Shown in pieces: positions 1 to 64,000 of a stretch of 64,000 nucleotides of DNA; the stretch's first letter is position 1; every line of letters begins with the position of its first letter. The stretch covers positions 186,001-250,000 of the forward strand of contig NZ_VDUY01000004.1 in NCBI RefSeq assembly GCF_008039575.1, written 5' to 3'. The notes beneath the pieces were generated by a model that was not told where the DNA came from, searched no databases, and saw only the letters and a list, made by a program, of their open reading frames with translations. A program made the translations under genes and the position numbers. This DNA is from Zeimonas arvi. Its GTDB lineage: Bacteria > Pseudomonadota > Gammaproteobacteria > Burkholderiales > Burkholderiaceae_E.

Positions 1-593
1 GGCATGGCGGCGTCGCCCTGGTGGTGGCCGATGTCTGCGACAAGGGGGTCGGCGCCGCCTTGTACATGGCGCTGTTCCGCAGCCTGATCCGCGCGATCGC
101 GACCCAGCAGGACGACGTCGACGCGCGTGCCACGCTGGCGCGAACCGTGCGCGCGACCAGCGACTACATCGCCACCGTCCACGGCAGCGCGAACATGTTC
201 GCGACGGCCTTCGTGGCGGCGCTCGAGCCGCGCAGCGGCGAGCTCGTGTACGTGAACGCCGGGCATGACGCGCCCCTGCTCGCGCGCGCCGGCGGCGCGA
301 TCGATCGGCTCGGGCCGACCGGTCCGGCGCTCGGGCTGATGCCGGGGCAGCGCTTCGAGGTCGCATCCAGCCGCATCGGGCCGGGCGAGCTCCTGATGGC
401 CTACACCGACGGCGTCACCGACGCCGGCAGTGCCGCGGCGCCTTTCGGCGAGGCGGGAATCCTGGCCCGGATCGCACGGCGGCAGGGGTCCGTCGATGCC
501 CTGCTCGACGAGATCGTGGCCGGGCTCGGGGCGCTCGGCAGCGAGCGCTCCGACGACGTGACGATGCTGGCGGTGCGGCGGCTGCCGGGCTGA
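1..593 (+). CDS. PP2C/SpoIIE-type serine phosphatase, C-terminal part (5' end outside window)
   Basis: The reading frame is open from the first bases (frame 3) and ends in TGA at 591-593, so only about 196 C-terminal residues are seen. The visible part matches the RsbU/SpoIIE PP2C fold: a VADVCDKGVGAAL segment (metal-binding Asp and following Gly), then VNAGHDAP and later YTDGVTDA and SDDVTMLAVR, which are the conserved Asp-containing strands of this family. Such domains dephosphorylate anti-sigma-factor antagonists (STAS proteins) and usually sit behind a response-regulator or sensor domain. That sensor part, if present, lies upstream of the window. The phosphatase call is firm; the signalling partner cannot be inferred from here. 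Confidence 0.85.
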   Translation, partial: HGGVALVVADVCDKGVGAALYMALFRSLIRAIATQQDDVDARATLARTVRATSDYIATVHGSANMFATAFVAALEPRSGELVYVNAGHDAPLLARAGGAIDRLGPTGPALGLMPGQRFEVASSRIGPGELLMAYTDGVTDAGSAAAPFGEAGILARIARRQGSVDALLDEIVAGLGALGSERSDDVTMLAVRRLPG

Positions 594-618
594 GGCGCGC
601 CGGTTCCCGCGCCGTGCC

Positions 619-1602
619 TCAGGCCGGCCTGCGGCGAACCAGCTCGACCACCGAGGTCTCGCCTTCGTGCCGGGCGGCGGGCGTGGCCTCGAACTCCGGG
701 CTCACGTCGAAGGCGATGTCGCCGTCTTCCACCGGGGCGCCGGTGGCCTGCAGGCCCGTGAAGTCGAACAGCCCGCGGTCCATCAGGTGCGAAGGCGTGA
801 CCCGCGACAGCGCGGCGAAGATGTTGTCGACCCGACCCGGGAAGCGCTTTTCCCACTCCCGCATCAGCTGCTTGATCTCGCGCCGCTTCAGGTTCTCCTG
901 CGAGCCGCACAGGTTGCAGGGAATGATCGGGAACTCGCGCCACTGCGCGTAGGCCTCCAGGTCGTGTTCCTCGACGTAGGCCAGCGGCCGGATCACGATG
1001 TGGCGGCCGTCGTCGGAGACGAGCTTGGGCGGCATGCCCTTGAGCTTGCCGCCGAAGAACATGTTCAGGAAGAAGGTCTCGAGGATGTCGTCGCGGTGAT
1101 GGCCCAATGCGATCTTCGTGGCGCCGAGTTCGTCGGCCACCCGGTACAGGATGCCTCGGCGCAGCCGCGAGCACAGCGAGCACATCGTGCGCCCTTCGGG
1201 GATCACCCGGGTGACGATCGAGTAGGTGTCCTGGTTCTCGATGTGGAAGGGCACGCCGAGCTTGCGCAGGTAGTCGGGCAGCACGTGCTCGGGGAAGCCC
1301 GGCTGCTTCTGGTCGAGGTTGACCGCGACGATCTCGAAGGAGATCGGCGCGCGTTCGCGCAGCGTGAGCAGCAGGTCGAGCAGGCCGTAGCTGTCCTTGC
1401 CGCCGGACAGGCAGACCATGACCTTGTCGCCGTCCTCGATCATGCCGAAGTCGCCGATCGCCTGGCCGGTGAGCCGAAGCAGCCGCTTGTGCAGCTTGTT
1501 TCGCTCGTAGGCGAGCTTCTCGAGCCTGCGCGCGGACGGCGCGGCGTCGGCGTGTGGCGCCGCGGCGGCGTTCGCGCCGGCGCCGGGAAGAAGGCTGCTC
1601 AC
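619..1602 (-). CDS. ttcA: tRNA 2-thiocytidine(32) biosynthesis protein TtcA
   Basis: The 327-residue protein is close to the usual TtcA length. It has the PP-loop ATP-binding motif SGGKDS near residue 68 and the cysteine pairs CSLC and CNLC that hold the Fe-S cluster of this family. It activates C32 of certain tRNAs by adenylation and replaces the oxygen with sulfur. The start is taken as GTG at 1602-1600: its first base overlaps the folB stop (GTGA) and a GGAGG sequence lies just upstream inside folB. A longer frame reaches 1725, but that would overlap folB by over 120 bp and adds an Ala/Arg-rich tail with no family support. It is the last gene of a pteridine reductase-folB-ttcA run. Confidence 0.93.
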
Positions 1603-1976
1603 GGATGCCTCCAGACTTCGACGCGCACCGCCTTCGCGCGCGGCAGCGGCTGCGGCTTGGTGACCGAGACCTTCAGCGCGCGCAGGCCGGGCAGCCGGGC
1701 GATCTCGTCGGCCAGCTCGCCGCACAGGGTCTCGACCAGCTTGAAGCGGCGGTCGCCGACCACGCGCTCGATGGTCTCGACCACGCGCTCGTAGTTGACG
1801 GTCTCGGCCAGCTCGTCGCGGCGCGAGATCTTCGTGGCGTGCGGCACGTACATCTCGACCTCGACGACGATCGGCCGCTTGCGGGCCTGCTCGTGCTCGT
1901 AGACGCCGAGGAAGCAGTCGATCTCGACGTCCTGCACCAGCAGGCGGTAGCAGTCGTGGAAGCTGTCTTGCATCAT
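1599..1976 (-). CDS. folB: dihydroneopterin aldolase
   Basis: This 125-residue protein has the FolB pattern: an N-terminal strand with [15 protein letters not shown], the central [13 protein letters not shown] helix and the [10 protein letters not shown] segment carrying the family Glu, ending with [19 protein letters not shown]. It converts dihydroneopterin to 6-hydroxymethyl-dihydropterin in folate synthesis. It starts with a double Met, so the start could be either codon. It lies 76 bp after the pteridine reductase and overlaps ttcA by 4 bp, indicating one transcript and translational coupling to ttcA. Confidence 0.93.
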
Positions 1977-2052
1977 GTACCCGGTCCGGTGGGCGCGCTC
2001 TCGTGGGTTCGCTTTCGTCGGCTCGCGCGTGCGGGATGGCGGAGGCGGCCGG

Positions 2053-2829
2053 TCAGCGCGAGACCAGGCTGGCGCCGCCGTCCACGGCGAGCGCGTGTCC
2101 GGTGACGTAGCGGTTGCCGCGCAGCAGGAACTCGACCGCGCGGGCGATGTCCTCGCCGGTGCCCAGGCGCGCCAGCGGAATCGCGGCCTCGGTCGCGCGG
2201 CGCTCGGCCTCGGTGAAGATGCCGTCCTCCGGCCAGTCGAGCGAGCCGGGCGACACCGCGTTCACGCGCACCGCCGGCGCGAGCTCCAGCGCCAGCGCCC
2301 GGGTCAGCGCGACGATGCCGGCCTTGGCCGCCGAGTAGACCGAGAACTCGCGCAGCGGGCGCTCGGTGTGCACGTCGCACAGGTTGACGATCGCGCCGCC
2401 GGCCGCGCGCAGCCAGGGCGCAGCGGCCTGGCTGCAGAACAGCGCCGCCTTCAGGTTGCCGTCGACCAGATCGTGCCAGGCGGCCTCGTCGATCGTGCCC
2501 AGCGGGGTGCGGCGAAAGCTCGAGGCATTGTTGACGAGCGCGTCGAGCCGGCCGCCGCGCCAGGCGGCAGCGCGCTCGATCAGCGCCGCGCAATCGGCCG
2601 CGCGCGACAGGTCGGCCCCGATCGCGATGGCCGACCCTGCCCGGGCCCGGTTCAGCGTTTCGACGAGATCCGTTGCCTCTTCGGACGAACTGCGATAGTG
2701 AACGACCACATCGTAGCCCCCCGCATGCAGGTGCGAGGCGATCGCCGCGCCGATCCTGCGGGCGGCGCCGGTGACCAGGGCCACGGGGCGCGCTGCGGGG
2801 CTGTCCGCGATGGAGGGGCTGTCGGTCAT
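2053..2829 (-). CDS. short-chain dehydrogenase, pteridine reductase type
   Basis: A 258-residue classical SDR. It has the nucleotide-binding motif TGAARRIG near residue 20, the NNAS motif, and the catalytic YSAAK pair (Tyr and Lys). The TGxxRRIG form of the glycine motif, and the position directly upstream of folB, fit pteridine reductases (FolM/PTR1-like) that reduce dihydrobiopterin or dihydrofolate. The Tyr-x3-Lys pair is intact, so the enzyme should be active. Substrate is inferred from context rather than from residues. The gene is divergent from the methyltransferase gene, with only 52 bp between starts. Confidence 0.85.
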   Translation of the reverse strand: MTDSPSIADSPAARPVALVTGAARRIGAAIASHLHAGGYDVVVHYRSSSEEATDLVETLNRARAGSAIAIGADLSRAADCAALIERAAAWRGGRLDALVNNASSFRRTPLGTIDEAAWHDLVDGNLKAALFCSQAAAPWLRAAGGAIVNLCDVHTERPLREFSVYSAAKAGIVALTRALALELAPAVRVNAVSPGSLDWPEDGIFTEAERRATEAAIPLARLGTGEDIARAVEFLLRGNRYVTGHALAVDGGASLVSR

Positions 2830-2844
2830 GGGGGCGGTGTTCGG

Positions 2845-2873
2845 TGAACAGGCCAGTTTAAATCATCTAGACT
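2845..2873 (+). promoter_or_regulatory. Predicted sigma-70 promoter of the methyltransferase gene
   Basis: TGAACA (2845-2850) and TAGACT (2868-2873) are separated by exactly 17 bases. The ATG of the methyltransferase is at 2882, only eight bases after the -10 box, so the transcript would have a leader of about two bases. The same 52-bp gap must also hold the promoter of the opposite pteridine reductase gene. Confidence 0.45.
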
Positions 2874-2881
2874 GCCGGCCC

Positions 2882-4141
2882 ATGCGCCCCGCCCCCAGCC
2901 TGCCCCTGCCCGACGAGGATCAGCTCGCGACCTCGCGCCGGCTCTCCGAAGTCATTGCCGAGGCGATCCGCGCGGCCGGCGGCTGGATCGGCTTCGACGC
3001 CTTCATGGCGCGCGCCCTCTACGAGCCGGGGCTCGGCTACTACTCGGGCGGCAGCCGCAAGTTCGGCGAGGCCGGGGACTTCGTGACCGCGCCGCTGATC
3101 TCGCCCCTGTTCGGCCGCTGCGTGGCGGCGCAGCTGGCGCAATGGTTCGGTCAGGGGGCGCCCGAAGCGGTCTACGAGTTCGGCGCCGGCACCGGCGCGC
3201 TGGCGGCCACGGTCCTGGAGGCCCTGGCCGAGGCGGGGCATGGCCGCGTTCGTTACCGGATCGTGGAGTTGTCGGGCGAGTTGCGCGCGCGCCAGCGCGA
3301 GACGCTGGCTGCCAGCGCGCCTGCGATGCTCGGCCGGGTGGAGTGGCTCGATGCGCTGCCCGAGCGAATCGAGGGCGTGGTGCTCGGCAACGAGCTGCTC
3401 GACGCGATGCCGGTCCGCTTGTTCGGGCTGGCCGGCGGTCAGGTGGTCGAGCGGGGGGTGGTGCTGGCGCCGGACAGTGCGGCGGGCGCGCCGGCCGGAC
3501 CCGGCATGCCGGACGATCCGGCCACGGGCCGCGTTGAGGCGCCGCGCTTCGCGTTCGCCGACCGGCCCGCCGATTCCGGCTTCGAGCGCGCGGTGCGCGC
3601 CGCGCTCGACGAGGCTGGCTGGGCCGCACAGGGCGGCTGGCCCGGGGGCTACCGCTCCGAGCTCGGCGAGCAGGCCGCCGCCTGGATCGCCTCGGTAGGC
3701 GCCCGGCTGGCGCGCGGCGCGGTGCTGCTGATCGACTACGGCTTTCCGCGCGCCGAGTACTACCACCCTCAGCGCGCCCAGGGCACGCTGATGTGCCACT
3801 ACCGCCACCGGTCCCACGACGACCCGCTGTGGCTGCCGGGTCTGCAGGATCTCACCGCCCACGTGGATTTCTCGGCGATGGACGCCGCCGCCCGCGCCGC
3901 GCGGCTGGACTCGCTGGGCTACGCCTCGCAGGCGAGCTTCCTGTTCGGCTGCGGCCTGCCGGAGCTCGCGATGCGGGTCTCGCCCGAGGATGCGGGCGCC
4001 TGGGCCCGCCAGGCGGCCGCGCTGCAGAAGCTGGTGTCCGAGGCCGAGATGGGCGAGTTGTTCAAGGCCATTGCCTGGGGCCGCGGCCTGCCCGACGAGG
4101 CGATCGGCTTCGCGCGGGGCGATCGGCGCGGCGCGCTGTAG
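2882..4141 (+). CDS. class I SAM-dependent methyltransferase, MidA/NDUFAF7 family
   Basis: A 419-residue protein with the NDUFAF7/MidA layout: an N-terminal segment FMARALYEPGLGYYSGG, GDFVTAPLISPLFG, then the SAM-binding YEFGAGTGALAATVL, NELLDAMPV and a C-terminal DYGFPRAEYYHPQRAQGTL region. The mitochondrial homologue dimethylates an arginine of a complex I subunit; the bacterial protein is probably a protein-arginine methyltransferase, but the substrate is not known from sequence. The start at 2882 is chosen because translation upstream of it would run through the promoter and the opposite gene. It is divergent from the pteridine reductase, as in other Burkholderiales. Confidence 0.85.
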   Translation: MRPAPSLPLPDEDQLATSRRLSEVIAEAIRAAGGWIGFDAFMARALYEPGLGYYSGGSRKFGEAGDFVTAPLISPLFGRCVAAQLAQWFGQGAPEAVYEFGAGTGALAATVLEALAEAGHGRVRYRIVELSGELRARQRETLAASAPAMLGRVEWLDALPERIEGVVLGNELLDAMPVRLFGLAGGQVVERGVVLAPDSAAGAPAGPGMPDDPATGRVEAPRFAFADRPADSGFERAVRAALDEAGWAAQGGWPGGYRSELGEQAAAWIASVGARLARGAVLLIDYGFPRAEYYHPQRAQGTLMCHYRHRSHDDPLWLPGLQDLTAHVDFSAMDAAARAARLDSLGYASQASFLFGCGLPELAMRVSPEDAGAWARQAAALQKLVSEAEMGELFKAIAWGRGLPDEAIGFARGDRRGAL

Positions 4142-4173
4142 CGGTCGATTGAACTGCGGGCGGCCGATTGAAC
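4142..4173 (+). repeat. Direct repeat pair CGGYCGATTGAAC in the gap before the cytochrome gene
   Basis: Two 13-base copies, at 4142-4154 and 4161-4173, differ at one base and have start points 19 bases apart. They lie in the 130-bp gap between the methyltransferase stop and the cytochrome start. They might be binding sites or a relic of a duplication; nothing else stands out in the gap. Confidence 0.4.
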
Positions 4174-4271
4174 GGCGCGCCGATTCGCGAGAGACTTCCT
4201 CCGGACCCGATCGCCTTCCGGCCGACCCGTTCGGCCCTCGCCCACCCGCTCACGCCCGGGAGCCGCTCGCG

Positions 4272-5048
4272 ATGCCCGATTCCGCCGCCCGCCTTCGCGG
4301 GGCCTTGCGCGTCTCCCTGCGCGGCATGCTCGTCGCCCTGTGGGGCTTGTCGGCCATTCCGGCCATGGCCCGTGACGGGGCGCCGTCGCCCGCCGAGCTC
4401 GACCGGCTGGCCGCCGAATCGGTGCGCCGCTGGGAGTCGAGCGCTCACGGGCAGATGCTCGTCCGGATCCTGCCGCAGCGGCTGCGACCCTCGACCTTGC
4501 CCGAGCCGGCCTCGGAGGGTGCGCGCCTGACCGCGCTCTATTGCGTTCAGTGCCATCACCTGCCCAGCCCGGCGATGCACGAGGCCGGGCAGTGGGAAAA
4601 GATCGTCGAGCGAATGCTGCCGCGCATGCGCGGCGAGGGCAACCTGGGCCAGCTGATGGCCAGGATGATGCTCGGGCCTGCCGCGGAAGGCGGCGCGCCG
4701 CGGCGGCTGGCGGCGCCTACGGAGCCGGAAGTCAGGCAGATCGTCGCTTACCTGCGCCGGCACGCGCTGGCGCCGATCGGCGACGACGCCTCGTCCTTGC
4801 TCAAGCGCGAGCTGGCCGGAGACGACGGCAGGATGTTCGCGCAGGCCTGCAGCCAGTGCCACGCGCTGCCCGACCCGGCCAGCCATGCCGCCGGCGACTG
4901 GCCCGAGGTGGTGCAGCGGATGCAGGGCTACATGCAGTGGATGAACCGGGTGGCCGGCGGTCGCGCCGATCCGCGCGAGCCGCAACTCAGGCCGGCCGCG
5001 ATCACCGCCTTCCTCCAGCGGCACGCGCGCCCGCTCGCATCGCGCTGA
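4272..5048 (+). CDS. exported diheme cytochrome c
   Basis: The 258-residue product starts with an n-region and a hydrophobic stretch ending in AMA, a good signal peptidase I site near residue 33. Two heme-attachment motifs follow: CVQCH at 91-95 and CSQCH at 193-197. Each is preceded by a helix and followed by a similar stretch (ALPDPASHAAGDW against LPSPAMHEAGQW), so the protein is an internal duplication of a single-heme unit. It should be periplasmic and carry electrons, but its redox partner is unknown. The start ATG at 4272 has GGGAG upstream at 4258-4262. Its 3' end overlaps the opposite exporter gene by 47 bp. Confidence 0.85.
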   Translation: MPDSAARLRGALRVSLRGMLVALWGLSAIPAMARDGAPSPAELDRLAAESVRRWESSAHGQMLVRILPQRLRPSTLPEPASEGARLTALYCVQCHHLPSPAMHEAGQWEKIVERMLPRMRGEGNLGQLMARMMLGPAAEGGAPRRLAAPTEPEVRQIVAYLRRHALAPIGDDASSLLKRELAGDDGRMFAQACSQCHALPDPASHAAGDWPEVVQRMQGYMQWMNRVAGGRADPREPQLRPAAITAFLQRHARPLASR

Positions 5049-5853
5049 TCCCGGCGCCCGCGATCAGCAGGCTGCCGGCGATCGTGGCCGGCCCGGGCAG
5101 GTCGCCCCAGAAGATCCAGCCGAGCAGCGCCGCCCACACCAGGATCGAGTAGTCGAGGGTGCCGGCCTGGCCCACCTCGACGCCGCGCAGCGCCTGCGTG
5201 TGAAGGAGGTTGGACACCGCTGCGGCGATGCCCAGCCCGGCCAGCGTGGCCCATTGCGAGGCGGTGGGCGGCGTCCAGCCCTGGAAGGCCAGCAGCGCGG
5301 CGCACAGCAGCGTGACCACCGCGTTGCCGTACCAGGCGGTGGTCGTGGCCGGGCTCGAGACCCCGAGCACGCGGGTGACCAGCACCAGCGCCACGTAGAG
5401 GACCGCCGAAGCGAGCGCGAGCCAGGCGCCGGTGCCGAGCCCGAGCCAGCCGCCGTGGCTGCCGGCCGCGGCGCCCGCTCCGCCGGGTTGCACGATCAGC
5501 AGCATGCCGGCGAAGCCGATCGCGCAGGCGAGCAGTTGCGCGGGCCGCAGCGGCTCGTTCAGCACCAGCCGGCCGGCCAGCACCAGCAGCAGCGGCGCGA
5601 TCATCGCGATCGCGGTCGCGTCGGCGAGCGGCAGCTCGCGCAGGCTCAGGAAGAAGGTGGCCACGGTGCCGGCCACCAGCAGCCCGCGCAGCGTCTGCAG
5701 GCCGGCGCGCCGCGGAATGCGCACCGGCGACTCGAACCCGGCCGAGCGCGCCACGAAGACGATCACCGTGCAGGCGATCAGCCCGCGCACCAGCAGCGTC
5801 TGCGCGATCGGCACCGACGAGGCGCCCTTGGCGAGCGCGTCCATGATCGCCAT
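5002..5853 (-). CDS. DMT-superfamily permease (EamA family)
   Basis: About 283 residues forming roughly ten hydrophobic segments in two halves, the usual EamA arrangement. The second half contains SNLLHTQALRGVEVGQAGTLDYSILVWAALLGWIFWGD, in which the DYSILVWAALLGWIFWGD stretch resembles the typical late-helix motif of these exporters. It would be an inner-membrane metabolite or amino-acid exporter of unknown substrate. The frame is open far upstream, but the part before 5853 runs into the opposite DUF2905 gene. The likely start is ATG at 5853, with GTG at 5862 and ATG at 5844 as alternatives. Confidence 0.8.
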   Translation of the reverse strand: MAIMDALAKGASSVPIAQTLLVRGLIACTVIVFVARSAGFESPVRIPRRAGLQTLRGLLVAGTVATFFLSLRELPLADATAIAMIAPLLLVLAGRLVLNEPLRPAQLLACAIGFAGMLLIVQPGGAGAAAGSHGGWLGLGTGAWLALASAVLYVALVLVTRVLGVSSPATTTAWYGNAVVTLLCAALLAFQGWTPPTASQWATLAGLGIAAAVSNLLHTQALRGVEVGQAGTLDYSILVWAALLGWIFWGDLPGPATIAGSLLIAGAGISAMRAGARAAGGRR

Positions 5854-5887
5854 GGCCAGCACCGACAGGGCGTAGAGGCACGAATGG

Positions 5888-5893
5888 GATAAT
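5888..5893 (+). promoter_or_regulatory. -10 box GATAAT placed six bases before the DUF2905 start
   Basis: GATAAT at 5888-5893 is followed by six bases and then the ATG at 5900. Transcription would start at or next to the A of the start codon, so a leaderless mRNA is predicted. I see no good -35 hexamer. Confidence 0.4.
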
Positions 5894-5899
5894 CGCCCG

Positions 5900-6094
5900 A
5901 TGCTGAAGTGGCTGATCACGGTGGTGCTGGCGCTGGCGCTCTTTTCGGGCCTGATGCCGGTGCTGCGTCGCTTCGGGATCGGCAGGCTGCCCGGCGACTT
6001 CGACTTCATCCTGTTCGGCCGTCGCTGGTCGATCCCGCTGATGTCGACGATCCTGCTGTCGTTGCTGGCGATGGGCCTGGCTCGCCTGCTCTGA
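5900..6094 (+). CDS. DUF2905 small membrane protein
   Basis: A 64-residue protein with a hydrophobic N-terminal helix (LITVVLALALFSGLMP), a conserved central part with GRLPGDF and a second hydrophobic segment at the C terminus. The GxLPGDxxF core and two-helix layout are typical of DUF2905 proteins. Function is unknown. It is divergent from the exporter gene and its last 89 bp overlap the 3' end of cca on the other strand. Confidence 0.8.
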   Translation: MLKWLITVVLALALFSGLMPVLRRFGIGRLPGDFDFILFGRRWSIPLMSTILLSLLAMGLARLL

Positions 6095-7214
6095 GCAGCG
6101 CGTCTTCCACCGCCCGCACGCGGGCCTGGTGGAGCCGTTCGCGGATCGTCTTCGGCGGGCCCGCCCTGGCGATCGCGCCGGCGTCGATCGCGCGCATCGC
6201 GTCGGCGGCCAGCCTGACCCGCGCCAGCGCGGGGTTGCGGTGCACGATGCCGCAGGCCTCCAGGACCCGCTCCATGCGTTGCGCGCGGCGCAGGCCGTCC
6301 ATGCGCTCGACCACCCGCACCAGGCCTTCCACGTCCAGCGTGTCGGCGATCTCGAGCACCGGCAGCTCGGCGGCGACCAGCCGCGCGACGTCGCGGCAGT
6401 CGGTCGGCGCGCGCAAGCGTTCCGCGATCGCGTCGGCCCGTTCGCCGGGGTCGCGCCGATGGCCGGGTCGCTTCGGGTCGTCGGCCGCGGCCACGCCGTG
6501 CAGCAGCACGGCGAAGCGGACCGGCAGCGAGGCCCCCGCGGCCGCGGCGGCGTCGAGCGTGCCGGCCATGCCTTCGTGCCAGACCTCCTCGAGCTCGGGA
6601 GCGATGCGCTCGAGCGCGCCGCACTCGCGCAGCACGGCGATCATCCGGGAAGGGTGCGTCTCCATCAGGCCGCGCGACAGCTCCTGCCAGACCCGTTCGG
6701 CCACCAGGTGGTCGGCCTCGCCCTGCGCGACCATGTCGCGCATCAGCGCACGGGTCTCGGGCGCGATCGTGAAGTCGTGGAAGCGGGCCGCGAAGCGCGC
6801 GATGCGCAGGATGCGCACCGGGTCCTCGCCGAAGGCCTCGCTGACGTGGCGCAGGACGCGCTCGCGCAGGTCGCGCAGGCCGTTCCAGGGGTCGATCAGC
6901 GTGCCGTCGGCGTCACGCGCCATGGCGTTGATCGTGAGGTCGCGCCGCTTGAGGTCGTCCTCGAGCGTGACGTCGGGCGAGAACTGCACGACGAAGCCGC
7001 GATAGCCGCGTCCCGACTTGCGCTCGGTGCGGGCCAGCGCGTATTCCTCGCGGGTGTCGGGGTGCAGGAAGACCGGGAAGTCGCGGCCCACCGGCTGGAA
7101 GCCCTGCGCCTTCAGCGTCTCCGGGGTGGCGCCGACCACCACCCAGTCACGGTCCCGGACCGGCAGCCCCAGCAGCTCGTCGCGCACCGCGCCGCCGACG
7201 CAGTAGACCTGCAT
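6006..7214 (-). CDS. cca: CCA tRNA nucleotidyltransferase with an eroded HD domain
   Basis: The N-terminal 200 residues are a standard class II CCA-adding enzyme: YCVGGAVRDELLG, DRDWVVVGATPE, RTERKSGRGYRGF, RRDLTINAMA and EDPVRILRIARFAARF. It adds or repairs the 3' CCA of tRNA. In Escherichia coli and relatives the C-terminal half is an HD phosphohydrolase with a CHDLGK motif; here the matching place reads LLHGVAA, and the other HD-domain histidines are also missing, so that activity is probably lost. The last 25-30 residues are Ser/Thr/Gly-rich and are antisense of the DUF2905 gene, which looks like stop-codon read-through. It is the last gene of slt-NDUFA9-cca. Confidence 0.92.
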   Translation of the reverse strand: MQVYCVGGAVRDELLGLPVRDRDWVVVGATPETLKAQGFQPVGRDFPVFLHPDTREEYALARTERKSGRGYRGFVVQFSPDVTLEDDLKRRDLTINAMARDADGTLIDPWNGLRDLRERVLRHVSEAFGEDPVRILRIARFAARFHDFTIAPETRALMRDMVAQGEADHLVAERVWQELSRGLMETHPSRMIAVLRECGALERIAPELEEVWHEGMAGTLDAAAAAGASLPVRFAVLLHGVAAADDPKRPGHRRDPGERADAIAERLRAPTDCRDVARLVAAELPVLEIADTLDVEGLVRVVERMDGLRRAQRMERVLEACGIVHRNPALARVRLAADAMRAIDAGAIARAGPPKTIRERLHQARVRAVEDALLRAGEPGPSPATTAGSSTSAGSTSDGRTG

Positions 7215-7233
7215 GCGAGCGGCTTGTCCGCGC

Positions 7234-8199
7234 TCAGCGATGCGCGCGGGTCCGGGTCACCCCGATCCGCGCGTTGCGATCCGCCGTCCAGCGCGGCATG
7301 AGCGCCGCCAGCGCGGTGAGCCGCACACCCAGCTCGGGCGCGACCGGGCCCGAGGCCACGTTGTCGATCGACATCGAGTCGTAGTTGTCGCGGGACATCA
7401 GCGTGGGGCCGGGTGCGAACTCGAGGAACAGGGCCTGGGCGCGGCCCAGGAAATCGTTCAGGCCGATGACCGGGCGTTGCACGCCGGCCAGTCCGCCCGC
7501 GAGCTTCACCAGCTCGCGCAGCGTGTACACGTCGGGGCCCGCGAGCTCGTAGCAGCGGCCCAGGGTGGCCGGCTCGTCGAGCGCGTTGGCGAAGGCCCGC
7601 GCGACGTCGCCCACGAAGACCGGCTGGAACTTCGCGCCAGCCCGGCCGACCGCCATCACCGGCAGCCATTTCTGCAGCCCCGCGAACAGGTTCAGGAAGC
7701 GATCGTCGGGACCGAACACCACGGAGGGCCGCATGATGGTCCAGCCGCCCAGGCCGCTCTCCCGGACCGCGCGCTCGCCGGCGGCCTTGGAGCGCAGGTA
7801 CATCGACGGCGCGGTCTCCTCTCCGCCCTCGGTCACGCCGAGCGCCGACATGTGCAGCAGGCGGTTCACGCCGGCGGCGACGCAGGCGGCGGCGACGCGC
7901 CTCGGAAGCTGGACGTGGGCCCGGTCGAAGCCGGGCCCCCAGGGCTTGCCACGGCGGTCGTGCAGCATGCCGACCAGGTTCACCACCGCGTCGGCCTTGA
8001 CGGCCAGCGTGGCGAGATCGTGGTCGCGGTGCACGTCGGCCTCGACTACCTCGACAGTGGGCAGCGAGAGCAGGCGGCGGGCCGCCATCCGGTTGCGCGT
8101 GGGCACCACGACCTGCTTGCCGCGGGCCGCCAGCTCGGCCACCAGGTGGCCGCCGATGAAGCCCGATCCGCCGATCACCAGCACCCGCGAATGACGCAT
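7234..8199 (-). CDS. complex I NDUFA9-like NAD(P)-binding protein
   Basis: 321 residues with an N-terminal Rossmann motif GGSGFIGGHLVAEL, VNLVGMLHD, and RPSVVFGPDDRFLN, the atypical extended-SDR pattern of the NDUFA9/YwnB group. The catalytic Tyr-x3-Lys is present as YLRSK. In mitochondria NDUFA9 is an accessory complex I subunit; the bacterial role is not settled. It lies between slt and cca, spaced by 78 bp and 19 bp, an arrangement conserved in Burkholderiales. A CAGGA sequence precedes the ATG at 8199. Confidence 0.85.
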   Translation of the reverse strand: MRHSRVLVIGGSGFIGGHLVAELAARGKQVVVPTRNRMAARRLLSLPTVEVVEADVHRDHDLATLAVKADAVVNLVGMLHDRRGKPWGPGFDRAHVQLPRRVAAACVAAGVNRLLHMSALGVTEGGEETAPSMYLRSKAAGERAVRESGLGGWTIMRPSVVFGPDDRFLNLFAGLQKWLPVMAVGRAGAKFQPVFVGDVARAFANALDEPATLGRCYELAGPDVYTLRELVKLAGGLAGVQRPVIGLNDFLGRAQALFLEFAPGPTLMSRDNYDSMSIDNVASGPVAPELGVRLTALAALMPRWTADRNARIGVTRTRAHR

Positions 8200-8277
8200 G
8201 TCCGAATCCTGAGAAAACGAGAAAGAGAGAGTGTCCGGCGGAATGGCCGCGAGAGGAAGCCTCGATTCGAGGGTCGC

Positions 8278-10263
8278 TCAGGGCACCTCGCTCTGCGTGG
8301 CCGGCTGCGGCGTGATCGTGCCCAGCCTGGCCTTGAGCGACTGCGGCTTCCCGCTGAACAGCTCGGCGTAGATCACCGCATTGGAGAGCACCTTCTTCAC
8401 GTAGTCGCGCGTTTCCGAGAACGGGATGATCTCCGCGAAGATGGCGCCCTCGACCGGAGCGGGCAGCGTGGCGCGCCAGTTGAGCGGCCGGCGCGGCCCG
8501 GCGTTGTAGGCGGCCGATGCGAGCACCGGCGAGCCGTCGAGCTTGTCGAGCACGGTGCGCAGGTAATAGGTGCCGAACTGGAGGTTGGTCTGGAGCTCGT
8601 TGAGCTGCGACACCTGGAAGCGGTCGACGCCGAGCTTGCCCGCGATCCAGCGGGCGGTGGCCGGCATGATCTGCATCAGCCCCTGCGCGCCGGCCGAGGA
8701 ACGGGCGTCCATGATGAAGCGCGACTCCTGGCGGATCAGGCCATAGATCCAGGCCGGGTCGAGCTCGCGCTCGGCGGCGACCGGCTCGAGCTCGTCGATG
8801 AAGGGTGTCACGAAGCGCAGCGAGAAATCGTGCTCGGCCCGGGTGAGGTCGGCGGTGTTCACGCAGCGGTCGAGCACCCGCTGCCGGCAGGCGAACCCGG
8901 CGGCAGCCAGCAGCTGGCGGTCGTTCATGCCGCGCAGCTGGTAGTTCCACTCGCGATTGCCCTCGAGCCGCAGGCCGATCTCGTAGAAGCGCAGCGCGCG
9001 GGCGAAGCCCGGATTGGCGGCTGCCGCGGCGATCTCGGCCTCGCTGGCGCGCTGCGCGCGCGGCGGCGTGCGGACGAGCTCGCCGAGCTCCTCGGCGGCG
9101 AGTTGTCCGTAGAAGTGGAAGCCGCCGGCGACCTTGCCCAACCGTTCGCGGCCGCCTTCGATGTCGCCGGCGGCGAGCAGCGCCCGGCCCTCCCAGTAGG
9201 CCCATGCCGGGTCGTTGCGGCCTTCCTCGCTCATCCGCGCGACGATCGCGCGCAGCGTGGGCCACTGCTGCTCGCGCAGCGCGGCGCGGGCCATCCAGGC
9301 CAGGGTCTCGTCGCCCACCCGCGCGTCGAGCGCGCGGCGCGTCCATTCGAAGGACTCGGACGCGAGCCGGCGCATGCCGGCGGCCGCCACCTGCGACCAG
9401 GCGAAGGCGAGGTCAGGGCCCTTCAGCGGGGCACGGCCTTCCTCGAGCCAGCGGGCCGCTTCCTGCGGATTGCTGCGGGCGTAGCGGGCGATCGCGATCA
9501 GCGTGTGCTCGCGCCCCGAGGACTTGGCCAGCGCCGCGAGCGGGCGGGACCAGGCGTTGGCGATCGCATCGGCGTCCAGGCCGAGCAGCGTGGCGGTGCG
9601 CTCGACGCTGTCGCGCGAGTCGACCTCGAGCGCCGCCAGCATGCGTTGGCGCACCCGCTCGCGGTCGATGCGGCCGGTCTCGTGCATCGCTTCGAGCAGG
9701 TCGCCACAGCCGTCGCGCAGATGGCGGGGTTCGTCGATCGCGGCGAGCGCGCCGTCGGCGGCGAGCTTGCGTTCCACGCGGCCCAGCCAGTGATAGCAGT
9801 GGACCTGGTCGTCGTCGCGCAGCACCCAGGCCGCGTATTCGGCGTCGAACGGCTCCCAGTTGCGGCGCTTGCCCAGGTCCATCAGCCAGTCGCGGCGCAT
9901 CAGGTCGGCCACGACGGTCCCTTCGTGCTCGACCAGGAAGCGGCGCACCTGCCGGTCGGCCGCGCTGGCGCTGGGCACCGGCGAGGCCTCCTGCTTGCGC
10001 AGGTCCATCCGGACACGCCAGAAGTCGATGTACCTGGCGAGCAGGTGATCGGGTTCGACCAGGCGGGCGGCCGCCTCGAAGCGGGCGGCGTCGTTGCGCA
10101 CGAAGGCGCGGCGCGCCTCGGCGACGGCCTCGTCGGCGCTCAGTGCGCGGGGCGCCTCGGCGGGCTTCTTGGCGGGGGACTTCGCCAGCCCCGGAACCTG
10201 GGCGGCGGCGAGGAGGAGGGCGATCGTGCCTACAATCGCAAGCTGCGCGATCCGGTGTTTCAT
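8278..10263 (-). CDS. slt: soluble lytic murein transglycosylase (Slt70 family)
   Basis: 661 residues starting MKHRIAQLAIVGTIALLLAAAQVPGLAKS, a clear signal peptide. A long alpha-helical superhelix region (about residues 50-450) follows, then the SLT catalytic domain. The catalytic Glu is in GLIRQESRF, followed by SSAGAQGLMQIMPATA and the AYNAGPRR segment. The enzyme cleaves the glycan strand of peptidoglycan to give 1,6-anhydro-muropeptides in the periplasm. The start at 10263 gives the only reasonable signal sequence. Its start lies only 36 bp from the start chosen for the divergent cyclo-ligase gene. Confidence 0.92.
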   Translation of the reverse strand: MKHRIAQLAIVGTIALLLAAAQVPGLAKSPAKKPAEAPRALSADEAVAEARRAFVRNDAARFEAAARLVEPDHLLARYIDFWRVRMDLRKQEASPVPSASAADRQVRRFLVEHEGTVVADLMRRDWLMDLGKRRNWEPFDAEYAAWVLRDDDQVHCYHWLGRVERKLAADGALAAIDEPRHLRDGCGDLLEAMHETGRIDRERVRQRMLAALEVDSRDSVERTATLLGLDADAIANAWSRPLAALAKSSGREHTLIAIARYARSNPQEAARWLEEGRAPLKGPDLAFAWSQVAAAGMRRLASESFEWTRRALDARVGDETLAWMARAALREQQWPTLRAIVARMSEEGRNDPAWAYWEGRALLAAGDIEGGRERLGKVAGGFHFYGQLAAEELGELVRTPPRAQRASEAEIAAAAANPGFARALRFYEIGLRLEGNREWNYQLRGMNDRQLLAAAGFACRQRVLDRCVNTADLTRAEHDFSLRFVTPFIDELEPVAAERELDPAWIYGLIRQESRFIMDARSSAGAQGLMQIMPATARWIAGKLGVDRFQVSQLNELQTNLQFGTYYLRTVLDKLDGSPVLASAAYNAGPRRPLNWRATLPAPVEGAIFAEIIPFSETRDYVKKVLSNAVIYAELFSGKPQSLKARLGTITPQPATQSEVP

Positions 10264-10299
10264 CGCCTTGTACTGGTACGACTGCTCGGGACAACTGAC

Positions 10300-10899
10300 T
10301 TGCGATCGAGGATAACACGGGGGGGCGACGCGTCGGAGCCGTCGGGCGGCGGCCGGAGCGGGCTGCGCAGCGCCTTGCTGACCGCGCGCAAGAAGATCCC
10401 CGACACGCAGCGCCGCGAGCTCGATGCGGCGATCGCACGGCGCCTGCTCGACTGGCTCGATGTCGACGGCTGGGCGCCCGGCGTGATCGGTCTGTGGTGG
10501 CCGCTGGCCGGCGAACCCGATCCGCGCGGCATCTTCGGCGAGCTGGTCGCGCGCGGCTGGACGATCGCGTTGCCGCGGGTCGTGGCTCGCGACCGGCCGC
10601 TGGCCTTCGGGCGCTGGCGACCGGGCATCGCAATGGCCGAGCAGGCGCACCGGGTCATGGTGCCCGAACCCTTCGAGACGGTCCGCCCGGCGCTGGTCGT
10701 GGCGCCCTGCGTGGGCTTCGATCCGTCCGGATGGCGGCTGGGCTATGGCGGCGGCTACTACGACCGCACGCTCGCCGCGCTGGACGTGCCCGCGGCGGGC
10801 GCGGCCTACGACTGCTGCGAGGTGGCGCTGGAGCCCGAATCCCATGACCGGCGCCTGCAGGTCATCGTCACCGAATCGAGGCTGCTTCGCTGCGGCTGA
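10300..10899 (+). CDS. 5-formyltetrahydrofolate cyclo-ligase
   Basis: About 199 residues. The family signature is near the C terminus: GFDPSGWRLGYGGGYYDRTLA, and LRSALLTARKKIP is the usual N-terminal helix. The enzyme turns 5-formyl-THF into 5,10-methenyl-THF with ATP. No ATG or GTG lies between the opposite slt start and the first conserved helix, so TTG at 10300 is the most likely start; this is uncertain. The 3' end overlaps the opposite EAL gene by 32 bp. Confidence 0.85.
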   Translation: MRSRITRGGDASEPSGGGRSGLRSALLTARKKIPDTQRRELDAAIARRLLDWLDVDGWAPGVIGLWWPLAGEPDPRGIFGELVARGWTIALPRVVARDRPLAFGRWRPGIAMAEQAHRVMVPEPFETVRPALVVAPCVGFDPSGWRLGYGGGYYDRTLAALDVPAAGAAYDCCEVALEPESHDRRLQVIVTESRLLRCG

Positions 10900-12253
10900 G
10901 CAGGCTGGCCTCGTCGTGACGGCGGCACCAGTCGGCGACCGCCTGTGCGGGCAGCGCCGGCGAGAAACTGAAGCCTTGTGCGCGATCGCAGCCGGCCGCG
11001 GCGAGCATCGCCGCCACACGAGGCGATTCGACCGCCTCGGCCAGCACGCGCAGGCCGTAGGCGTGCGCCAGCCCGATCAGCGCGCCCACGGTGCGGCTCG
11101 GCGTGTTCCTTTCGGAGGATTCGAGCTCGCGCACGAAGCTGCGGTCGATCTTCAGTTCGTCGAGCGGCAGCTTGCCGAACCAGGCGATCGACGAATAGCC
11201 GGTGCCGAAATCGTCGAGCGACAGCCGGCAGCCCAGCGCGCGCAACTGCCCCATGAACTCGATGGCAGGCTGCTCGTTCTGGGCGATCGCCGACTCGGTG
11301 AATTCGAGCGTGAGACGCTCGCCCGGCACGCCCCAGGTGGCCAGCGCGTGCGAGACCAGCATCGGGAAGGCCGCGTCGGACAGCACGGTGGGCGACAGGT
11401 TGACCGACACCGACAGGTCGAGCCCCTGGCCTTCCCAGCGCTTCTGGTTGCGCAGCGCGTTGTTGAGCACGAACTGGGTGAGCGCGCCCATCATGCCCCG
11501 CTCCTCGCAGACCGAGGCGATCAGCGCGGGATTCACCGCGCTGCCGTCGGCGCGGTTCCAGCGTATCAGCGATTCCAGCGCCACGCAGCGCCCGCTCGCC
11601 AGGTCGATCTGCGGCTGGAAGTGCACGTCGAGCTGGTTTGCGTGCAACGCGGCGCGCAGGTCGCGCTCGAGCTCGTCGCGCCGGATCAGCGCCGCGTCGT
11701 CGTCGAGCCGCGAGATCAGCAGCTGGTTCTCCTGGGTGCGCGCCCTTGCGCAGGCCTGCGAGGCGGCGGCGACCATGCTCATCGGATCGGCGAGCGTGCG
11801 CATCGTGGTCCACGCGCCGCCGATCACCGGGCGCAACTGGACCACGGCCGGGCTTCCGTCGGCGCGCCGAGCGCGGATCGGACGCTGCAGCGTGTCGTGC
11901 AGCGTCTGCCCGGCGAGCTCGGCCAGCGATTCGTCGGCCAGGTCGCCCAGCACCAACCAGAGCTCGTCGTTGGCCACGAAGGCGTAGCGGTCGGCGGGCC
12001 CCAGCATCGACTGCACGCGGCGCGCGACTTCGGCGAGCACGTACTGGTTCGATGCGTCCTGCGCGAGCGCGGCAAGGCGATCCGAACGATTCAGCGCCAC
12101 CACGAGCAGCGCGGTCCGTCCGGACGCGCGCGCGCCGCAGCGCGCGGCGAGCATTTCCAGCAGTGCTGCCGGCGCGATCCGCGGCGACGCGCGCTTGCGG
12201 CCCGGGGCGTCGCCGGCGCCGTCGCGCGGCGCGTCGCTGCGATCAGGCGACAT
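10868..12253 (-). CDS. EAL-domain cyclic-di-GMP phosphodiesterase with degenerate GGDEF-like N domain (paralogue 1)
   Basis: 461 residues. The C-terminal half is an EAL domain: FQPQIDL, the signature as ESL (227-229) in ALESLIRW, SVNLSP, EFTES, DDFGTGYSS, LKIDRSF and EAVES. The acidic metal ligands and the Lys are therefore present, so hydrolysis of c-di-GMP to pGpG is likely. Residues 30-180 resemble a GGDEF domain that has lost its signature (ANDELWLVL where GGDEF would be). The ATG at 12253 lies inside the last codons of the upstream HD-GYP gene (11-bp overlap), implying coupled translation. It is a paralogue of the gene at 17302-18657. Confidence 0.88.
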   Translation of the reverse strand: MSPDRSDAPRDGAGDAPGRKRASPRIAPAALLEMLAARCGARASGRTALLVVALNRSDRLAALAQDASNQYVLAEVARRVQSMLGPADRYAFVANDELWLVLGDLADESLAELAGQTLHDTLQRPIRARRADGSPAVVQLRPVIGGAWTTMRTLADPMSMVAAASQACARARTQENQLLISRLDDDAALIRRDELERDLRAALHANQLDVHFQPQIDLASGRCVALESLIRWNRADGSAVNPALIASVCEERGMMGALTQFVLNNALRNQKRWEGQGLDLSVSVNLSPTVLSDAAFPMLVSHALATWGVPGERLTLEFTESAIAQNEQPAIEFMGQLRALGCRLSLDDFGTGYSSIAWFGKLPLDELKIDRSFVRELESSERNTPSRTVGALIGLAHAYGLRVLAEAVESPRVAAMLAAAGCDRAQGFSFSPALPAQAVADWCRRHDEASLLSRSEAASIR

Positions 12254-13823
12254 CGCGGCCCGGCATGAACGCCGTCAGGTCGATGCGGCCCAGGTCGAAG
12301 GCGCTGGCGGGCAGCCCGCGCGCCACGCGCAAGGCGTCCGGCGGGCTGCCGCGGTGAAGCGAAGGCAGCTCCCTGGGCACGGGTGCGCCCAGCGGTTCGC
12401 GCGCCGCATCGGAGATCGCGAGGACCCGCGGCTCGAGCCGGCGGATCCGGTTGTGGCCGATGACCACGGCGATCTCGCCGCTCGACAGCTCGACGATGCT
12501 GCCGACCGGGAAGATCCCGATCGCCTGCACGAACTGCTCGACCAGCGCCTCGTCGAAGGAGTTGCCGGCCCACTCGTACAGGCTCATCATCGCTTCCTGC
12601 GGCGCCAGGGCCTCGGCGTAGGGGCGCGGCGAGACCAGCGCGGCGAAGCTGTCGGCGATCGCGGCCAGCCGTCCCCAGAAACTGATCTCCTCGCCCTGCA
12701 GCCCCTTCGGGTAGCCGGAGCCGTCGAGGCGCTCGTGGTGCTGGGCGACGCCGGCCCTGACCTCGGCGGCCAGCGGGCCGCTTCGCTCCACCGCTTCGAG
12801 GCCCAGCCGGACGTGTTCCTTCACGATCGTGTGCTCGCTCGCCGAGAGCATGCCCGGCTTCTCGAGCAGGGCGCGCGGCAGGCGGGCCTTGCCCGCGTCG
12901 GCGAGCAGGCCGATCGTGGCGAGCGCGCGCAGGGTCTCGCGATCCAGGCCGATCGAGCGGCCCACGGCAAGCAGATGCAGGGCCACCGTCAGCGCGTGGC
13001 GGGTGTCGCGGCTCGCGGCCCCGCCGACCCGGGCCGCCCAGGCGGGCGCGTCGGGGTTGGCGATCATCGCGGCCACCAGCAGCGTCACGCTTTCGTGGAG
13101 CGGCCCGACGGGTGCGTCGCGGCCGTCCCGAACCGCTTCGTACAAGGCTTCGGTGGCGTGGCCGGCCCGGGCGATCGCCGCGCGCGCGGCGGGCATGGCC
13201 TCGGCGAAGGGCTGCGGATCCGGGTGCCTGACCACCCGCGTGCCCGGGGGGAGCAGGTCGTGGACTGCCTGCAGCGAGCGCTGCTGCCAGGCGACCGGGT
13301 CGCGGTCGTCGGCGGCCATCCAGCGTCGCAGCCACCCGGCCGTGCGGCCCAGCACGCCGGCGGGGGCCTGCAGCGACTCGCCGGCGACCGCCGTCGCCCG
13401 GACGAATCGCCGGAAGCGCTCGCGGGTCTCGCTGCTCACGCGGGCGTCGGCGCGCGCCTTGGGCGCAGGCGAGGCGCGGCGCTCCTGCCTGGCCTCGCCG
13501 CTGCGCTTCGGCAACTCGAGGCGGACGGTGGTCTCCGAGCGGCGCGGCGATGCCACCAGCGGCGCATCGGCCAGCTCCGCGTCGCGGATCCGGCGGGCCA
13601 GCGTCGGGTCGGAACGGTCCGGGTCGACGTAGACGTAGCGGCAATAGCGGCGCAGCGTCTCGAGTTCGATCGGACTGTCGACGAGGAAGCCTTCCAGCAG
13701 GAAGGGCGTGTCGAGCCACGGGCGGTCGAGCTCGACCACGTACATGCCCGACGCGAGCTGGCCGACGCCGACCCGGAGCTTCCGGGTGCCGGTCGAGGCG
13801 CGGGCGAGGGTCGGGGTATCCAT
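12243..13823 (-). CDS. DUF3391/HD-GYP domain protein (paralogue 1), HD dyad changed to AD
   Basis: 526 residues. The N terminus (15-65) is a DUF3391-type domain (VGVGQLASGMYVVELDRPWLDTPF). The middle is a variable linker. The HD-GYP domain covers about 240-470: RHALTVALHL, LLADAGK (307-312), KPGMLSASE, KEHVRLG, HHERLDGSGYP (362-372), and IADSFAALVSPRPYAEAL. Canonical HD-GYP enzymes have LLHDIGK; here His is replaced by Ala 308. The other motifs are kept, so it may bind c-di-GMP with altered or no hydrolysis. The C-terminal extension (EALVEQFVQAIGIFPVGSIVELSSGE) is shared with the two paralogues. ATG at 13823 is chosen because DUF3391 begins right after it. Confidence 0.88.
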   Translation of the reverse strand: MDTPTLARASTGTRKLRVGVGQLASGMYVVELDRPWLDTPFLLEGFLVDSPIELETLRRYCRYVYVDPDRSDPTLARRIRDAELADAPLVASPRRSETTVRLELPKRSGEARQERRASPAPKARADARVSSETRERFRRFVRATAVAGESLQAPAGVLGRTAGWLRRWMAADDRDPVAWQQRSLQAVHDLLPPGTRVVRHPDPQPFAEAMPAARAAIARAGHATEALYEAVRDGRDAPVGPLHESVTLLVAAMIANPDAPAWAARVGGAASRDTRHALTVALHLLAVGRSIGLDRETLRALATIGLLADAGKARLPRALLEKPGMLSASEHTIVKEHVRLGLEAVERSGPLAAEVRAGVAQHHERLDGSGYPKGLQGEEISFWGRLAAIADSFAALVSPRPYAEALAPQEAMMSLYEWAGNSFDEALVEQFVQAIGIFPVGSIVELSSGEIAVVIGHNRIRRLEPRVLAISDAAREPLGAPVPRELPSLHRGSPPDALRVARGLPASAFDLGRIDLTAFMPGRDVA

Positions 13824-13954
13824 GTAGTGGATGTTAGCCAAGCCCCGATTCCCGGGAACCGGCAGCGGGCCGGCCGCCGGGCCGGCGGCGATCCCGCCCG
13901 ACGAACGGCGGCGGCGCCGTTGCGGGCGCGTCATGCCCGCGGAGCACCCCGCGC

Positions 13955-13969
13955 GCCGGCCGCGCCGGC
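13955..13969 (-). terminator. GC-rich hairpin after metF
   Basis: GCCGGC, three bases, GCCGGC, just past the metF stop. It could stop transcription before the next gene on the same strand, but no T-run follows. The remaining gap (13824-13954) contains several other GC-only palindromes and no gene. Confidence 0.25.
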
Positions 13970-13974
13970 CGGCC

Positions 13975-14832
13975 TCAGCCGCGCAGGCGCAGCGCCTGGA
14001 CGATCCGCTCGGCGGCGTCGGCCTGGTTCAGCGTGTACAGGTGCAGGCCCGGCGCCCCGCCTTCGAGCAGGCGGCTGCACAGCCCGCAGACGACTTCCAG
14101 CCCGAAGGCGCGGATCGACGCGAGGTCGTCGCCGTAGCCGGCCAGCCGCATCCGGATCCAGCGCGGGATCTCGGCGCCGCAGGCATCCGAGAAGCGGGCC
14201 AGCTGGACGAAGTTGTTGATCGGCATGATGCCGGGGACGATCGGCGCGCTCACGCCCGCGCGCTGCGCATCGTCGCGGAAGCGGAAATAGGCGTCGGCGT
14301 TGTAGAAGTACTGGGTGATCGCCGAGTCGGCGCCGGCCTTCATCTTGGTGACGAAGGCGCGAAGGTCGTCGTCGGCCGAGCGCGCCTGCGGGTGCACTTC
14401 CGGATAGGCCGCCACCTCGATGTGGAAGGCATCGCCGCTGCGCGCGCGGATGAAGGCGACCAGGTCGCTCGCGTAGCGGAAGTCGCCGGTGTCGACCATG
14501 CCCGAAGGCAGGTCGCCGCGCAACGCCACCAGCCGGCGGATGCCACGGGCGCGCCAGGTGTCGAGCAGCTCGGCGACCGATTCGCGGGTCGCGCCGATGC
14601 AGGACAGGTGCGGGGCCACCTGGCGGCCCTCGGCGGCGATCTCGTCGACGGTGGCCATCGTCTTGTCGCGGGTGGCGCCGCCGGCGCCGTAGGTCACGCT
14701 GAAGAAGCTCGGCGCGAGCGCGGCGAGCCGGGCCCGGACCTCGCGCAGCTTGCGCGCGCCCTCGGGCGTGTTCGGCGGGAAGAACTCGAAGCTCAGGTCG
14801 ACCGCCTGGGCGGGGGATGGAATCTCGGTCAT
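13975..14832 (-). CDS. metF: methylenetetrahydrofolate reductase
   Basis: 285 residues, close to the family length. It has the N-terminal FEFFPPNTPEG, SVTYGAGG, HLSCIGAT, ALRGDLP and PGIMPINNF motifs of MTHFR (FAD-binding TIM barrel). It reduces 5,10-methylene-THF to 5-methyl-THF, the methyl donor for methionine. The ATG overlaps the tlyA stop (ATGA, 4 bp). Together with ahcY upstream it forms a methyl-cycle operon that may be under the SAH riboswitch before ahcY. Confidence 0.95.
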   Translation of the reverse strand: MTEIPSPAQAVDLSFEFFPPNTPEGARKLREVRARLAALAPSFFSVTYGAGGATRDKTMATVDEIAAEGRQVAPHLSCIGATRESVAELLDTWRARGIRRLVALRGDLPSGMVDTGDFRYASDLVAFIRARSGDAFHIEVAAYPEVHPQARSADDDLRAFVTKMKAGADSAITQYFYNADAYFRFRDDAQRAGVSAPIVPGIMPINNFVQLARFSDACGAEIPRWIRMRLAGYGDDLASIRAFGLEVVCGLCSRLLEGGAPGLHLYTLNQADAAERIVQALRLRG

Positions 14833-15608
14833 TTCACTTCGTTCGATGCTTTCACTGCGTGGAGGAAGAATTCCCGGTTGCCGTCGCCGCCCCGGATCGG
14901 GCTGTCGTGCCAGCCGCGCGGCGCGAGTCCTGCCGCCCGGGCCGCGGCCTCGATGCGCTGGCGCACCTCGGCGTGGCGCGACGCGTCGCGCACGATGCCG
15001 CGCGAGTCGACGCCGCCCGGGCCCACCTCGAACTGGGGCTTGACCAGCGCGAGCAGGGTGCCGCCCCCGCGGAGCAGGGCCGCGGCGGGCGCGAGCGCAT
15101 GGGCCAGCGAGATGAAGCTCAGGTCGGCGACGACCAGGTCGAAGCCGGCCGCGGGCAGCGCGGCCTGCAGGGCCTCGCCGGCCGTTTCGGGCAGCCCCCG
15201 CACGTTGACGCCCTCGAAGGCCGCGACGCGCGGATCGGCCTGCAGCGACGGATGCAGTTGCCCGTGCCCCACGTCGACGCCGACCACGCGCGCCGCGCCC
15301 GCCTGCAGCAGGCAGTCGGTGAAGCCGCCGGTGCTCTGCCCGAGGTCCAGGCAGACCAGCCCGCGAGGGTCGACGCCGGACGCCGCCAGCGCGCCCTCGA
15401 GCTTGAGCCCGCCGCGCGACACGTGGCGCGGCCGGGCCGAATCGTCGACCAGCAGCTCGGCATCGTCGGCGAGCTGGGTCGAGGGCTTGCCCACCGGCTC
15501 GTCGCCGCCAGCCGTTCGCATGCGGACCGCGCCCGCGTCGATCAGCTCGCGCGCACGGGTGCGCGAGGCCGCGAGGCCCCGCGCGACCAGCAGCTGGTCG
15601 GCGCGCAC
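14829..15608 (-). CDS. TlyA-family S4/FtsJ-like rRNA methyltransferase
   Basis: 259 residues. It begins with an S4 RNA-binding domain (RADQLLVARGLAASRTRARELIDAG), then SRGGLKLEGAL and the Rossmann methyltransferase part with DLGQSTGGFTDCLLQAGA and KPQFEVG. The family methylates ribose 2'-OH of rRNA and is often called hemolysin TlyA. The start is GTG at 15608, which gives the standard first residues of the family; upstream in-frame sequence lies inside ahcY in another frame. It sits 38 bp after ahcY and is coupled to metF. Confidence 0.88.
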   Translation of the reverse strand: MRADQLLVARGLAASRTRARELIDAGAVRMRTAGGDEPVGKPSTQLADDAELLVDDSARPRHVSRGGLKLEGALAASGVDPRGLVCLDLGQSTGGFTDCLLQAGAARVVGVDVGHGQLHPSLQADPRVAAFEGVNVRGLPETAGEALQAALPAAGFDLVVADLSFISLAHALAPAAALLRGGGTLLALVKPQFEVGPGGVDSRGIVRDASRHAEVRQRIEAAARAAGLAPRGWHDSPIRGGDGNREFFLHAVKASNEVK

Positions 15609-15646
15609 GATGGTCCGGGGCCGGGTCGCCGCCTGCCGGCCGGGGC

Positions 15647-17098
<1,452 letters not shown>

Positions 17099-17164
17099 GA
17101 ATCACTCCATCTGGGTGATCCGTCTGGCAGCGGGCGATCGCGGTCGGCTGGGCGCGGCTCGTTG

Positions 17165-17208
17165 CGGCGCTCGCCCGGCCGGGCCCGTCTGCCGTGACGA
17201 AATCACGG
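17165..17208 (-). promoter_or_regulatory. Expression platform of the SAH riboswitch: hairpin and anti-aptamer strand
   Basis: On the mRNA strand a perfect stem CCGTGA-TTTCG-TCACGG (17208-17192) follows the aptamer. Further down, CGAGCGCCG (17173-17165) is an exact complement of CGGCGCTCG (17222-17214), the 3' strand of the aptamer. The two pairings exclude each other, which is what a switch needs. No T-run follows, so control of translation or Rho access is more likely than intrinsic termination. Confidence 0.6.
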
Positions 17209-17214
17209 TTAGAC

Positions 17215-17290
17215 GAGCGCCGTTCGGTGGATCGGTCCCGAGCCTGGCGGCGCGCGGGGGAAACCGGCGACCGTTGCAGCGCTCCTCGGG
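17215..17290 (-). ncRNA. S-adenosylhomocysteine (SAH) riboswitch aptamer
   Basis: The mRNA strand contains the three conserved blocks in order: GAGGAGCGCTGCAACGG at the 5' side, CCAGGCTCGG in the middle and AACGGCGCTC at the 3' end. CCGAG pairs with CTCGG, and GAGCGC pairs with GCGCTC, giving the known pseudoknotted SAH aptamer fold. It lies 117-192 bases upstream of ahcY, the classical target gene, where SAH binding turns expression on. Confidence 0.93.
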
Positions 17291-17300
17291 AGAGTGGCGG

Positions 17301-17306
17301 ATTATA
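17301..17306 (-). promoter_or_regulatory. -10 box TATAAT for the ahcY transcript
   Basis: A perfect TATAAT on the minus strand predicts transcription start near 17294, four bases before the SAH aptamer. The box overlaps the TAA stop codon of the upstream EAL gene. No convincing -35 is seen. Confidence 0.55.
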
Positions 17307-18657
17307 CCGTCGCTTCCCGGCCGATCGCGCAATGCCTTGCCCGGCACCAGGCGACGAAGGCTTCGGGCGGCAGCGCCGCCGCGAAATGCCAGCCCTGGGC
17401 GAGGTCGCAGCCGGCCTCGCCGAGCGCGGCCAAGGTGGCCTGATCCTCGACGCCCTCGGCGACCGCCTGCATGCCGAAGGCGTGGGCCAGAGCCACCAGC
17501 GAGTGGACGATCTTCCGGTCGGGGGCCTCGGTCGTGATGTTGCGCACGAATGCCTGGTCGATCTTGAGCTCGTGGAACGAGAACCGGCGCAGGTAGGTGT
17601 AGGGCGAGTAGCCGGTCCCGAAGTCGTCGATCGACAGCCGGCAGCCCAGCTCGCGCAGCGCGGACAGGGACTCGGCCGCGGCGCGTTCGTCGCGGATCAG
17701 CGCACTCTCGGTCAGTTCGAGCGTGAGCTGCGCGGCCGGCACGTCCCAGGTGTCCAGCGCCTGCGACACGACCATCGGCAGCGTGGGATCGGACAGCGTG
17801 GTCGCCGACAGGTTCACGCCCACCGAGACCGGCAGGCCGGCGCCGCGCCACTGGGCGAGATGGCGCAGCGTGGTGTTCAGCGTGAAGCGCGCCAGCTGGC
17901 CGATCGTCTCGCGCTGTTCGCAGATCTCGATGATCCGGGCCGGGCTGACCCGGCTTCCGTCCGGGCGTCGCCAGCGGATCAGGGCCTCGGCCGCCTCGCA
18001 GCGGCCGGACCGGACGTCGACCTGCGGCTGGAAGTGGACTTCCAGCTCGTTCCACTCCAGCGCGTGCTCCAGCGCGCGGGCCAGGCTCTCGGGCGCCTCG
18101 CGCACGACGGTGGCGTCCGCGAGCCGGCGGATCGCCGGACGCGGGCTGGCGCCGGCGTTCTCGCGCCGGGCCGCGTCGGCGGCGGCGAGCAGCGCAGCGG
18201 CGCCGATTCCCGCGGCGGCGGGCGCGCAGGCGCCGCCGATCACCGGCAGGATGTCGATGCGCCACGACGATCCGTCGGCGAGCGCGACAGGCTGCTCGAA
18301 CAGGTCCTGCAGCGAGCCCGCGGCAAGCTCCGCGACTGCGCCGTCGGGCAGGGCGGCCAGCATGATCCAGAGCTCCTCGCGCGCCACGAAGGCGTAGCGG
18401 TCGCCCGCGCGCAGCACCCGGCGCATGCGGCCCTCGATCTCGGCGAGCGCCTGCCGGGAGACTTCCGGCGGCGCGAGCGCAAGCCTGCGATCGCGCGTGT
18501 GCAGCGCGATCGTGAGCAGGCCGACCCAGCGGGACCCCGGCGAGCCGTCGGCGCGGGCCAGGCGGCCGGCGAGACGGCGCACGAGCCCCTCCGGGGACAC
18601 GCGGGCCTGGGCGAGCCCGCGCTCGGCGCGGCTCGCGAGCGGCTCAGGCGACGGCAT
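17302..18657 (-). CDS. EAL-domain cyclic-di-GMP phosphodiesterase with degenerate GGDEF-like N domain (paralogue 2)
   Basis: 451 residues. The EAL domain is complete: FQPQVDV, EAL at 224-226 in EALIRW, GVNLSA, ELTES, DDFGTGYSP, LKIDQAF and EGVED. The N-terminal 180 residues align by eye with those of the paralogue at 10868-12253, including DRYAFVAREELWIML in place of a GGDEF signature. I start it at ATG 18657, which overlaps the upstream HD-GYP stop by 14 bp, the same coupling as in the other pair; ATG at 18687 is possible. Its stop codon overlaps the ahcY promoter. Confidence 0.87.
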   Translation of the reverse strand: MPSPEPLASRAERGLAQARVSPEGLVRRLAGRLARADGSPGSRWVGLLTIALHTRDRRLALAPPEVSRQALAEIEGRMRRVLRAGDRYAFVAREELWIMLAALPDGAVAELAAGSLQDLFEQPVALADGSSWRIDILPVIGGACAPAAAGIGAAALLAAADAARRENAGASPRPAIRRLADATVVREAPESLARALEHALEWNELEVHFQPQVDVRSGRCEAAEALIRWRRPDGSRVSPARIIEICEQRETIGQLARFTLNTTLRHLAQWRGAGLPVSVGVNLSATTLSDPTLPMVVSQALDTWDVPAAQLTLELTESALIRDERAAAESLSALRELGCRLSIDDFGTGYSPYTYLRRFSFHELKIDQAFVRNITTEAPDRKIVHSLVALAHAFGMQAVAEGVEDQATLAALGEAGCDLAQGWHFAAALPPEAFVAWCRARHCAIGREATV

Positions 18658-20116
18658 CCGCGGACTGCTTCCCGGAATCGATCGCATAGTAGTCGGCGGG
18701 CCGCAGGCCCCAGGCGCCGCTGGGCAAGCCCCGGGCGATCCGGATCGGGCGGCCCTCGGCGTCCACCGGTTTCGTCAGGAGGTCGCGCTCGAAGGGGCGC
18801 CCGATCATCTCGCCCTCGCCGACGGCGATCACCAGCACGCGGGGCTCGAGGCGGCGAACCTGGTTGTGCGCCAGCACGACCGCGATCTCGCCGTTGCTCA
18901 GCTCCACCAGCCCGCCGACCGGAAAGACGCCGATGGCCTGGACGAACTGCTCGACCAGGGCTTCGTGGAAGGAGCCGCCGCTCCACTTGTAGAGGTTCAG
19001 CATCGCATCCTGCGCGGACATCGCCTTGGCATACGGCCGGTCGATGGTGAGCGCCGCGAAACAGTCCGCGATCGCGGTCATGCGGCCGAAGATGCCGATC
19101 TCCTTGCCCTTCAGGCCTGCCGGGTAGCCGGTGCCGTCCATCCGTTCGTGGTGCTGCAGGATGCCCTGGACCACCTTGTCGTCGAGCTTCATGCTCTTGC
19201 CCAGCGCGTCGAGGCCCAGCTGCACGTGGAGCTTGACCATGTCGTGCTCCGAAGGCGTGAGCAGGGCGGGCTTGTCCAGCAGCGCGCGCGGCACGCGGAT
19301 CTTGCCGACGTCGGCCAGCATGCCGATCAGCCCCAGCCGGACCAGGTCCTCGCGCGGGAACCCGATCTGCCGGCCGAGCGCGATCAGGTGCAGGGCCACC
19401 CTCAGGCAGTGCATGTAGGTGCGCTGGTTGTGCGAGCGCATCCTGGCCACCCACAGCATCGCGTCGGGGCACTCGATCATGCTCTCGACCAGGCCGTCGG
19501 CGACCTCCTCCACGTCGCGCAGGCTCGGGCGCGCGTCGCCGCGCAGGTCGCGCATCAGCGCGCCCAGCATGTCGACGCCGCGCGCGAACGTGGACTGGGC
19601 GCGCGGCAGCTCGGCCTGGATGGGGCGCGGCGCCGCGTAGCGCTCGAGCTTCTGCGAAGGCGGGATCTGCAGTTTCGCGGCCAGCGCCGCCTGGGACAAT
19701 CGTTCCTCCGCGCTCGCTTCGGGCGCGGCCGGGCGGTCGAACCAGCGCCGCATGCGGCCGAGCAGCGATGTCGGCTCTCCGGTTCGACCGCCGGCGTCGC
19801 CGTCCTGGCCCGGGCCGGAGCGTCGCGCCGCGGCGGCGCCGCGCTGCGCAGGCTCGCGCGCCTTCTTCCTGTCCAGCGCCGCCGCCCTGACCGCCGCCGC
19901 CACCGACTCGCTGGAGCGCTGGAGGTCCACGTAGGCGAGGCGGGTGTGCTGGCGCAGCGCCAGGATCTCGCGCTCGGTCCGAACCAGGAAGCCTTCCATC
20001 ACGAAGGGCGTGTCGAGCCAGGGCCGGTCGATGTCGGTCACGTACATCCCGACCGTGACGGCCTCGATCGGCAGCAGGTAGCGTTCGAGGGAACGGGCGA
20101 AGCGTGTCGCGCTCAT
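18644..20116 (-). CDS. DUF3391/HD-GYP domain protein (paralogue 2), HD dyad changed to AD
   Basis: 490 residues. DUF3391-like N terminus (VTVGMYVTDIDRPWLDTPF), a charged Ala/Arg-rich linker, then the HD-GYP domain with MHCLRVALHL (His 236), MLADVGK (Ala 268-Asp 269 instead of His-Asp), KLHVQLG, HHERMDGTGYP (322-332) and IADCFAALTIDRPY. It is the best conserved of the three paralogues apart from the dyad. Its C-terminal extension after the GYP part is nearly the same as in paralogue 1. It lies 19 bp after paralogue 3 and overlaps the EAL gene, so the three form one unit. Confidence 0.88.
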   Translation of the reverse strand: MSATRFARSLERYLLPIEAVTVGMYVTDIDRPWLDTPFVMEGFLVRTEREILALRQHTRLAYVDLQRSSESVAAAVRAAALDRKKAREPAQRGAAAARRSGPGQDGDAGGRTGEPTSLLGRMRRWFDRPAAPEASAEERLSQAALAAKLQIPPSQKLERYAAPRPIQAELPRAQSTFARGVDMLGALMRDLRGDARPSLRDVEEVADGLVESMIECPDAMLWVARMRSHNQRTYMHCLRVALHLIALGRQIGFPREDLVRLGLIGMLADVGKIRVPRALLDKPALLTPSEHDMVKLHVQLGLDALGKSMKLDDKVVQGILQHHERMDGTGYPAGLKGKEIGIFGRMTAIADCFAALTIDRPYAKAMSAQDAMLNLYKWSGGSFHEALVEQFVQAIGVFPVGGLVELSNGEIAVVLAHNQVRRLEPRVLVIAVGEGEMIGRPFERDLLTKPVDAEGRPIRIARGLPSGAWGLRPADYYAIDSGKQSADAVA

Positions 20117-20135
20117 CGTGTGCCGCCTCCGCGGA

Positions 20136-21698
20136 TCAGATCGGGATGTCCGGCACCTGCAGCCCGTACGCGCCGGCGCGCGCGCCGCGGGCGATCCGGA
20201 CCTTGAGCCCGCGGTAGATCTCGTCGGGGCTCTGCGCGCCGCCGCGGCCGGGCACCGGCCGCAGCGGGCCCTTGTCGGGGGCTGTGAGCACCACGAGCCT
20301 GGGGTGCAGGCGCGCGCCGGCGTTGCGGTCGATGACGACGGCGAGTTCGCCGCGCTCCAGCTCGACCAGCGAGCCGACCGGGTAAGGGCCCAGCATGGCC
20401 ACGAACTGCTCGACCAGGTCGGGGCAGAACAGGCGGCCCGACCAGCCGAGGAGCGCAGCCAGCGCGTTCTCCGGGGCGAGCGCGTTGGCGTAGGCCCGGG
20501 ACGTGGTCAGCGCGGCGTAGGTGTCGACGATCGCGGCCATCCGGCCGTGAAGTCCGATCGCGCCGCCGCCGAGCGCGCCCGGATAGCCCGATCCGTCCAG
20601 CCTCTCGTGATGCTCGGCAATGCCGCGCATGACGTGCGGCGGCAGGCTTCCGGCGTTCTCGATCATGTCGAGGCCCAGCGACACGTGCTGCTTGACCAGC
20701 GCGAACTCGACCGGGGAGAGCATGCCCGGGTGCTCGAGCAGTTCGCGGGGCAGCAGGGTCTTGCCCGCGTCGGCCAGCAGGCCGACGGTCGCAAGCTCCA
20801 GGAGGGTTTCGCGCGGCATGCCGAGGTGCCTGCCGAACTCGGCGAGCAGCGTGGCATCGGCGATCGCGGGCACCCAGAGGCTGCTGCGCTGGCCGTGGAT
20901 GGCGGTGAGCCAGCGGGCCGCGTCGGGGCATTCCAGGACCACCGATACCAGCGAATCGGCCGCGCCCAGGAGGGCCCCCAGGTCGAGGCCGTGCCCCTGG
21001 CGCACCCGGTCGAAGGCCGCGAAGACCTGGCGCTCGGCCGCGGCGAACGCCGGGCGGGCGTCAGGCAGGGCGTCGGCCAGCTCGATCGGGTCGGGCCAGC
21101 GGATCTGGCCGGCCGGCGCGCCGAGCCGGGCGGGCCGATTCGGCCGGCCCGTGTCCTCGGGACCGGAAGTCGATCCCCCGAGGCGGGCCTTCAGCCGGTC
21201 GAGGAAACCGCTCGGAGCGGCTCGCTGTAGGTCGATGCCGGTCCCCTCGTCCCGCGGCGGCGACTCGGCAAGGACGGGCGCGCAGGTCGCGGCGAGCTCG
21301 CGTACCCGGCGCAGCTGGCCCGACGTGAACCGGATGTCGTCGCGTGTGCGACTGGCCGGCCGTCGCCAACCCGGACGCAGGCTCGCGACCGGGGGCGCCG
21401 ATCCGGGAAGCCGCGTGGCGGCCGCGGCCCGGAGCTCGTCCTGGACGCGGGGCTCCGAGAAACCCGCGTCGACCACGACTTCGTTGCATTGCGCGCGCAG
21501 GGCCGCGAGTTGCTCGACGGCCTCGACCAGCAGACCATGGCCGGGGAAGGGCGTGTCGGTCCAGGGGCGGTCGAGCTCGGCGACGAACATGCCGATCCGC
21601 AGGCGGTCGGCGGGAATCCGGAAGAGTCCCGAATCCGGGCTCCTGCCGGATGCGATCTCGATCGTTTCGGGTTCGGCCTGCAGGGTGTGGGTCGTCAT
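20136..21698 (-). CDS. DUF3391/HD-GYP domain protein (paralogue 3), most degenerate
   Basis: 520 residues with DUF3391 at 33-80 (LRIGMFVAELDRPWTDTPF) and an HD-GYP domain at about 245-470. It has LLADAGK (Ala 309-Asp 310), KQHVSLG, HHERLDGSGYP and IVDTYAALTTSRAY. In addition, the first metal-ligand His of the family, present in paralogues 1 and 2, is Pro 277 here (WVPAIADATLL). Two of the expected metal ligands are thus missing, so this copy is probably a c-di-GMP sensor or scaffold rather than an enzyme. It is the first gene of the 21.7-17.3 kb signalling unit. Confidence 0.85.
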   Translation of the reverse strand: MTTHTLQAEPETIEIASGRSPDSGLFRIPADRLRIGMFVAELDRPWTDTPFPGHGLLVEAVEQLAALRAQCNEVVVDAGFSEPRVQDELRAAAATRLPGSAPPVASLRPGWRRPASRTRDDIRFTSGQLRRVRELAATCAPVLAESPPRDEGTGIDLQRAAPSGFLDRLKARLGGSTSGPEDTGRPNRPARLGAPAGQIRWPDPIELADALPDARPAFAAAERQVFAAFDRVRQGHGLDLGALLGAADSLVSVVLECPDAARWLTAIHGQRSSLWVPAIADATLLAEFGRHLGMPRETLLELATVGLLADAGKTLLPRELLEHPGMLSPVEFALVKQHVSLGLDMIENAGSLPPHVMRGIAEHHERLDGSGYPGALGGGAIGLHGRMAAIVDTYAALTTSRAYANALAPENALAALLGWSGRLFCPDLVEQFVAMLGPYPVGSLVELERGELAVVIDRNAGARLHPRLVVLTAPDKGPLRPVPGRGGAQSPDEIYRGLKVRIARGARAGAYGLQVPDIPI

Positions 21699-21909
21699 CG
21701 GACGAGTCGGCTGAAGCGCTTCGGCATGGAGGTCCGAACCTAGTGGCGCGGCGGGCTTGCCTCAAAGCTTCGCTGCCGACCGGCAGTGGTTCCGCCACCG
21801 AACGGCAGGTTCCGGCCGGGCGCGGACCGCCGGGGCTGTTGCGCCGACGCATCGCGTCCGTGTTGCTCGCGGTCAAGCGAACCCCGGACGCGATGCATCA
21901 GAATCTGCG

Positions 21910-21936
21910 CGAATCGGGCGAATCGGGCGAATCGGG
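21910..21936 (+). repeat. Three perfect tandem copies of CGAATCGGG
   Basis: The 9-base unit is repeated three times without change, 24 bases before the next start codon. The rest of the 261-bp gap (21699-21959) between divergent genes must hold both promoters but shows no strong boxes. The repeat could be a slippage tract affecting spacing upstream of the gene at 21960. Confidence 0.7.
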
Positions 21937-21959
21937 CGCGTCGTGGGCGAGGGGGCCGA

Positions 21960-22703
21960 ATGCGGATCGTGAACGGGGGCTGCGCCGCGCTGGCGCTGTG
22001 TCTGGCGGCTTCGCTCGCGGCGCCGGCGATGGCCGCCACCGACGAGAACACGCGCGTCCACCACCGTCTCGCCGAGCCGGGGCCGCGCCAGGCGCCGCTC
22101 AAGCTGCTGGTCCTCGCGCCCCGGATCGACGTCCACGAACTGTCGGCCGGCGGCGTCACGCAGAAGGTGCCCGACCTGACGCGCCGGGCCAACCAGCACT
22201 TCGAGGCGGTCCTGAGCCAGGTGCTCGCGGGCCGCGCGGACCTCGGCACGGTCCCGATGCCCAGGCTGAGCGACGACGAGCAGGACGAGCTCGACGATCT
22301 GGTCGCGACCTTCGACGTCGTCGTGGCCGAGGGCTTCGCGAACACCCGTCCGGGACTGGCCGGGTGGGAGGATCGTGCGGCGCGCTTCGACTACACGCTG
22401 GGCTACGGCCTGCCCTGGCTTCGCGAGCGAACCGGCGCCGACTCGCTGATGGTGACTTTCGGCATCGACTACCAGAGCACCGGCGGCCGAAAGGCGATGA
22501 CGGTGCTCGGCGCGCTGGTCGGGATAGGATTGCCGACCGGATTCGCGCGGGTGCGCTGCGGCCTGATCGACCTCGCCACCGGCGACATCCTCTGGCTTCA
22601 CTCCGAGGGCATCCGCAGCGGCAACCTCACCGAAGAGGCGACGATGCGCGAGGTCGTCGAGAAGACCTTCGCGTCGCTGCCGCGCCCGGGCGCGCAGCGC
22701 TGA
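21960..22703 (+). CDS. exported protein of unknown function, first of an M48-protease trio
   Basis: 247 residues, beginning with a signal peptide cut after APAMA. I do not recognise the family with certainty. The mature part has an alpha/beta pattern: LLVLAPRIDVHELSAGG, FDVVVAEGFANTRPG and a final VRCGLIDLATGDILWLHSEG. The last stretch recalls periplasmic CsgG/LpoB-like domains (small molecules aside, they bind peptidoglycan or envelope partners), but this is only a resemblance. GAGGGGG precedes the ATG. It lies 11 bp before the M48 protease gene, so the two are surely co-transcribed. Confidence 0.75.
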   Translation: MRIVNGGCAALALCLAASLAAPAMAATDENTRVHHRLAEPGPRQAPLKLLVLAPRIDVHELSAGGVTQKVPDLTRRANQHFEAVLSQVLAGRADLGTVPMPRLSDDEQDELDDLVATFDVVVAEGFANTRPGLAGWEDRAARFDYTLGYGLPWLRERTGADSLMVTFGIDYQSTGGRKAMTVLGALVGIGLPTGFARVRCGLIDLATGDILWLHSEGIRSGNLTEEATMREVVEKTFASLPRPGAQR

Positions 22704-22714
22704 GCGGTCCAGCG

Positions 22715-24016
22715 ATGTCGTCACGGCTTGCAGCGCCGCTGGTCGCGGCCCTCGTTGCGCTCGCCGCGCCTGTGGTGCCGGGGGCGGCCGGCGCGACCGA
22801 GGTCGAGCCCTTCGGCGCGCCGCCCGACCCGGCCGCGCTGGTCGAGGAGGAGCGGCGGGTCTGGTCGGCCGGCGACGACCTCGACCGTTCGATCCGCAGG
22901 GCCCGCAACCTGGTCCGCGACGAGGCGCTGCTCGCCTACGTCGGGTCGGTCCTCGACGGCCTGTACCCGGACTTCCGCGGCACGATCGTCCTGAAGGGCG
23001 TCCTGCGCGACGCGGACCCGAATGCCTTCGTGCTGCCCAACGGCAGCGTCTACCTGACCCTGGGTCTCGTCGGCGTGCTGGGCAGCGAGGCCCAGCTGGC
23101 GGTGGTGCTCGGCCACGAGGCGGCACACTTCGTGCACCGGCACGGCTACCAGCAGATGTCGAGCGCGAAGTCGATGAGCGCCTTCGGCGTCGGGCTCACC
23201 GTGCTGACCGGCGGCATCGGCGCGATCGGCAGCCTGGCGCTGGCCGGCGCGTTCTACGGCTACTCGCGAGACCACGAGCGCGAGGCCGATCGCGCCGGCT
23301 TCGAGCGCGTCGTGCGTGCCGGCTATCCGCCGCAGGCGGGCGTCGAGGCCTTCGAACGGCTGGCTGCCGACGCGAAGCTGTATGACCGCAAGCAGCCGAC
23401 CTTCTTCGCGTCGCATCCGTCGATGCTCGAGCGCACCGAGGCCTTCCGGGAGCTGATCGCCGCCTTGCCCGCGGGGCAGGGCGCCGGGCAGGGCGCCGGG
23501 CAGGGCGCCGGGCATGCCGCGGCGACCGGCAACGCGGCGCCGGCGGCCTCGGCGGCTGATCCCGACCCGGCACGCGTGCTGCGCTACCGGCAGGCGACTG
23601 CGCGCGCGCGGCTCGAGTACCTGCGGCTCGCCGCCGAGACGGGGCGTCACCGGTCGATTGTCGCGCTGCTCGAGGCGCCGTTCCAGGCAGGCGAGGTGGA
23701 GCCGGCCGCGGCATTCTGGCTCGGCGAAGCCTATCGCTTGCGCGCCGGCGAGGGCGATCCCGACCGCGCGGTCGGCGTCTATCGGGCGGTGCTGGAACGC
23801 GACCCGGGGCAGGCGGCGGCCTGGCGCGGCCTCGCCGAAATCGAGAGGCGCGCCGGCAGGATGGCCGAGGCGGCTGATGCCTACCGCCGCTACCTCGACG
23901 GCGCGCCCGGCGCGGTCGATCGCGAGGCGATCGAGGCCGAGCTCGGGCGTCTGCAACGATCTGACGGAAGCGGAACCGGCGAGCCGGAACCCGCCGGACA
24001 GGGAGAGACGCGATGA
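22715..24016 (+). CDS. exported M48-family zinc metalloprotease with C-terminal TPR-like repeats
   Basis: 433 residues with a signal peptide ending near APVVPGAAGA. The protease domain has HEAAH at 134-138 and the third ligand in HEREAD (Glu 188), the BepA/LoiP pattern. After residue 250 a Gly/Gln/Ala linker encoded by a perfect DNA repeat leads to helical repeats (about 280-430) of TPR type. Relatives degrade misassembled outer-membrane proteins in the periplasm. It overlaps the next gene by 4 bp (ATGA). The catalytic residues are all present. Confidence 0.87.
   Translation: MSSRLAAPLVAALVALAAPVVPGAAGATEVEPFGAPPDPAALVEEERRVWSAGDDLDRSIRRARNLVRDEALLAYVGSVLDGLYPDFRGTIVLKGVLRDADPNAFVLPNGSVYLTLGLVGVLGSEAQLAVVLGHEAAHFVHRHGYQQMSSAKSMSAFGVGLTVLTGGIGAIGSLALAGAFYGYSRDHEREADRAGFERVVRAGYPPQAGVEAFERLAADAKLYDRKQPTFFASHPSMLERTEAFRELIAALPAGQGAGQGAGQGAGHAAATGNAAPAASAADPDPARVLRYRQATARARLEYLRLAAETGRHRSIVALLEAPFQAGEVEPAAAFWLGEAYRLRAGEGDPDRAVGVYRAVLERDPGQAAAWRGLAEIERRAGRMAEAADAYRRYLDGAPGAVDREAIEAELGRLQRSDGSGTGEPEPAGQGETR
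23474..23509 (+). repeat. Three perfect 12-bp tandem repeats inside the M48 protease gene
   Basis: The unit GGGCAGGGCGCC occurs three times and a partial fourth follows. It encodes the linker GQGAGQGAGQGAG between protease and TPR-like part. In-frame changes of copy number would only alter linker length. Confidence 0.85.
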
Positions 24017-24591
24017 AGGGAGTGCTGGCGCGACTGGCCGTTGCGGCCTTCGCGGTGCTGGCGGGTGGGTGCGCGACCGCGCCTCAGTGGGAACGCTACC
24101 AGGCGACGGCCGGCATCGAGAGTCCCGAGAAGGGGTTCACGCTGCAGGCGCCGGCGGGATGGCGCCGGTCCCCTGTCGAAAGCGGCGACCGCATCGTGCT
24201 GACGATGGACGGCTTCGGGATCCAGCAGCTCGTGCTGAGCCGCTTCGACGTCGACAAGGCCTTCCCGCTGACGAAGGCGAAGCCGGCGAAGGATGTCTCC
24301 CCGCGCGAGCTCGGCGAACTGATGCTCGCCGAGCTCAGGGCCAGCGAAAAGGACAGCCGAATCGAGCTGAAGTCGTCGGGCGAAACGCGGATCGACGGGC
24401 GGCCCGCGTTCCGGCTGCACCTGACCGAAAGGACCGCGCGCGGCGCCCAGTACGAGCGGATCGTCGCGGCCGTGCGCGGCGAGACGAAGATGTTCTGGAC
24501 CAGTTGCACCGCGCTGGCCAGGTACTACTTCGAGCGGGCGCGGCCGGTCTGCGAGCAGACGATCGCGACGGTCAGGCTCGCCCCGCTCTGA
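24013..24591 (+). CDS. predicted lipoprotein of unknown function
   Basis: 192 residues. The N terminus has a lipobox (VLAGGC with the Cys at 20), so the mature protein should be lipid-anchored. The rest reads as a small alpha/beta domain: PEKGFTLQAPAGW, a pattern often seen at the beginning of PsbP/DUF-type lipoproteins, and a closing pair of cysteines. I cannot name the family. Its ATG overlaps the protease stop, so it is translated with the M48 gene; a shared envelope quality-control role is an inference from context. Confidence 0.75.
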   Translation: MKGVLARLAVAAFAVLAGGCATAPQWERYQATAGIESPEKGFTLQAPAGWRRSPVESGDRIVLTMDGFGIQQLVLSRFDVDKAFPLTKAKPAKDVSPRELGELMLAELRASEKDSRIELKSSGETRIDGRPAFRLHLTERTARGAQYERIVAAVRGETKMFWTSCTALARYYFERARPVCEQTIATVRLAPL

Positions 24592-24609
24592 GCCCCGAAG
24601 CCCCGTTTC

Positions 24610-24939
24610 TCACTTCTGTTTCGCGATGATGCGGTCGCTGATCTTGTCGTAGACCGACTGCGGGACGATCTTGCGCCGGACCAGGTCGTCCTTGCCCTTG
24701 TAGGGGCGCCCCTTGACGATCGCTGCCGCCCGGGCGGGGCCGATGCCCTCGAGCTTCTCGAGATCCTCGGCGCTGGCGCTGTTGATGTCGAGTTTCTCGG
24801 CGGCCGGCGCGCGCTGCTGCGTGGCCTGCTGTTTCGGATCGGCCGGCCCGGTCGCCGCGCCCTGCGCGAGCGCCACGCCCGACGAGAGCAGGAAGCCGGC
24901 GATGGCCGTGGCAAGGATGCTCGACAGGGATTTCATCAT
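24610..24939 (-). CDS. exported helix-hairpin-helix protein (ComEA-like)
   Basis: 109 residues: signal peptide ending in GVALAQ, an Ala/Gln/Pro-rich spacer, and a helix-hairpin-helix domain LDINSASAEDLEKLEGIGPARAAAIVKGRPY. Such small exported HhH proteins bind double-stranded DNA; ComEA brings DNA across the periplasm in competence. No other competence gene lies near, so a role in uptake is only possible. The double ATG at 24939/24936 is preceded by GGAG. Confidence 0.85.
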   Translation of the reverse strand: MMKSLSSILATAIAGFLLSSGVALAQGAATGPADPKQQATQQRAPAAEKLDINSASAEDLEKLEGIGPARAAAIVKGRPYKGKDDLVRRKIVPQSVYDKISDRIIAKQK

Positions 24940-24972
24940 TGGGGACTCCACTCCGGTTGGGGCGCTCGGCGC

Positions 24973-24978
24973 TAAACT
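24973..24978 (+). promoter_or_regulatory. -10 box TAAACT placed six bases before the pdxH start
   Basis: TAAACT is followed by GCCAAC and the ATG at 24985. This spacing predicts a leaderless mRNA, as at dapF and DUF2905. No clear -35. Confidence 0.4.
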
Positions 24979-24984
24979 GCCAAC

Positions 24985-25620
24985 ATGAAGCGAATCTCGG
25001 ATATCCGCAAGAGCTACGAGCGCGGCGAACTCGACGAAACCCACGCAGCCGACGATCCGCTTCGCCAGTTCCAGGCCTGGCTGCACGAGGCGATCGAGGC
25101 CGGCCTGCCGGAGCCCAACGCCATGACCGTGGCCACCGTCGGGCCCGACAACCGGCCGTCCACGCGGGTGGTCCTCATCAAGGACGCCGACGAGCGAGGC
25201 ATCGTCTGGTACACGAACTACGAGAGCCGGAAGGGGCGCGAGCTGGCGGGGAACCCCTTCGCGGCGCTGCAGTTCCACTGGGTCGAGATGGAGCGGGTGG
25301 TGCGGATCGAAGGTCCGGTCGACCGGGTCGAGGGCCCCGAGGCCGATGCGTACTTCGCGTCTCGTCCGCTCGCTTCCCGGATCGGCGCCTGGGCCTCCGA
25401 GCAGAGCCGGCCGATTTCATCTCGCGCGGTGCTGGTCAGGCGCGCAGCGGAGTTCGGTTTGAAGTTTGGCACCCATCCGCCCAGGCCGCCGCATTGGGGC
25501 GGCTTCAGGCTGGTGCCCGATCGCTGGGAGTTCTGGCAGGGTCGGCCGTCGCGCCTGCACGACCGGCTGGTCTACCGACGCGAAGGCGAGCACTGGCTGA
25601 GGGAGCGGCTCGCGCCCTGA
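24985..25620 (+). CDS. pdxH: pyridoxamine 5'-phosphate oxidase
   Basis: 211 residues covering the whole PdxH family: [34 protein letters not shown] (FMN-binding), [14 protein letters not shown] and the C-terminal signature [19 protein letters not shown] ending in RLAP. It oxidises pyridoxine or pyridoxamine 5'-phosphate to pyridoxal phosphate with FMN. It is divergent from the HhH gene. Confidence 0.95.
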
Positions 25621-25660
25621 CCGGGTTCCGCGCCGCTGCAAGGGGGCGGGCTGGCGCAGG

Positions 25661-26050
25661 TCAGTGCAACTGCGCGCGCAACAGCTCGAGCAGGGCCCGC
25701 GGCAGGACCGCCAGCGGATTGTTCTCGCGGCGCAGTTCCGCGGAGAGCTCGCGCAGTTGCGGCGCCAGGCCCACCAGACCGGCCAGCGCTTCTTCGTCGC
25801 CGGCGCGCGAGAGCTGTTCGAGACGGCGCGCGATCAGCGGCGCGCACATCGTGCAGACCTTGACGTCTTCCGGCGCCACCGGATCCGGTTGCTCGCAGCG
25901 GGCGGCCAGCTTCACCAGCGCGAGACGCGTGGCCATCCTGATCCGGGGTTCGCCCGACAGGGTTTCGGACAGGTCGGCAGCCGACAGCGCCCCGGGCAAG
26001 CCGGGGACGCCGTCGAGCAGGCGCGACACAGCGTGGAGGACCGGATTCAT
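25661..26050 (-). CDS. small protein of unknown function
   Basis: About 129 residues if started at ATG 26050; ATGs at 26110, 26098 and 26095 are in the same frame. The product looks like a real helical protein (balanced Leu, Glu, Arg), with one CTMC cysteine pair in the middle (VKVCTMCAPLIARRLEQL). No family is recognised. The opposite strand is also open, but gives an Arg/Gln-rich product without features. No clear ribosome site helps choose the start. Confidence 0.5.
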   Translation of the reverse strand: MNPVLHAVSRLLDGVPGLPGALSAADLSETLSGEPRIRMATRLALVKLAARCEQPDPVAPEDVKVCTMCAPLIARRLEQLSRAGDEEALAGLVGLAPQLRELSAELRRENNPLAVLPRALLELLRAQLH

Positions 26051-26401
26051 GCCCGCATTGAACCGCGGCAAGGCGGTCGCGGCCTTGATCCCCATCATTT
26101 CCGGCGGCAAATGCCCAATGAATCTGGGGAAATCATTGATCGAAGCCGGCCGCTTCCGGATGATCCGCGCTTTCCCTCAAGGGGAGTAGCTACGGACCGG
26201 AGCTCGCCGGTCCGAGGTCGATCCGGTCAATCCGGGCGGAGCCCTCCGCCCTCGGATCGCACCCGGTGAAACGCGTTCCGCACCACGCGCGCGTCCCGCT
26301 GGCAAGACCTTGAAGACGTCGTCCGGCTCCGGCCGGCGGTGGGCCATCGCGTGGGGGCCCGGCGTCTTTACGGGTCGGCTTGCCCGCGCCGGTTCCTTTC
26401 G
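26051..26401 (+). other. Non-coding stretch before the czc operon with two hairpins
   Basis: No gene is supported here. Two perfect hairpins occur: GGACCGG-AGCTCG-CCGGTCC (26194-26213) and GGGCGGA-GCCC-TCCGCCC (26234-26251). They lie 150-210 bases before the czcC-like start and might be a terminator for upstream transcription or a leader structure. No T-run follows either. Confidence 0.5.
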
Positions 26402-27718
26402 ATGCGAATCTCGGATCCCGCTTCCGGGCCGGTCGGCGCGTGCGCGCGCCCCGGCCGCTGCCCGCCGCGCCCGCGGCGACTGCATTCACTCCTTTCTCCC
26501 GTCCTGATCGCCGGGCTGCTCGGCTGGGGCGGCGCCCAGGCCGAGGCGCCCCGATTCACGCTGGAGCAACTCGTCGATCGGGCCCGGGTCGAGAGCCCGG
26601 CCATGGCGGCGGCTCGCGCCGAGGCGCTCGCCGCGCGCGCGGGCATCGCCACCGCGCGCGCCTATCCGAATCCCGAGCTCCAGGTGGGCCGTTCGAACTC
26701 GGACGCGCGGCTCGCGGGCGCTCCGGCCGGGAGCGGCAGTTCGATCGCGATCACCCAGCGCCTGGAGTCCCCGACCCTGCGCGACGCCAGGGGAAGGGGC
26801 TCCGAGGCGACGGCGCAGGCGGCGGAACTCGCGGTGCGCGCCACCGAGCAGGCGCTGGTGGCCGGCGTCAAGGTCCGGTACTTCGACCTGATGCGGGCGC
26901 GGGAGCTGGTGGCGGCCGCGCGCCAGGAGCTCGGCCTTGCCGAACTGATCCGTGATCGGGTGGCGGTCCGGGTCTCCACCGGCGAGGCGCCGCGCTTCGA
27001 CTTGATCCGGGCGGAGACCGAAGCGGCTCGCGCGCGGACCGCGCTGGCGCAGCGCGAGGGCGAACTCTCCGCCACGCGCGCCCGCTTGCGGGAGCTGGTC
27101 GCGCCTTCCTTGCCCGCGTCCTTCGACGTGACGGGCGACTTCCAGGCCGCGTTGCCCCCGGCCGATCCGGCGCTGCTGGCGGGCGACGTGGTCGCCGCGC
27201 ATCCGGAGCTGCGAATTGCCGAGGCGGAGCGCGAGCGGGCGCGCTGGCAGCTACAGGTCGAGCGCGCGAGCCTGATGCCCGGTGTGGACCTGTTCCTCGC
27301 GCGCGAGCGCACGCCCGACCTGGACACGACACGCGCCGGCATCGGGGTGCGGATCCCGCTGTTCGACCGGCGAGCCGGGCCGATCGAGGAAGCCCGCCAG
27401 CGCCAGCTGCGTGCCGACGCCCTGGCCGAGCAGCGCCGATTCGAGCTGCAGCAGCGCCTGCAGGCCGCCTGGCATCGCTACGAGACCGCGCGCTCGACGG
27501 TGGCGGCACTCGAGAACGGCGTGCTCGAGAAGGCCGAGGCGGCGCTGGGGGTCGCCGAGTCCGCCTACCGATTCGGCGAGCGCGGAATCCTCGAGTACCT
27601 CGACGCGCAGCGGCAGTTCCGCCAGCTGCGGACCGAACTCATCGCCGGCCGCTTCGAGGCCTTCGCCGCGCAGGCGGAACTCGAGCAGCTCGCGTCCTCT
27701 TTCTTCCGTGGAGACTGA
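26402..27718 (+). CDS. outer-membrane efflux channel, TolC/CzcC family
   Basis: 438 residues. The N terminus carries a hydrophobic signal (LLSPVLIAGLLGWGGAQA) after an Arg/Pro-rich extension. Then come two repeats of the OEP fold, with FTLEQLVDRARVESPAM, ARAYPNPELQVGRS and the second-half GVRIPLFDRRAGPIEEARQRQ. It forms the outer-membrane duct of a tripartite RND pump. ATG at 26402 is used; ATG at 26339 would make the pre-signal segment still longer. It is one base from the next gene. Confidence 0.85.
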   Translation: MRISDPASGPVGACARPGRCPPRPRRLHSLLSPVLIAGLLGWGGAQAEAPRFTLEQLVDRARVESPAMAAARAEALAARAGIATARAYPNPELQVGRSNSDARLAGAPAGSGSSIAITQRLESPTLRDARGRGSEATAQAAELAVRATEQALVAGVKVRYFDLMRARELVAAARQELGLAELIRDRVAVRVSTGEAPRFDLIRAETEAARARTALAQREGELSATRARLRELVAPSLPASFDVTGDFQAALPPADPALLAGDVVAAHPELRIAEAERERARWQLQVERASLMPGVDLFLARERTPDLDTTRAGIGVRIPLFDRRAGPIEEARQRQLRADALAEQRRFELQQRLQAAWHRYETARSTVAALENGVLEKAEAALGVAESAYRFGERGILEYLDAQRQFRQLRTELIAGRFEAFAAQAELEQLASSFFRGD

Positions 27719-27719
27719 C

Positions 27720-28904
27720 ATGCATTCGCGCTGGATCGATCGCTCCCTGGTTCCGGTCGTGGCGGTGCTGGCCCTCGCGGCCTGCGGCGGGCCCGAGAAC
27801 CTTCAGAAGCCGCCCGCCGCGGCCGATACCGCGAGTTCGCCGGCGGCGGCGCCCGCGCCCGACCTGGTGCAGCCCTCGGAGGGTGTCGCGCGCTACCTGG
27901 AAGTCGGTCAGCCCGCCGAGCGGGTGGTTCGCGAGACGCTGCGAATCCCCGGGCGGATCGAGACGAACGAGGATCGCACCGCCCGGGTCGGCGCGCCGAT
28001 CACCGGGCGGATCACCGCGATCCACGCGGTCGTCGGCCAGCAGGTCCGCAAGGGCGACCTGCTCGCCGAGATCAGCAGCCCCGAGCTGTCGACCGCCCAG
28101 CTCGCATTCCTGAAGGCCCACTCGTCCGAGCAGCTCGCGCAACGCGCGGCCGAGCGCGCGCGCCTGCTGCTGGACGCCGGCGTGATCGGCGCGGCCGAGC
28201 TGCAGCGCCGCGACAGCGAACTGTCCATCGCGCGCGCCGAGACGCGCGCCGCCCGCGACCAGTTGCGCACGCTCGGCCTGTCGGCCGGGTCGATCGATCG
28301 GCTGATGGGCACCGGGCAGATCCTGGCTGCCGCGCCGATCACCGCGACCAAGAACGGCACGATCATCGATCGCCGCGCGACGCTGGGGCAGGTGGCGGCG
28401 CCGTCCGACGAGCTGTTCACGATCACCGACCTCCGCGCGCTGTGGGCGGTGGCCGACGTGCCCGAGAAGGACGTGCGGCACGTCGGGCCGGGCCAGCGGG
28501 TGGTCCTGGAGGTGCCTTCGCTCGGCAATCGCGAGGTCGAGGGCCAGGTGTCGCGTGTCGCCGACCTGGTCGACCCGCAGACGCGCACGGTCAGGGTGCG
28601 CATGGAGCTGGCCAATCCGGCCGGCGACTTCAAGCCCGCGATGCTCGCCTCGATGCGCCTGGCGGGCGAAGAGAAGCGGCAGGTGGTCGTGCCCAAGACG
28701 GCGCTGGTCAGGGAAGGCAATCGCGACCAGGTCTTCGTCGCCGAGTCGTCCGGGGCCTTCAGGCTTCGTCCGGTCACCGTGGGCCCCGAGGACGGCGAGA
28801 ACCGGATCGTGCTCGACGGGCTGTCGCGCGGCGAGACGATCGCGGTGGCCGGCGCGTTTCATCTGAACAACGAGCGCCGCCAGCTCGCGAACGGGGGGCG
28901 CTGA
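27720..28904 (+). CDS. periplasmic adaptor (membrane fusion) lipoprotein of heavy-metal RND pump, CzcB/CusB type
   Basis: 394 residues with a lipobox (ALAAC, Cys near 22). The order is barrel-sandwich half (GRITAIHAVVGQQVRKGDLLAEI), helical hairpin (about 120-190), second sandwich half, beta-barrel (LWAVADVPEKDVRHVGPGQRV) and membrane-proximal domain. It links the inner-membrane pump to the outer-membrane channel. I see no Met-rich or His-rich metal-binding extension. A GGAG precedes the ATG. Confidence 0.87.
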   Translation: MHSRWIDRSLVPVVAVLALAACGGPENLQKPPAAADTASSPAAAPAPDLVQPSEGVARYLEVGQPAERVVRETLRIPGRIETNEDRTARVGAPITGRITAIHAVVGQQVRKGDLLAEISSPELSTAQLAFLKAHSSEQLAQRAAERARLLLDAGVIGAAELQRRDSELSIARAETRAARDQLRTLGLSAGSIDRLMGTGQILAAAPITATKNGTIIDRRATLGQVAAPSDELFTITDLRALWAVADVPEKDVRHVGPGQRVVLEVPSLGNREVEGQVSRVADLVDPQTRTVRVRMELANPAGDFKPAMLASMRLAGEEKRQVVVPKTALVREGNRDQVFVAESSGAFRLRPVTVGPEDGENRIVLDGLSRGETIAVAGAFHLNNERRQLANGGR

Positions 28905-28907
28905 CCG

Positions 28908-31900
28908 ATGCTCGCCTCCCTTGTGCGCGCCGCGATCCGGCAGCGCATGATCGTCGTCGTCGTCGCGATGGTGTTGCTGGCCTTCGGCATCGACGCCGCC
29001 CGCAGGCTGTCGGTCGACGCCTTCCCCGACGTCACCAACGTGCAGGTCCAGATCGCGACCGAGGCCCACGGCCGCTCGCCCGAAGAGGTCGAGCGCTTCG
29101 TGACGGTGCCCCTCGAGATCGCGATGACCGGCCTGCCCGGCCTCGAGGAGATGCGCTCGCTGAACAAGCCCGGCCTGTCGCTGATCACGCTGGTCTTCAC
29201 CGACGACACCGACGTCTACTTCGCCCGCCAGCTGGTCATGGAGCGGATGATGGAAGTCGGCTCGCGCCTGCCGCCCGGCGTCATGCCGGTGCTCGGGCCG
29301 GTGTCCACCGCGCTCGGCGAGGTCTACCAGTACACGCTGGAGCGCCCCGACGACGGCGAACGCGCCCTCACGCCGGCCGAGCTGACCGAGCGCCGCACGG
29401 CACAGGACTGGGTGGTCAGGCCGCTGCTGCGCTCGATCCCGGGCGTGGCCGAGATCAACTCGACCGGCGGCTACGTGCGGCAGTACCAGGTGCTCGCCGA
29501 TCCGGACCGGCTGCGCTATCACGGCCTGGATCTCGCCGACGTGCATCGCGCGCTGGCCAGCAACAACGCCAACTCGGGCGGCGGAATCCTGGTGCAGGGC
29601 GCCGAGCAGTACCTGGTGCGCGGCGTCGGGCTGATCGGCGGGCTGCAGGACATCGAGACGATCGTGATCAAGGAGTCGGGCGGCACGCCGGTCTACCTGC
29701 GCGACGTCGCCCAGGTCACGCTGGGCGAGGAAGTCCGCTACGGCGCGATGATCAAGGACGGCTACACCGAGGCGGTCGGCGGCATCGTGATGATGATCCG
29801 CGGGGGCAACGCCAAGGAGGTCGTCGAACGCGTCAAGCAGCGGGTGCAGGAGATCAACGACCGGGGCATGCTGCCGGGCGGCCTGAAGATCGTGCCCTAC
29901 TACGATCGTTCCGAGCTGGTGGACGCCGCGCTGTGGACGGTCACCAAGGTGCTGCTCGAGGGCGTCGTGTTCGTGATGGTCGTGCTCTTCCTGTTCCTGG
30001 GCGACCTGCGCTCGAGCCTGATCGTGATCGCAACGCTGGCGCTGGTGCCGCTGGCGACCTTCATCGTGATGAACCAGGTCGGGCTGTCGGCCAACCTGAT
30101 GTCGCTGGGCGGCATGGCGATCGCGATCGGGCTGATGATCGACGGCTCGGTGGTCGTCGTGGAGAACGCGCACGCCAGGATCGCGGCGCGCCCCGGGGAG
30201 AACCGCGCGCGGGTCGTGCTCGACGCGGTCCGGGAGGTCGCGACCCCGGTGGTCTTCGGCATCGGCATCATCATCCTGGTCTTCCTGCCGCTGATGACGC
30301 TGCAGGGGATGGAGGGCAAGATGTTCGCGCCGCTGGCCTACACGATCGCGATCGCGCTGGCGATCTCGCTGCTGGTCGCGCTCACGCTCACGCCGGCGCT
30401 GTCCTCGTACCTGCTGCGCGCCCCGGCCGGGCACGGCGACCACGATACCCGGCTGGTGGCCTTCCTGAAGCGCGGCTACCTGCGCCTGCTCGGTCTGGCG
30501 CTGGCGCGCGAGCGCACCACGCTGGCGCTCGCCGCGGCGGCCTTCGCCGGCGCGCTCGCGCTGCTGCCCATGCTGGGCACCTCGTTCATCCCCGAGATGA
30601 AGGAGGGCTCGGTCTCGCCGAACATGGACCGGGTGCCGAACATCTCGCTGAACGAGTCGCTCGCGATGGAGATGGAGGCCGTGAAGCTGATCCGCGAGGT
30701 GCCCGGCGTGAAGACCGTCGTCTCGCGGCTGGGCCGCGGCGACAGTCCCGCCGATCCGGCGGGCCCCAACGAGGCCGACGTGATCGCCACGCTGCTGCCG
30801 CGCGACCAGTGGCCCGAGGGCTGGACGCAGGACGACATCGCGCACGAGATGCGCCAGCGGCTGATCGGCTTCCCCGGCGTGCAGGTCGCGATGGCCCAGC
30901 CGATCTCGGACCGCGTCGACGAGATGGTCACCGGCGTGCGCTCCGACGTCGCGGTGAAGATCTTCGGCGACGACATGGAGACGCTGCGGGAGAAGGCCGA
31001 GGAGATCGCGCGGATCGCCGCGACCGTTCCGGGCATGCGCGACCAGCGGGTCGAGCGCGTGGGCGGCCAGCAGTACCTGACGCTGGCCATCGACCGGCAG
31101 GCGATCGCGCGCGCCGGGCTCAACGCCTCGGACGTGCACGACGTGATCGAGATGGCGATCGGCGGCAAGGTGGCCACCGAGATCTACGAGGGCGAGCGCC
31201 GCTTCCAGGCAGTCGTGCGGCTCCCCGAGCCGGTGCGCGACTCGGTCGACGACATCCGCGGGATCACGCTGACCGCGCCGAACGGAGCGCTGGTGAAGCT
31301 GGACAGCCTGGCCCGGATCGAGGTGGCCGACGGCCCGGCGCAGGTCAGCCGCGAGGGCGGCAAGCGGCGGATCGTGGTCGGGATCAACGTGCAGGACCGG
31401 GACCTGGGCGGCTTCGTGGCCGAGCTTCGCGAGCGCGTCGAACGGGAGGTCGAACTGCCCGAGGGCTACTACTTCGAGTGGGGCGGAACCTTCCAGAACA
31501 TGGAGCGGGCGCTGGGCCACCTGACGATCATCGTGCCGGTCACGATCGCGGCGATCTTTTTCCTGCTGTTCGTGCTGTTCGACTCGGTGCGCTTCGCGGG
31601 GCTGATCATCACGGTGCTGCCCTTCGCGTCGATCGGTGGCGTGGTGGGCCTGTACCTGACCGGCGAGTACCTGTCGGTGCCGGCCTCGGTGGGCTTCATC
31701 GCGCTGTGGGGCGTCGCGGTGCTCAACGGCGTGGTGCTGGTGAGCTTCATCCGCAAGCTCAGGGCGGAGGGGCGCAGCGTGGCGCAGGCGGTCGCCGAGG
31801 GCGCCGCGGCGCGCTTCCGGCCGGTGATGATGACGGCGATCGTGGCGATGCTGGGCCTGGTGCCCTTCCTGTTCGCGACCGGGCCCGGCTCGGAGGTCCA

Positions 31901-32015
31901 GCGGCCGCTGGCGATCGTGGTGATCGGCGGCCTGATCACCTCGACGCTGCTCACGCTGGTGGTGCTGCCGCTGCTCTACCGCTGGGTGGACCGGGAGCGC
32001 GCGGTGGAGGTGTAG
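28908..32015 (+). CDS. heavy-metal RND efflux transporter, CzcA/CusA family
   Basis: 1035 residues with 12 predicted membrane helices and two large periplasmic loops. Family parts are VDAFPDVTNVQVQI at the N terminus, FVTVPLEIAMTGLPGLEEMRS, and the helix-4 motif AIGLMIDGSVVVVEN. Zn/Co/Cd pumps have DFG at the start of that motif; here the first acidic residue is missing and only the Asp of IDG and the final Glu remain. The substrate may therefore not be a CzcA-type divalent metal. It closes the czcCBA-like operon, and a strong hairpin follows. Confidence 0.9.
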   Translation: MLASLVRAAIRQRMIVVVVAMVLLAFGIDAARRLSVDAFPDVTNVQVQIATEAHGRSPEEVERFVTVPLEIAMTGLPGLEEMRSLNKPGLSLITLVFTDDTDVYFARQLVMERMMEVGSRLPPGVMPVLGPVSTALGEVYQYTLERPDDGERALTPAELTERRTAQDWVVRPLLRSIPGVAEINSTGGYVRQYQVLADPDRLRYHGLDLADVHRALASNNANSGGGILVQGAEQYLVRGVGLIGGLQDIETIVIKESGGTPVYLRDVAQVTLGEEVRYGAMIKDGYTEAVGGIVMMIRGGNAKEVVERVKQRVQEINDRGMLPGGLKIVPYYDRSELVDAALWTVTKVLLEGVVFVMVVLFLFLGDLRSSLIVIATLALVPLATFIVMNQVGLSANLMSLGGMAIAIGLMIDGSVVVVENAHARIAARPGENRARVVLDAVREVATPVVFGIGIIILVFLPLMTLQGMEGKMFAPLAYTIAIALAISLLVALTLTPALSSYLLRAPAGHGDHDTRLVAFLKRGYLRLLGLALARERTTLALAAAAFAGALALLPMLGTSFIPEMKEGSVSPNMDRVPNISLNESLAMEMEAVKLIREVPGVKTVVSRLGRGDSPADPAGPNEADVIATLLPRDQWPEGWTQDDIAHEMRQRLIGFPGVQVAMAQPISDRVDEMVTGVRSDVAVKIFGDDMETLREKAEEIARIAATVPGMRDQRVERVGGQQYLTLAIDRQAIARAGLNASDVHDVIEMAIGGKVATEIYEGERRFQAVVRLPEPVRDSVDDIRGITLTAPNGALVKLDSLARIEVADGPAQVSREGGKRRIVVGINVQDRDLGGFVAELRERVEREVELPEGYYFEWGGTFQNMERALGHLTIIVPVTIAAIFFLLFVLFDSVRFAGLIITVLPFASIGGVVGLYLTGEYLSVPASVGFIALWGVAVLNGVVLVSFIRKLRAEGRSVAQAVAEGAAARFRPVMMTAIVAMLGLVPFLFATGPGSEVQRPLAIVVIGGLITSTLLTLVVLPLLYRWVDRERAVEV

Positions 32016-32025
32016 GGTGGACGGA

Positions 32026-32045
32026 GGCGGGCCCGCAGGCCCGCC
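32026..32045. terminator. Hairpin between the convergent czcA-like and metK genes
   Basis: GGCGGGCC-CGCA-GGCCCGCC is a perfect 8-bp stem with a four-base loop, ten bases past the pump stop codon and 49 bp before the metK end. It can work in both directions. A second small palindrome (GAGGCCTC) follows near 32077. Confidence 0.6.
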
Positions 32046-32093
32046 CGCCTTCCGGACGGGGCCTCCCCGCAGAGAGGAGGCCTCTTCCCTGCT

Positions 32094-33260
32094 TCAGACG
32101 CCGGCCCTGGCCCGTAGCTCGGCGACCTTGTCGGCGCGCTCCCAGCTGAACTCGGGCTCGTCGCGGCCGAAGTGGCCGTAAGCGGCGGTCTTCTCGTAGA
32201 TCGGCCGCAGCAGGTCGAGCATCTTCACGATGCCCTTGGGCCGCAGGTCGAAGACCTCCTGGACGATCTTCGACAGCTTGCCGTCGTCGATCTTGCCGGT
32301 GCCCTGCGTGGTGACCATCACCGAGGTCGGCTTGGCGATGCCGATCGCGTACGAGACCTGCACCAGGCACTTGCTGGCCAGGCCGGCGGCCACGATGTTC
32401 TTGGCCACGTAGCGGGCGGCATAGGCGGCCGAGCGGTCGACCTTGGACGGGTCCTTGCCCGAGAACGCGCCGCCGCCGTGCGGGGCCGCGCCGCCGTAGG
32501 TGTCGACGATGATCTTGCGTCCGGTCAGGCCGCAGTCGCCCTGCGGGCCGCCGATCACGAAGCGCCCGGTGGGGTTGATCAGGTAGCGGACCTCGCCCTT
32601 GATCAGCTCTTTCGGAATGACCGGCTTGATGATCTCCTCGATCACCGCCTCGCGGATCAGCGCCTGGCTGATGTCGGGCGAGTGCTGCGTCGACAGCACC
32701 ACGGTGTCCACCGAGGCGGGCTTGCCGTCGGCGTAGCGCAGCGTGACCTGCGACTTGGCGTCGGGGCGCAGCCAGGCCAGCTTGCCGCTGTTGCGCAACT
32801 GCGACTGCCGCTCCACCAGCCGGTGCGAGTAGTAGATCGCGGCGGGCATCAGCTCCGGGGTCTCGTCGCAGGCGTAGCCGAACATCAGGCCCTGGTCGCC
32901 GGCGCCCTGGTCGAGATTGTCGTCGCCGGCGCGGTCCACGCCCTGGGCGATGTCCTGCGACTGCTTGTCGTAGGCCACCAGCACCGCGCAGCCCTTGTAG
33001 TCGATGCCGTACTCGGTGTTGTCGTAGCCGATGCGCTTGAGCGTGTCACGCGCGACCTTGATGTAGTCGACGTTGGCGGCGCTGGTGATCTCGCCGGCCA
33101 GCACGACCAGGCCGGTGTTGCACAGGGTCTCGGCGGCGACGCGCGAGTGCGGGTCCTGCGCGAGCAGGGCGTCGAGGATGGCGTCGGAGATCTGGTCGGC
33201 GACCTTGTCCGGATGGCCTTCGGAAACCGACTCGGAGGTGAACAGGAACTCGTTTGACAA
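32094..33260 (-). CDS. metK: S-adenosylmethionine synthetase
   Basis: 388 residues. ATP-binding GHPDK at 15-19, [12 protein letters not shown], and [17 protein letters not shown] are all present. It makes SAM from methionine and ATP. The start codon is TTG at 33260: it gives the family N terminus ([18 protein letters not shown]), no ATG or GTG fits, and GGAGAAG lies seven bases upstream. The transcript seems to have a leader of about 157 bases with strong secondary structure. It is divergent from the acyltransferase genes. Confidence 0.96.
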
Positions 33261-33326
33261 GACACTTCTCCAGTGGGACTCGGACGGTGGGCCTGTCGAG
33301 GGATTCGGCCCGGTCGGCGCAGCCGG

Positions 33327-33419
33327 CTTGCGGAGAAGCGGCGACGCTTTAGCGGTATTTCCCCGCGGCCCTTCGGCCCCGGGCGTCGCCCCGCAAGTTG
33401 TCCATTAAACCGGCGACGC
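33327..33419 (-). ncRNA. Structured metK leader with two mutually exclusive helices (candidate riboswitch)
   Basis: On the mRNA strand, CTTGCGG followed directly by GGCGACGC (33397-33383) can pair with GCGTCGCC (33347-33340) and CCGCAAG (33333-33327), giving a 15-bp helix with one six-base bulge. It encloses a GC-rich hairpin and an A-rich strand (AAATACCGCTAAA). The first transcribed bases (GTCGCC, from 33417) copy the third strand and can instead pair with GGCGAC. Two exclusive folds are therefore possible. It does not match the SAM-I, SAM-II, SAM/SAH or SAH aptamers that I know. Confidence 0.5.
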
Positions 33420-33423
33420 GCGG

Positions 33424-33429
33424 ATTATA
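33424..33429 (-). promoter_or_regulatory. -10 box TATAAT of the metK transcript
   Basis: A perfect TATAAT on the minus strand predicts the transcript start near 33417 and a leader of about 157 bases before the TTG start. No good -35 is visible. The rest of the 237-bp divergent gap contains a TAGACT box (33471-33476, plus strand) for the acyltransferase operon. Confidence 0.5.
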
Positions 33430-33497
33430 TCGGCCGATCGGGCTCGCGGCTAACCCGCCACCGGCATCGACTAGACTTCGCCGATCCGGAACGCCCC

Positions 33498-34412
33498 ATG
33501 CCCGAGCCCGAGTACCCCCACGACAGCCAGGACACCGGCCGCACCGCCAGCGATCGCGCGGGCGGCGATCTCGCGTCCGCGCCGCGCGAGGGGTTCGGCG
33601 CCCGCGCGCTGGCCGGGGTCCTCCAGGCGCTCGGCCGGCTGCCGCTGCCGGTGCTGCGCGGCATCGGCGCGCTGGCCGGCGTGCTCGTCTTCGCCGCCTC
33701 GGGGGCCTATCGACGCAAGATCGTCGCGAACCTGCGGCGCGCCGGCCATCCGGGTCGGGCGACTGCCTTGCGGGCCGCGGCCGGCGCCGGCCGGACGGTC
33801 TTCGAGCTGCCCTGGATCTGGGGCAGGCCGCCCGAGGCGCTGGCCGCCCGGATGACCTGCGCCGACGAGGCCCTGCTCGACGCGGCCGAGGCGGAGGGGC
33901 GCGGGATCCTGTTCCTGACCCCGCACCTGGGCGCCTTCGAGGCGACGGCGCGCTGGTACGCGCGCCGGGCGCCGATCACGGTGATGTTCCGCGAGCCCCG
34001 CAAGGCGCTGATCCGGCCGCTGGTGCGGCAGTCGCGCAACACCGCGTCGATGCGGGCGGTGCCGGCGGCGATGGCCGGCGTGCGCGCGATGCTGCGCGCG
34101 CTGCGGGCCGGCGAGGCGGTCGGTATCCTTCCGGACCAGGTGCCCGGCGAGGGCGAAGGCGAATGGGCGCCCTTCTTCGGCGAGCCCGCCTGGACGATGA
34201 CCTTGCCCCGGCGGCTGGCGCAGGCCACCGGCGCGGCGGTGATGGTGGCGGTGGGCGAGCGGGTGCCGGGCGGCTGGCGGCTGCACCTCGAGCGGCTGGC
34301 CGAGGCGCCGACGCCGGAAGCGCTGAACGCCTGCATGGAGCGGCTGATCCGGCGCTGGCCGGACCAGTATCTGTGGGGTTACAACCGGTACAAGCGTCCA
34401 GCCGGGCGCTAG
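33498..34412 (+). CDS. lipid A biosynthesis acyltransferase (LpxL/HtrB family), copy 1
   Basis: 304 residues of the Kdo-dependent acyltransferase family: N-terminal membrane helix, LTPHLGAFE holding the HX4E catalytic motif, TVMFREPRKALIRPLVRQSRN, LPDQVPGEGEGEWAPFFGEPAWTMTLPRRLA and the C-terminal WPDQYLWGYNRYKRP. It would add a secondary acyl chain to lipid A at the inner membrane. Before the helix it has a 30-residue polar extension; the start at 33498 is 14 bases or so after the predicted transcript start. Acyl-chain preference is not deducible. Copy 2 follows. Confidence 0.87.
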   Translation: MPEPEYPHDSQDTGRTASDRAGGDLASAPREGFGARALAGVLQALGRLPLPVLRGIGALAGVLVFAASGAYRRKIVANLRRAGHPGRATALRAAAGAGRTVFELPWIWGRPPEALAARMTCADEALLDAAEAEGRGILFLTPHLGAFEATARWYARRAPITVMFREPRKALIRPLVRQSRNTASMRAVPAAMAGVRAMLRALRAGEAVGILPDQVPGEGEGEWAPFFGEPAWTMTLPRRLAQATGAAVMVAVGERVPGGWRLHLERLAEAPTPEALNACMERLIRRWPDQYLWGYNRYKRPAGR

Positions 34413-34477
34413 CCGGGCCGGCGGCGCCCGGCCGGCACGGATCCGGGATTCGAACGAAGGGACGTCAGGGAAGCACG

Positions 34478-35380
34478 ATGGGGGAAAGGCTCGAGCGTTT
34501 CGGTCTCGCCGCGTTGCGCGCGGTGTCCAGGCTGCCGTATCCGGTGCTGCGCCGGCTGGGCGAGGCCGTGGGCTCGCTCGCCTGGTGGCTGGCCGCGCCG
34601 CGGCGGCGCATCGCGCTCACCAACCTGCGGCTGTGCTTTCCCGACTGGACCGACGCGAAGCGCCGACAGGTGGCCCGCGACCACTTCCGCTACTACGTGC
34701 GCAGCTTCCTCGAGCGCTTCGTGTTCTGGTACGGGTCGCCCGAGCGGATCCGGGCCCTGTGCCAGGTGGAGGGGATCGAGCACCTGGAGGCGCATCACGG
34801 CAAGCCGATGATCCTGCTCGCGCCGCACTTCCTCGGGCTGGATGCCGGCGGGACCCGCCTGCAGGCCGACCGGCCGGTGGCCTCGATGTACGCCGCACAG
34901 AAGAGCCGGGTGCTGACCGAGGCGATGACCCGGGGGCGCTCTCGCTTCCATCCCGAGGCCTCGACGATGATCCTGCGCACCGAGGGCCTGCGCGCCGCGC
35001 TCAAGCCGATCCGCGACGGGATTCCCTTCTATTTCCTGCCCGACATGGACCTGGGCCCGCGCGACGCGGTCTTCGTGCCCTTCTTCGGCGTGCCGGCCGC
35101 GACGGTCACCTCGATGGCGCGACTGGCGAAGATCACGAAGGCGGTGATCGTGCCCTGCATCACCCGGATGACCGACGAGGGCTACGTGGTGCGCGTGTAC
35201 CCGGCCTGGGAGGACTACCCGGTGGGCGACGCCGAGGCCGACGCGCTCCGGATGAACGCTTTCATCGAGGCGCGCGTGCTCGAGATGCCGGCCCAATACC
35301 TCTGGACGCACAAGCGCTTCAAGACGCGGCCGCCGGGCGCGCCCGACCTCTATGGCCGGCGCACGGGCGAGGGCGACTGA
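34478..35380 (+). CDS. lipid A biosynthesis acyltransferase (LpxL/HtrB family), copy 2
   Basis: 300 residues. Same family as the preceding gene but only distantly similar: APHFLGLD (HX4D), [58 protein letters not shown] and [15 protein letters not shown]. The Asp form of the motif is the common LpxL form, whereas copy 1 has Glu, so the two may transfer different acyl chains. The pair lies between metK and dapF, as in other Burkholderiales. Confidence 0.87.
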
Positions 35381-35405
35381 TGCCGGGGCGCACGCGGCGA
35401 TCGGC

Positions 35406-35411
35406 GATAAT
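35406..35411 (+). promoter_or_regulatory. -10 box GATAAT placed six bases before the dapF start
   Basis: GATAAT at 35406-35411, then six bases, then ATG at 35418. A leaderless transcript is predicted. The box lies 26 bases after the stop of the upstream acyltransferase. Confidence 0.45.
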
Positions 35412-35417
35412 TCGGGC

Positions 35418-36290
35418 ATGAAGCTGCGATTCACCAAGATGCACGGTGCCGGCAACGACTTCGTCGTGATCGACGGCGTTCGCCAGCGCATCGACTTCAC
35501 GCCCGGGCAATGGCGCCGGATCGCCGACCGCCACTTCGGCATCGGGGCCGACCAGGTCCTGCTGGTCGAGCCGGCACCTGCCGGTTCGGACGTCGACTTC
35601 CGCTACCGGATCTTCAATGCCGACGGCGGCGAGGTCGAGCAGTGCGGCAACGGCGCGCGCTGCTTCGTGCGCTTCGTGGTCGACCAGGGGCTGACGGCCA
35701 AGCGCGCGATCCGCGTGGCCACGATGTCCGGCGTGATCGAACCCAGGCTCGAGGCCGACGGCCGGATCACCGTCGACATGGGCCCGCCGGCCTTCGAGCC
35801 GGCCCGCATCCCCTTCGATGCCGCGGGACTGGCGCCGCGCCCCCAGGGGCAGGACGACACCTGGCCCCTGGCGGTCGACGGCGCCACCCGCTGGATCTCG
35901 GTGGTCTCGATGGGCAATCCGCACGCGGTGCAGTTCGTCGACGACGTCGACACCGCGCCGGTCGCTTCCGAAGGGCCGCTGATCGAGCATTCGCCGCGCT
36001 TTCCGGCCCGGGTCAACGCCGGCTTCGCGCAGCCGGTTCCGGGCGGGATCCGCCTGCGGGTCTGGGAGCGGGGCGCCGGCGAGACGCTGGCCTGCGGCAC
36101 CGGCGCCTGCGCCGCGGCAGTGGCCGCGATCCGGCGCGGGCTGGCTATCTCGCCGGTGCAGGTGCATACCCGCGGCGGACTGCTGAGCATCGCCTGGGAC
36201 GGTGGCAGCGTGTTCATGACCGGCCCGGCCGCCACCGTTTTCGAGGGCGAGATCGATCTCGCCGCACTCCCTTCACCGGATTCCGAATGA
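35418..36290 (+). CDS. dapF: diaminopimelate epimerase
   Basis: 290 residues. The two catalytic cysteines are in QCGNGARC and [12 protein letters not shown], and [12 protein letters not shown] and GNPHAVQFV are in their usual places. It converts LL- to meso-diaminopimelate for lysine and peptidoglycan. Its TGA overlaps the start of the DUF484 gene (ATGA). No Shine-Dalgarno sequence precedes the ATG, consistent with a leaderless mRNA. Confidence 0.96.
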
Positions 36291-36961
36291 GCGACACCGC
36301 AATCGACACCGACGCCGTCGCGCGCTACCTGCGCGATCACCCCGAGTTCTTCGACCAGCACGCCGACCTGCTCGGCACGATCACCCTGCCGCACCCGCAC
36401 GGCGGCCGTGCGATCTCGCTGCAGGAGCGGCAGGTCGAGGTGCTGCGCGAGCGGCACCGCACGCTCGAGCTCAAGCTCGCCGAGCTGATCCGGATCGGCG
36501 AGGAGAACGACGCGATCGGCAGCAAGCTGCAGAAGTGGACCCGGCAGCTGCTGCTGGCCGGCGACGCTGGCCGCTTGCCCGACATCGTGGTCGACGGGCT
36601 CGGCACGATCTTCTCGGTGCCGCAGGTCGCGATGCGCCTGTGGGGCCTGCGCGACGAGTGGGCGAATCTCGAGTGCGCCCAGCCGGTGCCGGTCGACGTG
36701 ATCACGCTGGCCAACAGCATGCCCCAGCCCTTCTGCGGGCCGAACTCCGATTTCCAGGCCGCCACCTGGCTGCCCGAGGGCGGGCGCGACACCCGGTCGA
36801 TCGCGCTGCTGCCGCTGCGCAAGGGCGTCGATCCCAAGGCCTTCGGCCTGCTGGTGCTGGGCTCGGCCGACGCCGACCGCTTCCGCAGCGGCATGGGCAC
36901 CGCGTATCTCGAGCGCATCGCCGAGATGGCGAGTGCGGCGCTGTCGCGGCTGGCCGACTGA
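36287..36961 (+). CDS. DUF484 (GAF-like) protein
   Basis: 224 residues. It begins with [46 protein letters not shown], the typical DUF484 N terminus followed by a coiled coil, then a GAF-like domain ([25 protein letters not shown]). In most proteobacteria it lies between dapF and xerC, as here. Its function is unknown. Confidence 0.88.
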
Positions 36962-37002
36962 TCGGATCGCAGACGGGATCGGGCGATCGGCGCAGGTGGA
37001 CC

Positions 37003-38046
37003 ATGAGCCAGGTCGACCGCTACCTCCTGCGCCTCGCCGCCGAGCGTGGCTGCTCGCCGCGCACGATCGCCGGCTACCGGGCCGACCTGGCCATCCTGGC
37101 CCGGCTGGCCGAAAAAGGGCCGAGCGCCGCCGTCGCGACTGCCGCGGCTGCCGCGCCCGAGGCGGCCCGCCCGCCCCCTGCGGAGCCGCGCTGGACCTCG
37201 GTCGGCGAGCATGCGCTGCGCCGCTGGATCGCCGCGGAGTCGCGCGCGGGACGCGCGCCCAGGTCGATCGCGCGCCGGCTGTCGGCGTGGCGTGGTTTCT
37301 ATGACTGGCTGTCCGCCGAGGGGCTGGCGGCCGCGAACCCGGCGCGCGGGGTGCGGGCGCCGCGCGCCTCGAAGCGCCTGCCCAAGGCGCTGTCGCCCGA
37401 CCAGGCGGCCAGCCTGATGCAGGCCGCGCCGTCCGACGACTTCGAGTCGCTGCGCGACGCGGCCATGCTCGAGCTTCTCTATTCCTCGGGCTTGCGCCTG
37501 TCCGAGCTGACTTCGCTCGATGTGCGCTACTTCGAAGGCCGCGAATCGGACGACCGCGGCGCCGTCGCCGGGGCGCCGGCGCCGAACGCCCCGGCAGCGC
37601 CCTCGGCCAGCTGGTACGCGGCCAGCGAGTCCGAAGTCACCGTCACCGGCAAGGGCGGGCGGCGGCGCACGGTGCCCGTCGGCGCCCTGGCCCGCGAGGC
37701 GCTGGGCCGCTGGATCGCGGCCCGCGCCGACTGGCTGGCCGCGCATCCGGCCGCCGACCCGCGGCCACTGTTCCTGTCGGCCCAGGGGCGCCGGCTGGCC
37801 AATCGCACGGTGCAGGCGCGGCTGCGCCGGCTGGCGATCGAGCGGGGCATCCCCGCCAAGGTGCACCCGCACGTGCTCAGGCATTCGTTCGCCAGCCACC
37901 TGCTGCAGTCCAGCGGCGACCTGCGTGCGGTCCAGGAACTGCTCGGCCACGCGAGCATCGCGACCACGCAGATCTACACCTCGCTGGATTTCCAGCGGCT
38001 TGCCGCGGTCTACGACGCTGCGCACCCCAGGGCCCGAAAACGCTGA
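37003..38046 (+). CDS. xerC: tyrosine recombinase XerC
   Basis: 347 residues. The catalytic set is complete: Arg in SSGLRLSELTSL, Lys in GKGGRRRTVPV, HVLRHSFASHLL, LLGHASIATTQIY with the nucleophile Tyr. With XerD it resolves chromosome dimers at dif. It is about 45 residues longer than the common form because of two Ala/Pro-rich insertions: one in the N-terminal core-binding domain (about residues 38-62) and one after LDVRYFEGRESDD in the catalytic domain (about 180-205). The neighbours dapF and DUF484 support the XerC rather than XerD assignment. Confidence 0.92.
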   Translation: MSQVDRYLLRLAAERGCSPRTIAGYRADLAILARLAEKGPSAAVATAAAAAPEAARPPPAEPRWTSVGEHALRRWIAAESRAGRAPRSIARRLSAWRGFYDWLSAEGLAAANPARGVRAPRASKRLPKALSPDQAASLMQAAPSDDFESLRDAAMLELLYSSGLRLSELTSLDVRYFEGRESDDRGAVAGAPAPNAPAAPSASWYAASESEVTVTGKGGRRRTVPVGALAREALGRWIAARADWLAAHPAADPRPLFLSAQGRRLANRTVQARLRRLAIERGIPAKVHPHVLRHSFASHLLQSSGDLRAVQELLGHASIATTQIYTSLDFQRLAAVYDAAHPRARKR

Positions 38047-38086
38047 TCCTTGCCGGCAGCTGTAAACTTCGCCAGGGCGTTCGGAC

Positions 38087-38094
38087 AAATGCAA
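38087..38094 (+). promoter_or_regulatory. AAATGCAA motif before the Zur-like regulator gene
   Basis: This AT-rich 8-mer, 33 bases before the regulator start, also occurs before the ZnuD-like receptor (42267-42274). In both places it is followed by a short ATG-containing stretch. A shared operator is possible. Confidence 0.3.
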
Positions 38095-38126
38095 TCGAAT
38101 GTCAGAAACCTGGAGGCCAGCAGTCG

Positions 38127-38654
38127 ATGAGCCAGGCAAGTCAGCGGAAGTCGATCGAGCAGCTCGTGGCGGGCGACCCGCCGGCCGCGGTCGATTCGCC
38201 GGCGGATTCGCTGGCCGCGGTCGGCCAGGCACAGGCGCGGGCCCGCGCGATGATCCGCGGGGTCGGCGCTCGGCTGACCGGTCCCCGCCTGCGCGTGCTC
38301 AGCGAACTGCTGCGCGCGGACCAGGCGCTCACCCACCTGGACCTGCAGCGGCGGGTCGAGGACGGCGCAGAGGCCATCGACCGGGTGACGCTGTACCGGG
38401 TGCTCGACTGGCTGGCCGACAATGGGCTGGCGCACCGGGTCGCAGGGCCTGACAGGGTCTTCAGGTTTTCGGCGCGATCGACCGAAACGCCGCACGGGCA
38501 CTTTCGTTGCGTGCAGTGCGGCCGCATGTATTGTCTCGGCGCCTCGGCCGATCTCGCGCGCAGCGTGCTGGCCACGCTGCCCGACGGGTTCACCGAGCAG
38601 CGGGTGGAAGTGACGGTTTCCGGGCTGTGCGCCGACTGCGCGCCAGCCCATTGA
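38127..38654 (+). CDS. Fur-family regulator, probably Zur
   Basis: 175 residues with a 35-residue N-terminal extension, then the winged helix (RLTGPRLRVLSELLRADQALTHLDLQRRV and RVTLYRVLDWLADNGLAHRV) and the dimerisation domain with HGHFRCVQCGRMYC and a final CADC. The two Cys pairs form the structural zinc site. Its partners are a COG0523 metallochaperone-type GTPase and a ZnuD-like receptor, so zinc is a better guess than iron. RBS CTGGAGG is nine bases before the ATG. Confidence 0.85.
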   Translation: MSQASQRKSIEQLVAGDPPAAVDSPADSLAAVGQAQARARAMIRGVGARLTGPRLRVLSELLRADQALTHLDLQRRVEDGAEAIDRVTLYRVLDWLADNGLAHRVAGPDRVFRFSARSTETPHGHFRCVQCGRMYCLGASADLARSVLATLPDGFTEQRVEVTVSGLCADCAPAH

Positions 38655-38673
38655 CAGAACGGAGCAGGACGGA

Positions 38674-39651
38674 ATGGCGGGCAATCAGGTTCCGGTGACC
38701 ATCCTCACCGGGTTTCTGGGCAGCGGCAAGACCACGCTGCTGAACCGGATCCTCAAGGAAGACCACGGCCACCGCATCGCGGTGATCGAGAACGAGTTCG
38801 GCGAAGAGGGCGTCGACAACGACCTCCTGCTTCAGGAGCGCGACGAGCAGATCGTCGAGATGAACAACGGCTGCATCTGCTGCACCGTGCGCGGCGACCT
38901 GATCCGGATCCTGGGCGACCTCGCCGAGCGCCGCGAGGCGGGCGAAATCGCCTTCGACCGGGTCATCATCGAGACCACCGGCATGGCCGATCCGGGCCCG
39001 GTGGCGCAGACCTTCTTCATCGACGACGAGATCGCCGATCGCTACCTGCTCGACGCGGTGATCACCGTGGTCGACGCGGTGCACGGCGACAAGCAGCTCG
39101 ACGAGCACACCGAGGCCCAGGAGCAGGTCGGTTTCGCCGACCGGATCCTGATGTCCAAGGTCGACCTGGCCGACCCGGCCGCGCAGGAGCGCCTGCGCGA
39201 GCGGCTGATGCGAATCAACCCGCGCGCGCCGATCAAGCCCGTGAATTTTGGCAATGCGCCGATCGCCGAGATCCTGGACATTCGGGGCTTCAACCTGAAC
39301 GCGATCCTCGAGATCGATCCGGAGTTCCTGACCAGCGACGAGCACGAGCACAACGACGCGATCCAGTCCTTCGTCTTCCGATCGAAGAAGCCCTTCGACC
39401 CGGCGAAGCTCGAGGATTTCCTGTCGGGTGTGATCCAGGTTTACGGCCCGGACCTCTTGCGGTATAAAGGCGTGCTTTTCATGAAGGGGTCCGACCGCCA
39501 GACCGTCTTCCAGGGCGTCCACATGATGATGGGCGCGGACACCGGGCGCCGCTGGCAGCCTGGAGAAAAACCGTCGAGCAAGATGGTTTTCATCGGACGG
39601 AACCTCCCCCGCGACATGATCGTCAAGGGCCTGGAGCAGTGCCTGGCCTGA
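38674..39651 (+). CDS. COG0523/CobW-family GTPase, probable zinc chaperone
   Basis: 325 residues. Walker A GFLGSGKTT at 13-21, the metal-binding CxCC as GCICC, ETTGMADPGPV and the SKVDL guanine-specificity loop are in order; the CobW C-terminal domain follows. This class hands zinc to client enzymes when the metal is scarce. It lies 19 bp after the Zur-like gene, so one operon is likely. There is no long His-rich tail; only the short DEHEH segment near 227-231 is seen. Confidence 0.9.
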   Translation: MAGNQVPVTILTGFLGSGKTTLLNRILKEDHGHRIAVIENEFGEEGVDNDLLLQERDEQIVEMNNGCICCTVRGDLIRILGDLAERREAGEIAFDRVIIETTGMADPGPVAQTFFIDDEIADRYLLDAVITVVDAVHGDKQLDEHTEAQEQVGFADRILMSKVDLADPAAQERLRERLMRINPRAPIKPVNFGNAPIAEILDIRGFNLNAILEIDPEFLTSDEHEHNDAIQSFVFRSKKPFDPAKLEDFLSGVIQVYGPDLLRYKGVLFMKGSDRQTVFQGVHMMMGADTGRRWQPGEKPSSKMVFIGRNLPRDMIVKGLEQCLA

Positions 39652-39719
39652 GCGGCCGGCGTTTCGACGCCCCGCCCGGCGCCACCGTTTCACCAAGCAG
39701 CAAGTCACCGGTACGACAG

Positions 39720-40148
39720 ATGGCCGCAACGAAAGAACTGAAGATCCCGACCGAGGAGCAACTGCTCAAGATGCCCGAGTCGGACTACATGAACGAGGCC
39801 CAGCTGGCCTTCTTCCGCGCGCGCCTGCAGCAGATGGAGAAGGAGATTCTCGTCAATGCCGGCGAGACCACCGAGCACCTGCGCGAGACGGTCATCGTGC
39901 CCGATCCGGCCGACCGGGCCACGATCGAGGAAGAGCACGCGCTCGAGCTGCGCACCCGCGATCGCGAGCGCAAGCTGCTGAAGAAGATCCAGCAGGCGCT
40001 GGCCAGCATCGATTCGGGCGAGTACGGCTACTGCGAGGAGACCGGCGAGCCGATCGGCATTCCGCGCCTGTTGGCCCGGCCCACCGCCACGCTCTCGCTC
40101 GAGGCGCAGCAGCGTCGCGAGCTGCGCCAGAAGCTGTACGGCGACTGA
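39720..40148 (+). CDS. dksA: DksA transcription factor lacking the zinc-finger cysteines
   Basis: 142 residues. The coiled coil with the Asp pair region (VIVPDPADRATIEEE) and the C-terminal globular part are DksA-like: GEYGYCEETGEPIGIPRLLARPTATLSLEAQQRRE. In Escherichia coli the four Cys of the zinc finger are at C-x2-C and C-x2-C; here only the first remains, the others being Thr, Ser and Ala. It should therefore work without zinc, helping ppGpp act on RNA polymerase. ATG at 39720 is the only sensible start. Confidence 0.92.
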   Translation: MAATKELKIPTEEQLLKMPESDYMNEAQLAFFRARLQQMEKEILVNAGETTEHLRETVIVPDPADRATIEEEHALELRTRDRERKLLKKIQQALASIDSGEYGYCEETGEPIGIPRLLARPTATLSLEAQQRRELRQKLYGD

Positions 40149-40174
40149 GAGCGCGCCTCGGCCGGAGCCGCGCG

Positions 40175-42253
40175 TCAGAACCGCGCGCGAACGCCGGCGA
40201 CCAGGCTGCGCCCCGGCATCGGCACCGAGTCCTTCACGAACGAGGTGTGCAGCCTGATCGGCGCATCCAGCAGGTTGCGCCCCTGCAGGAACAGCGTGGC
40301 CTCGGCGCCCGACGGCAGCCGGATGCGCCGGGCGATCTCGGCATCCAGGCGCTGGTAGCCGTCGGTGGGCGTCTCGAGGGCGGCGATCCGTTCCTGCCGG
40401 CGCACCGATAGCCAGTTCACGAACCCCGACCAGTCGCCTTGCGCCCACTCGGCGCCAAGGCCGACTCGCGCCGGGGCCATCCGCGGCAGGTTCCCGCCGT
40501 CTTCGATGCGTCCGCGGGCGACGTCCGCGAAGGCGCGCCACTGCAGCGCCGATCCTTCCGGCTTCAGGACGACCTCGGCCTCGACACCGTGGAATCGGGC
40601 TTTCGCCCGGTCGTATTCGATCCTGAGCAGCTCGCCGGCTCCCGGCGACAGGGCTGCGTTGGCGATCGCGCCGGTTTCGTCGACCCGGTCTGCGAGGCCG
40701 TCGCCGTTCAAGTCGGAGGCACGCCCGTACAGATAGTCGCCGAATCGATTGGCGTAGACGCCCGCCTTCCAGCGCAGGATCCCTTCCGTCTTGCGCAGGG
40801 ACAGGTCGAGATTCGTCGAGCGCTCGTGCGGAAGGCCCGGGTTTCCGATCTCGAAGGTGCCGGTCGCGGCGTGGGGGCCGTTGGCGTAGAGCTCGTCGGC
40901 GACCGGCGCCCGGGCGGCGAGGCCGAGCACGATCGACGCTTCGTAACCGGTTCTCAGGGGGAGCGTCGCGGCGACCGAGAGCGAGTTCATCGAGAAGTCG
41001 CGTCCCGGGCTGCCCCAGTCGCCGTCGGGCCGCAGTCGCGTCGATTCGTGCCGGGCGCCGAGTTCGAGCCGGACCTTGCCGATCCTTCGCTCGGCCACCC
41101 AGAACAGCGCCCGCATCGTGTCGTCGTTGTCGGGCAGATAGGCCTCCTCGCCGCTCACCCGCAGCGAGCGCTCGCGCCACTGCAGGCCGAAAGCGCCCCG
41201 CAGTCCGGCAACTGGCGCGTGCAGCAGCTCGATGCGCGCCTCGCGTCCGCGACTGCGAAAGCTGGTTCCGACCTCGCCGCCGGGCGCCTCGACCTCGTCG
41301 TGGCGATAGCGGCTGTCGGCGTACTTCAGGCGCAGCATCTCGAGGCCGGGGATCGGCGTGTCGAACTCGCCGAGCAACTCCGAGCGCTCGCGCGACATCC
41401 GGATGAAGACGTCTTCCTCGGCAGGAATCCCGTAGCGGGAGTCGTAACTCGAATGCGACATGCCCAGCATGCCCCAGTCGGCCACGCGCGAAGCGCCCAC
41501 CGACGCACCTCGGGCCCGGGTGGCGCTGTTCGGCAGGCGTCCGGAGGCGCTGGTCGGGTCGCCGACGACCGCGACGCCGGGAAAGCGGTAGTCCTCGCTT
41601 CGGCGCGCGAAGCCGGACACCGTCCAGTTCCAGCCGTCCTTGCCTGCTCGAAGGGCCGCCGCGGCCTGTCGACCCGTCGCGCCGCTGTCGACCGAGGCCT
41701 GGGCTTCGCCCGAGAGGCCGTCCAGCCGGGAAACCGGGATCTCGTCGCCGACCAGATTGACGAGCCCCCCGATCGCCGAGCCGCCGTAGGGCAGCGTTGC
41801 CGGTCCGCGCAGGATCTCCACGCTGCGCAGGGTGAGCGGGTCGTCGGCGACCGCGTGATCGGGACTCGACGCCGAGACATCGAACAGATCGAGCCCGTTG
41901 CGGGCAATGCCCACGCGTGGGCCATCGAAGCCGCGGATGACCGGGCGCCCGGCCGAGAGCCCGAATCCGCTGTCGTGCACGCCGGGCTCGCCCGCGAGCG
42001 TGGCGCCCAAGCTTGGCGCCGTGCGCTGCTTCAGTCTGGCCCCGGTCAGGACGGATGCCGGTTGGGCCGTGTCGACCAAGGGGGTCTGAAGCGGCGACGC
42101 GGTGATGGTGACCTCGGGCAGGGTCTCCGCCGCGACCGTGGCGGACGTGCCCCCAGCCTCAGGTTGGGGCTGGGCATTCGGCGATGTCGGCGCGATCAGC
42201 AGGGCGACGAAGGGGAGGGCCCGAAGGCTCGCGCGGGAGTTCGATGCTTTCAT
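40175..42253 (-). CDS. TonB-dependent outer-membrane receptor, ZnuD-like
   Basis: 692 residues with a signal peptide ending SPNAQ. The plug has LPEVTITASPLQTPL, VIRGFDGPRVGI and VEILRGPATLPYGGSAIGGLVNLV; a 22-strand barrel follows and the protein ends in RARF with a final Phe. The DVSASSPDHAVADDPL segment is typical of the ZnuD zinc receptors. I do not see the His-rich loop of neisserial ZnuD. It is opposite to dksA and 26 bp from its end. Start ATG 42253 gives the signal peptide; an upstream Met at 42295 does not. Confidence 0.85.
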   Translation of the reverse strand: MKASNSRASLRALPFVALLIAPTSPNAQPQPEAGGTSATVAAETLPEVTITASPLQTPLVDTAQPASVLTGARLKQRTAPSLGATLAGEPGVHDSGFGLSAGRPVIRGFDGPRVGIARNGLDLFDVSASSPDHAVADDPLTLRSVEILRGPATLPYGGSAIGGLVNLVGDEIPVSRLDGLSGEAQASVDSGATGRQAAAALRAGKDGWNWTVSGFARRSEDYRFPGVAVVGDPTSASGRLPNSATRARGASVGASRVADWGMLGMSHSSYDSRYGIPAEEDVFIRMSRERSELLGEFDTPIPGLEMLRLKYADSRYRHDEVEAPGGEVGTSFRSRGREARIELLHAPVAGLRGAFGLQWRERSLRVSGEEAYLPDNDDTMRALFWVAERRIGKVRLELGARHESTRLRPDGDWGSPGRDFSMNSLSVAATLPLRTGYEASIVLGLAARAPVADELYANGPHAATGTFEIGNPGLPHERSTNLDLSLRKTEGILRWKAGVYANRFGDYLYGRASDLNGDGLADRVDETGAIANAALSPGAGELLRIEYDRAKARFHGVEAEVVLKPEGSALQWRAFADVARGRIEDGGNLPRMAPARVGLGAEWAQGDWSGFVNWLSVRRQERIAALETPTDGYQRLDAEIARRIRLPSGAEATLFLQGRNLLDAPIRLHTSFVKDSVPMPGRSLVAGVRARF

Positions 42254-42261
42254 GCCATGTT

Positions 42262-42275
42262 GTTGTAAATGCAAC
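42262..42275. promoter_or_regulatory. Palindrome GTTGTAAATGCAAC before the ZnuD-like receptor
   Basis: An imperfect inverted repeat (GTTG...CAAC with further matches inside) nine bases before the receptor ATG. It contains the AAATGCAA motif also seen before the Zur-like gene. It could be the operator for zinc control. Confidence 0.35.
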
Positions 42276-42367
42276 TTGGATGCGAAAGATATCACGACAC
42301 GCGACGACAGGCTGCGGCGCGCCGACCCGCGGTTCTCGGCGCAGGTTCCCCACTTAAGGGTGCGTGC

Positions 42368-42373
42368 TAGACT
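42368..42373 (+). promoter_or_regulatory. -10 box TAGACT for the STAS-like gene
   Basis: TAGACT lies 18 bases before the GTG start, giving a leader of about 12 bases. No Shine-Dalgarno sequence is seen. Confidence 0.35.
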
Positions 42374-42391
42374 GGTCCGTTCCGTGCCAAC

Positions 42392-43837
42392 GTGAGCAAC
42401 GACTCCTCAGGAAGCGTTCCCCAGCCCGTGGTGTTCTCGATCTTCAGCCGGAAAGGAAAGCACCCCTCGCGGCGCGACCGATCCGCCGGCTCGCAGGAGC
42501 AGCCGGCCGATCGCTCATTCGAGGGCGAGCGCCAGGCGGGCGAACGCCCGCCGGCGCCCGACACGCTTGCCGCGCGCCGCGAGGCCGCCCGGCTCACCGC
42601 CGAGAAGATCGACCGGATCGAATCCGAGATGATCGCCGACGGCGTCCGGCCGTCTGCGACATCGGCGCCGCCGCTGGCCGCCGAGACCATGCCGGTGCCG
42701 GTGGCCGTGGTGGCGCCGCCTTCGCGGCCGGTCACCGACCTGATGCAGGGCACGACTTCGGTGGCGCTGGGCGACCCGTCGAACGCCATGGCGATCGACA
42801 TCAACGCCTCGTCGCTGCCCGGCGCGCTCGAAGAAGCCGCAATCCTCTACGCCAACGGCCAGGCGGGCGCTGCGGCCTCAGCGCTCAAGCAGGCGCTTGC
42901 CGAATCCGAACTGGGCGGATACCAGCAGCTGGGCTGGCTGATGCTGCTCGACCTTTACCAGCTCACTGGCGACAAGGCCGCATTCGAGTCGCTTGCGCTC
43001 GACTACGCCGCGCGCTTCGAGTCCTCGCCGCCCGCCTGGGCCGAGGCGGCCGAGGCGGGCGGCGCCGATGCGCGCCAGGCCGTGGGCGCCGTGGTCGCGC
43101 TGCCGGCCCGGCTCGACGACTCGGTGGGCAACCGCATCGACCTGATCGAACGGGGCATGGAGCGGCGGCGCGAGACCATCGTCGACTGCGGGCCGCTGCA
43201 GCATGCCGACGCGGCCGGCGCGGCCCGGATGCTGGCGCTGTTCGCGCAGGCCGGCAAGGCCGCAGGGCGCCACGTGCTGGTGGTGCGCGGTGCGCAGAAG
43301 CTCTTCGACGCGGCTCGCGCGGCGATCGAGCCCGGTCGGCGGGACGACGGCGACGCCTGCTGGATGCTCGCGCTGTTCGCCCTGCGACTGCTTGGCCAGG
43401 AACAGGCCTTCGAGGACCTCGGCATCGAGTATTGCGTGACCTACGAGGTCTCGCCGCCGTCCTGGGAGCCCTTGCCGGCGGCGATCCGCGCAGCCGAGGG
43501 CGGCGGGCCGGGCGCCGGCGGGGCGAAGACCCGCGCGAGCGCCTCGCCGCCGGTCGAGCCGAACGCCTTCGTGCTCTCCGGCGAAGTCACCGGCCGCGCG
43601 GCCGCGGAGCTCCGCGCCCTGAAGGCCTTCTCGGCCGGACGCTCCGACGTCGTCGTCGATTGCCGGAACCTGCGCCGCCTCGAGTTCCTGACGGTCGGCG
43701 AACTGCTGAACGAGGTGGTGAATCTGCGCTCGGCCGGCAAGCAGGTACTGTTCGCCGAGCCCAACCGGCTGGTGCTGGCGCTGATGCTGGTGATGGGCCT
43801 GCAGGAACTCGCCGAGATCCGCAAGCGTAAAATCTGA
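42392..43837 (+). CDS. STAS-like domain protein of unknown function
   Basis: 481 residues starting at GTG. A polar, disordered N terminus (about 1-130) is followed by a TPR-like helical part (LPGALEEAAILYANGQAGAAASALKQAL) and two segments that look like STAS folds: RRETIVDCGPLQHADAAGAARMLALFAQAG and DVVVDCRNLRRLEFLTVGELLNEVVNL. The Ser/Thr phosphorylation position usual in anti-anti-sigma factors is not evident (LEFLTVGE). The gene lies just before hslVU in related genomes too, but its role is unknown. Confidence 0.75.
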   Translation: MSNDSSGSVPQPVVFSIFSRKGKHPSRRDRSAGSQEQPADRSFEGERQAGERPPAPDTLAARREAARLTAEKIDRIESEMIADGVRPSATSAPPLAAETMPVPVAVVAPPSRPVTDLMQGTTSVALGDPSNAMAIDINASSLPGALEEAAILYANGQAGAAASALKQALAESELGGYQQLGWLMLLDLYQLTGDKAAFESLALDYAARFESSPPAWAEAAEAGGADARQAVGAVVALPARLDDSVGNRIDLIERGMERRRETIVDCGPLQHADAAGAARMLALFAQAGKAAGRHVLVVRGAQKLFDAARAAIEPGRRDDGDACWMLALFALRLLGQEQAFEDLGIEYCVTYEVSPPSWEPLPAAIRAAEGGGPGAGGAKTRASASPPVEPNAFVLSGEVTGRAAAELRALKAFSAGRSDVVVDCRNLRRLEFLTVGELLNEVVNLRSAGKQVLFAEPNRLVLALMLVMGLQELAEIRKRKI

Positions 43838-43848
43838 GGCCCCCTCAG
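43834..43848 (+). terminator. Short hairpin after the STAS-like gene
   Basis: CTGAGG-CCC-CCTCAG, overlapping the stop codon region and 41 bases before hslV. It lacks a T-run and may only attenuate. Confidence 0.25.
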
Positions 43849-43889
43849 GGCACTCTTGAGCCGGCCCGATCCGGCCCCATATCCGCACG

Positions 43890-44426
43890 ATGGAACAATT
43901 TCACGGAACCACGATCGTGTCGGTCCGCCGCGGCGACATGGTCGCGCTGGGCGGCGACGGACAGGTCACCCTGGGCTCGGTCGTCATCAAGGCGGGCGCG
44001 CGCAAGGTACGGCGCCTCCATCACGACCGCGTGCTGGCCGGCTTCGCCGGCGGAACCGCCGACGCCTTCACGCTGTTCGAGCGTTTCGAGGCCAAGCTGG
44101 ACAAGCACTCCGGCCACCTGGTACGCGCGGCGGTCGAGCTGGCCAAGGACTGGCGCACCGACCGGATGCTGCGTCGGCTCGAGGCGATGCTGGCGGTGGC
44201 CGACCGCGAGGCCTCGCTGGTGATCACCGGCAACGGCGACGTGCTCGAACCCGAGCACGGGCTGATCGCGATCGGCAGCGGCGGCTCCTACGCGCAGGCC
44301 GCGGCCCGCGCGCTGCTGGAGAACACCGAGCTCGACGCGGAGACCATCGTTCGAAAGTCGCTGTCGATCGCCGGCGACATCTGCATCTACACCAACCACC
44401 AGCACACGGTCGAGACGCTCCGATGA
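43890..44426 (+). CDS. hslV: HslV peptidase subunit of HslUV protease
   Basis: 178 residues. The mature enzyme would begin at the Thr pair in [11 protein letters not shown] after removal of the short propeptide; GGDGQVTLG, and the C-terminal [11 protein letters not shown] are typical. HslV is a double-hexamer threonine protease fed by HslU. Its TGA overlaps the hslU ATG by 4 bp. Confidence 0.96.
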
Positions 44427-45754
44427 CCTGGATGACCCCCGAAGAGATCGTTTCCGAGCTCGACAAGCACATCGTCGGGCAGGTGGCGGCCAAGCGCGCG
44501 GTGGCCATCGCCCTGCGCAACCGCTGGCGCCGCCAGCAGGTGGCCGAGCCGCTTCGCCACGAGATCACGCCGAAGAACATCCTGATGATCGGGCCCACCG
44601 GCGTGGGCAAGACCGAGATCGCGCGCCGGCTGGCGCGGCTGGCCAATGCGCCTTTCATCAAGGTCGAGGCGACCAAGTTCACCGAGGTGGGCTACGTGGG
44701 CCGCGACGTGGACACCATCATCCGCGACCTGGCCGAAGTGTCGGTCAAGCAGACCCGCGAGCAGGAGAAGAAGAAGGTCGAACAGCGCGCGCTCGACGCC
44801 GCCGAGGACCGGGTGCTCGACGCGCTGCTGCCGCCGCCGCGCAACGTGGGCTTCTCCGACTCGGCTGGCGAGACTGCAGACTCCGCCACCCGCCAGAAGT
44901 TTCGCAAGAAGCTGCGCGAAGGCGAGCTCGACGACCGCGAGATCGACATCGAGCTCGCCTCGGCAATGCCCACGGTGGAGCTGGCCGGGCCGGCCGGCAT
45001 GGAGGAGATGACGCAGCAGCTGCAGTCGCTCTTCTCCAACCTGCCGGGGCGCAAGCGCGAGCGCAAGCTGAAGATCCGCGACGCGATGAAGCTGCTGGCC
45101 GACGAGGAAGCGGCCAAGCTGGTCAACGACGACGAGATCAAGACCAAGGCGCTGGCCTCGGTCGAGCAGAACGGCATCGTGTTCATCGACGAGATCGACA
45201 AGGTCGCCTCGCGCAGCGACAGCCACGGCGCCGACGTCTCCCGCCAGGGCGTGCAGCGCGACCTGCTGCCGCTGGTCGAAGGCACCGCGGTCAACACCCG
45301 CTATGGCGTGGTGCGCACCGATCACATCCTGTTCATCGCCTCGGGCGCCTTCCACCTGTCGCGCCCCTCGGACCTGATTCCCGAGCTTCAGGGCCGGCTG
45401 CCGATCCGGGTGGAGCTCGACTCGCTCACCGCCGACGACTTCGTGCGCATCCTGTCCGACACCGACGCGAGCCTGGTCAAGCAGTACCAGGCCCTGTTCG
45501 AGACCGAAGGCGTTGCGCTCGAGTTCACCCATGACGGCGTGCGCAGGCTCGCCGAGACCGCCTTCTCGGTCAACGAGAAGACCGAGAACATCGGCGCGCG
45601 GCGGCTGTCCACCGTCATGGAGCGCCTGCTCGAGGAGGTGTCCTTCGGCGCCTCGCGCCGAACCGGCCAGACGATCCGCATCGACGCGGCTTTCGTGGAC
45701 GAGCGGCTCGGCGCGCTGGCCAGGAGCGAGGATCTGTCGCGCTACATCCTCTGA
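44423..45754 (+). CDS. hslU: HslU ATPase subunit of HslUV protease
   Basis: 443 residues. Walker A GPTGVGKT at 57-64, Walker B VFIDEIDK, the family GYVGRDV pore loop and the C-terminal SRYIL that docks into HslV are all present. The I domain (about 110-240) is of usual length. It unfolds substrates and passes them to HslV in the cytoplasm. Confidence 0.96.
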
Positions 45755-45800
45755 TGAGGGGCTCCGGCGGCCGGTTTTCGGCGTCGGCGGCGGGCTTCGA

Positions 45801-45806
45801 TAGAAT
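45801..45806 (+). promoter_or_regulatory. -10 box TAGAAT before minC
   Basis: TAGAAT, 32 bases before the minC ATG, giving a leader of about 26 bases. No good -35 at the proper distance. Confidence 0.35.
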
Positions 45807-45838
45807 GCCCGCTTCCGCCGCTCCGTGACCTCGCCCCG

Positions 45839-46591
45839 ATGCCAGCCGACACGCCCGCCCGCGCGCGCGCGAGTTTCGATTTCAAGCGAACGACCTTTCC
45901 CCTCGTCTCGCTCGTGCTGAGGACTCCGGACATCTCGGAGCTGCAGCGCGAGTTGCACGAACGGCTGGGCGATTCCCCGGATTTCTTCGACCAGGACCTG
46001 CTGGTGGTGAACCTGGCCGCGGTTCGCGACGAGGCGTCGCCGATCGACTTCCGCGCGCTCGTGGCGCTGCTGCGCAGCTACCGGGTGCAGCCGATCGGCG
46101 TCCACGGCGGCAGCCCCGAGCAGATGGCGGCGGCGGCGGCGGCGGGCTTGGTGACCACCCCCGAGGTGTCGGCCGCGAAGTCGATGGCGAAGTCGGCCAC
46201 GGCCCAGCAGGCGGAACCCGCGCAGAAGCCGGCCGAGTCGGCGCAGAAGTCGCCCGCCCTCGCGAAGACCGTGGTCATCGACAAGCCGCTGCGCTCCGGC
46301 CAGCGGGTCTACGCCAAGGGCGCGGACCTGGTCGTGCTCGAGGTGGTGAGCTTCGGCGCCGAAGTCTTCGCGGACGGCAACATCCACGTCTACGCGCCGT
46401 TGCGCGGGCGCGCGGTGGCGGGCGCGCGCGGCAACGTCGACGCGCGGATCTTCAGCACCTGCCTCGACCCGCAGCTGGTGGCGATTGCGGGCGTCTACCG
46501 CACCATCGAGACACCGTTGCCCGCCGACGTGGCGGGCAAGCCGGCCCAGGTCCGTCGCGTGGGCGACAGCCTGGTCATCGAACCTCTCTGA
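45839..46591 (+). CDS. minC: septum site-determining protein MinC
   Basis: 250 residues. N-terminal FtsZ-inhibiting domain (about 12-105: FDFKRTTFPLVSLVLRTPDI, LLVVNLAAV, VQPIGVHGG), an Ala/Lys-rich linker (110-145) and the C-terminal beta-helix with VVSFGAEVFADGNIHVYAPLRGRAVAGARGN and IFSTCLDPQLVAIAG. It blocks FtsZ assembly near the poles with MinD. First gene of minCDE. Confidence 0.95.
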   Translation: MPADTPARARASFDFKRTTFPLVSLVLRTPDISELQRELHERLGDSPDFFDQDLLVVNLAAVRDEASPIDFRALVALLRSYRVQPIGVHGGSPEQMAAAAAAGLVTTPEVSAAKSMAKSATAQQAEPAQKPAESAQKSPALAKTVVIDKPLRSGQRVYAKGADLVVLEVVSFGAEVFADGNIHVYAPLRGRAVAGARGNVDARIFSTCLDPQLVAIAGVYRTIETPLPADVAGKPAQVRRVGDSLVIEPL

Positions 46592-46617
46592 AACACCGGA
46601 TACCGAAGGAATTTTCC

Positions 46618-47433
46618 ATGACAAGAATCGTCGTCGTGACGTCCGGCAAGGGCGGGGTCGGGAAGACCACGACCAGCGCCAGCTTCGCCGCGGGCCTTGC
46701 CCTGCGCGGCTTCAAGACCGCGGTCATCGACTTCGACGTGGGCCTGCGCAACCTCGACCTGATCATGGGGTGCGAGCGCCGCGTGGTCTACGACCTGATC
46801 AACGTCATCCAGAAGGAAGCGACGCTGAACCAGGCGCTGATCCGCGACAAGCAGTGCGACAACCTCTACGTGCTGGCCGCCTCGCAGACCCGCGACAAGG
46901 AAGCGCTCACCATGGAGGGCACCAAGCGCGTGCTCGACGATCTGGCGGGCATGGGCTTCGACTACATCGTCTGCGACTCGCCGGCAGGCATCGAGACCGG
47001 CGCGCTCACCGCGATGCACTACGCCGACGAGGCGCTGGTGGTCACCAACCCGGAAGTCAGCTCGGTGCGCGACTCCGACCGCATCCTGGGCATGCTCGGC
47101 TCCAAGACCCAGCGCGCGATCGACGGCGGCGAGCCGATCAAGGAGCACCTGCTGATCACCCGCTACAACCCCAACCGGGTCGAGGACGGGCAGATGCTGT
47201 CGCTTGAGGACATCCAGGACATCCTGCGGATCCCGCTGATCGGCGTGATCCCCGAGTCCGAGACTGTGCTGCAGGCCTCGAACCAGGGCGTGCCGGCGAT
47301 CCACATGAAGGGCTCGGACGTGGCCGAGGCCTACTCCGACGTGATCGCGCGCTTCCTGGGCGAGGACCGGCCGCTGCGCTTCGTGGAAGCGCAGAAGCAG
47401 GGCTTCTTCAAGCGCCTCTTCGGCGGGAGATGA
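46618..47433 (+). CDS. minD: septum site-determining ATPase MinD
   Basis: 271 residues. Deviant Walker [13 protein letters not shown] at the N terminus, [34 protein letters not shown], and a C-terminal amphipathic end ([11 protein letters not shown]) for membrane binding. It recruits MinC to the membrane and oscillates with MinE. A spacer of 26 bp follows minC, 4 bp precede minE. Confidence 0.97.
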
Positions 47434-47437
47434 CGAG

Positions 47438-47707
47438 ATGTCGCTGTTGTCGTTCTTTCTCGGCGAGAAGAAGAAGTCGGCCCACGTGGCCAAGGAGCGC
47501 CTGCAGATCATCCTGGCGCACGAGCGCGTGGGCCGGGGCGAGGGCAGGCCCGACTACCTGCCCCAGCTGCAGCGCGAGCTGGTGGCGGTCATCTCGAAGT
47601 ACGTGTCGGTGCAGCCCGAGGACATCAAGGTGAACTTCGAGCGGCAGGACGATCTCGAGGTGCTCGAAGTCAAGATCGAGATGCCCGAGCGCGCGCCCGC
47701 CCGCTGA
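47438..47707 (+). CDS. minE: cell division topological specificity factor MinE
   Basis: 89 residues: [27 protein letters not shown] is the membrane- and MinD-binding part, followed by the topological domain ending with ILKVEI-like strands (VLEVKIEM). It stimulates MinD ATPase and sets the oscillation. The gene ends 39 bp before the convergent Bug receptor gene. Confidence 0.96.
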
Positions 47708-47746
47708 CACGCAGGAAGTCCAGCCCGATGAGTTGAGCCGCCGGGG

Positions 47747-48742
47747 TCATCGGGGGCCGATCCCGGCCCCGCGGATCGCCTCGCCCCAGCGCCGGGTCTC
47801 GCGTTCGAGCAGGGCCGCGAGTTCGGCCGGGCCGCCCGCCTGCGGGCGCACGCCGAGGCCCTGCAGGCGTTGCCGGACGGCGGGATGGGCCAGCGCTTGT
47901 CGGGCTGCCGCCTCGAGCCGGGCGATGACCGGGGCGGGGGTGCCCGCCGGGGCCGCCAGCGCGTTCCAGGACGCGACCTCGTAGTCGGGAATGCCTGCCT
48001 CCTGCACCGTCGGCACCGCCGGCAGGGCGGGATTGCGGCGGGCTGCGCCGACCGCGAGCGCACGCAGCGTGCCCGCCTCGAGCTGGGGCAGCAAGGGCGC
48101 GAGGATCTCGAAGGCGAGGTCGATCACGCCGGCGCGCAGCGCCGTGAGCACCGCCGGCGTGCCCTTGTACGGGACGACGATCGCCTCGATGCCGGCGCGC
48201 CGCAGGAAGATCTCGGCCGCCAGGTGTTGCGTGGACCCGATCGCGACCGTGCCGACGGTGAGCTCGCCGGGCCGGGCGCGCGCATTGGCGACCAGCTCGC
48301 CCAGCGTGCGGAAGCGCGAACCGGCGCTCACGGACAACGCAAGGTCGAAGAAGCCCAGCGTGCCCACCGGCGCGAGATCGCGCGAGACGTCGTAGGGCAG
48401 CTTGCGAAACAGGCTCGCGCTGATCGCATTGGCGTTGCTCAGCAGCAGCAGCGTGTGGCCGTCGGGGGCTGCACGCACCGCGGCGCCGGTGGCGGCGATG
48501 CCGCCCGCGCTGGGGCGGTTGTCGACGACGATGGGCTGGCCGAGCGATTCCGACATGGCGGTGGCCACCGCGCGGGCGGTCAGGTCGGCCACGCCGCCGG
48601 GGGCGAAGGGGACGATCAGCGTGAGCGGCCGCGATGGCCAGGCCGGCTGCGCCACGACGTCGCATGCCAGGGCCGAGGCCGCGCCGGCGGCGGCCGCACG
48701 CAGCAGCGCACGGCGGGAATCGCTGTCCGGCGCGTCGCGCAT
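47747..48742 (-). CDS. Bug/TctC-family periplasmic solute-binding protein
   Basis: 331 residues with a twin-arginine-like N terminus (SRRALLRAAAAGAASALACDVVAQP). It follows the Bug fold: PSRPLTLIVPFAPGG, NRPSAGG, VPYKGTPAVLTAL, AVGAARR, and VPTVQEAGIPDYEV. Such proteins bind carboxylates in the periplasm and work with TctAB or as signals. No TctAB genes lie in the window. As the last gene of the protocatechuate operon (its ATG shares a base with the ligC stop), the ligand is probably an aromatic acid or pathway intermediate. Confidence 0.88.
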   Translation of the reverse strand: MRDAPDSDSRRALLRAAAAGAASALACDVVAQPAWPSRPLTLIVPFAPGGVADLTARAVATAMSESLGQPIVVDNRPSAGGIAATGAAVRAAPDGHTLLLLSNANAISASLFRKLPYDVSRDLAPVGTLGFFDLALSVSAGSRFRTLGELVANARARPGELTVGTVAIGSTQHLAAEIFLRRAGIEAIVVPYKGTPAVLTALRAGVIDLAFEILAPLLPQLEAGTLRALAVGAARRNPALPAVPTVQEAGIPDYEVASWNALAAPAGTPAPVIARLEAAARQALAHPAVRQRLQGLGVRPQAGGPAELAALLERETRRWGEAIRGAGIGPR

Positions 48743-49701
48743 CAGGCGCTGTGCGCGAGTTGCTGCTCGAGCTGGTGCAGCGTGCGGTAGCAGGGCAGCA
48801 CCTTGGCCACGCTCGCGTTCGGCTCGCGGCTCTCGCGGATCGCGGCGAAGAACTCGCGGTCCTGCAGCTCGATGCCGTTCATCGACACGTCGACCTTCGA
48901 CACGTCGATCTTCTGCTCCTTGCCGTCGACCAGGTCGTCGTAGCGGGCGATGTAGGTGCCCTTGTCGCAGATGTAGCGGAAGAAGGTGCCCAGCGGCCCG
49001 TCGTTGTTGAAGGACAGGCTCAGCGTGCAGAGCGCGCCGGTGCTCGCCTTGAGCTGGATCGACATGTCCATCGCGATGCCGAGCCCCGGGTGGATCGGGC
49101 CCTGCAGCGCATTGGCTGCCACGATCTCGCCGCCCGCCTGGTACGCGAACAGGTCGACCGTGTGCGCGGCGTGGTGCCACAGCAGATGGTCGGTCCAGCT
49201 GCGCGGCTGGCCCAGCGCGTTCATGTTCGTGCGACGGAAGAAGTAGGTCTGCACGTCCATCTGCTGGATGGCGAGCTCGCCGGCGGCGATCCTGCGGTGG
49301 AGCCACTGGTGGCTCGGGTTGAAGCGGCGGGTGTGACCGCACATGGCCACCAGCCCGGTCTGCTTCTGCAGCGCGACCACCGCCTCGGCGTCGGCCAGGC
49401 TGTCGGCCAGCGGGATCTCGACCTGAACGTGCTTGCCGGCCTTCATGCAGGCGATCGCCTGCGAGGCGTGCATCTGCGTGGGGGTGCACAGGATGACCGC
49501 GTCGACTTCCTTCAGCGCCAGGCTCTCGGCCAGGTCGGTGGTCACGTGGCCGATGCCGAACTTCTCGGCGACCGGCTTCGTCTTGTCGAGCTGGCGACCG
49601 ACCAGCGACACGACTTCGACGCCGTCGATGTTGCGAATGCCTTCCAGGTGCTTGATGCCGAATGCGCCGGCGCCTGCCAGCGCGACCTTGATCGTCTTCA
49701 T
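48742..49701 (-). CDS. ligC: 4-carboxy-2-hydroxymuconate-6-semialdehyde dehydrogenase
   Basis: 319 residues of the GFO/IDH/MocA fold: VALAGAGAFGIKHLEGI (NAD(P) binding), CTPTQMHASQAIACMKAGKHVQVEIPLADSLADA and the C-terminal sheet with LWHHAAHTVDLFAYQAGGE. Both the sequence and the position next to ligAB identify LigC/PmdC. It oxidises the ring-cleavage product to 2-pyrone-4,6-dicarboxylate. The EIPLADS version of the usual EKP motif is a known trait of this branch. Confidence 0.9.
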   Translation of the reverse strand: MKTIKVALAGAGAFGIKHLEGIRNIDGVEVVSLVGRQLDKTKPVAEKFGIGHVTTDLAESLALKEVDAVILCTPTQMHASQAIACMKAGKHVQVEIPLADSLADAEAVVALQKQTGLVAMCGHTRRFNPSHQWLHRRIAAGELAIQQMDVQTYFFRRTNMNALGQPRSWTDHLLWHHAAHTVDLFAYQAGGEIVAANALQGPIHPGLGIAMDMSIQLKASTGALCTLSLSFNNDGPLGTFFRYICDKGTYIARYDDLVDGKEQKIDVSKVDVSMNGIELQDREFFAAIRESREPNASVAKVLPCYRTLHQLEQQLAHSA

Positions 49702-49759
49702 GTTCGCTCCATGCTCGTTCTTCGCCCGGGACGCTTCGGCGTTCCTCGCGCGAGGCGCC

Positions 49760-51950
<2,191 letters not shown>

Positions 51951-51961
51951 CCTCGCCTCCG

Positions 51962-52891
51962 TCACGCCTTCGGCTTCACGCGGGCCAGGATGCGATCGGC
52001 CTCGGTGCGCCAGTCGGGGCTGCGCGCGAATTCCTTGCTGTCGCGCGCGCCGAACAGGCCCGCGTCGGCCAGGTCGGCCACCCAGGCCTGGCGCTCGGCG
52101 GTGCCGCCGGCCGACCAGGGCTCGAGCCCGATCTCGCGCACCGTCTGCGCCACTTCACGGACTTCCTCGCTGCGGCGGCGGCCGTGCTCGACGACCCGCT
52201 GGAAGAAATAGGCACCCTGCTTCTCCCAGTCGATGCCGGGGAAGGTCTCGTACAGCGAGGCGATCACCGCGTCTTCCACGCCGTAGGCGCGCGCGGCGGT
52301 GAAGCTCTCGATGACCATGGCCTCCAGGCCCTTGATCATCACGCTGCGGCACATCTTGGTGGCCGAGGCCACGCCCAGGCGCTCGCTGGCCACCTTGGCA
52401 TCGAAGCCGAGCAGCCTGACCAGCGGCTCGAGCACGGCGGCGCTGGCGCCGCCCAGCAGCAAGGGCACGCGGATCCGGTAGGGCGGGATCGAGGTCATCA
52501 CCGCGCCCTCGACGTAGCGCCCGCCGGCCGCGTCGATCAGCGCGGCCGCGCGCTGCTTGGCGCCGGGCGAGGCCGAGTTGAAATCGAGGAAGAAGGCGCC
52601 GGGCCGCACCGCCGGCGCGCAGGCCTGCGCCACCGGCACCGCCTGGCTGGCGGTGACGGCCGAGACGATGAGGCCGGCTTCACGGGCCAGCGCGGCGTGC
52701 GAGCCGGCCAGCGCGACGCCGTGCGCCGCGGCGTGCTCGCGCAGCGGCGCGGCCTGCTCGCCGGCGAGCTTCAGGTCGAAGGCCGACACGGCGACGCCCT
52801 TCGCGCGCAGGTCTTCGGCCAGGATGCGGCCGACCTCGCCGTAGCCGACGAGGCCGACGCGCCACTGCAGGGGATCGGAGGGGATGTTCAT
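51962..52891 (-). CDS. NAD(P)-binding dehydrogenase with DUF1932 C-terminal domain
   Basis: 309 residues. GLVGYGEVGRILAEDL is the dinucleotide-binding loop of the beta-hydroxyacid dehydrogenase superfamily; DFNSASPGAKQ and the C-terminal DUF1932-like helices (KMCRSVMIKGLEAMVIESF with the family Lys) follow. It would oxidise or reduce a hydroxy acid. It lies between ligK and ligI with 7-11 bp gaps, so it must be part of the pathway operon. Its reaction there is unknown; a possible role is handling a side product or reduced intermediate. Confidence 0.8.
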   Translation of the reverse strand: MNIPSDPLQWRVGLVGYGEVGRILAEDLRAKGVAVSAFDLKLAGEQAAPLREHAAAHGVALAGSHAALAREAGLIVSAVTASQAVPVAQACAPAVRPGAFFLDFNSASPGAKQRAAALIDAAGGRYVEGAVMTSIPPYRIRVPLLLGGASAAVLEPLVRLLGFDAKVASERLGVASATKMCRSVMIKGLEAMVIESFTAARAYGVEDAVIASLYETFPGIDWEKQGAYFFQRVVEHGRRRSEEVREVAQTVREIGLEPWSAGGTAERQAWVADLADAGLFGARDSKEFARSPDWRTEADRILARVKPKA

Positions 52892-52898
52892 CGGGGGA

Positions 52899-53597
52899 TC
52901 AGTCGATGTACCGGAGCCCGGCTTTCTCGAGCGCCTCGCGCATCTTGTACATGTCGAGGCCGAGCTCGCCGGCCGCCAGGCGGGCGCGCTTGTCGGCCTC
53001 GTTGGCCTCGCGCGCCTGGGCGGCGTCGGCCGCCTGCCGCGCCACCGCGGCCGGCACCACGACCACGCCGTCGTCGTCGGCCACCACCACGTCGCCCGGG
53101 TTCACGATCGCGCCGGCGCAGACCACCGGCACGTTGACCGAGCCCAGCGTGGCCTTGACGGTGCCCTTGGCGCTGATCGCCCGGCTCCAGACCGGGAAGC
53201 GCATCTCGGTCAGGTCCCTCACGTCGCGCACGCCGGCGTCGATGACCAGGCCCACCGCGCCGCGGGCGCGAAAGCTGGTGGCCAGCAGGTCGCCGAAGAA
53301 GCCGTCGGTGCAGTCGGCGGTCACCGCCGCGATCACGAAGTCGCCGGGGCGGATCTGCTCGGCCACGACGTGCATCATCCAGTTGTCGCCCGGATGCAGC
53401 AGCACGGTGACCGCGGTGCCGCAGGCATGGGCGCCGGCGTAGACCGGTCGCATGTGGGGCTTCATCAGCCCGACCCGGCCCATCGCCTCGTGGATGGTGG
53501 CCGAGCCGAAGCGCGACAGCTTGTCGACCGCCGCTCGGTCGGCGCGCGCGATGTTGCGCCTGACGATGCCCAGTTCGTTCATCGGGGGATTGCTCAT
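52899..53597 (-). CDS. ligK: 4-carboxy-4-hydroxy-2-oxoadipate/4-hydroxy-4-methyl-2-oxoglutarate aldolase
   Basis: 232 residues of the RraA-like class II aldolases. [25 protein letters not shown] has the conserved G-x-L-x(18-20)-R-D pattern for metal and pyruvate binding. It splits the C6 intermediate into pyruvate and oxaloacetate, the last step of the route. Start ATG at 53597 or 53582 (MNEL). Confidence 0.92.
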
Positions 53598-53652
53598 CGT
53601 GTAAGTCCGGTAGGTACGGTGAAGGCCGAGGGATGCGCGCGCGATTCCGCGA

Positions 53653-54681
53653 TCAGCGGCCGCGCGCCTTCAGCGCCCGGTCCATGCGCGGATACACGCG
53701 CCGCGCGTTGCCTTCGTAGATCTTGTAGCGGTCCTCGTCGGAGAGGATCGTCGAGGCCTCGAGGTAGCGCTTCGTGTCGTCGAAGTGGTGGCCGGTCTCG
53801 GGGTCGATCCCGCGCACCGCGCCGATCATCTCGCTGGCGAACAGCACGTTCTCGACCGGAATCACCTTGGTCAGCAGGTCGATGCCGGGCTGGTGGTACA
53901 CGCAGGTGTCGAACCAGATGTTGTTCAGCAAGTGCTCCTGCAGCAGCGGCTTCTTCAGCTCCTGGGCCAGGCCGCGGAAGCGCCCCCAGTGATAGGGCAC
54001 CGCGCCGCCGCCGTGCGGGATCACGAACTTCAGCGTGGGGAAGTCCTTGAACAGATCCGAGGTCAGGCACTGCATGAAGGCCGTGGTGTCGGCGTTCAGG
54101 TAGTGGGCGCCGGTGGTGTGGAAGCAGGCGTTGCAGCTGGTGCTCACGTGGATCATGGCCGGGATCTCGAGCTCGACCATCTTCTCGTAGATCGGGTACC
54201 AGTGCCGGTCGGGCAGCGGCGGCGCAGTCCAGTGGCCGCCCGAGGGGTCCGGGTTCAGGTTGATGGCCACGAAACCGTATTCCTTCACGCACTTCTCGAG
54301 CTCGGGAAGGCAGGTCTTCGGGTCGACGCCGGGCGACTGGGGCAGCATCGCCGCGCCGATGAAGTGGTCCGGGAACAGCTGGCTGACCCGGTGGCAGAGC
54401 TCGTTGCAGATCGCCGCCCAGGTGGCGCTGGTCTCGAAGTTCCCGATGTGGTGCGCCATGAAGCTCGCCCGCGGCGAGAACACGGTGAGATCGCTGCCGC
54501 GCTCCTTCATCTTGGCGAGCTGGTTCTTCTCGATCGACTCGCGGATGTCGTCGTCGCCGATCTTCAGCTCCGAGGCCTTCGGCGCCACGGACGGGTCCTT
54601 CAGCCCGGCGACCTGCCGGTTGCGCCAGTCCTCGAGCGCCTTGGGCGCGGTGGTGTAGTGGCCGTGGATGTCGATGATCAT
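53653..54681 (-). CDS. ligJ: 4-oxalomesaconate hydratase
   Basis: 342 residues. IDIHGHYT (His 6, His 8), [25 protein letters not shown] and [15 protein letters not shown] match LigJ, a member of the amidohydrolase superfamily needing a metal. It hydrates 4-oxalomesaconate to 4-carboxy-4-hydroxy-2-oxoadipate. The ATG overlaps the stop of the tautomerase gene (4 bp). Confidence 0.92.
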
Positions 54682-55796
54682 TCGTGCTTTCCTTCCCAGA
54701 CCGAGGCCGGGATCATGACTTCGCCGCGCATGATCAGGCGCGCGGTGCGCAGCAGCGCCGCCCGGGTCACGCTCTGCGGGTTGGCGGGGTCGAGCGCGAG
54801 CTCGACGCTGAACTCGCCGCTCGGGTGCTCCACCGAGACGGTCTTGACCAGGCCCTCGGGCAGCGCCGCCATGCCCTCGGTGACGGAACCGTCGAGCACG
54901 CAGGCGGTGCCCACGGTGACCGCGGCCAGCACGCCGATCGCGTCGTGGCACACGTGCGGGATGAAGCAGCGGGTGGCCACGCTGCCGCCGGCACGGGGCG
55001 GCGCGACCAGGCACATCTTCGGGTAGGTCTTCTTCGAGACGTCGCCCAGGCCCATCAGGTGGCCGGCCTTCAGCCGCAGGTCCTCGATGCGGGCCTTCAG
55101 CTCGGTGTCGGCATTGAGCTCCGCCACCGATTCGTAGCCGGTGCGGCCCAGGCCCGCGGCGCGGAACAGCACCATCGGCATGCCGTTGTCGATGCAGGTG
55201 ACCTCGATGCTTCCCAGGCCTTCCACCTCGACGGTGTCGCGCACGCGGCCGGTGGGCAGCAGGCCGGAGCAGACCGAGCCGGCGGTGTCGAGGAAGTTGA
55301 TCGTGATCGGCGCCGAGACGCCGGGCACGCCGTCGATGCGCGCGTCGCCGGCGTAGCTCACGCGGCGGCCGGCCGGCGTCATGGGCGTGAGCACCGTGAT
55401 GTCGCACTGCATGTCGGTGTTCAGCGTGAGCACCCGCAGCGTGGTCGTGTCGCCCTGCGGCGCGACCAGGCCGGTTTCCAGCGCGAAGGGCACCACCGCG
55501 GCCAGCATGTTGCCGCAGTTCGGCGTGGTGTCGACGGTGTCCTTGTCGGGCTGGAGCTGCGCGAACAGGAAGTCGAGATCGACGCCCGGGCTCTTGCTGC
55601 GCCGCACGATGCCCACCTTGCTGGTGAGCGGATGGGCGCCGCCCAAGCCGTCGATCTGGCGCTTGTCGGGCGAGCCCATCACGGCGAGCAGCACCCGGTC
55701 GCGGGTGGCGATGTCGACGGGCAGGTCGTCCTCGCGGAAGAAGGGGCCGCGCGAGGTGCCGCCACGCATGAACAGGCAGGGGATGGCAGTCTGCAT
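54678..55796 (-). CDS. 4-oxalomesaconate tautomerase (PrpF/GalD family)
   Basis: 372 residues. CLFMRGGTSRGPFF, LGGAHPLTSKVGIV, and TPNCGNMLAAVVPFALE are the PrpF-family motifs with the catalytic Lys and Cys. It belongs to the branch of GalD/LigU/PmdU that tautomerises oxalomesaconate keto/enol or shifts the double bond before hydration. Its position directly before ligJ fits. It is 31 bp downstream of the M81 gene. Confidence 0.9.
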   Translation of the reverse strand: MQTAIPCLFMRGGTSRGPFFREDDLPVDIATRDRVLLAVMGSPDKRQIDGLGGAHPLTSKVGIVRRSKSPGVDLDFLFAQLQPDKDTVDTTPNCGNMLAAVVPFALETGLVAPQGDTTTLRVLTLNTDMQCDITVLTPMTPAGRRVSYAGDARIDGVPGVSAPITINFLDTAGSVCSGLLPTGRVRDTVEVEGLGSIEVTCIDNGMPMVLFRAAGLGRTGYESVAELNADTELKARIEDLRLKAGHLMGLGDVSKKTYPKMCLVAPPRAGGSVATRCFIPHVCHDAIGVLAAVTVGTACVLDGSVTEGMAALPEGLVKTVSVEHPSGEFSVELALDPANPQSVTRAALLRTARLIMRGEVMIPASVWEGKHE

Positions 55797-55827
55797 CCCG
55801 CCATTCTGGCACGCTGCCCCGCCGGAA

Positions 55828-57327
55828 TCAGCAGGGCTGCGCGTCCTTCTCGAACGGGTACAGCGGCGTCGGCCGGCGCTTGTAGTCGAACAGCGCGATG
55901 TCGGAGGCGGTCACGCCCAGGCCCTGGCATTCGACGATCTGCCTGGCGATCGGCTCGAAGCCGGCGCGGAAGTGCTGGCGCGACTTGATCAGCACGTAGC
56001 GCTTGCGGCGCGGGTCGATGCCGCAGTGGGTGAACACGCCCAGGTCGAAGGGCTCGCTGCGGCCTTCGGACACCACCACCTGCACCCGGCCGGTGTCGAG
56101 CACCGCGGTGCGGCCCATGCGGATCCGGGCGCCGGTGGCCATCGGCCCGGTGACCGTGAACTCGCCGTCGGTGATCGCACGCACCTTGCCGTCCAGTCGC
56201 ATCGGCTTGCCCTTCAGGTTCAGCGCCGGCATGTCCACGCGGCCGCCGACCTCGATGCTCACGTTCGCGCCGATGCCGGCCTCGATCATCCGGGCGACCG
56301 CCTGCGGGTCGCAGAAGGGGCCGGCAACCACGTCGTCGAGCTGCTGCTTCACGACCTCCTCGAGCACGCTCATGACGTCCTGGGTGCCGCCCGAGGCGGT
56401 GTTGTCACCGTGGTCCACCAGGATGACCGGCCCTTCGGTCATCTGGCGGGCGCGCGCGATCGAGTCGGCGAGCGGCTCGCCGCGGTACATGAAGTCCTCG
56501 CGGCGGTCCCAGGCCTGGTCGAGCAGGGAGTCGCGCAAGGCGATGCCCTGCTTCTCGCCCTCGGCCTTCGCCAGATCGACGACGACGACGGCCGACAGTC
56601 CCAGGTGCGGGATGTCGGCCTGCGGGAATCCGCCGAAGACCGAGGCGTTGAGCACCGCGCCCGCCGCCTCGGCCGCGATCGCGCGATCCATGATGTCCTT
56701 CATCGGGTTGCGCGAGGGCGTGTGCGACAGCGTGCTGCTCAGGATGGGTCGGCGTCCCCACAGGGTGCGCGGCCTGACCTCGCCGGCCAGCGCGCGCAGC
56801 AGCGTGCGGCCCGCGCGCTCGCCGGTCAGCCGCATGTCGACGTGCGGATAGGTGCGATAGCCGGTGATGACCGTGGCGTTGTCGACCATCTGCTGGGTCA
56901 TCTGCGCGTGGAAGTCGAGGGCCACCGCGATCGGCAGGCCCGGGGCCAGCGCCCGGACGCGCGCGAGCAACTCGCCCTCGCCGTCGTCGAGGTGCTCGCA
57001 GACCATCGCGCCGTGCAGGTCGAGCATCACCGCGTCGCAACCCCTGCGCACCGCATCGAGGATGGCGCCCGCCATCTCCTCGTAGGCCTCGCGGGTGACC
57101 AGCCCGGACGGATTGGCGTTGGCGGCGAGCGGCACCACGAACTCGGCGCCGGCCTCGCGGGCCAGGCCGATGAAGCCGCCGATCCCGTAGTTGGTGTCGG
57201 CGAGCTCGGCGATCGCCTGCTCGCCGCGCAGCGGCCCGCCGGGCCCGAAGGCGCCGATCGGCGTGGGCAGCGGCGAGAAGGTGTTGGTCTCGTGCAGCAT
57301 CGAGGCGATGACGAACTTGCGGGCCAT
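55828..57327 (-). CDS. M81-family (MlrC-like) metallopeptidase
   Basis: 499 residues. SMLHETNTFSP, DLHGAMVCEH, DFHAQMTQQMVDNA and YRTYPHVDM are the conserved N-terminal (DUF1485) zinc-site motifs, and the C-terminal domain (GPVILVDHGDNTASGG) is complete. MlrC cleaves linear microcystin, but most relatives have no known substrate. It is the first gene of the protocatechuate operon, spaced 31 bp from the tautomerase. Why an amidase or peptidase belongs there is unclear; it might release an aromatic acid from an amide. GGAG precedes the ATG. Confidence 0.87.
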   Translation of the reverse strand: MARKFVIASMLHETNTFSPLPTPIGAFGPGGPLRGEQAIAELADTNYGIGGFIGLAREAGAEFVVPLAANANPSGLVTREAYEEMAGAILDAVRRGCDAVMLDLHGAMVCEHLDDGEGELLARVRALAPGLPIAVALDFHAQMTQQMVDNATVITGYRTYPHVDMRLTGERAGRTLLRALAGEVRPRTLWGRRPILSSTLSHTPSRNPMKDIMDRAIAAEAAGAVLNASVFGGFPQADIPHLGLSAVVVVDLAKAEGEKQGIALRDSLLDQAWDRREDFMYRGEPLADSIARARQMTEGPVILVDHGDNTASGGTQDVMSVLEEVVKQQLDDVVAGPFCDPQAVARMIEAGIGANVSIEVGGRVDMPALNLKGKPMRLDGKVRAITDGEFTVTGPMATGARIRMGRTAVLDTGRVQVVVSEGRSEPFDLGVFTHCGIDPRRKRYVLIKSRQHFRAGFEPIARQIVECQGLGVTASDIALFDYKRRPTPLYPFEKDAQPC

Positions 57328-57350
57328 GCAGGGTCTCCGTGGATCGTGGG

Positions 57351-57608
57351 TCAGGAAGGGGGCGTGAGGCCGGCCGACACGGCGGCCAGGCAGGTCGGGC
57401 ACAGGCAGGATGCGGGTGGCGCGCCCGGCGGCAGGCCGAGCGCCGCGCGGGTCTCGGCGGGCAGCGCAGCGAGCCTCGCCGGGTCGATAGGGGGCAGTCC
57501 GGTGCACCAGCAAGCATCGGTGCCGGCGCCGCAGCCGAAGCTCGCGCCGCAGCGGAAGCAGCGGGTCGCTGCGGCGGAGGACTCGGGCGGGGGCGCGTCA
57601 GGCTGCAT
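57351..57608 (-). CDS. cysteine-rich CWC family protein
   Basis: 85 residues with nine Cys: TRCFRCGASFGCGAGTDACWCTGLPP and ASCLCPTCLA. The CxxCGxxFxC...CWC layout is that of the Cys-rich CWC family, small putative zinc-binding proteins of unknown role. The start could also be GTG at 57650, but that would run into the argB promoter. It lies 23 bp upstream of the M81 gene on the same strand. Confidence 0.8.
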   Translation of the reverse strand: MQPDAPPPESSAAATRCFRCGASFGCGAGTDACWCTGLPPIDPARLAALPAETRAALGLPPGAPPASCLCPTCLAAVSAGLTPPS

Positions 57609-57632
57609 CGACGGGGCGGGAAGGGGCTCGGT

Positions 57633-58628
<996 letters not shown>

Positions 58629-58666
58629 TCCGTCCAACCCTTTGGAGTCATGCGGCCGTCGGCATG

Positions 58667-58952
58667 ACGCGTTGCGGCTTCCGGCAGACAGCGCCGGTCG
58701 GGCTGTCGGTGCGGGGCGAGGGCCGGGGGCCCGCGTGCCGGCACCCGGTGCTGCGGCCCCGCCTGCGGCGGGGCTGCCCTCGCCCACCTCGGAATTTCGC
58801 ACCCGCCTCATACGCGCTGCGCGCGGATGAGCGGGTCCCGCGAAATTCCTTTCGGTGGCGCTCGGCTTGCACAGGGCGCCGGCACGCGGGCCCCCGGCCC
58901 TCGCCCTTCGTGAGCTTGCGGCGGGCGCTGTCTGCCAGAAACCGCAAAGCGT
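58667..58952. repeat. Large nested inverted repeat, module 1
   Basis: Three pairs of arms are nested around one centre. Outer: 58667-58695 with 58924-58952 (29 bases, a few mismatches). Middle: 58714-58742 with 58878-58906, 29 bases without a mismatch. Inner: 58791-58800 with 58840-58849 (GGAATTTCGC/GCGAAATTCC) continuing with ACCCGC/GCGGGT. A small side hairpin CCCCGCC-TGC-GGCGGGG (58757-58773) lies in the left half. No coding potential is convincing. As RNA this would be a hairpin of nearly 290 bases. Confidence 0.9.
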
Positions 58953-58976
58953 GGCGGCACGCCGCGCCTCTCCGAA

Positions 58977-59184
58977 GGGCGGGCCCGGCTCTCCGCTTCG
59001 CGCCGCACTGTGCCAGCCGAGTGCTTCCGAAGGGAGCGCGGGAAAAGGCGCGCAGCATGTCTGAGGATCGCCGCAGGCGATCCGAGTTCTGCGCGCCCCC
59101 GCGCGTACGAGGAAGACGAGGGAAGCCCCCGCGCAGCGGGGGCCGCAGCACCGTGCGGCGCGAAGCGGAGAGCCGGGCCCGCCC
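58977..59184. repeat. Large inverted repeat, module 2, enclosing several perfect hairpins
   Basis: The arms 58977-59008 and 59153-59184 are perfect complements over 32 bases. Enclosed are GCTTCC-GAA-GGGAGC (59023-59037, one wobble), GGCGCGCAG/CTGCGCGCC (59047-59055 with 59089-59097) around GGATCGCC-GCA-GGCGATCC (59065-59083), and GCCCCCGC-GCA-GCGGGGGC (59125-59143). Two hairpins share the GCA loop and one of module 1 has TGC. With module 1 it fills the gap between argB and the nucleotidase gene. Confidence 0.9.
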
Positions 59185-59219
59185 CGCGCCGCGGCACCGA
59201 CCGGCGCGGGCCGCCGCAA

Positions 59220-59232
59220 GGCGCGAGGCGCC
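59220..59232 (+). promoter_or_regulatory. Hairpin directly before the nucleotidase GTG start
   Basis: GGCGC-GAG-GCGCC ends at the base before the start codon. It covers the place where a Shine-Dalgarno sequence would be, so it may reduce translation of this gene. Confidence 0.4.
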
Positions 59233-59931
59233 GTGAGCACCGTCTGGCTCCTCGACCTGGACAACACGCTGCACGACGCCATGCCGGTCGTGTTCCCGCG
59301 CATCAATCTGGCGATGACCGAATACGTGGCGCGGACCGTCGGGTTGCCTCACGAGGAGGCCAGCGAGCTGCGCGTGCATTACTGGCGCAAGTACGGCGCC
59401 ACGCTGCTGGGAATGGTCCGGCACCACGGCGTGGACCCGCGCGACTTCCTGCGCGAGACGCATCCGTTTCCGGACATCCACCGGATCGTGCGGCGCGACC
59501 ATCGTCTGGTGCAGGCGGTCCGGCGCCTGAAGGGGCGGCGCGTGATCGTGACCAATGCGCCGATGCACTACGCGGCGCGGGTGGTCGACGCGCTGGGCAT
59601 CGGGCGGCTGGTCGACGGCCTGGTGACGATCGAATCGATGAAGTTCGCGGGACGCATCCAGCCCAAGCCTTCGAAGGCGATGCTGCGCCGGCTGGCGGCG
59701 CGGCTCCGGGTGCCGCCGCACCGCTGCGTGCTGGTCGAGGACTCGGTCGAGAACCTGGACAGTGCCCGCGCGGTGGGGATGCGCACGGTGCTGGTCACCG
59801 GCATCGGGCACGGGCACCGGCATCCGGCGGAGCGGCCGCGCGCGGGGCTCGGTCGGCGGATGGACGTTCAAGTACAATCGTTCGAGCACCTTCCGCGCAA
59901 GGCTGTCCGGACGCCGCACCGAGCCCGATGA
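59233..59931 (+). CDS. HAD-family pyrimidine 5'-nucleotidase
   Basis: 232 residues starting at GTG. LLDLDNTLHDA carries the DxDxT nucleophile pair (Asp 8, Asp 10), VTNAPMHYA is motif II, KPSKAML has the motif III Lys and VLVEDSVENLDSARAVGM motif IV. It is the SDT1/PHM8-like branch found between argB and slmA in Burkholderiales. It would dephosphorylate UMP or CMP. Its stop overlaps the slmA start (ATGA). Confidence 0.87.
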   Translation: MSTVWLLDLDNTLHDAMPVVFPRINLAMTEYVARTVGLPHEEASELRVHYWRKYGATLLGMVRHHGVDPRDFLRETHPFPDIHRIVRRDHRLVQAVRRLKGRRVIVTNAPMHYAARVVDALGIGRLVDGLVTIESMKFAGRIQPKPSKAMLRRLAARLRVPPHRCVLVEDSVENLDSARAVGMRTVLVTGIGHGHRHPAERPRAGLGRRMDVQVQSFEHLPRKAVRTPHRAR

Positions 59932-60578
59932 ACGATTCGACGACTCCCGCAGCATCGATTCCCGCAGCCCCTGCGCAGGGTTCGGCGCCCGCGCGCCGGG
60001 CGGCGCGTCCGAAGCCGGGCGAGCGCCGGCTGCAGATCCTGCAGACCCTCGCGTCGATGCTCCAGGAGCCCGACGGCGAGCGGGTGACCACCGCAGCGCT
60101 CGCCGGCCGGCTGCAGGTCTCCGAGGCCGCGCTCTACCGGCATTTCGCGAGCAAGGCCCAGATGTTCGAGGGCCTGATCGAGTTCATCGAGTCCACGGTC
60201 TTCGGCCTTGTCAACCAGATCACGACCCAGCACGAGGACGGCCTGCGGCAGCTGCGCGGGATCCTGGCCATGCTCCTGTCCTTCGCCGAAAAGAATCCGG
60301 GCATGACCCGTGTGCTGATCGGCGACGCGCTGGTCACCGAGGACGATCGCCTGCAGGCGCGCATCAACCAGCTGATCGAGCGGCTCGAGGCTTCGGTGCG
60401 GCAGTCCTTTCGCACCGCGGTCGCGCAGGGCGCCTTGCCGGCCGACACCGACGCCGCGGCGCGCGCCGGGATCGTGCTGGCCTTCGTCCAGGGACGCTGG
60501 CTTCGCTTCGCCAAGAGCGGCTTCCGCAAGTCGCCCAGCGAGATGTTCGAGCAGCAACTCCCTTTTCTCATCGGCTGA
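59928..60578 (+). CDS. slmA: nucleoid occlusion factor SlmA (TetR family)
   Basis: 216 residues: after a 30-residue Ala/Pro-rich start, [58 protein letters not shown] is the SlmA helix-turn-helix domain, and [27 protein letters not shown] follows. It binds DNA and prevents FtsZ rings over the nucleoid. It therefore complements the min genes 12 kb away. It is translationally coupled with the nucleotidase. Confidence 0.93.
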
Positions 60579-60837
60579 CGGCGCGCGGTGGTCTGCCGCC
60601 GTCCGACGGGCGGCCCATCGACAGCGAGCGCCGGCTCGCGTATCATTGTGCGTTGCATCAAACCGGGATGGTTCCCGTGCGGTGCATGGCGGCGTCGACA
60701 GCCAGTCTCTGCGTCGCATCTTCCCGGCACCCGCCGGTCTCGAAGTCAATCCCCTGTTTCGTCTGCCCGCGACTGGCGTCGCAACCGACTGCGCAAGGCC
60801 GCAGCCCGGTGACCGAGGCCGATGTCGCTGGAGTTTC
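60579..60837 (+). other. Leader region of rhlE, no gene
   Basis: This 259-bp stretch has no supported gene. A TATCAT box at 60640-60645 could be a -10 element, which would give the helicase mRNA a leader of about 185 bases. I see no clear terminator for slmA. Confidence 0.4.
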
Positions 60838-62200
60838 ATGTCCTTTGCTTCCCTTGGCCTTTCCGAGGCCATCGTCCGTGCCGTATCCGAGCGCGGTTAT
60901 TCCGAACCCACCCCGATTCAACTGCAGGCGATCCCGGCCGTGCTGTCCGGCGGCGACCTGCTCGCCGGCGCCCAGACCGGCACGGGGAAGACCGCCGGCT
61001 TCGTGCTGCCCATCCTGCAGCGACTGTCGACCACCACGCCGCAGCGCCCCGCGCCGGCGGGCAAGCGCCCGATCCGCACGCTGATCCTCACCCCGACCCG
61101 CGAGCTCGCGGCCCAGGTCGAGGAAAGCGTGCGCGACTACTCGAAGCACGTGAAGGTGTCGTCGACGACGATCTTCGGCGGCGTGAACATCAATCCGCAG
61201 ATCGAGCGGCTGCGCCGCGGCGTCGACATCCTGGTCGCCACGCCGGGCCGCCTGCTCGACCACGCGCAGCAGCGCACGGTCGACCTGTCGACCGTCGAGG
61301 TCCTGGTCCTCGACGAGGCCGACCGGATGCTCGACATGGGTTTCATCCACGACATCAAGCGCGTGCTGAAGCTGCTGCCGGCGAAGCGCCAGAACCTGCT
61401 GTTCTCGGCCACCTTCTCCGACGAGATCAAGGCGCTGGCCGACGGCCTTCTCGACAATCCGAAGCTGATCGAGGTCGCGCGCCGCAACACGACCGCCGAG
61501 CTGGTCAGGCAGCGTGTCATCGAGGTCGACCGCGGCCGCAAGCGCGAGCTGCTGTCGAAGCTGATCCGCGACAACAACTGGTTCCAGGTGCTGGTCTTCA
61601 CCAAGACCAAGCACGGCGCGAACCGGCTGGCCGAGCAGCTCCAGAAGGACGGCATCCCGGCGCTCGCCATCCACGGCAACAAGAGCCAGAACGCGCGCAC
61701 CCGCGCGCTGGCGGAGTTCAAGAGCGGCGAGCTGCAGGCGCTGGTCGCCACCGACATCGCCGCGCGCGGGCTGGACATCGTCGAACTGCCGCACGTGGTG
61801 AACTTCGACCTGCCCAACGTGCCCGAGGACTACGTGCACCGGATCGGCCGCACCGGCCGGGCCGGCGCGAGCGGCGAGGCGCTGTCGCTGCTGTCGTCCG
61901 ACGATCGCGGCCTGATGCGCGACATCGAGCGGCTGATCAAGCAGCAGCTGCCGCGCGAGCGGGTCCCCGGCTTCGAGCCGGATCCGAATGCGCGCAACGA
62001 GCCCGAGGTCGACGATCGTCCGCCGCGCCCGCCGCGCGGCCGATCCGGTTTCCGCGCCAGCGCGCCGGCCGGTCGCAGCGCGACGCCGGGCGCGGGTGGC
62101 GGACACGGCCGCTCGGGCAGCGCCGAGTCGCGCGGCGGCGCGCCTGCCGGCCGCACCAGCCCGACCTCGCGCAGCTTCGGCGGCAGCAACGCCGCCGGCT

Positions 62201-64000
<1,800 letters not shown>

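Follow-up and report, generated by a model that had tools for sequence, protein, structure and literature searches.

The stems of mitochondrial double-hairpin elements change fast. Among the described bacterial repeats, REPs lie downstream of genes and often form inverted pairs, according to the available text of PMC3733652, and perfect inverted repeats are enriched shortly past bacterial stop codons, as outlined in the accessible part of PMC13155455. Template-switch (quasipalindrome) mutation is characterised, in the available portions of PMC8794818 and PMC8604942, by two-sided changes, homogenisation of the arms, inversion of the spacer and a G-C/U-A bias of the 5' side. The accessible sections of PMC8794818 call the joint change of both sides of a hairpin stem a puzzle, and predict that, where correction is templated by the 5' base, 5'-G/3'-C and 5'-U/3'-A pairs should be in excess.

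Here we analyse two hairpin elements located behind argB of Zeimonas arvi, in a window comprising the whole 64 kb stretch of DNA under study, and the family to which they belong. The family is a form of dispersed extragenic hairpin repeat in which the core is conserved, the mirrored arms are specific to each copy and the usual place is behind genes; nothing describing this hairpin family was found in the open-licence literature searched. The reading that we consider probable is that of a genus-restricted hairpin element, non-autonomous and located at gene ends, in which template switching is largely responsible for keeping the arms complementary.

Two elements behind argB

The repeat search recovered the inverted repeats that a preliminary description had located at 58667-59184, with matching lengths: the inner pair of element A (58714-58751/58869-58906, 38 nt, 95%, including 29 perfect bases) and the pair of the second module (58977-59013/59148-59184, 37 nt, 97%, including 32 perfect bases). 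TGC/GCA triloops are visible in the sequence of 58667-59184. When arms had to be 20 nt or longer and 90% identical or better, with a gap not above 600, these two inner pairs were the only ones in the 64 kb, and 40 dinucleotide-preserving shuffles of the whole window gave zero qualifying pairs (longest arm, 18), in line with the original view that such arms are beyond chance. The 520 bp had been taken for one composite element; they are two separate elements in opposite orientations, each with its own core type (Table 1). Element A starts 38 nt past the argB stop (58628) and element B ends 48 nt upstream of the start of the HAD hydrolase (59233); no gene end adjoins element B in the element's orientation. 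Elsewhere in the window, at 51018-57513, minus-strand genes encode amidohydrolase, RraA-like aldolase, PrpF and M81/MlrC domains, a gene set which we take to resemble an aromatic meta-cleavage pathway.

Table 1 Features of the locus behind argB (window coordinates) and G005 sites that are element-free in congeners.
Feature	Position	Strand	Remarks
argB	57723..58628	+	amino acid kinase family (Pfam); name argB from the preliminary description
Outer left arm, element A	58667..58695		pairs with 58924-58952; 29 nt, 90% (just under 90%)
Inner left arm, element A	58714..58746		33 nt
Core, element A, type A	58748..58872	+	conserved; same orientation as argB; copies dispersed in genome
Inner right arm, element A	58874..58906		pairs with inner left arm
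Outer right arm, element A	58924..58952		pairs with outer left arm
Left-hand arm, element B	58977..59008		pairs with 59153-59184
Core, element B, type B	59010..59151	-	conserved; orientation opposite to A
Right-hand arm, element B	59153..59184		pairs with 58977-59008
HAD-family hydrolase ('nucleotidase')	59233..59931	+	domain search; after argB without family core in six congeners
L053			element-free in G013
L192			element-free in G013, G008 (and G006)
L199			element-free in G013
L202			element-free in G008, G014
L204			element-free in G013, G014, G015
L206			element-free in G014; G013 and G008 carry the element

A family of dispersed copies restricted to the genus

The search of 58640-59240 against the own genome (G000; 3.83 Mb, 16 contigs) with blastn returned 35 match rows, self and reverse matches included. 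The cores belong to three types, A (125 nt), B (140 nt) and C (145 nt), represented by the covariance models R1, R2 and R3, respectively. At least 38 near-full cores are dispersed in the own genome: 12 of type A (R1, E<1e-10; one of them, at C7:59779, without arms in the repeat search), 14 of type B (R2, E<1e-15) and 12 of type C. Together with the covariance-model matches in congeners, this bears out the early suggestion of a dispersed, multicopy family of the lineage. R1 matched 13 of 61 genomes, namely the own genome and 12 of 17 congeners, and none of the 43 others; R2 matched 7 of the 17 congeners (E<=1e-10, cross-hits to type A cores included) and R3 matched 8. In the order-wide sample, searched with the stricter filters used above 40 genomes, R3 matched 3 of 399 genomes, all three in the genus. 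Neither model gave a hit outside the genus (R1, 61 genomes; R3, 399 genomes).

No match to the family was found in the plasmid and phage sequences searched, and an origin from either was rejected on this ground. The viral contigs scanned with two patterns gave none; the pattern scan of genome contigs gave four stretches, two in Lautropia sp. SCN 70-15, one in a 'Limnobacter' MAG contig and one in Microbacterium, the last taken as chance. The 4227 Rfam models gave no match at E<=1 for 58400-59500 nor for the loci L116, L202, L053 and L106, so that identity with an Rfam family, which would mean an element already described, was discarded.

At 9 of the 13 sites inspected in the fragmented assembly G007 (L156-L158, L160, L161, L163-L165, L120), a contig breaks off inside the element site or no more than about 270 nt away from it. 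Copy numbers in fragmented genomes are therefore probably underestimates, and the elements may explain these contig ends. At L165 (G007:C174:5400-5874) the contig end holds two inverted copies of the same gene end, which could reflect a long extension of the arm or a fold-back in the assembly. The own genome also contains an inverted repeat with 35-bp arms (97%) and a gap of only 58 nt, located 23 nt past a gene end (L103, G000:C1:847301-847428), which perhaps has a shortened or different core.

Arms are copy-specific and self-complementary

The unit of the family is a conserved, covarying core of 122-146 nt on a stem of mostly 28-180 bp. Arms were catalogued from 112 candidates at fetched loci, a subset of the covariance-model hits, the cores being found by their end motifs. 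Leaving out four candidates whose cores measured 156-160 nt, all second readings at L054 and L055, gave 108; these became 107 in the pairing count, after removal of a repeated arm, and 107 in the end-motif count, where L072 has no flank. In the 107 arms, 5313 of 5464 pairs (97%) are Watson-Crick. Arm length is mostly 28-42 bp in G000 and its near relatives, and 50-179 bp in G005 and several other congeners. In the short-arm group the arms of types A and B most often extend 33-34 nt from the core (35 of 58), and at the foot 28 of 80 have GCGCC on the left-hand side and 41 of 80 have TSGA on the right-hand side. Some copies are enclosed by an additional, outer inverted repeat.

That arm and core evolve differently is seen in six copies of G005. 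Five cores (L199, L202, L204, L206, L208) are identical over 136 nt and the sixth (L210) differs by one base; the arms of the same six copies, 113-162 bp long, are 97-99% paired. In the 5' arm, 13 of the 15 copy pairs have no 12-mer in common and one has a single one; L199 and L210, which are related, share 14.

Orthologous sites agree with this picture. Of 67 site pairs examined, 21 were compared; in the other 46 one or both elements were missing or undetected, which reflects real absence, broken contigs or detector failure (L095a in G003; L099a and L116 in G000). Core identity exceeds arm identity in 19 of the 21 pairs, the exceptions being L097b and argB, indicating that the core changes more slowly than the arms and adding to the case that the complementarity of the arms is not a matter of chance. 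In the long-arm clade (L202-, L185 twice, L206-) cores are 99-100% identical and arms 58-71%; in L185 of G005 and G014, for example, the core is 100% and the arms are 59% identical. Between G000 and G003 cores are 73-97% and arms 44-91% identical, core identity being lowered in part by a difference of subtype at one site. For reference, the flanking genes of G005 and G013 differ by about 12% in the fastest codon phase (82 of 684, seven pieces), a value biased upward by the choice of that phase.

Changes within the arms were counted as two-sided or one-sided. Fifteen pairs with arm identity of at least 0.60 gave 107 two-sided versus 29 one-sided changes, a total that leans on low-identity alignments, in which any mismatch between two self-complementary arms counts as two-sided. 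Fairer figures come from the four closest arm pairs (at least 79% identity, one of them paralogues), with 14 two-sided and 7 one-sided changes, and from L202- in G005 and G013 (core 99%, arms 71%), where the alignment is nearly ungapped and 26 changes affect both sides and one a single side. In element A itself, three inner-arm positions differ from the G003 orthologue and all three changed on both sides, in addition to one unpaired column. The arms stay complementary while diverging, and the one-sided share in the closest pairs (7 of 21) indicates that arm correction is not instantaneous.

Insertion sites and place behind genes

Thirteen of the 17 congeners gave a match covering most of argB. 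In six of those with a readable downstream side (G002, G006, G010, G011, G013 and G015), argB and the nucleotidase are close neighbours and no family core lies behind argB, as anticipated when the locus was first described as an insertion. Element A is carried by G003. The A core found in G005 points the other way and stands on a stem of about 158 bp. G001 has a different gene after argB, the G007 contig stops within the element, and in G004, G008 and G012 contigs end and the downstream side is out of reach. Behind argB, G002 (L123) carries a short inverted copy of the nucleotidase start (27-nt arms, gap 39) and G006 (L125) a shorter one, both lacking a family core; these may represent palindrome growth into a gene start without an element.

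Element-free sites are found in congeners for six sites of G005, each with the flanks kept in at least one congener (Table 1), which supports the original view of an inserted element. Presence and absence are unpolarised; at L204 the simplest reading is a gain in G005. At the L053 site G013 reads ..GGTTCC and then AAACGAGG.., and G005 has arm, core and arm between the two; its right arm closes with GGAACC. Element-free sites lack the bulk of the arm sequence. Copying of the 5' flank at insertion was rejected as the source of the arm bulk, since only GGTTCC is present in G013 at L053, and since the L199 and L204- arms are homologous end to end; only the outermost 6-30 nt of an arm look like copied target. 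The element-free orthologue of G000-L117a in G003 (L145:220-345, G003:C1:48870-48995) holds a 31-nt unit, with GCGCCC at its end, in about 2.5 tandem copies, and TGGAGGTCGTG comes directly after them. Both GCGCCC and TGGAGGTCGTG are motifs that flank elements elsewhere, and the tandem unit may be a deletion scar.

The elements have a preferred orientation relative to genes. Among 79 with enough flank, a gene end lies within 130 nt on the 5' side only in 47, on the 3' side only in 5, on both sides in 14 and on neither in 13. A coding gene thus ends on the 5' side in 61 of 79, a low count, since the test misses some visible ends (L204, L185); the remaining 18, the window's element B included, are without a detected one. 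Convergent neighbours often carry one element each, and inverted pairs occur. The two convergent elements at L204 of G005 are separated by a spacer of about 72 nt, which is an imperfect hairpin in its own right (TGCGCCACGGGA..TCCCGTGGCGCA).

The position just behind stop codons would also suit an intrinsic terminator of the ordinary bidirectional kind whose apical loop is unusually large. None of the 107 elements has a U-tract (6 T in 12, or TTTT) within 12 nt of either end, on either strand, which speaks against this candidate; promoter- and terminator-like sites looked for in 58500-59400 gave none, and the long conserved core is not accounted for. A terminator is thus very improbable.

Under a second candidate explanation the arms would be terminal inverted repeats of the usual sort, belonging to a REP/REPIN- or MITE-like element that an unrecognised transposase moves in trans. 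Position downstream of genes and frequent inverted pairs are what the available text of PMC3733652 describes for REPs, and congeners do differ in presence and absence; the copy-specific arms run counter to this candidate, which we judge unlikely. Membership of the classical MITEs or BIMEs, suggested in the preliminary description, is not supported: the arms include no family-wide terminal inverted repeat, and no flush direct repeat of at least 4 nt, as a target-site duplication would leave, was found at the ends of the 107 elements, a test limited by the divergence of the element-free sites. The GTAG tag was present at the hairpin foot in 1 of 107 (CGTC in 24 of 107, a count made without a shuffle control in GC-rich DNA). 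RAYT (Y1_Tnp) did not exceed the cut-off in any of the 11 genus genomes, the own genome included (one match below cut-off, in G011; E. coli control positive), and exceeded it in 3 of 9 other family members. A RAYT/REP origin was rejected on these grounds, and the Y1_Tnp search of the 11 genus genomes revealed no mobilising enzyme.

Core fold, covariation and strand

In the predicted fold the core is closed by a stem and carries two hairpins, one at the side and the other long and branched, with triloops. Covariation is present in all three types, with changes on both sides in 15 of 46 pairs in type A (10 sequences), 18 of 45 in type B (6) and 14 of 45 in type C (14). Covarying helices are what a structured RNA should have, and a 3'-end or antisense RNA under selection, with compensating changes and no special mutation process, would likewise explain the purine-rich loops and wobble bias of one strand, the cores 99-100% identical between species of the long-arm clade, and the near-fixed length of the short arms (33-34 nt from the core in 35 of 58). 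Against this explanation stand the arms of 113-185 nt, which are 96-99% paired at lengths where a single mismatch should cost little stability, the gene ends included in arms, and the base bias of the 5' arm described below (G>C, T>A), which selection on pairing alone does not predict. We regard a structured RNA under selection as the less likely explanation.

Fold and wobble counts of the core were made on unique cores only. The gene-sense strand folds better than the antisense strand in just 1 of 101, and an RNA made together with argB, previously offered as one possibility, is accordingly not supported as the natural reading, despite a type B consensus fold that favours sense by 1.1 kcal/mol; the consensus folds of types A and C favour antisense. 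Folding of the arms favours antisense in 47 and sense in 20 of 107. Wobble cells of the core, which are not independent, favour antisense 53:21, mainly in type A (A 34:11; B 14:6; C 5:4), and the core loops are purine-rich on the antisense strand. The sense-orientation core folds contain conserved G-U pairs. In the arms, A.C exceeds G.T by 37:13 among copies that are not independent; we read this as antisense wobble, and strand-biased mutation or repair could give the same excess. Strand evidence is thus mixed between sense and antisense, and single-stranded DNA and RNA are indistinguishable here; the structured strand is probably the one antisense to the gene.

Signs of probable template switching

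In the 97 arms sharing no 14-mer, the 5' arm has more G than C in 84 and more C than G in 11, with two ties (p 4.5e-15), and more T than A in 55 versus 21 (p 1.2e-4), a further departure from chance. The G>C bias is found in short (72:7) and long arms (22:5), related arms included, and is strand-independent, a palindrome having the same 5' arm on both strands. Both biases run in the direction predicted in the available text of PMC8794818, which supports intrastrand template switching. In G005-L192 and G005-L208 the arm takes in the last part of the upstream gene, stop codon included, and the opposite arm repeats it in mirror image; the outer repeat of G000-L114 includes the gene's last codons; and one half of the G001 core L168 resembles the mirror image of the other half. 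The long arms appear to exceed the length that pairing should require, yet they are nearly perfect.

The hallmarks of template switching found in the family are two-sided changes, extension of arms into the flank, inversion of a half and the bias of the 5' base, the one-sided share being roughly measured. Template switching as the main cause of arm complementarity is well supported, not proven, and selection for pairing stays a rival, above all for short stems. Of the causes initially listed (gene conversion, recent insertion or selection on RNA), the data point to a combination of arm-to-arm templated correction and constraint on the core.

Under the template-switching reading, a family with a conserved branched core (A, B or C) on a long stem would insert just behind stop codons; its arms would drift and then be re-matched by intrastrand template switching during replication, the 5' arm templating the 3' arm; and switching would sometimes run past the element, copying the gene end into the far arm. 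The structured strand, probably antisense to the gene, might serve as a boundary against converging or antisense transcription entering the 3' end of the gene, a role that is less certain. In a further-reaching version, put forward only tentatively, the inherited unit would be a conserved core together with a stem whose sequence is free and which the replication fork keeps rewriting: a mutation in one arm would be copied by the fork into the other, flanking gene ends would be captured as well, and the host would use the always-perfect hairpin as an antisense boundary. If true, this would be a class of mobile elements recognised by their shape, whose stems owe their upkeep to mutation bias rather than to selection on their sequence.

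The family allows a test, in nature, of how the two halves of a bacterial hairpin are kept matched: it provides 97 arms with no 14-mer in common, orthologues at the level of species, cores that are identical and control sites free of the element, so that the rate, direction and extent of correction are measurable. It also adds a genus-specific landmark at gene ends.

Comparison with known systems

REP, REPIN and BIME elements, in the accessible texts of PMC3733652 and PMC3116915, are likewise extragenic palindromes in dispersed copies, which for the most part lie downstream of genes and frequently form inverted pairs, features also found here (61 of 79 behind a gene end). According to the same texts, REPs are repeats of 20-40 bp and GTAG families are associated with RAYT, whereas here the copy-specific arms are mostly 28-180 bp, unrelated between copies, and the common part is not a short palindrome but a core of 122-146 nt. 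The inverted repeats past stop codons, as far as described in the available part of PMC13155455, have conserved arms and varying spacers; in the present family the core is conserved, the arms vary and the spacers are far longer. SbcD did not reach the cut-off in any of the 23 genomes tried, whether of this genus or of others, so that loss of SbcCD was discarded as a special cause, being non-discriminating. Rfam families share a covarying core with these elements, but no model matches. The mitochondrial double-hairpin or repetitive hairpin elements, as presented in the available text of PMC2800124, are also repetitive, hairpin-forming and intergenic; those described here are located on a bacterial chromosome, consist of a single long stem with a branched core and have a fixed place behind stop codons. 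Finally, the template-switch cases in the accessible portions of PMC8794818 and PMC8604942 are single events in RNA genes or yeast coding genes, whereas here a whole repeat family, with arms of tens to about 180 bp, is apparently affected.
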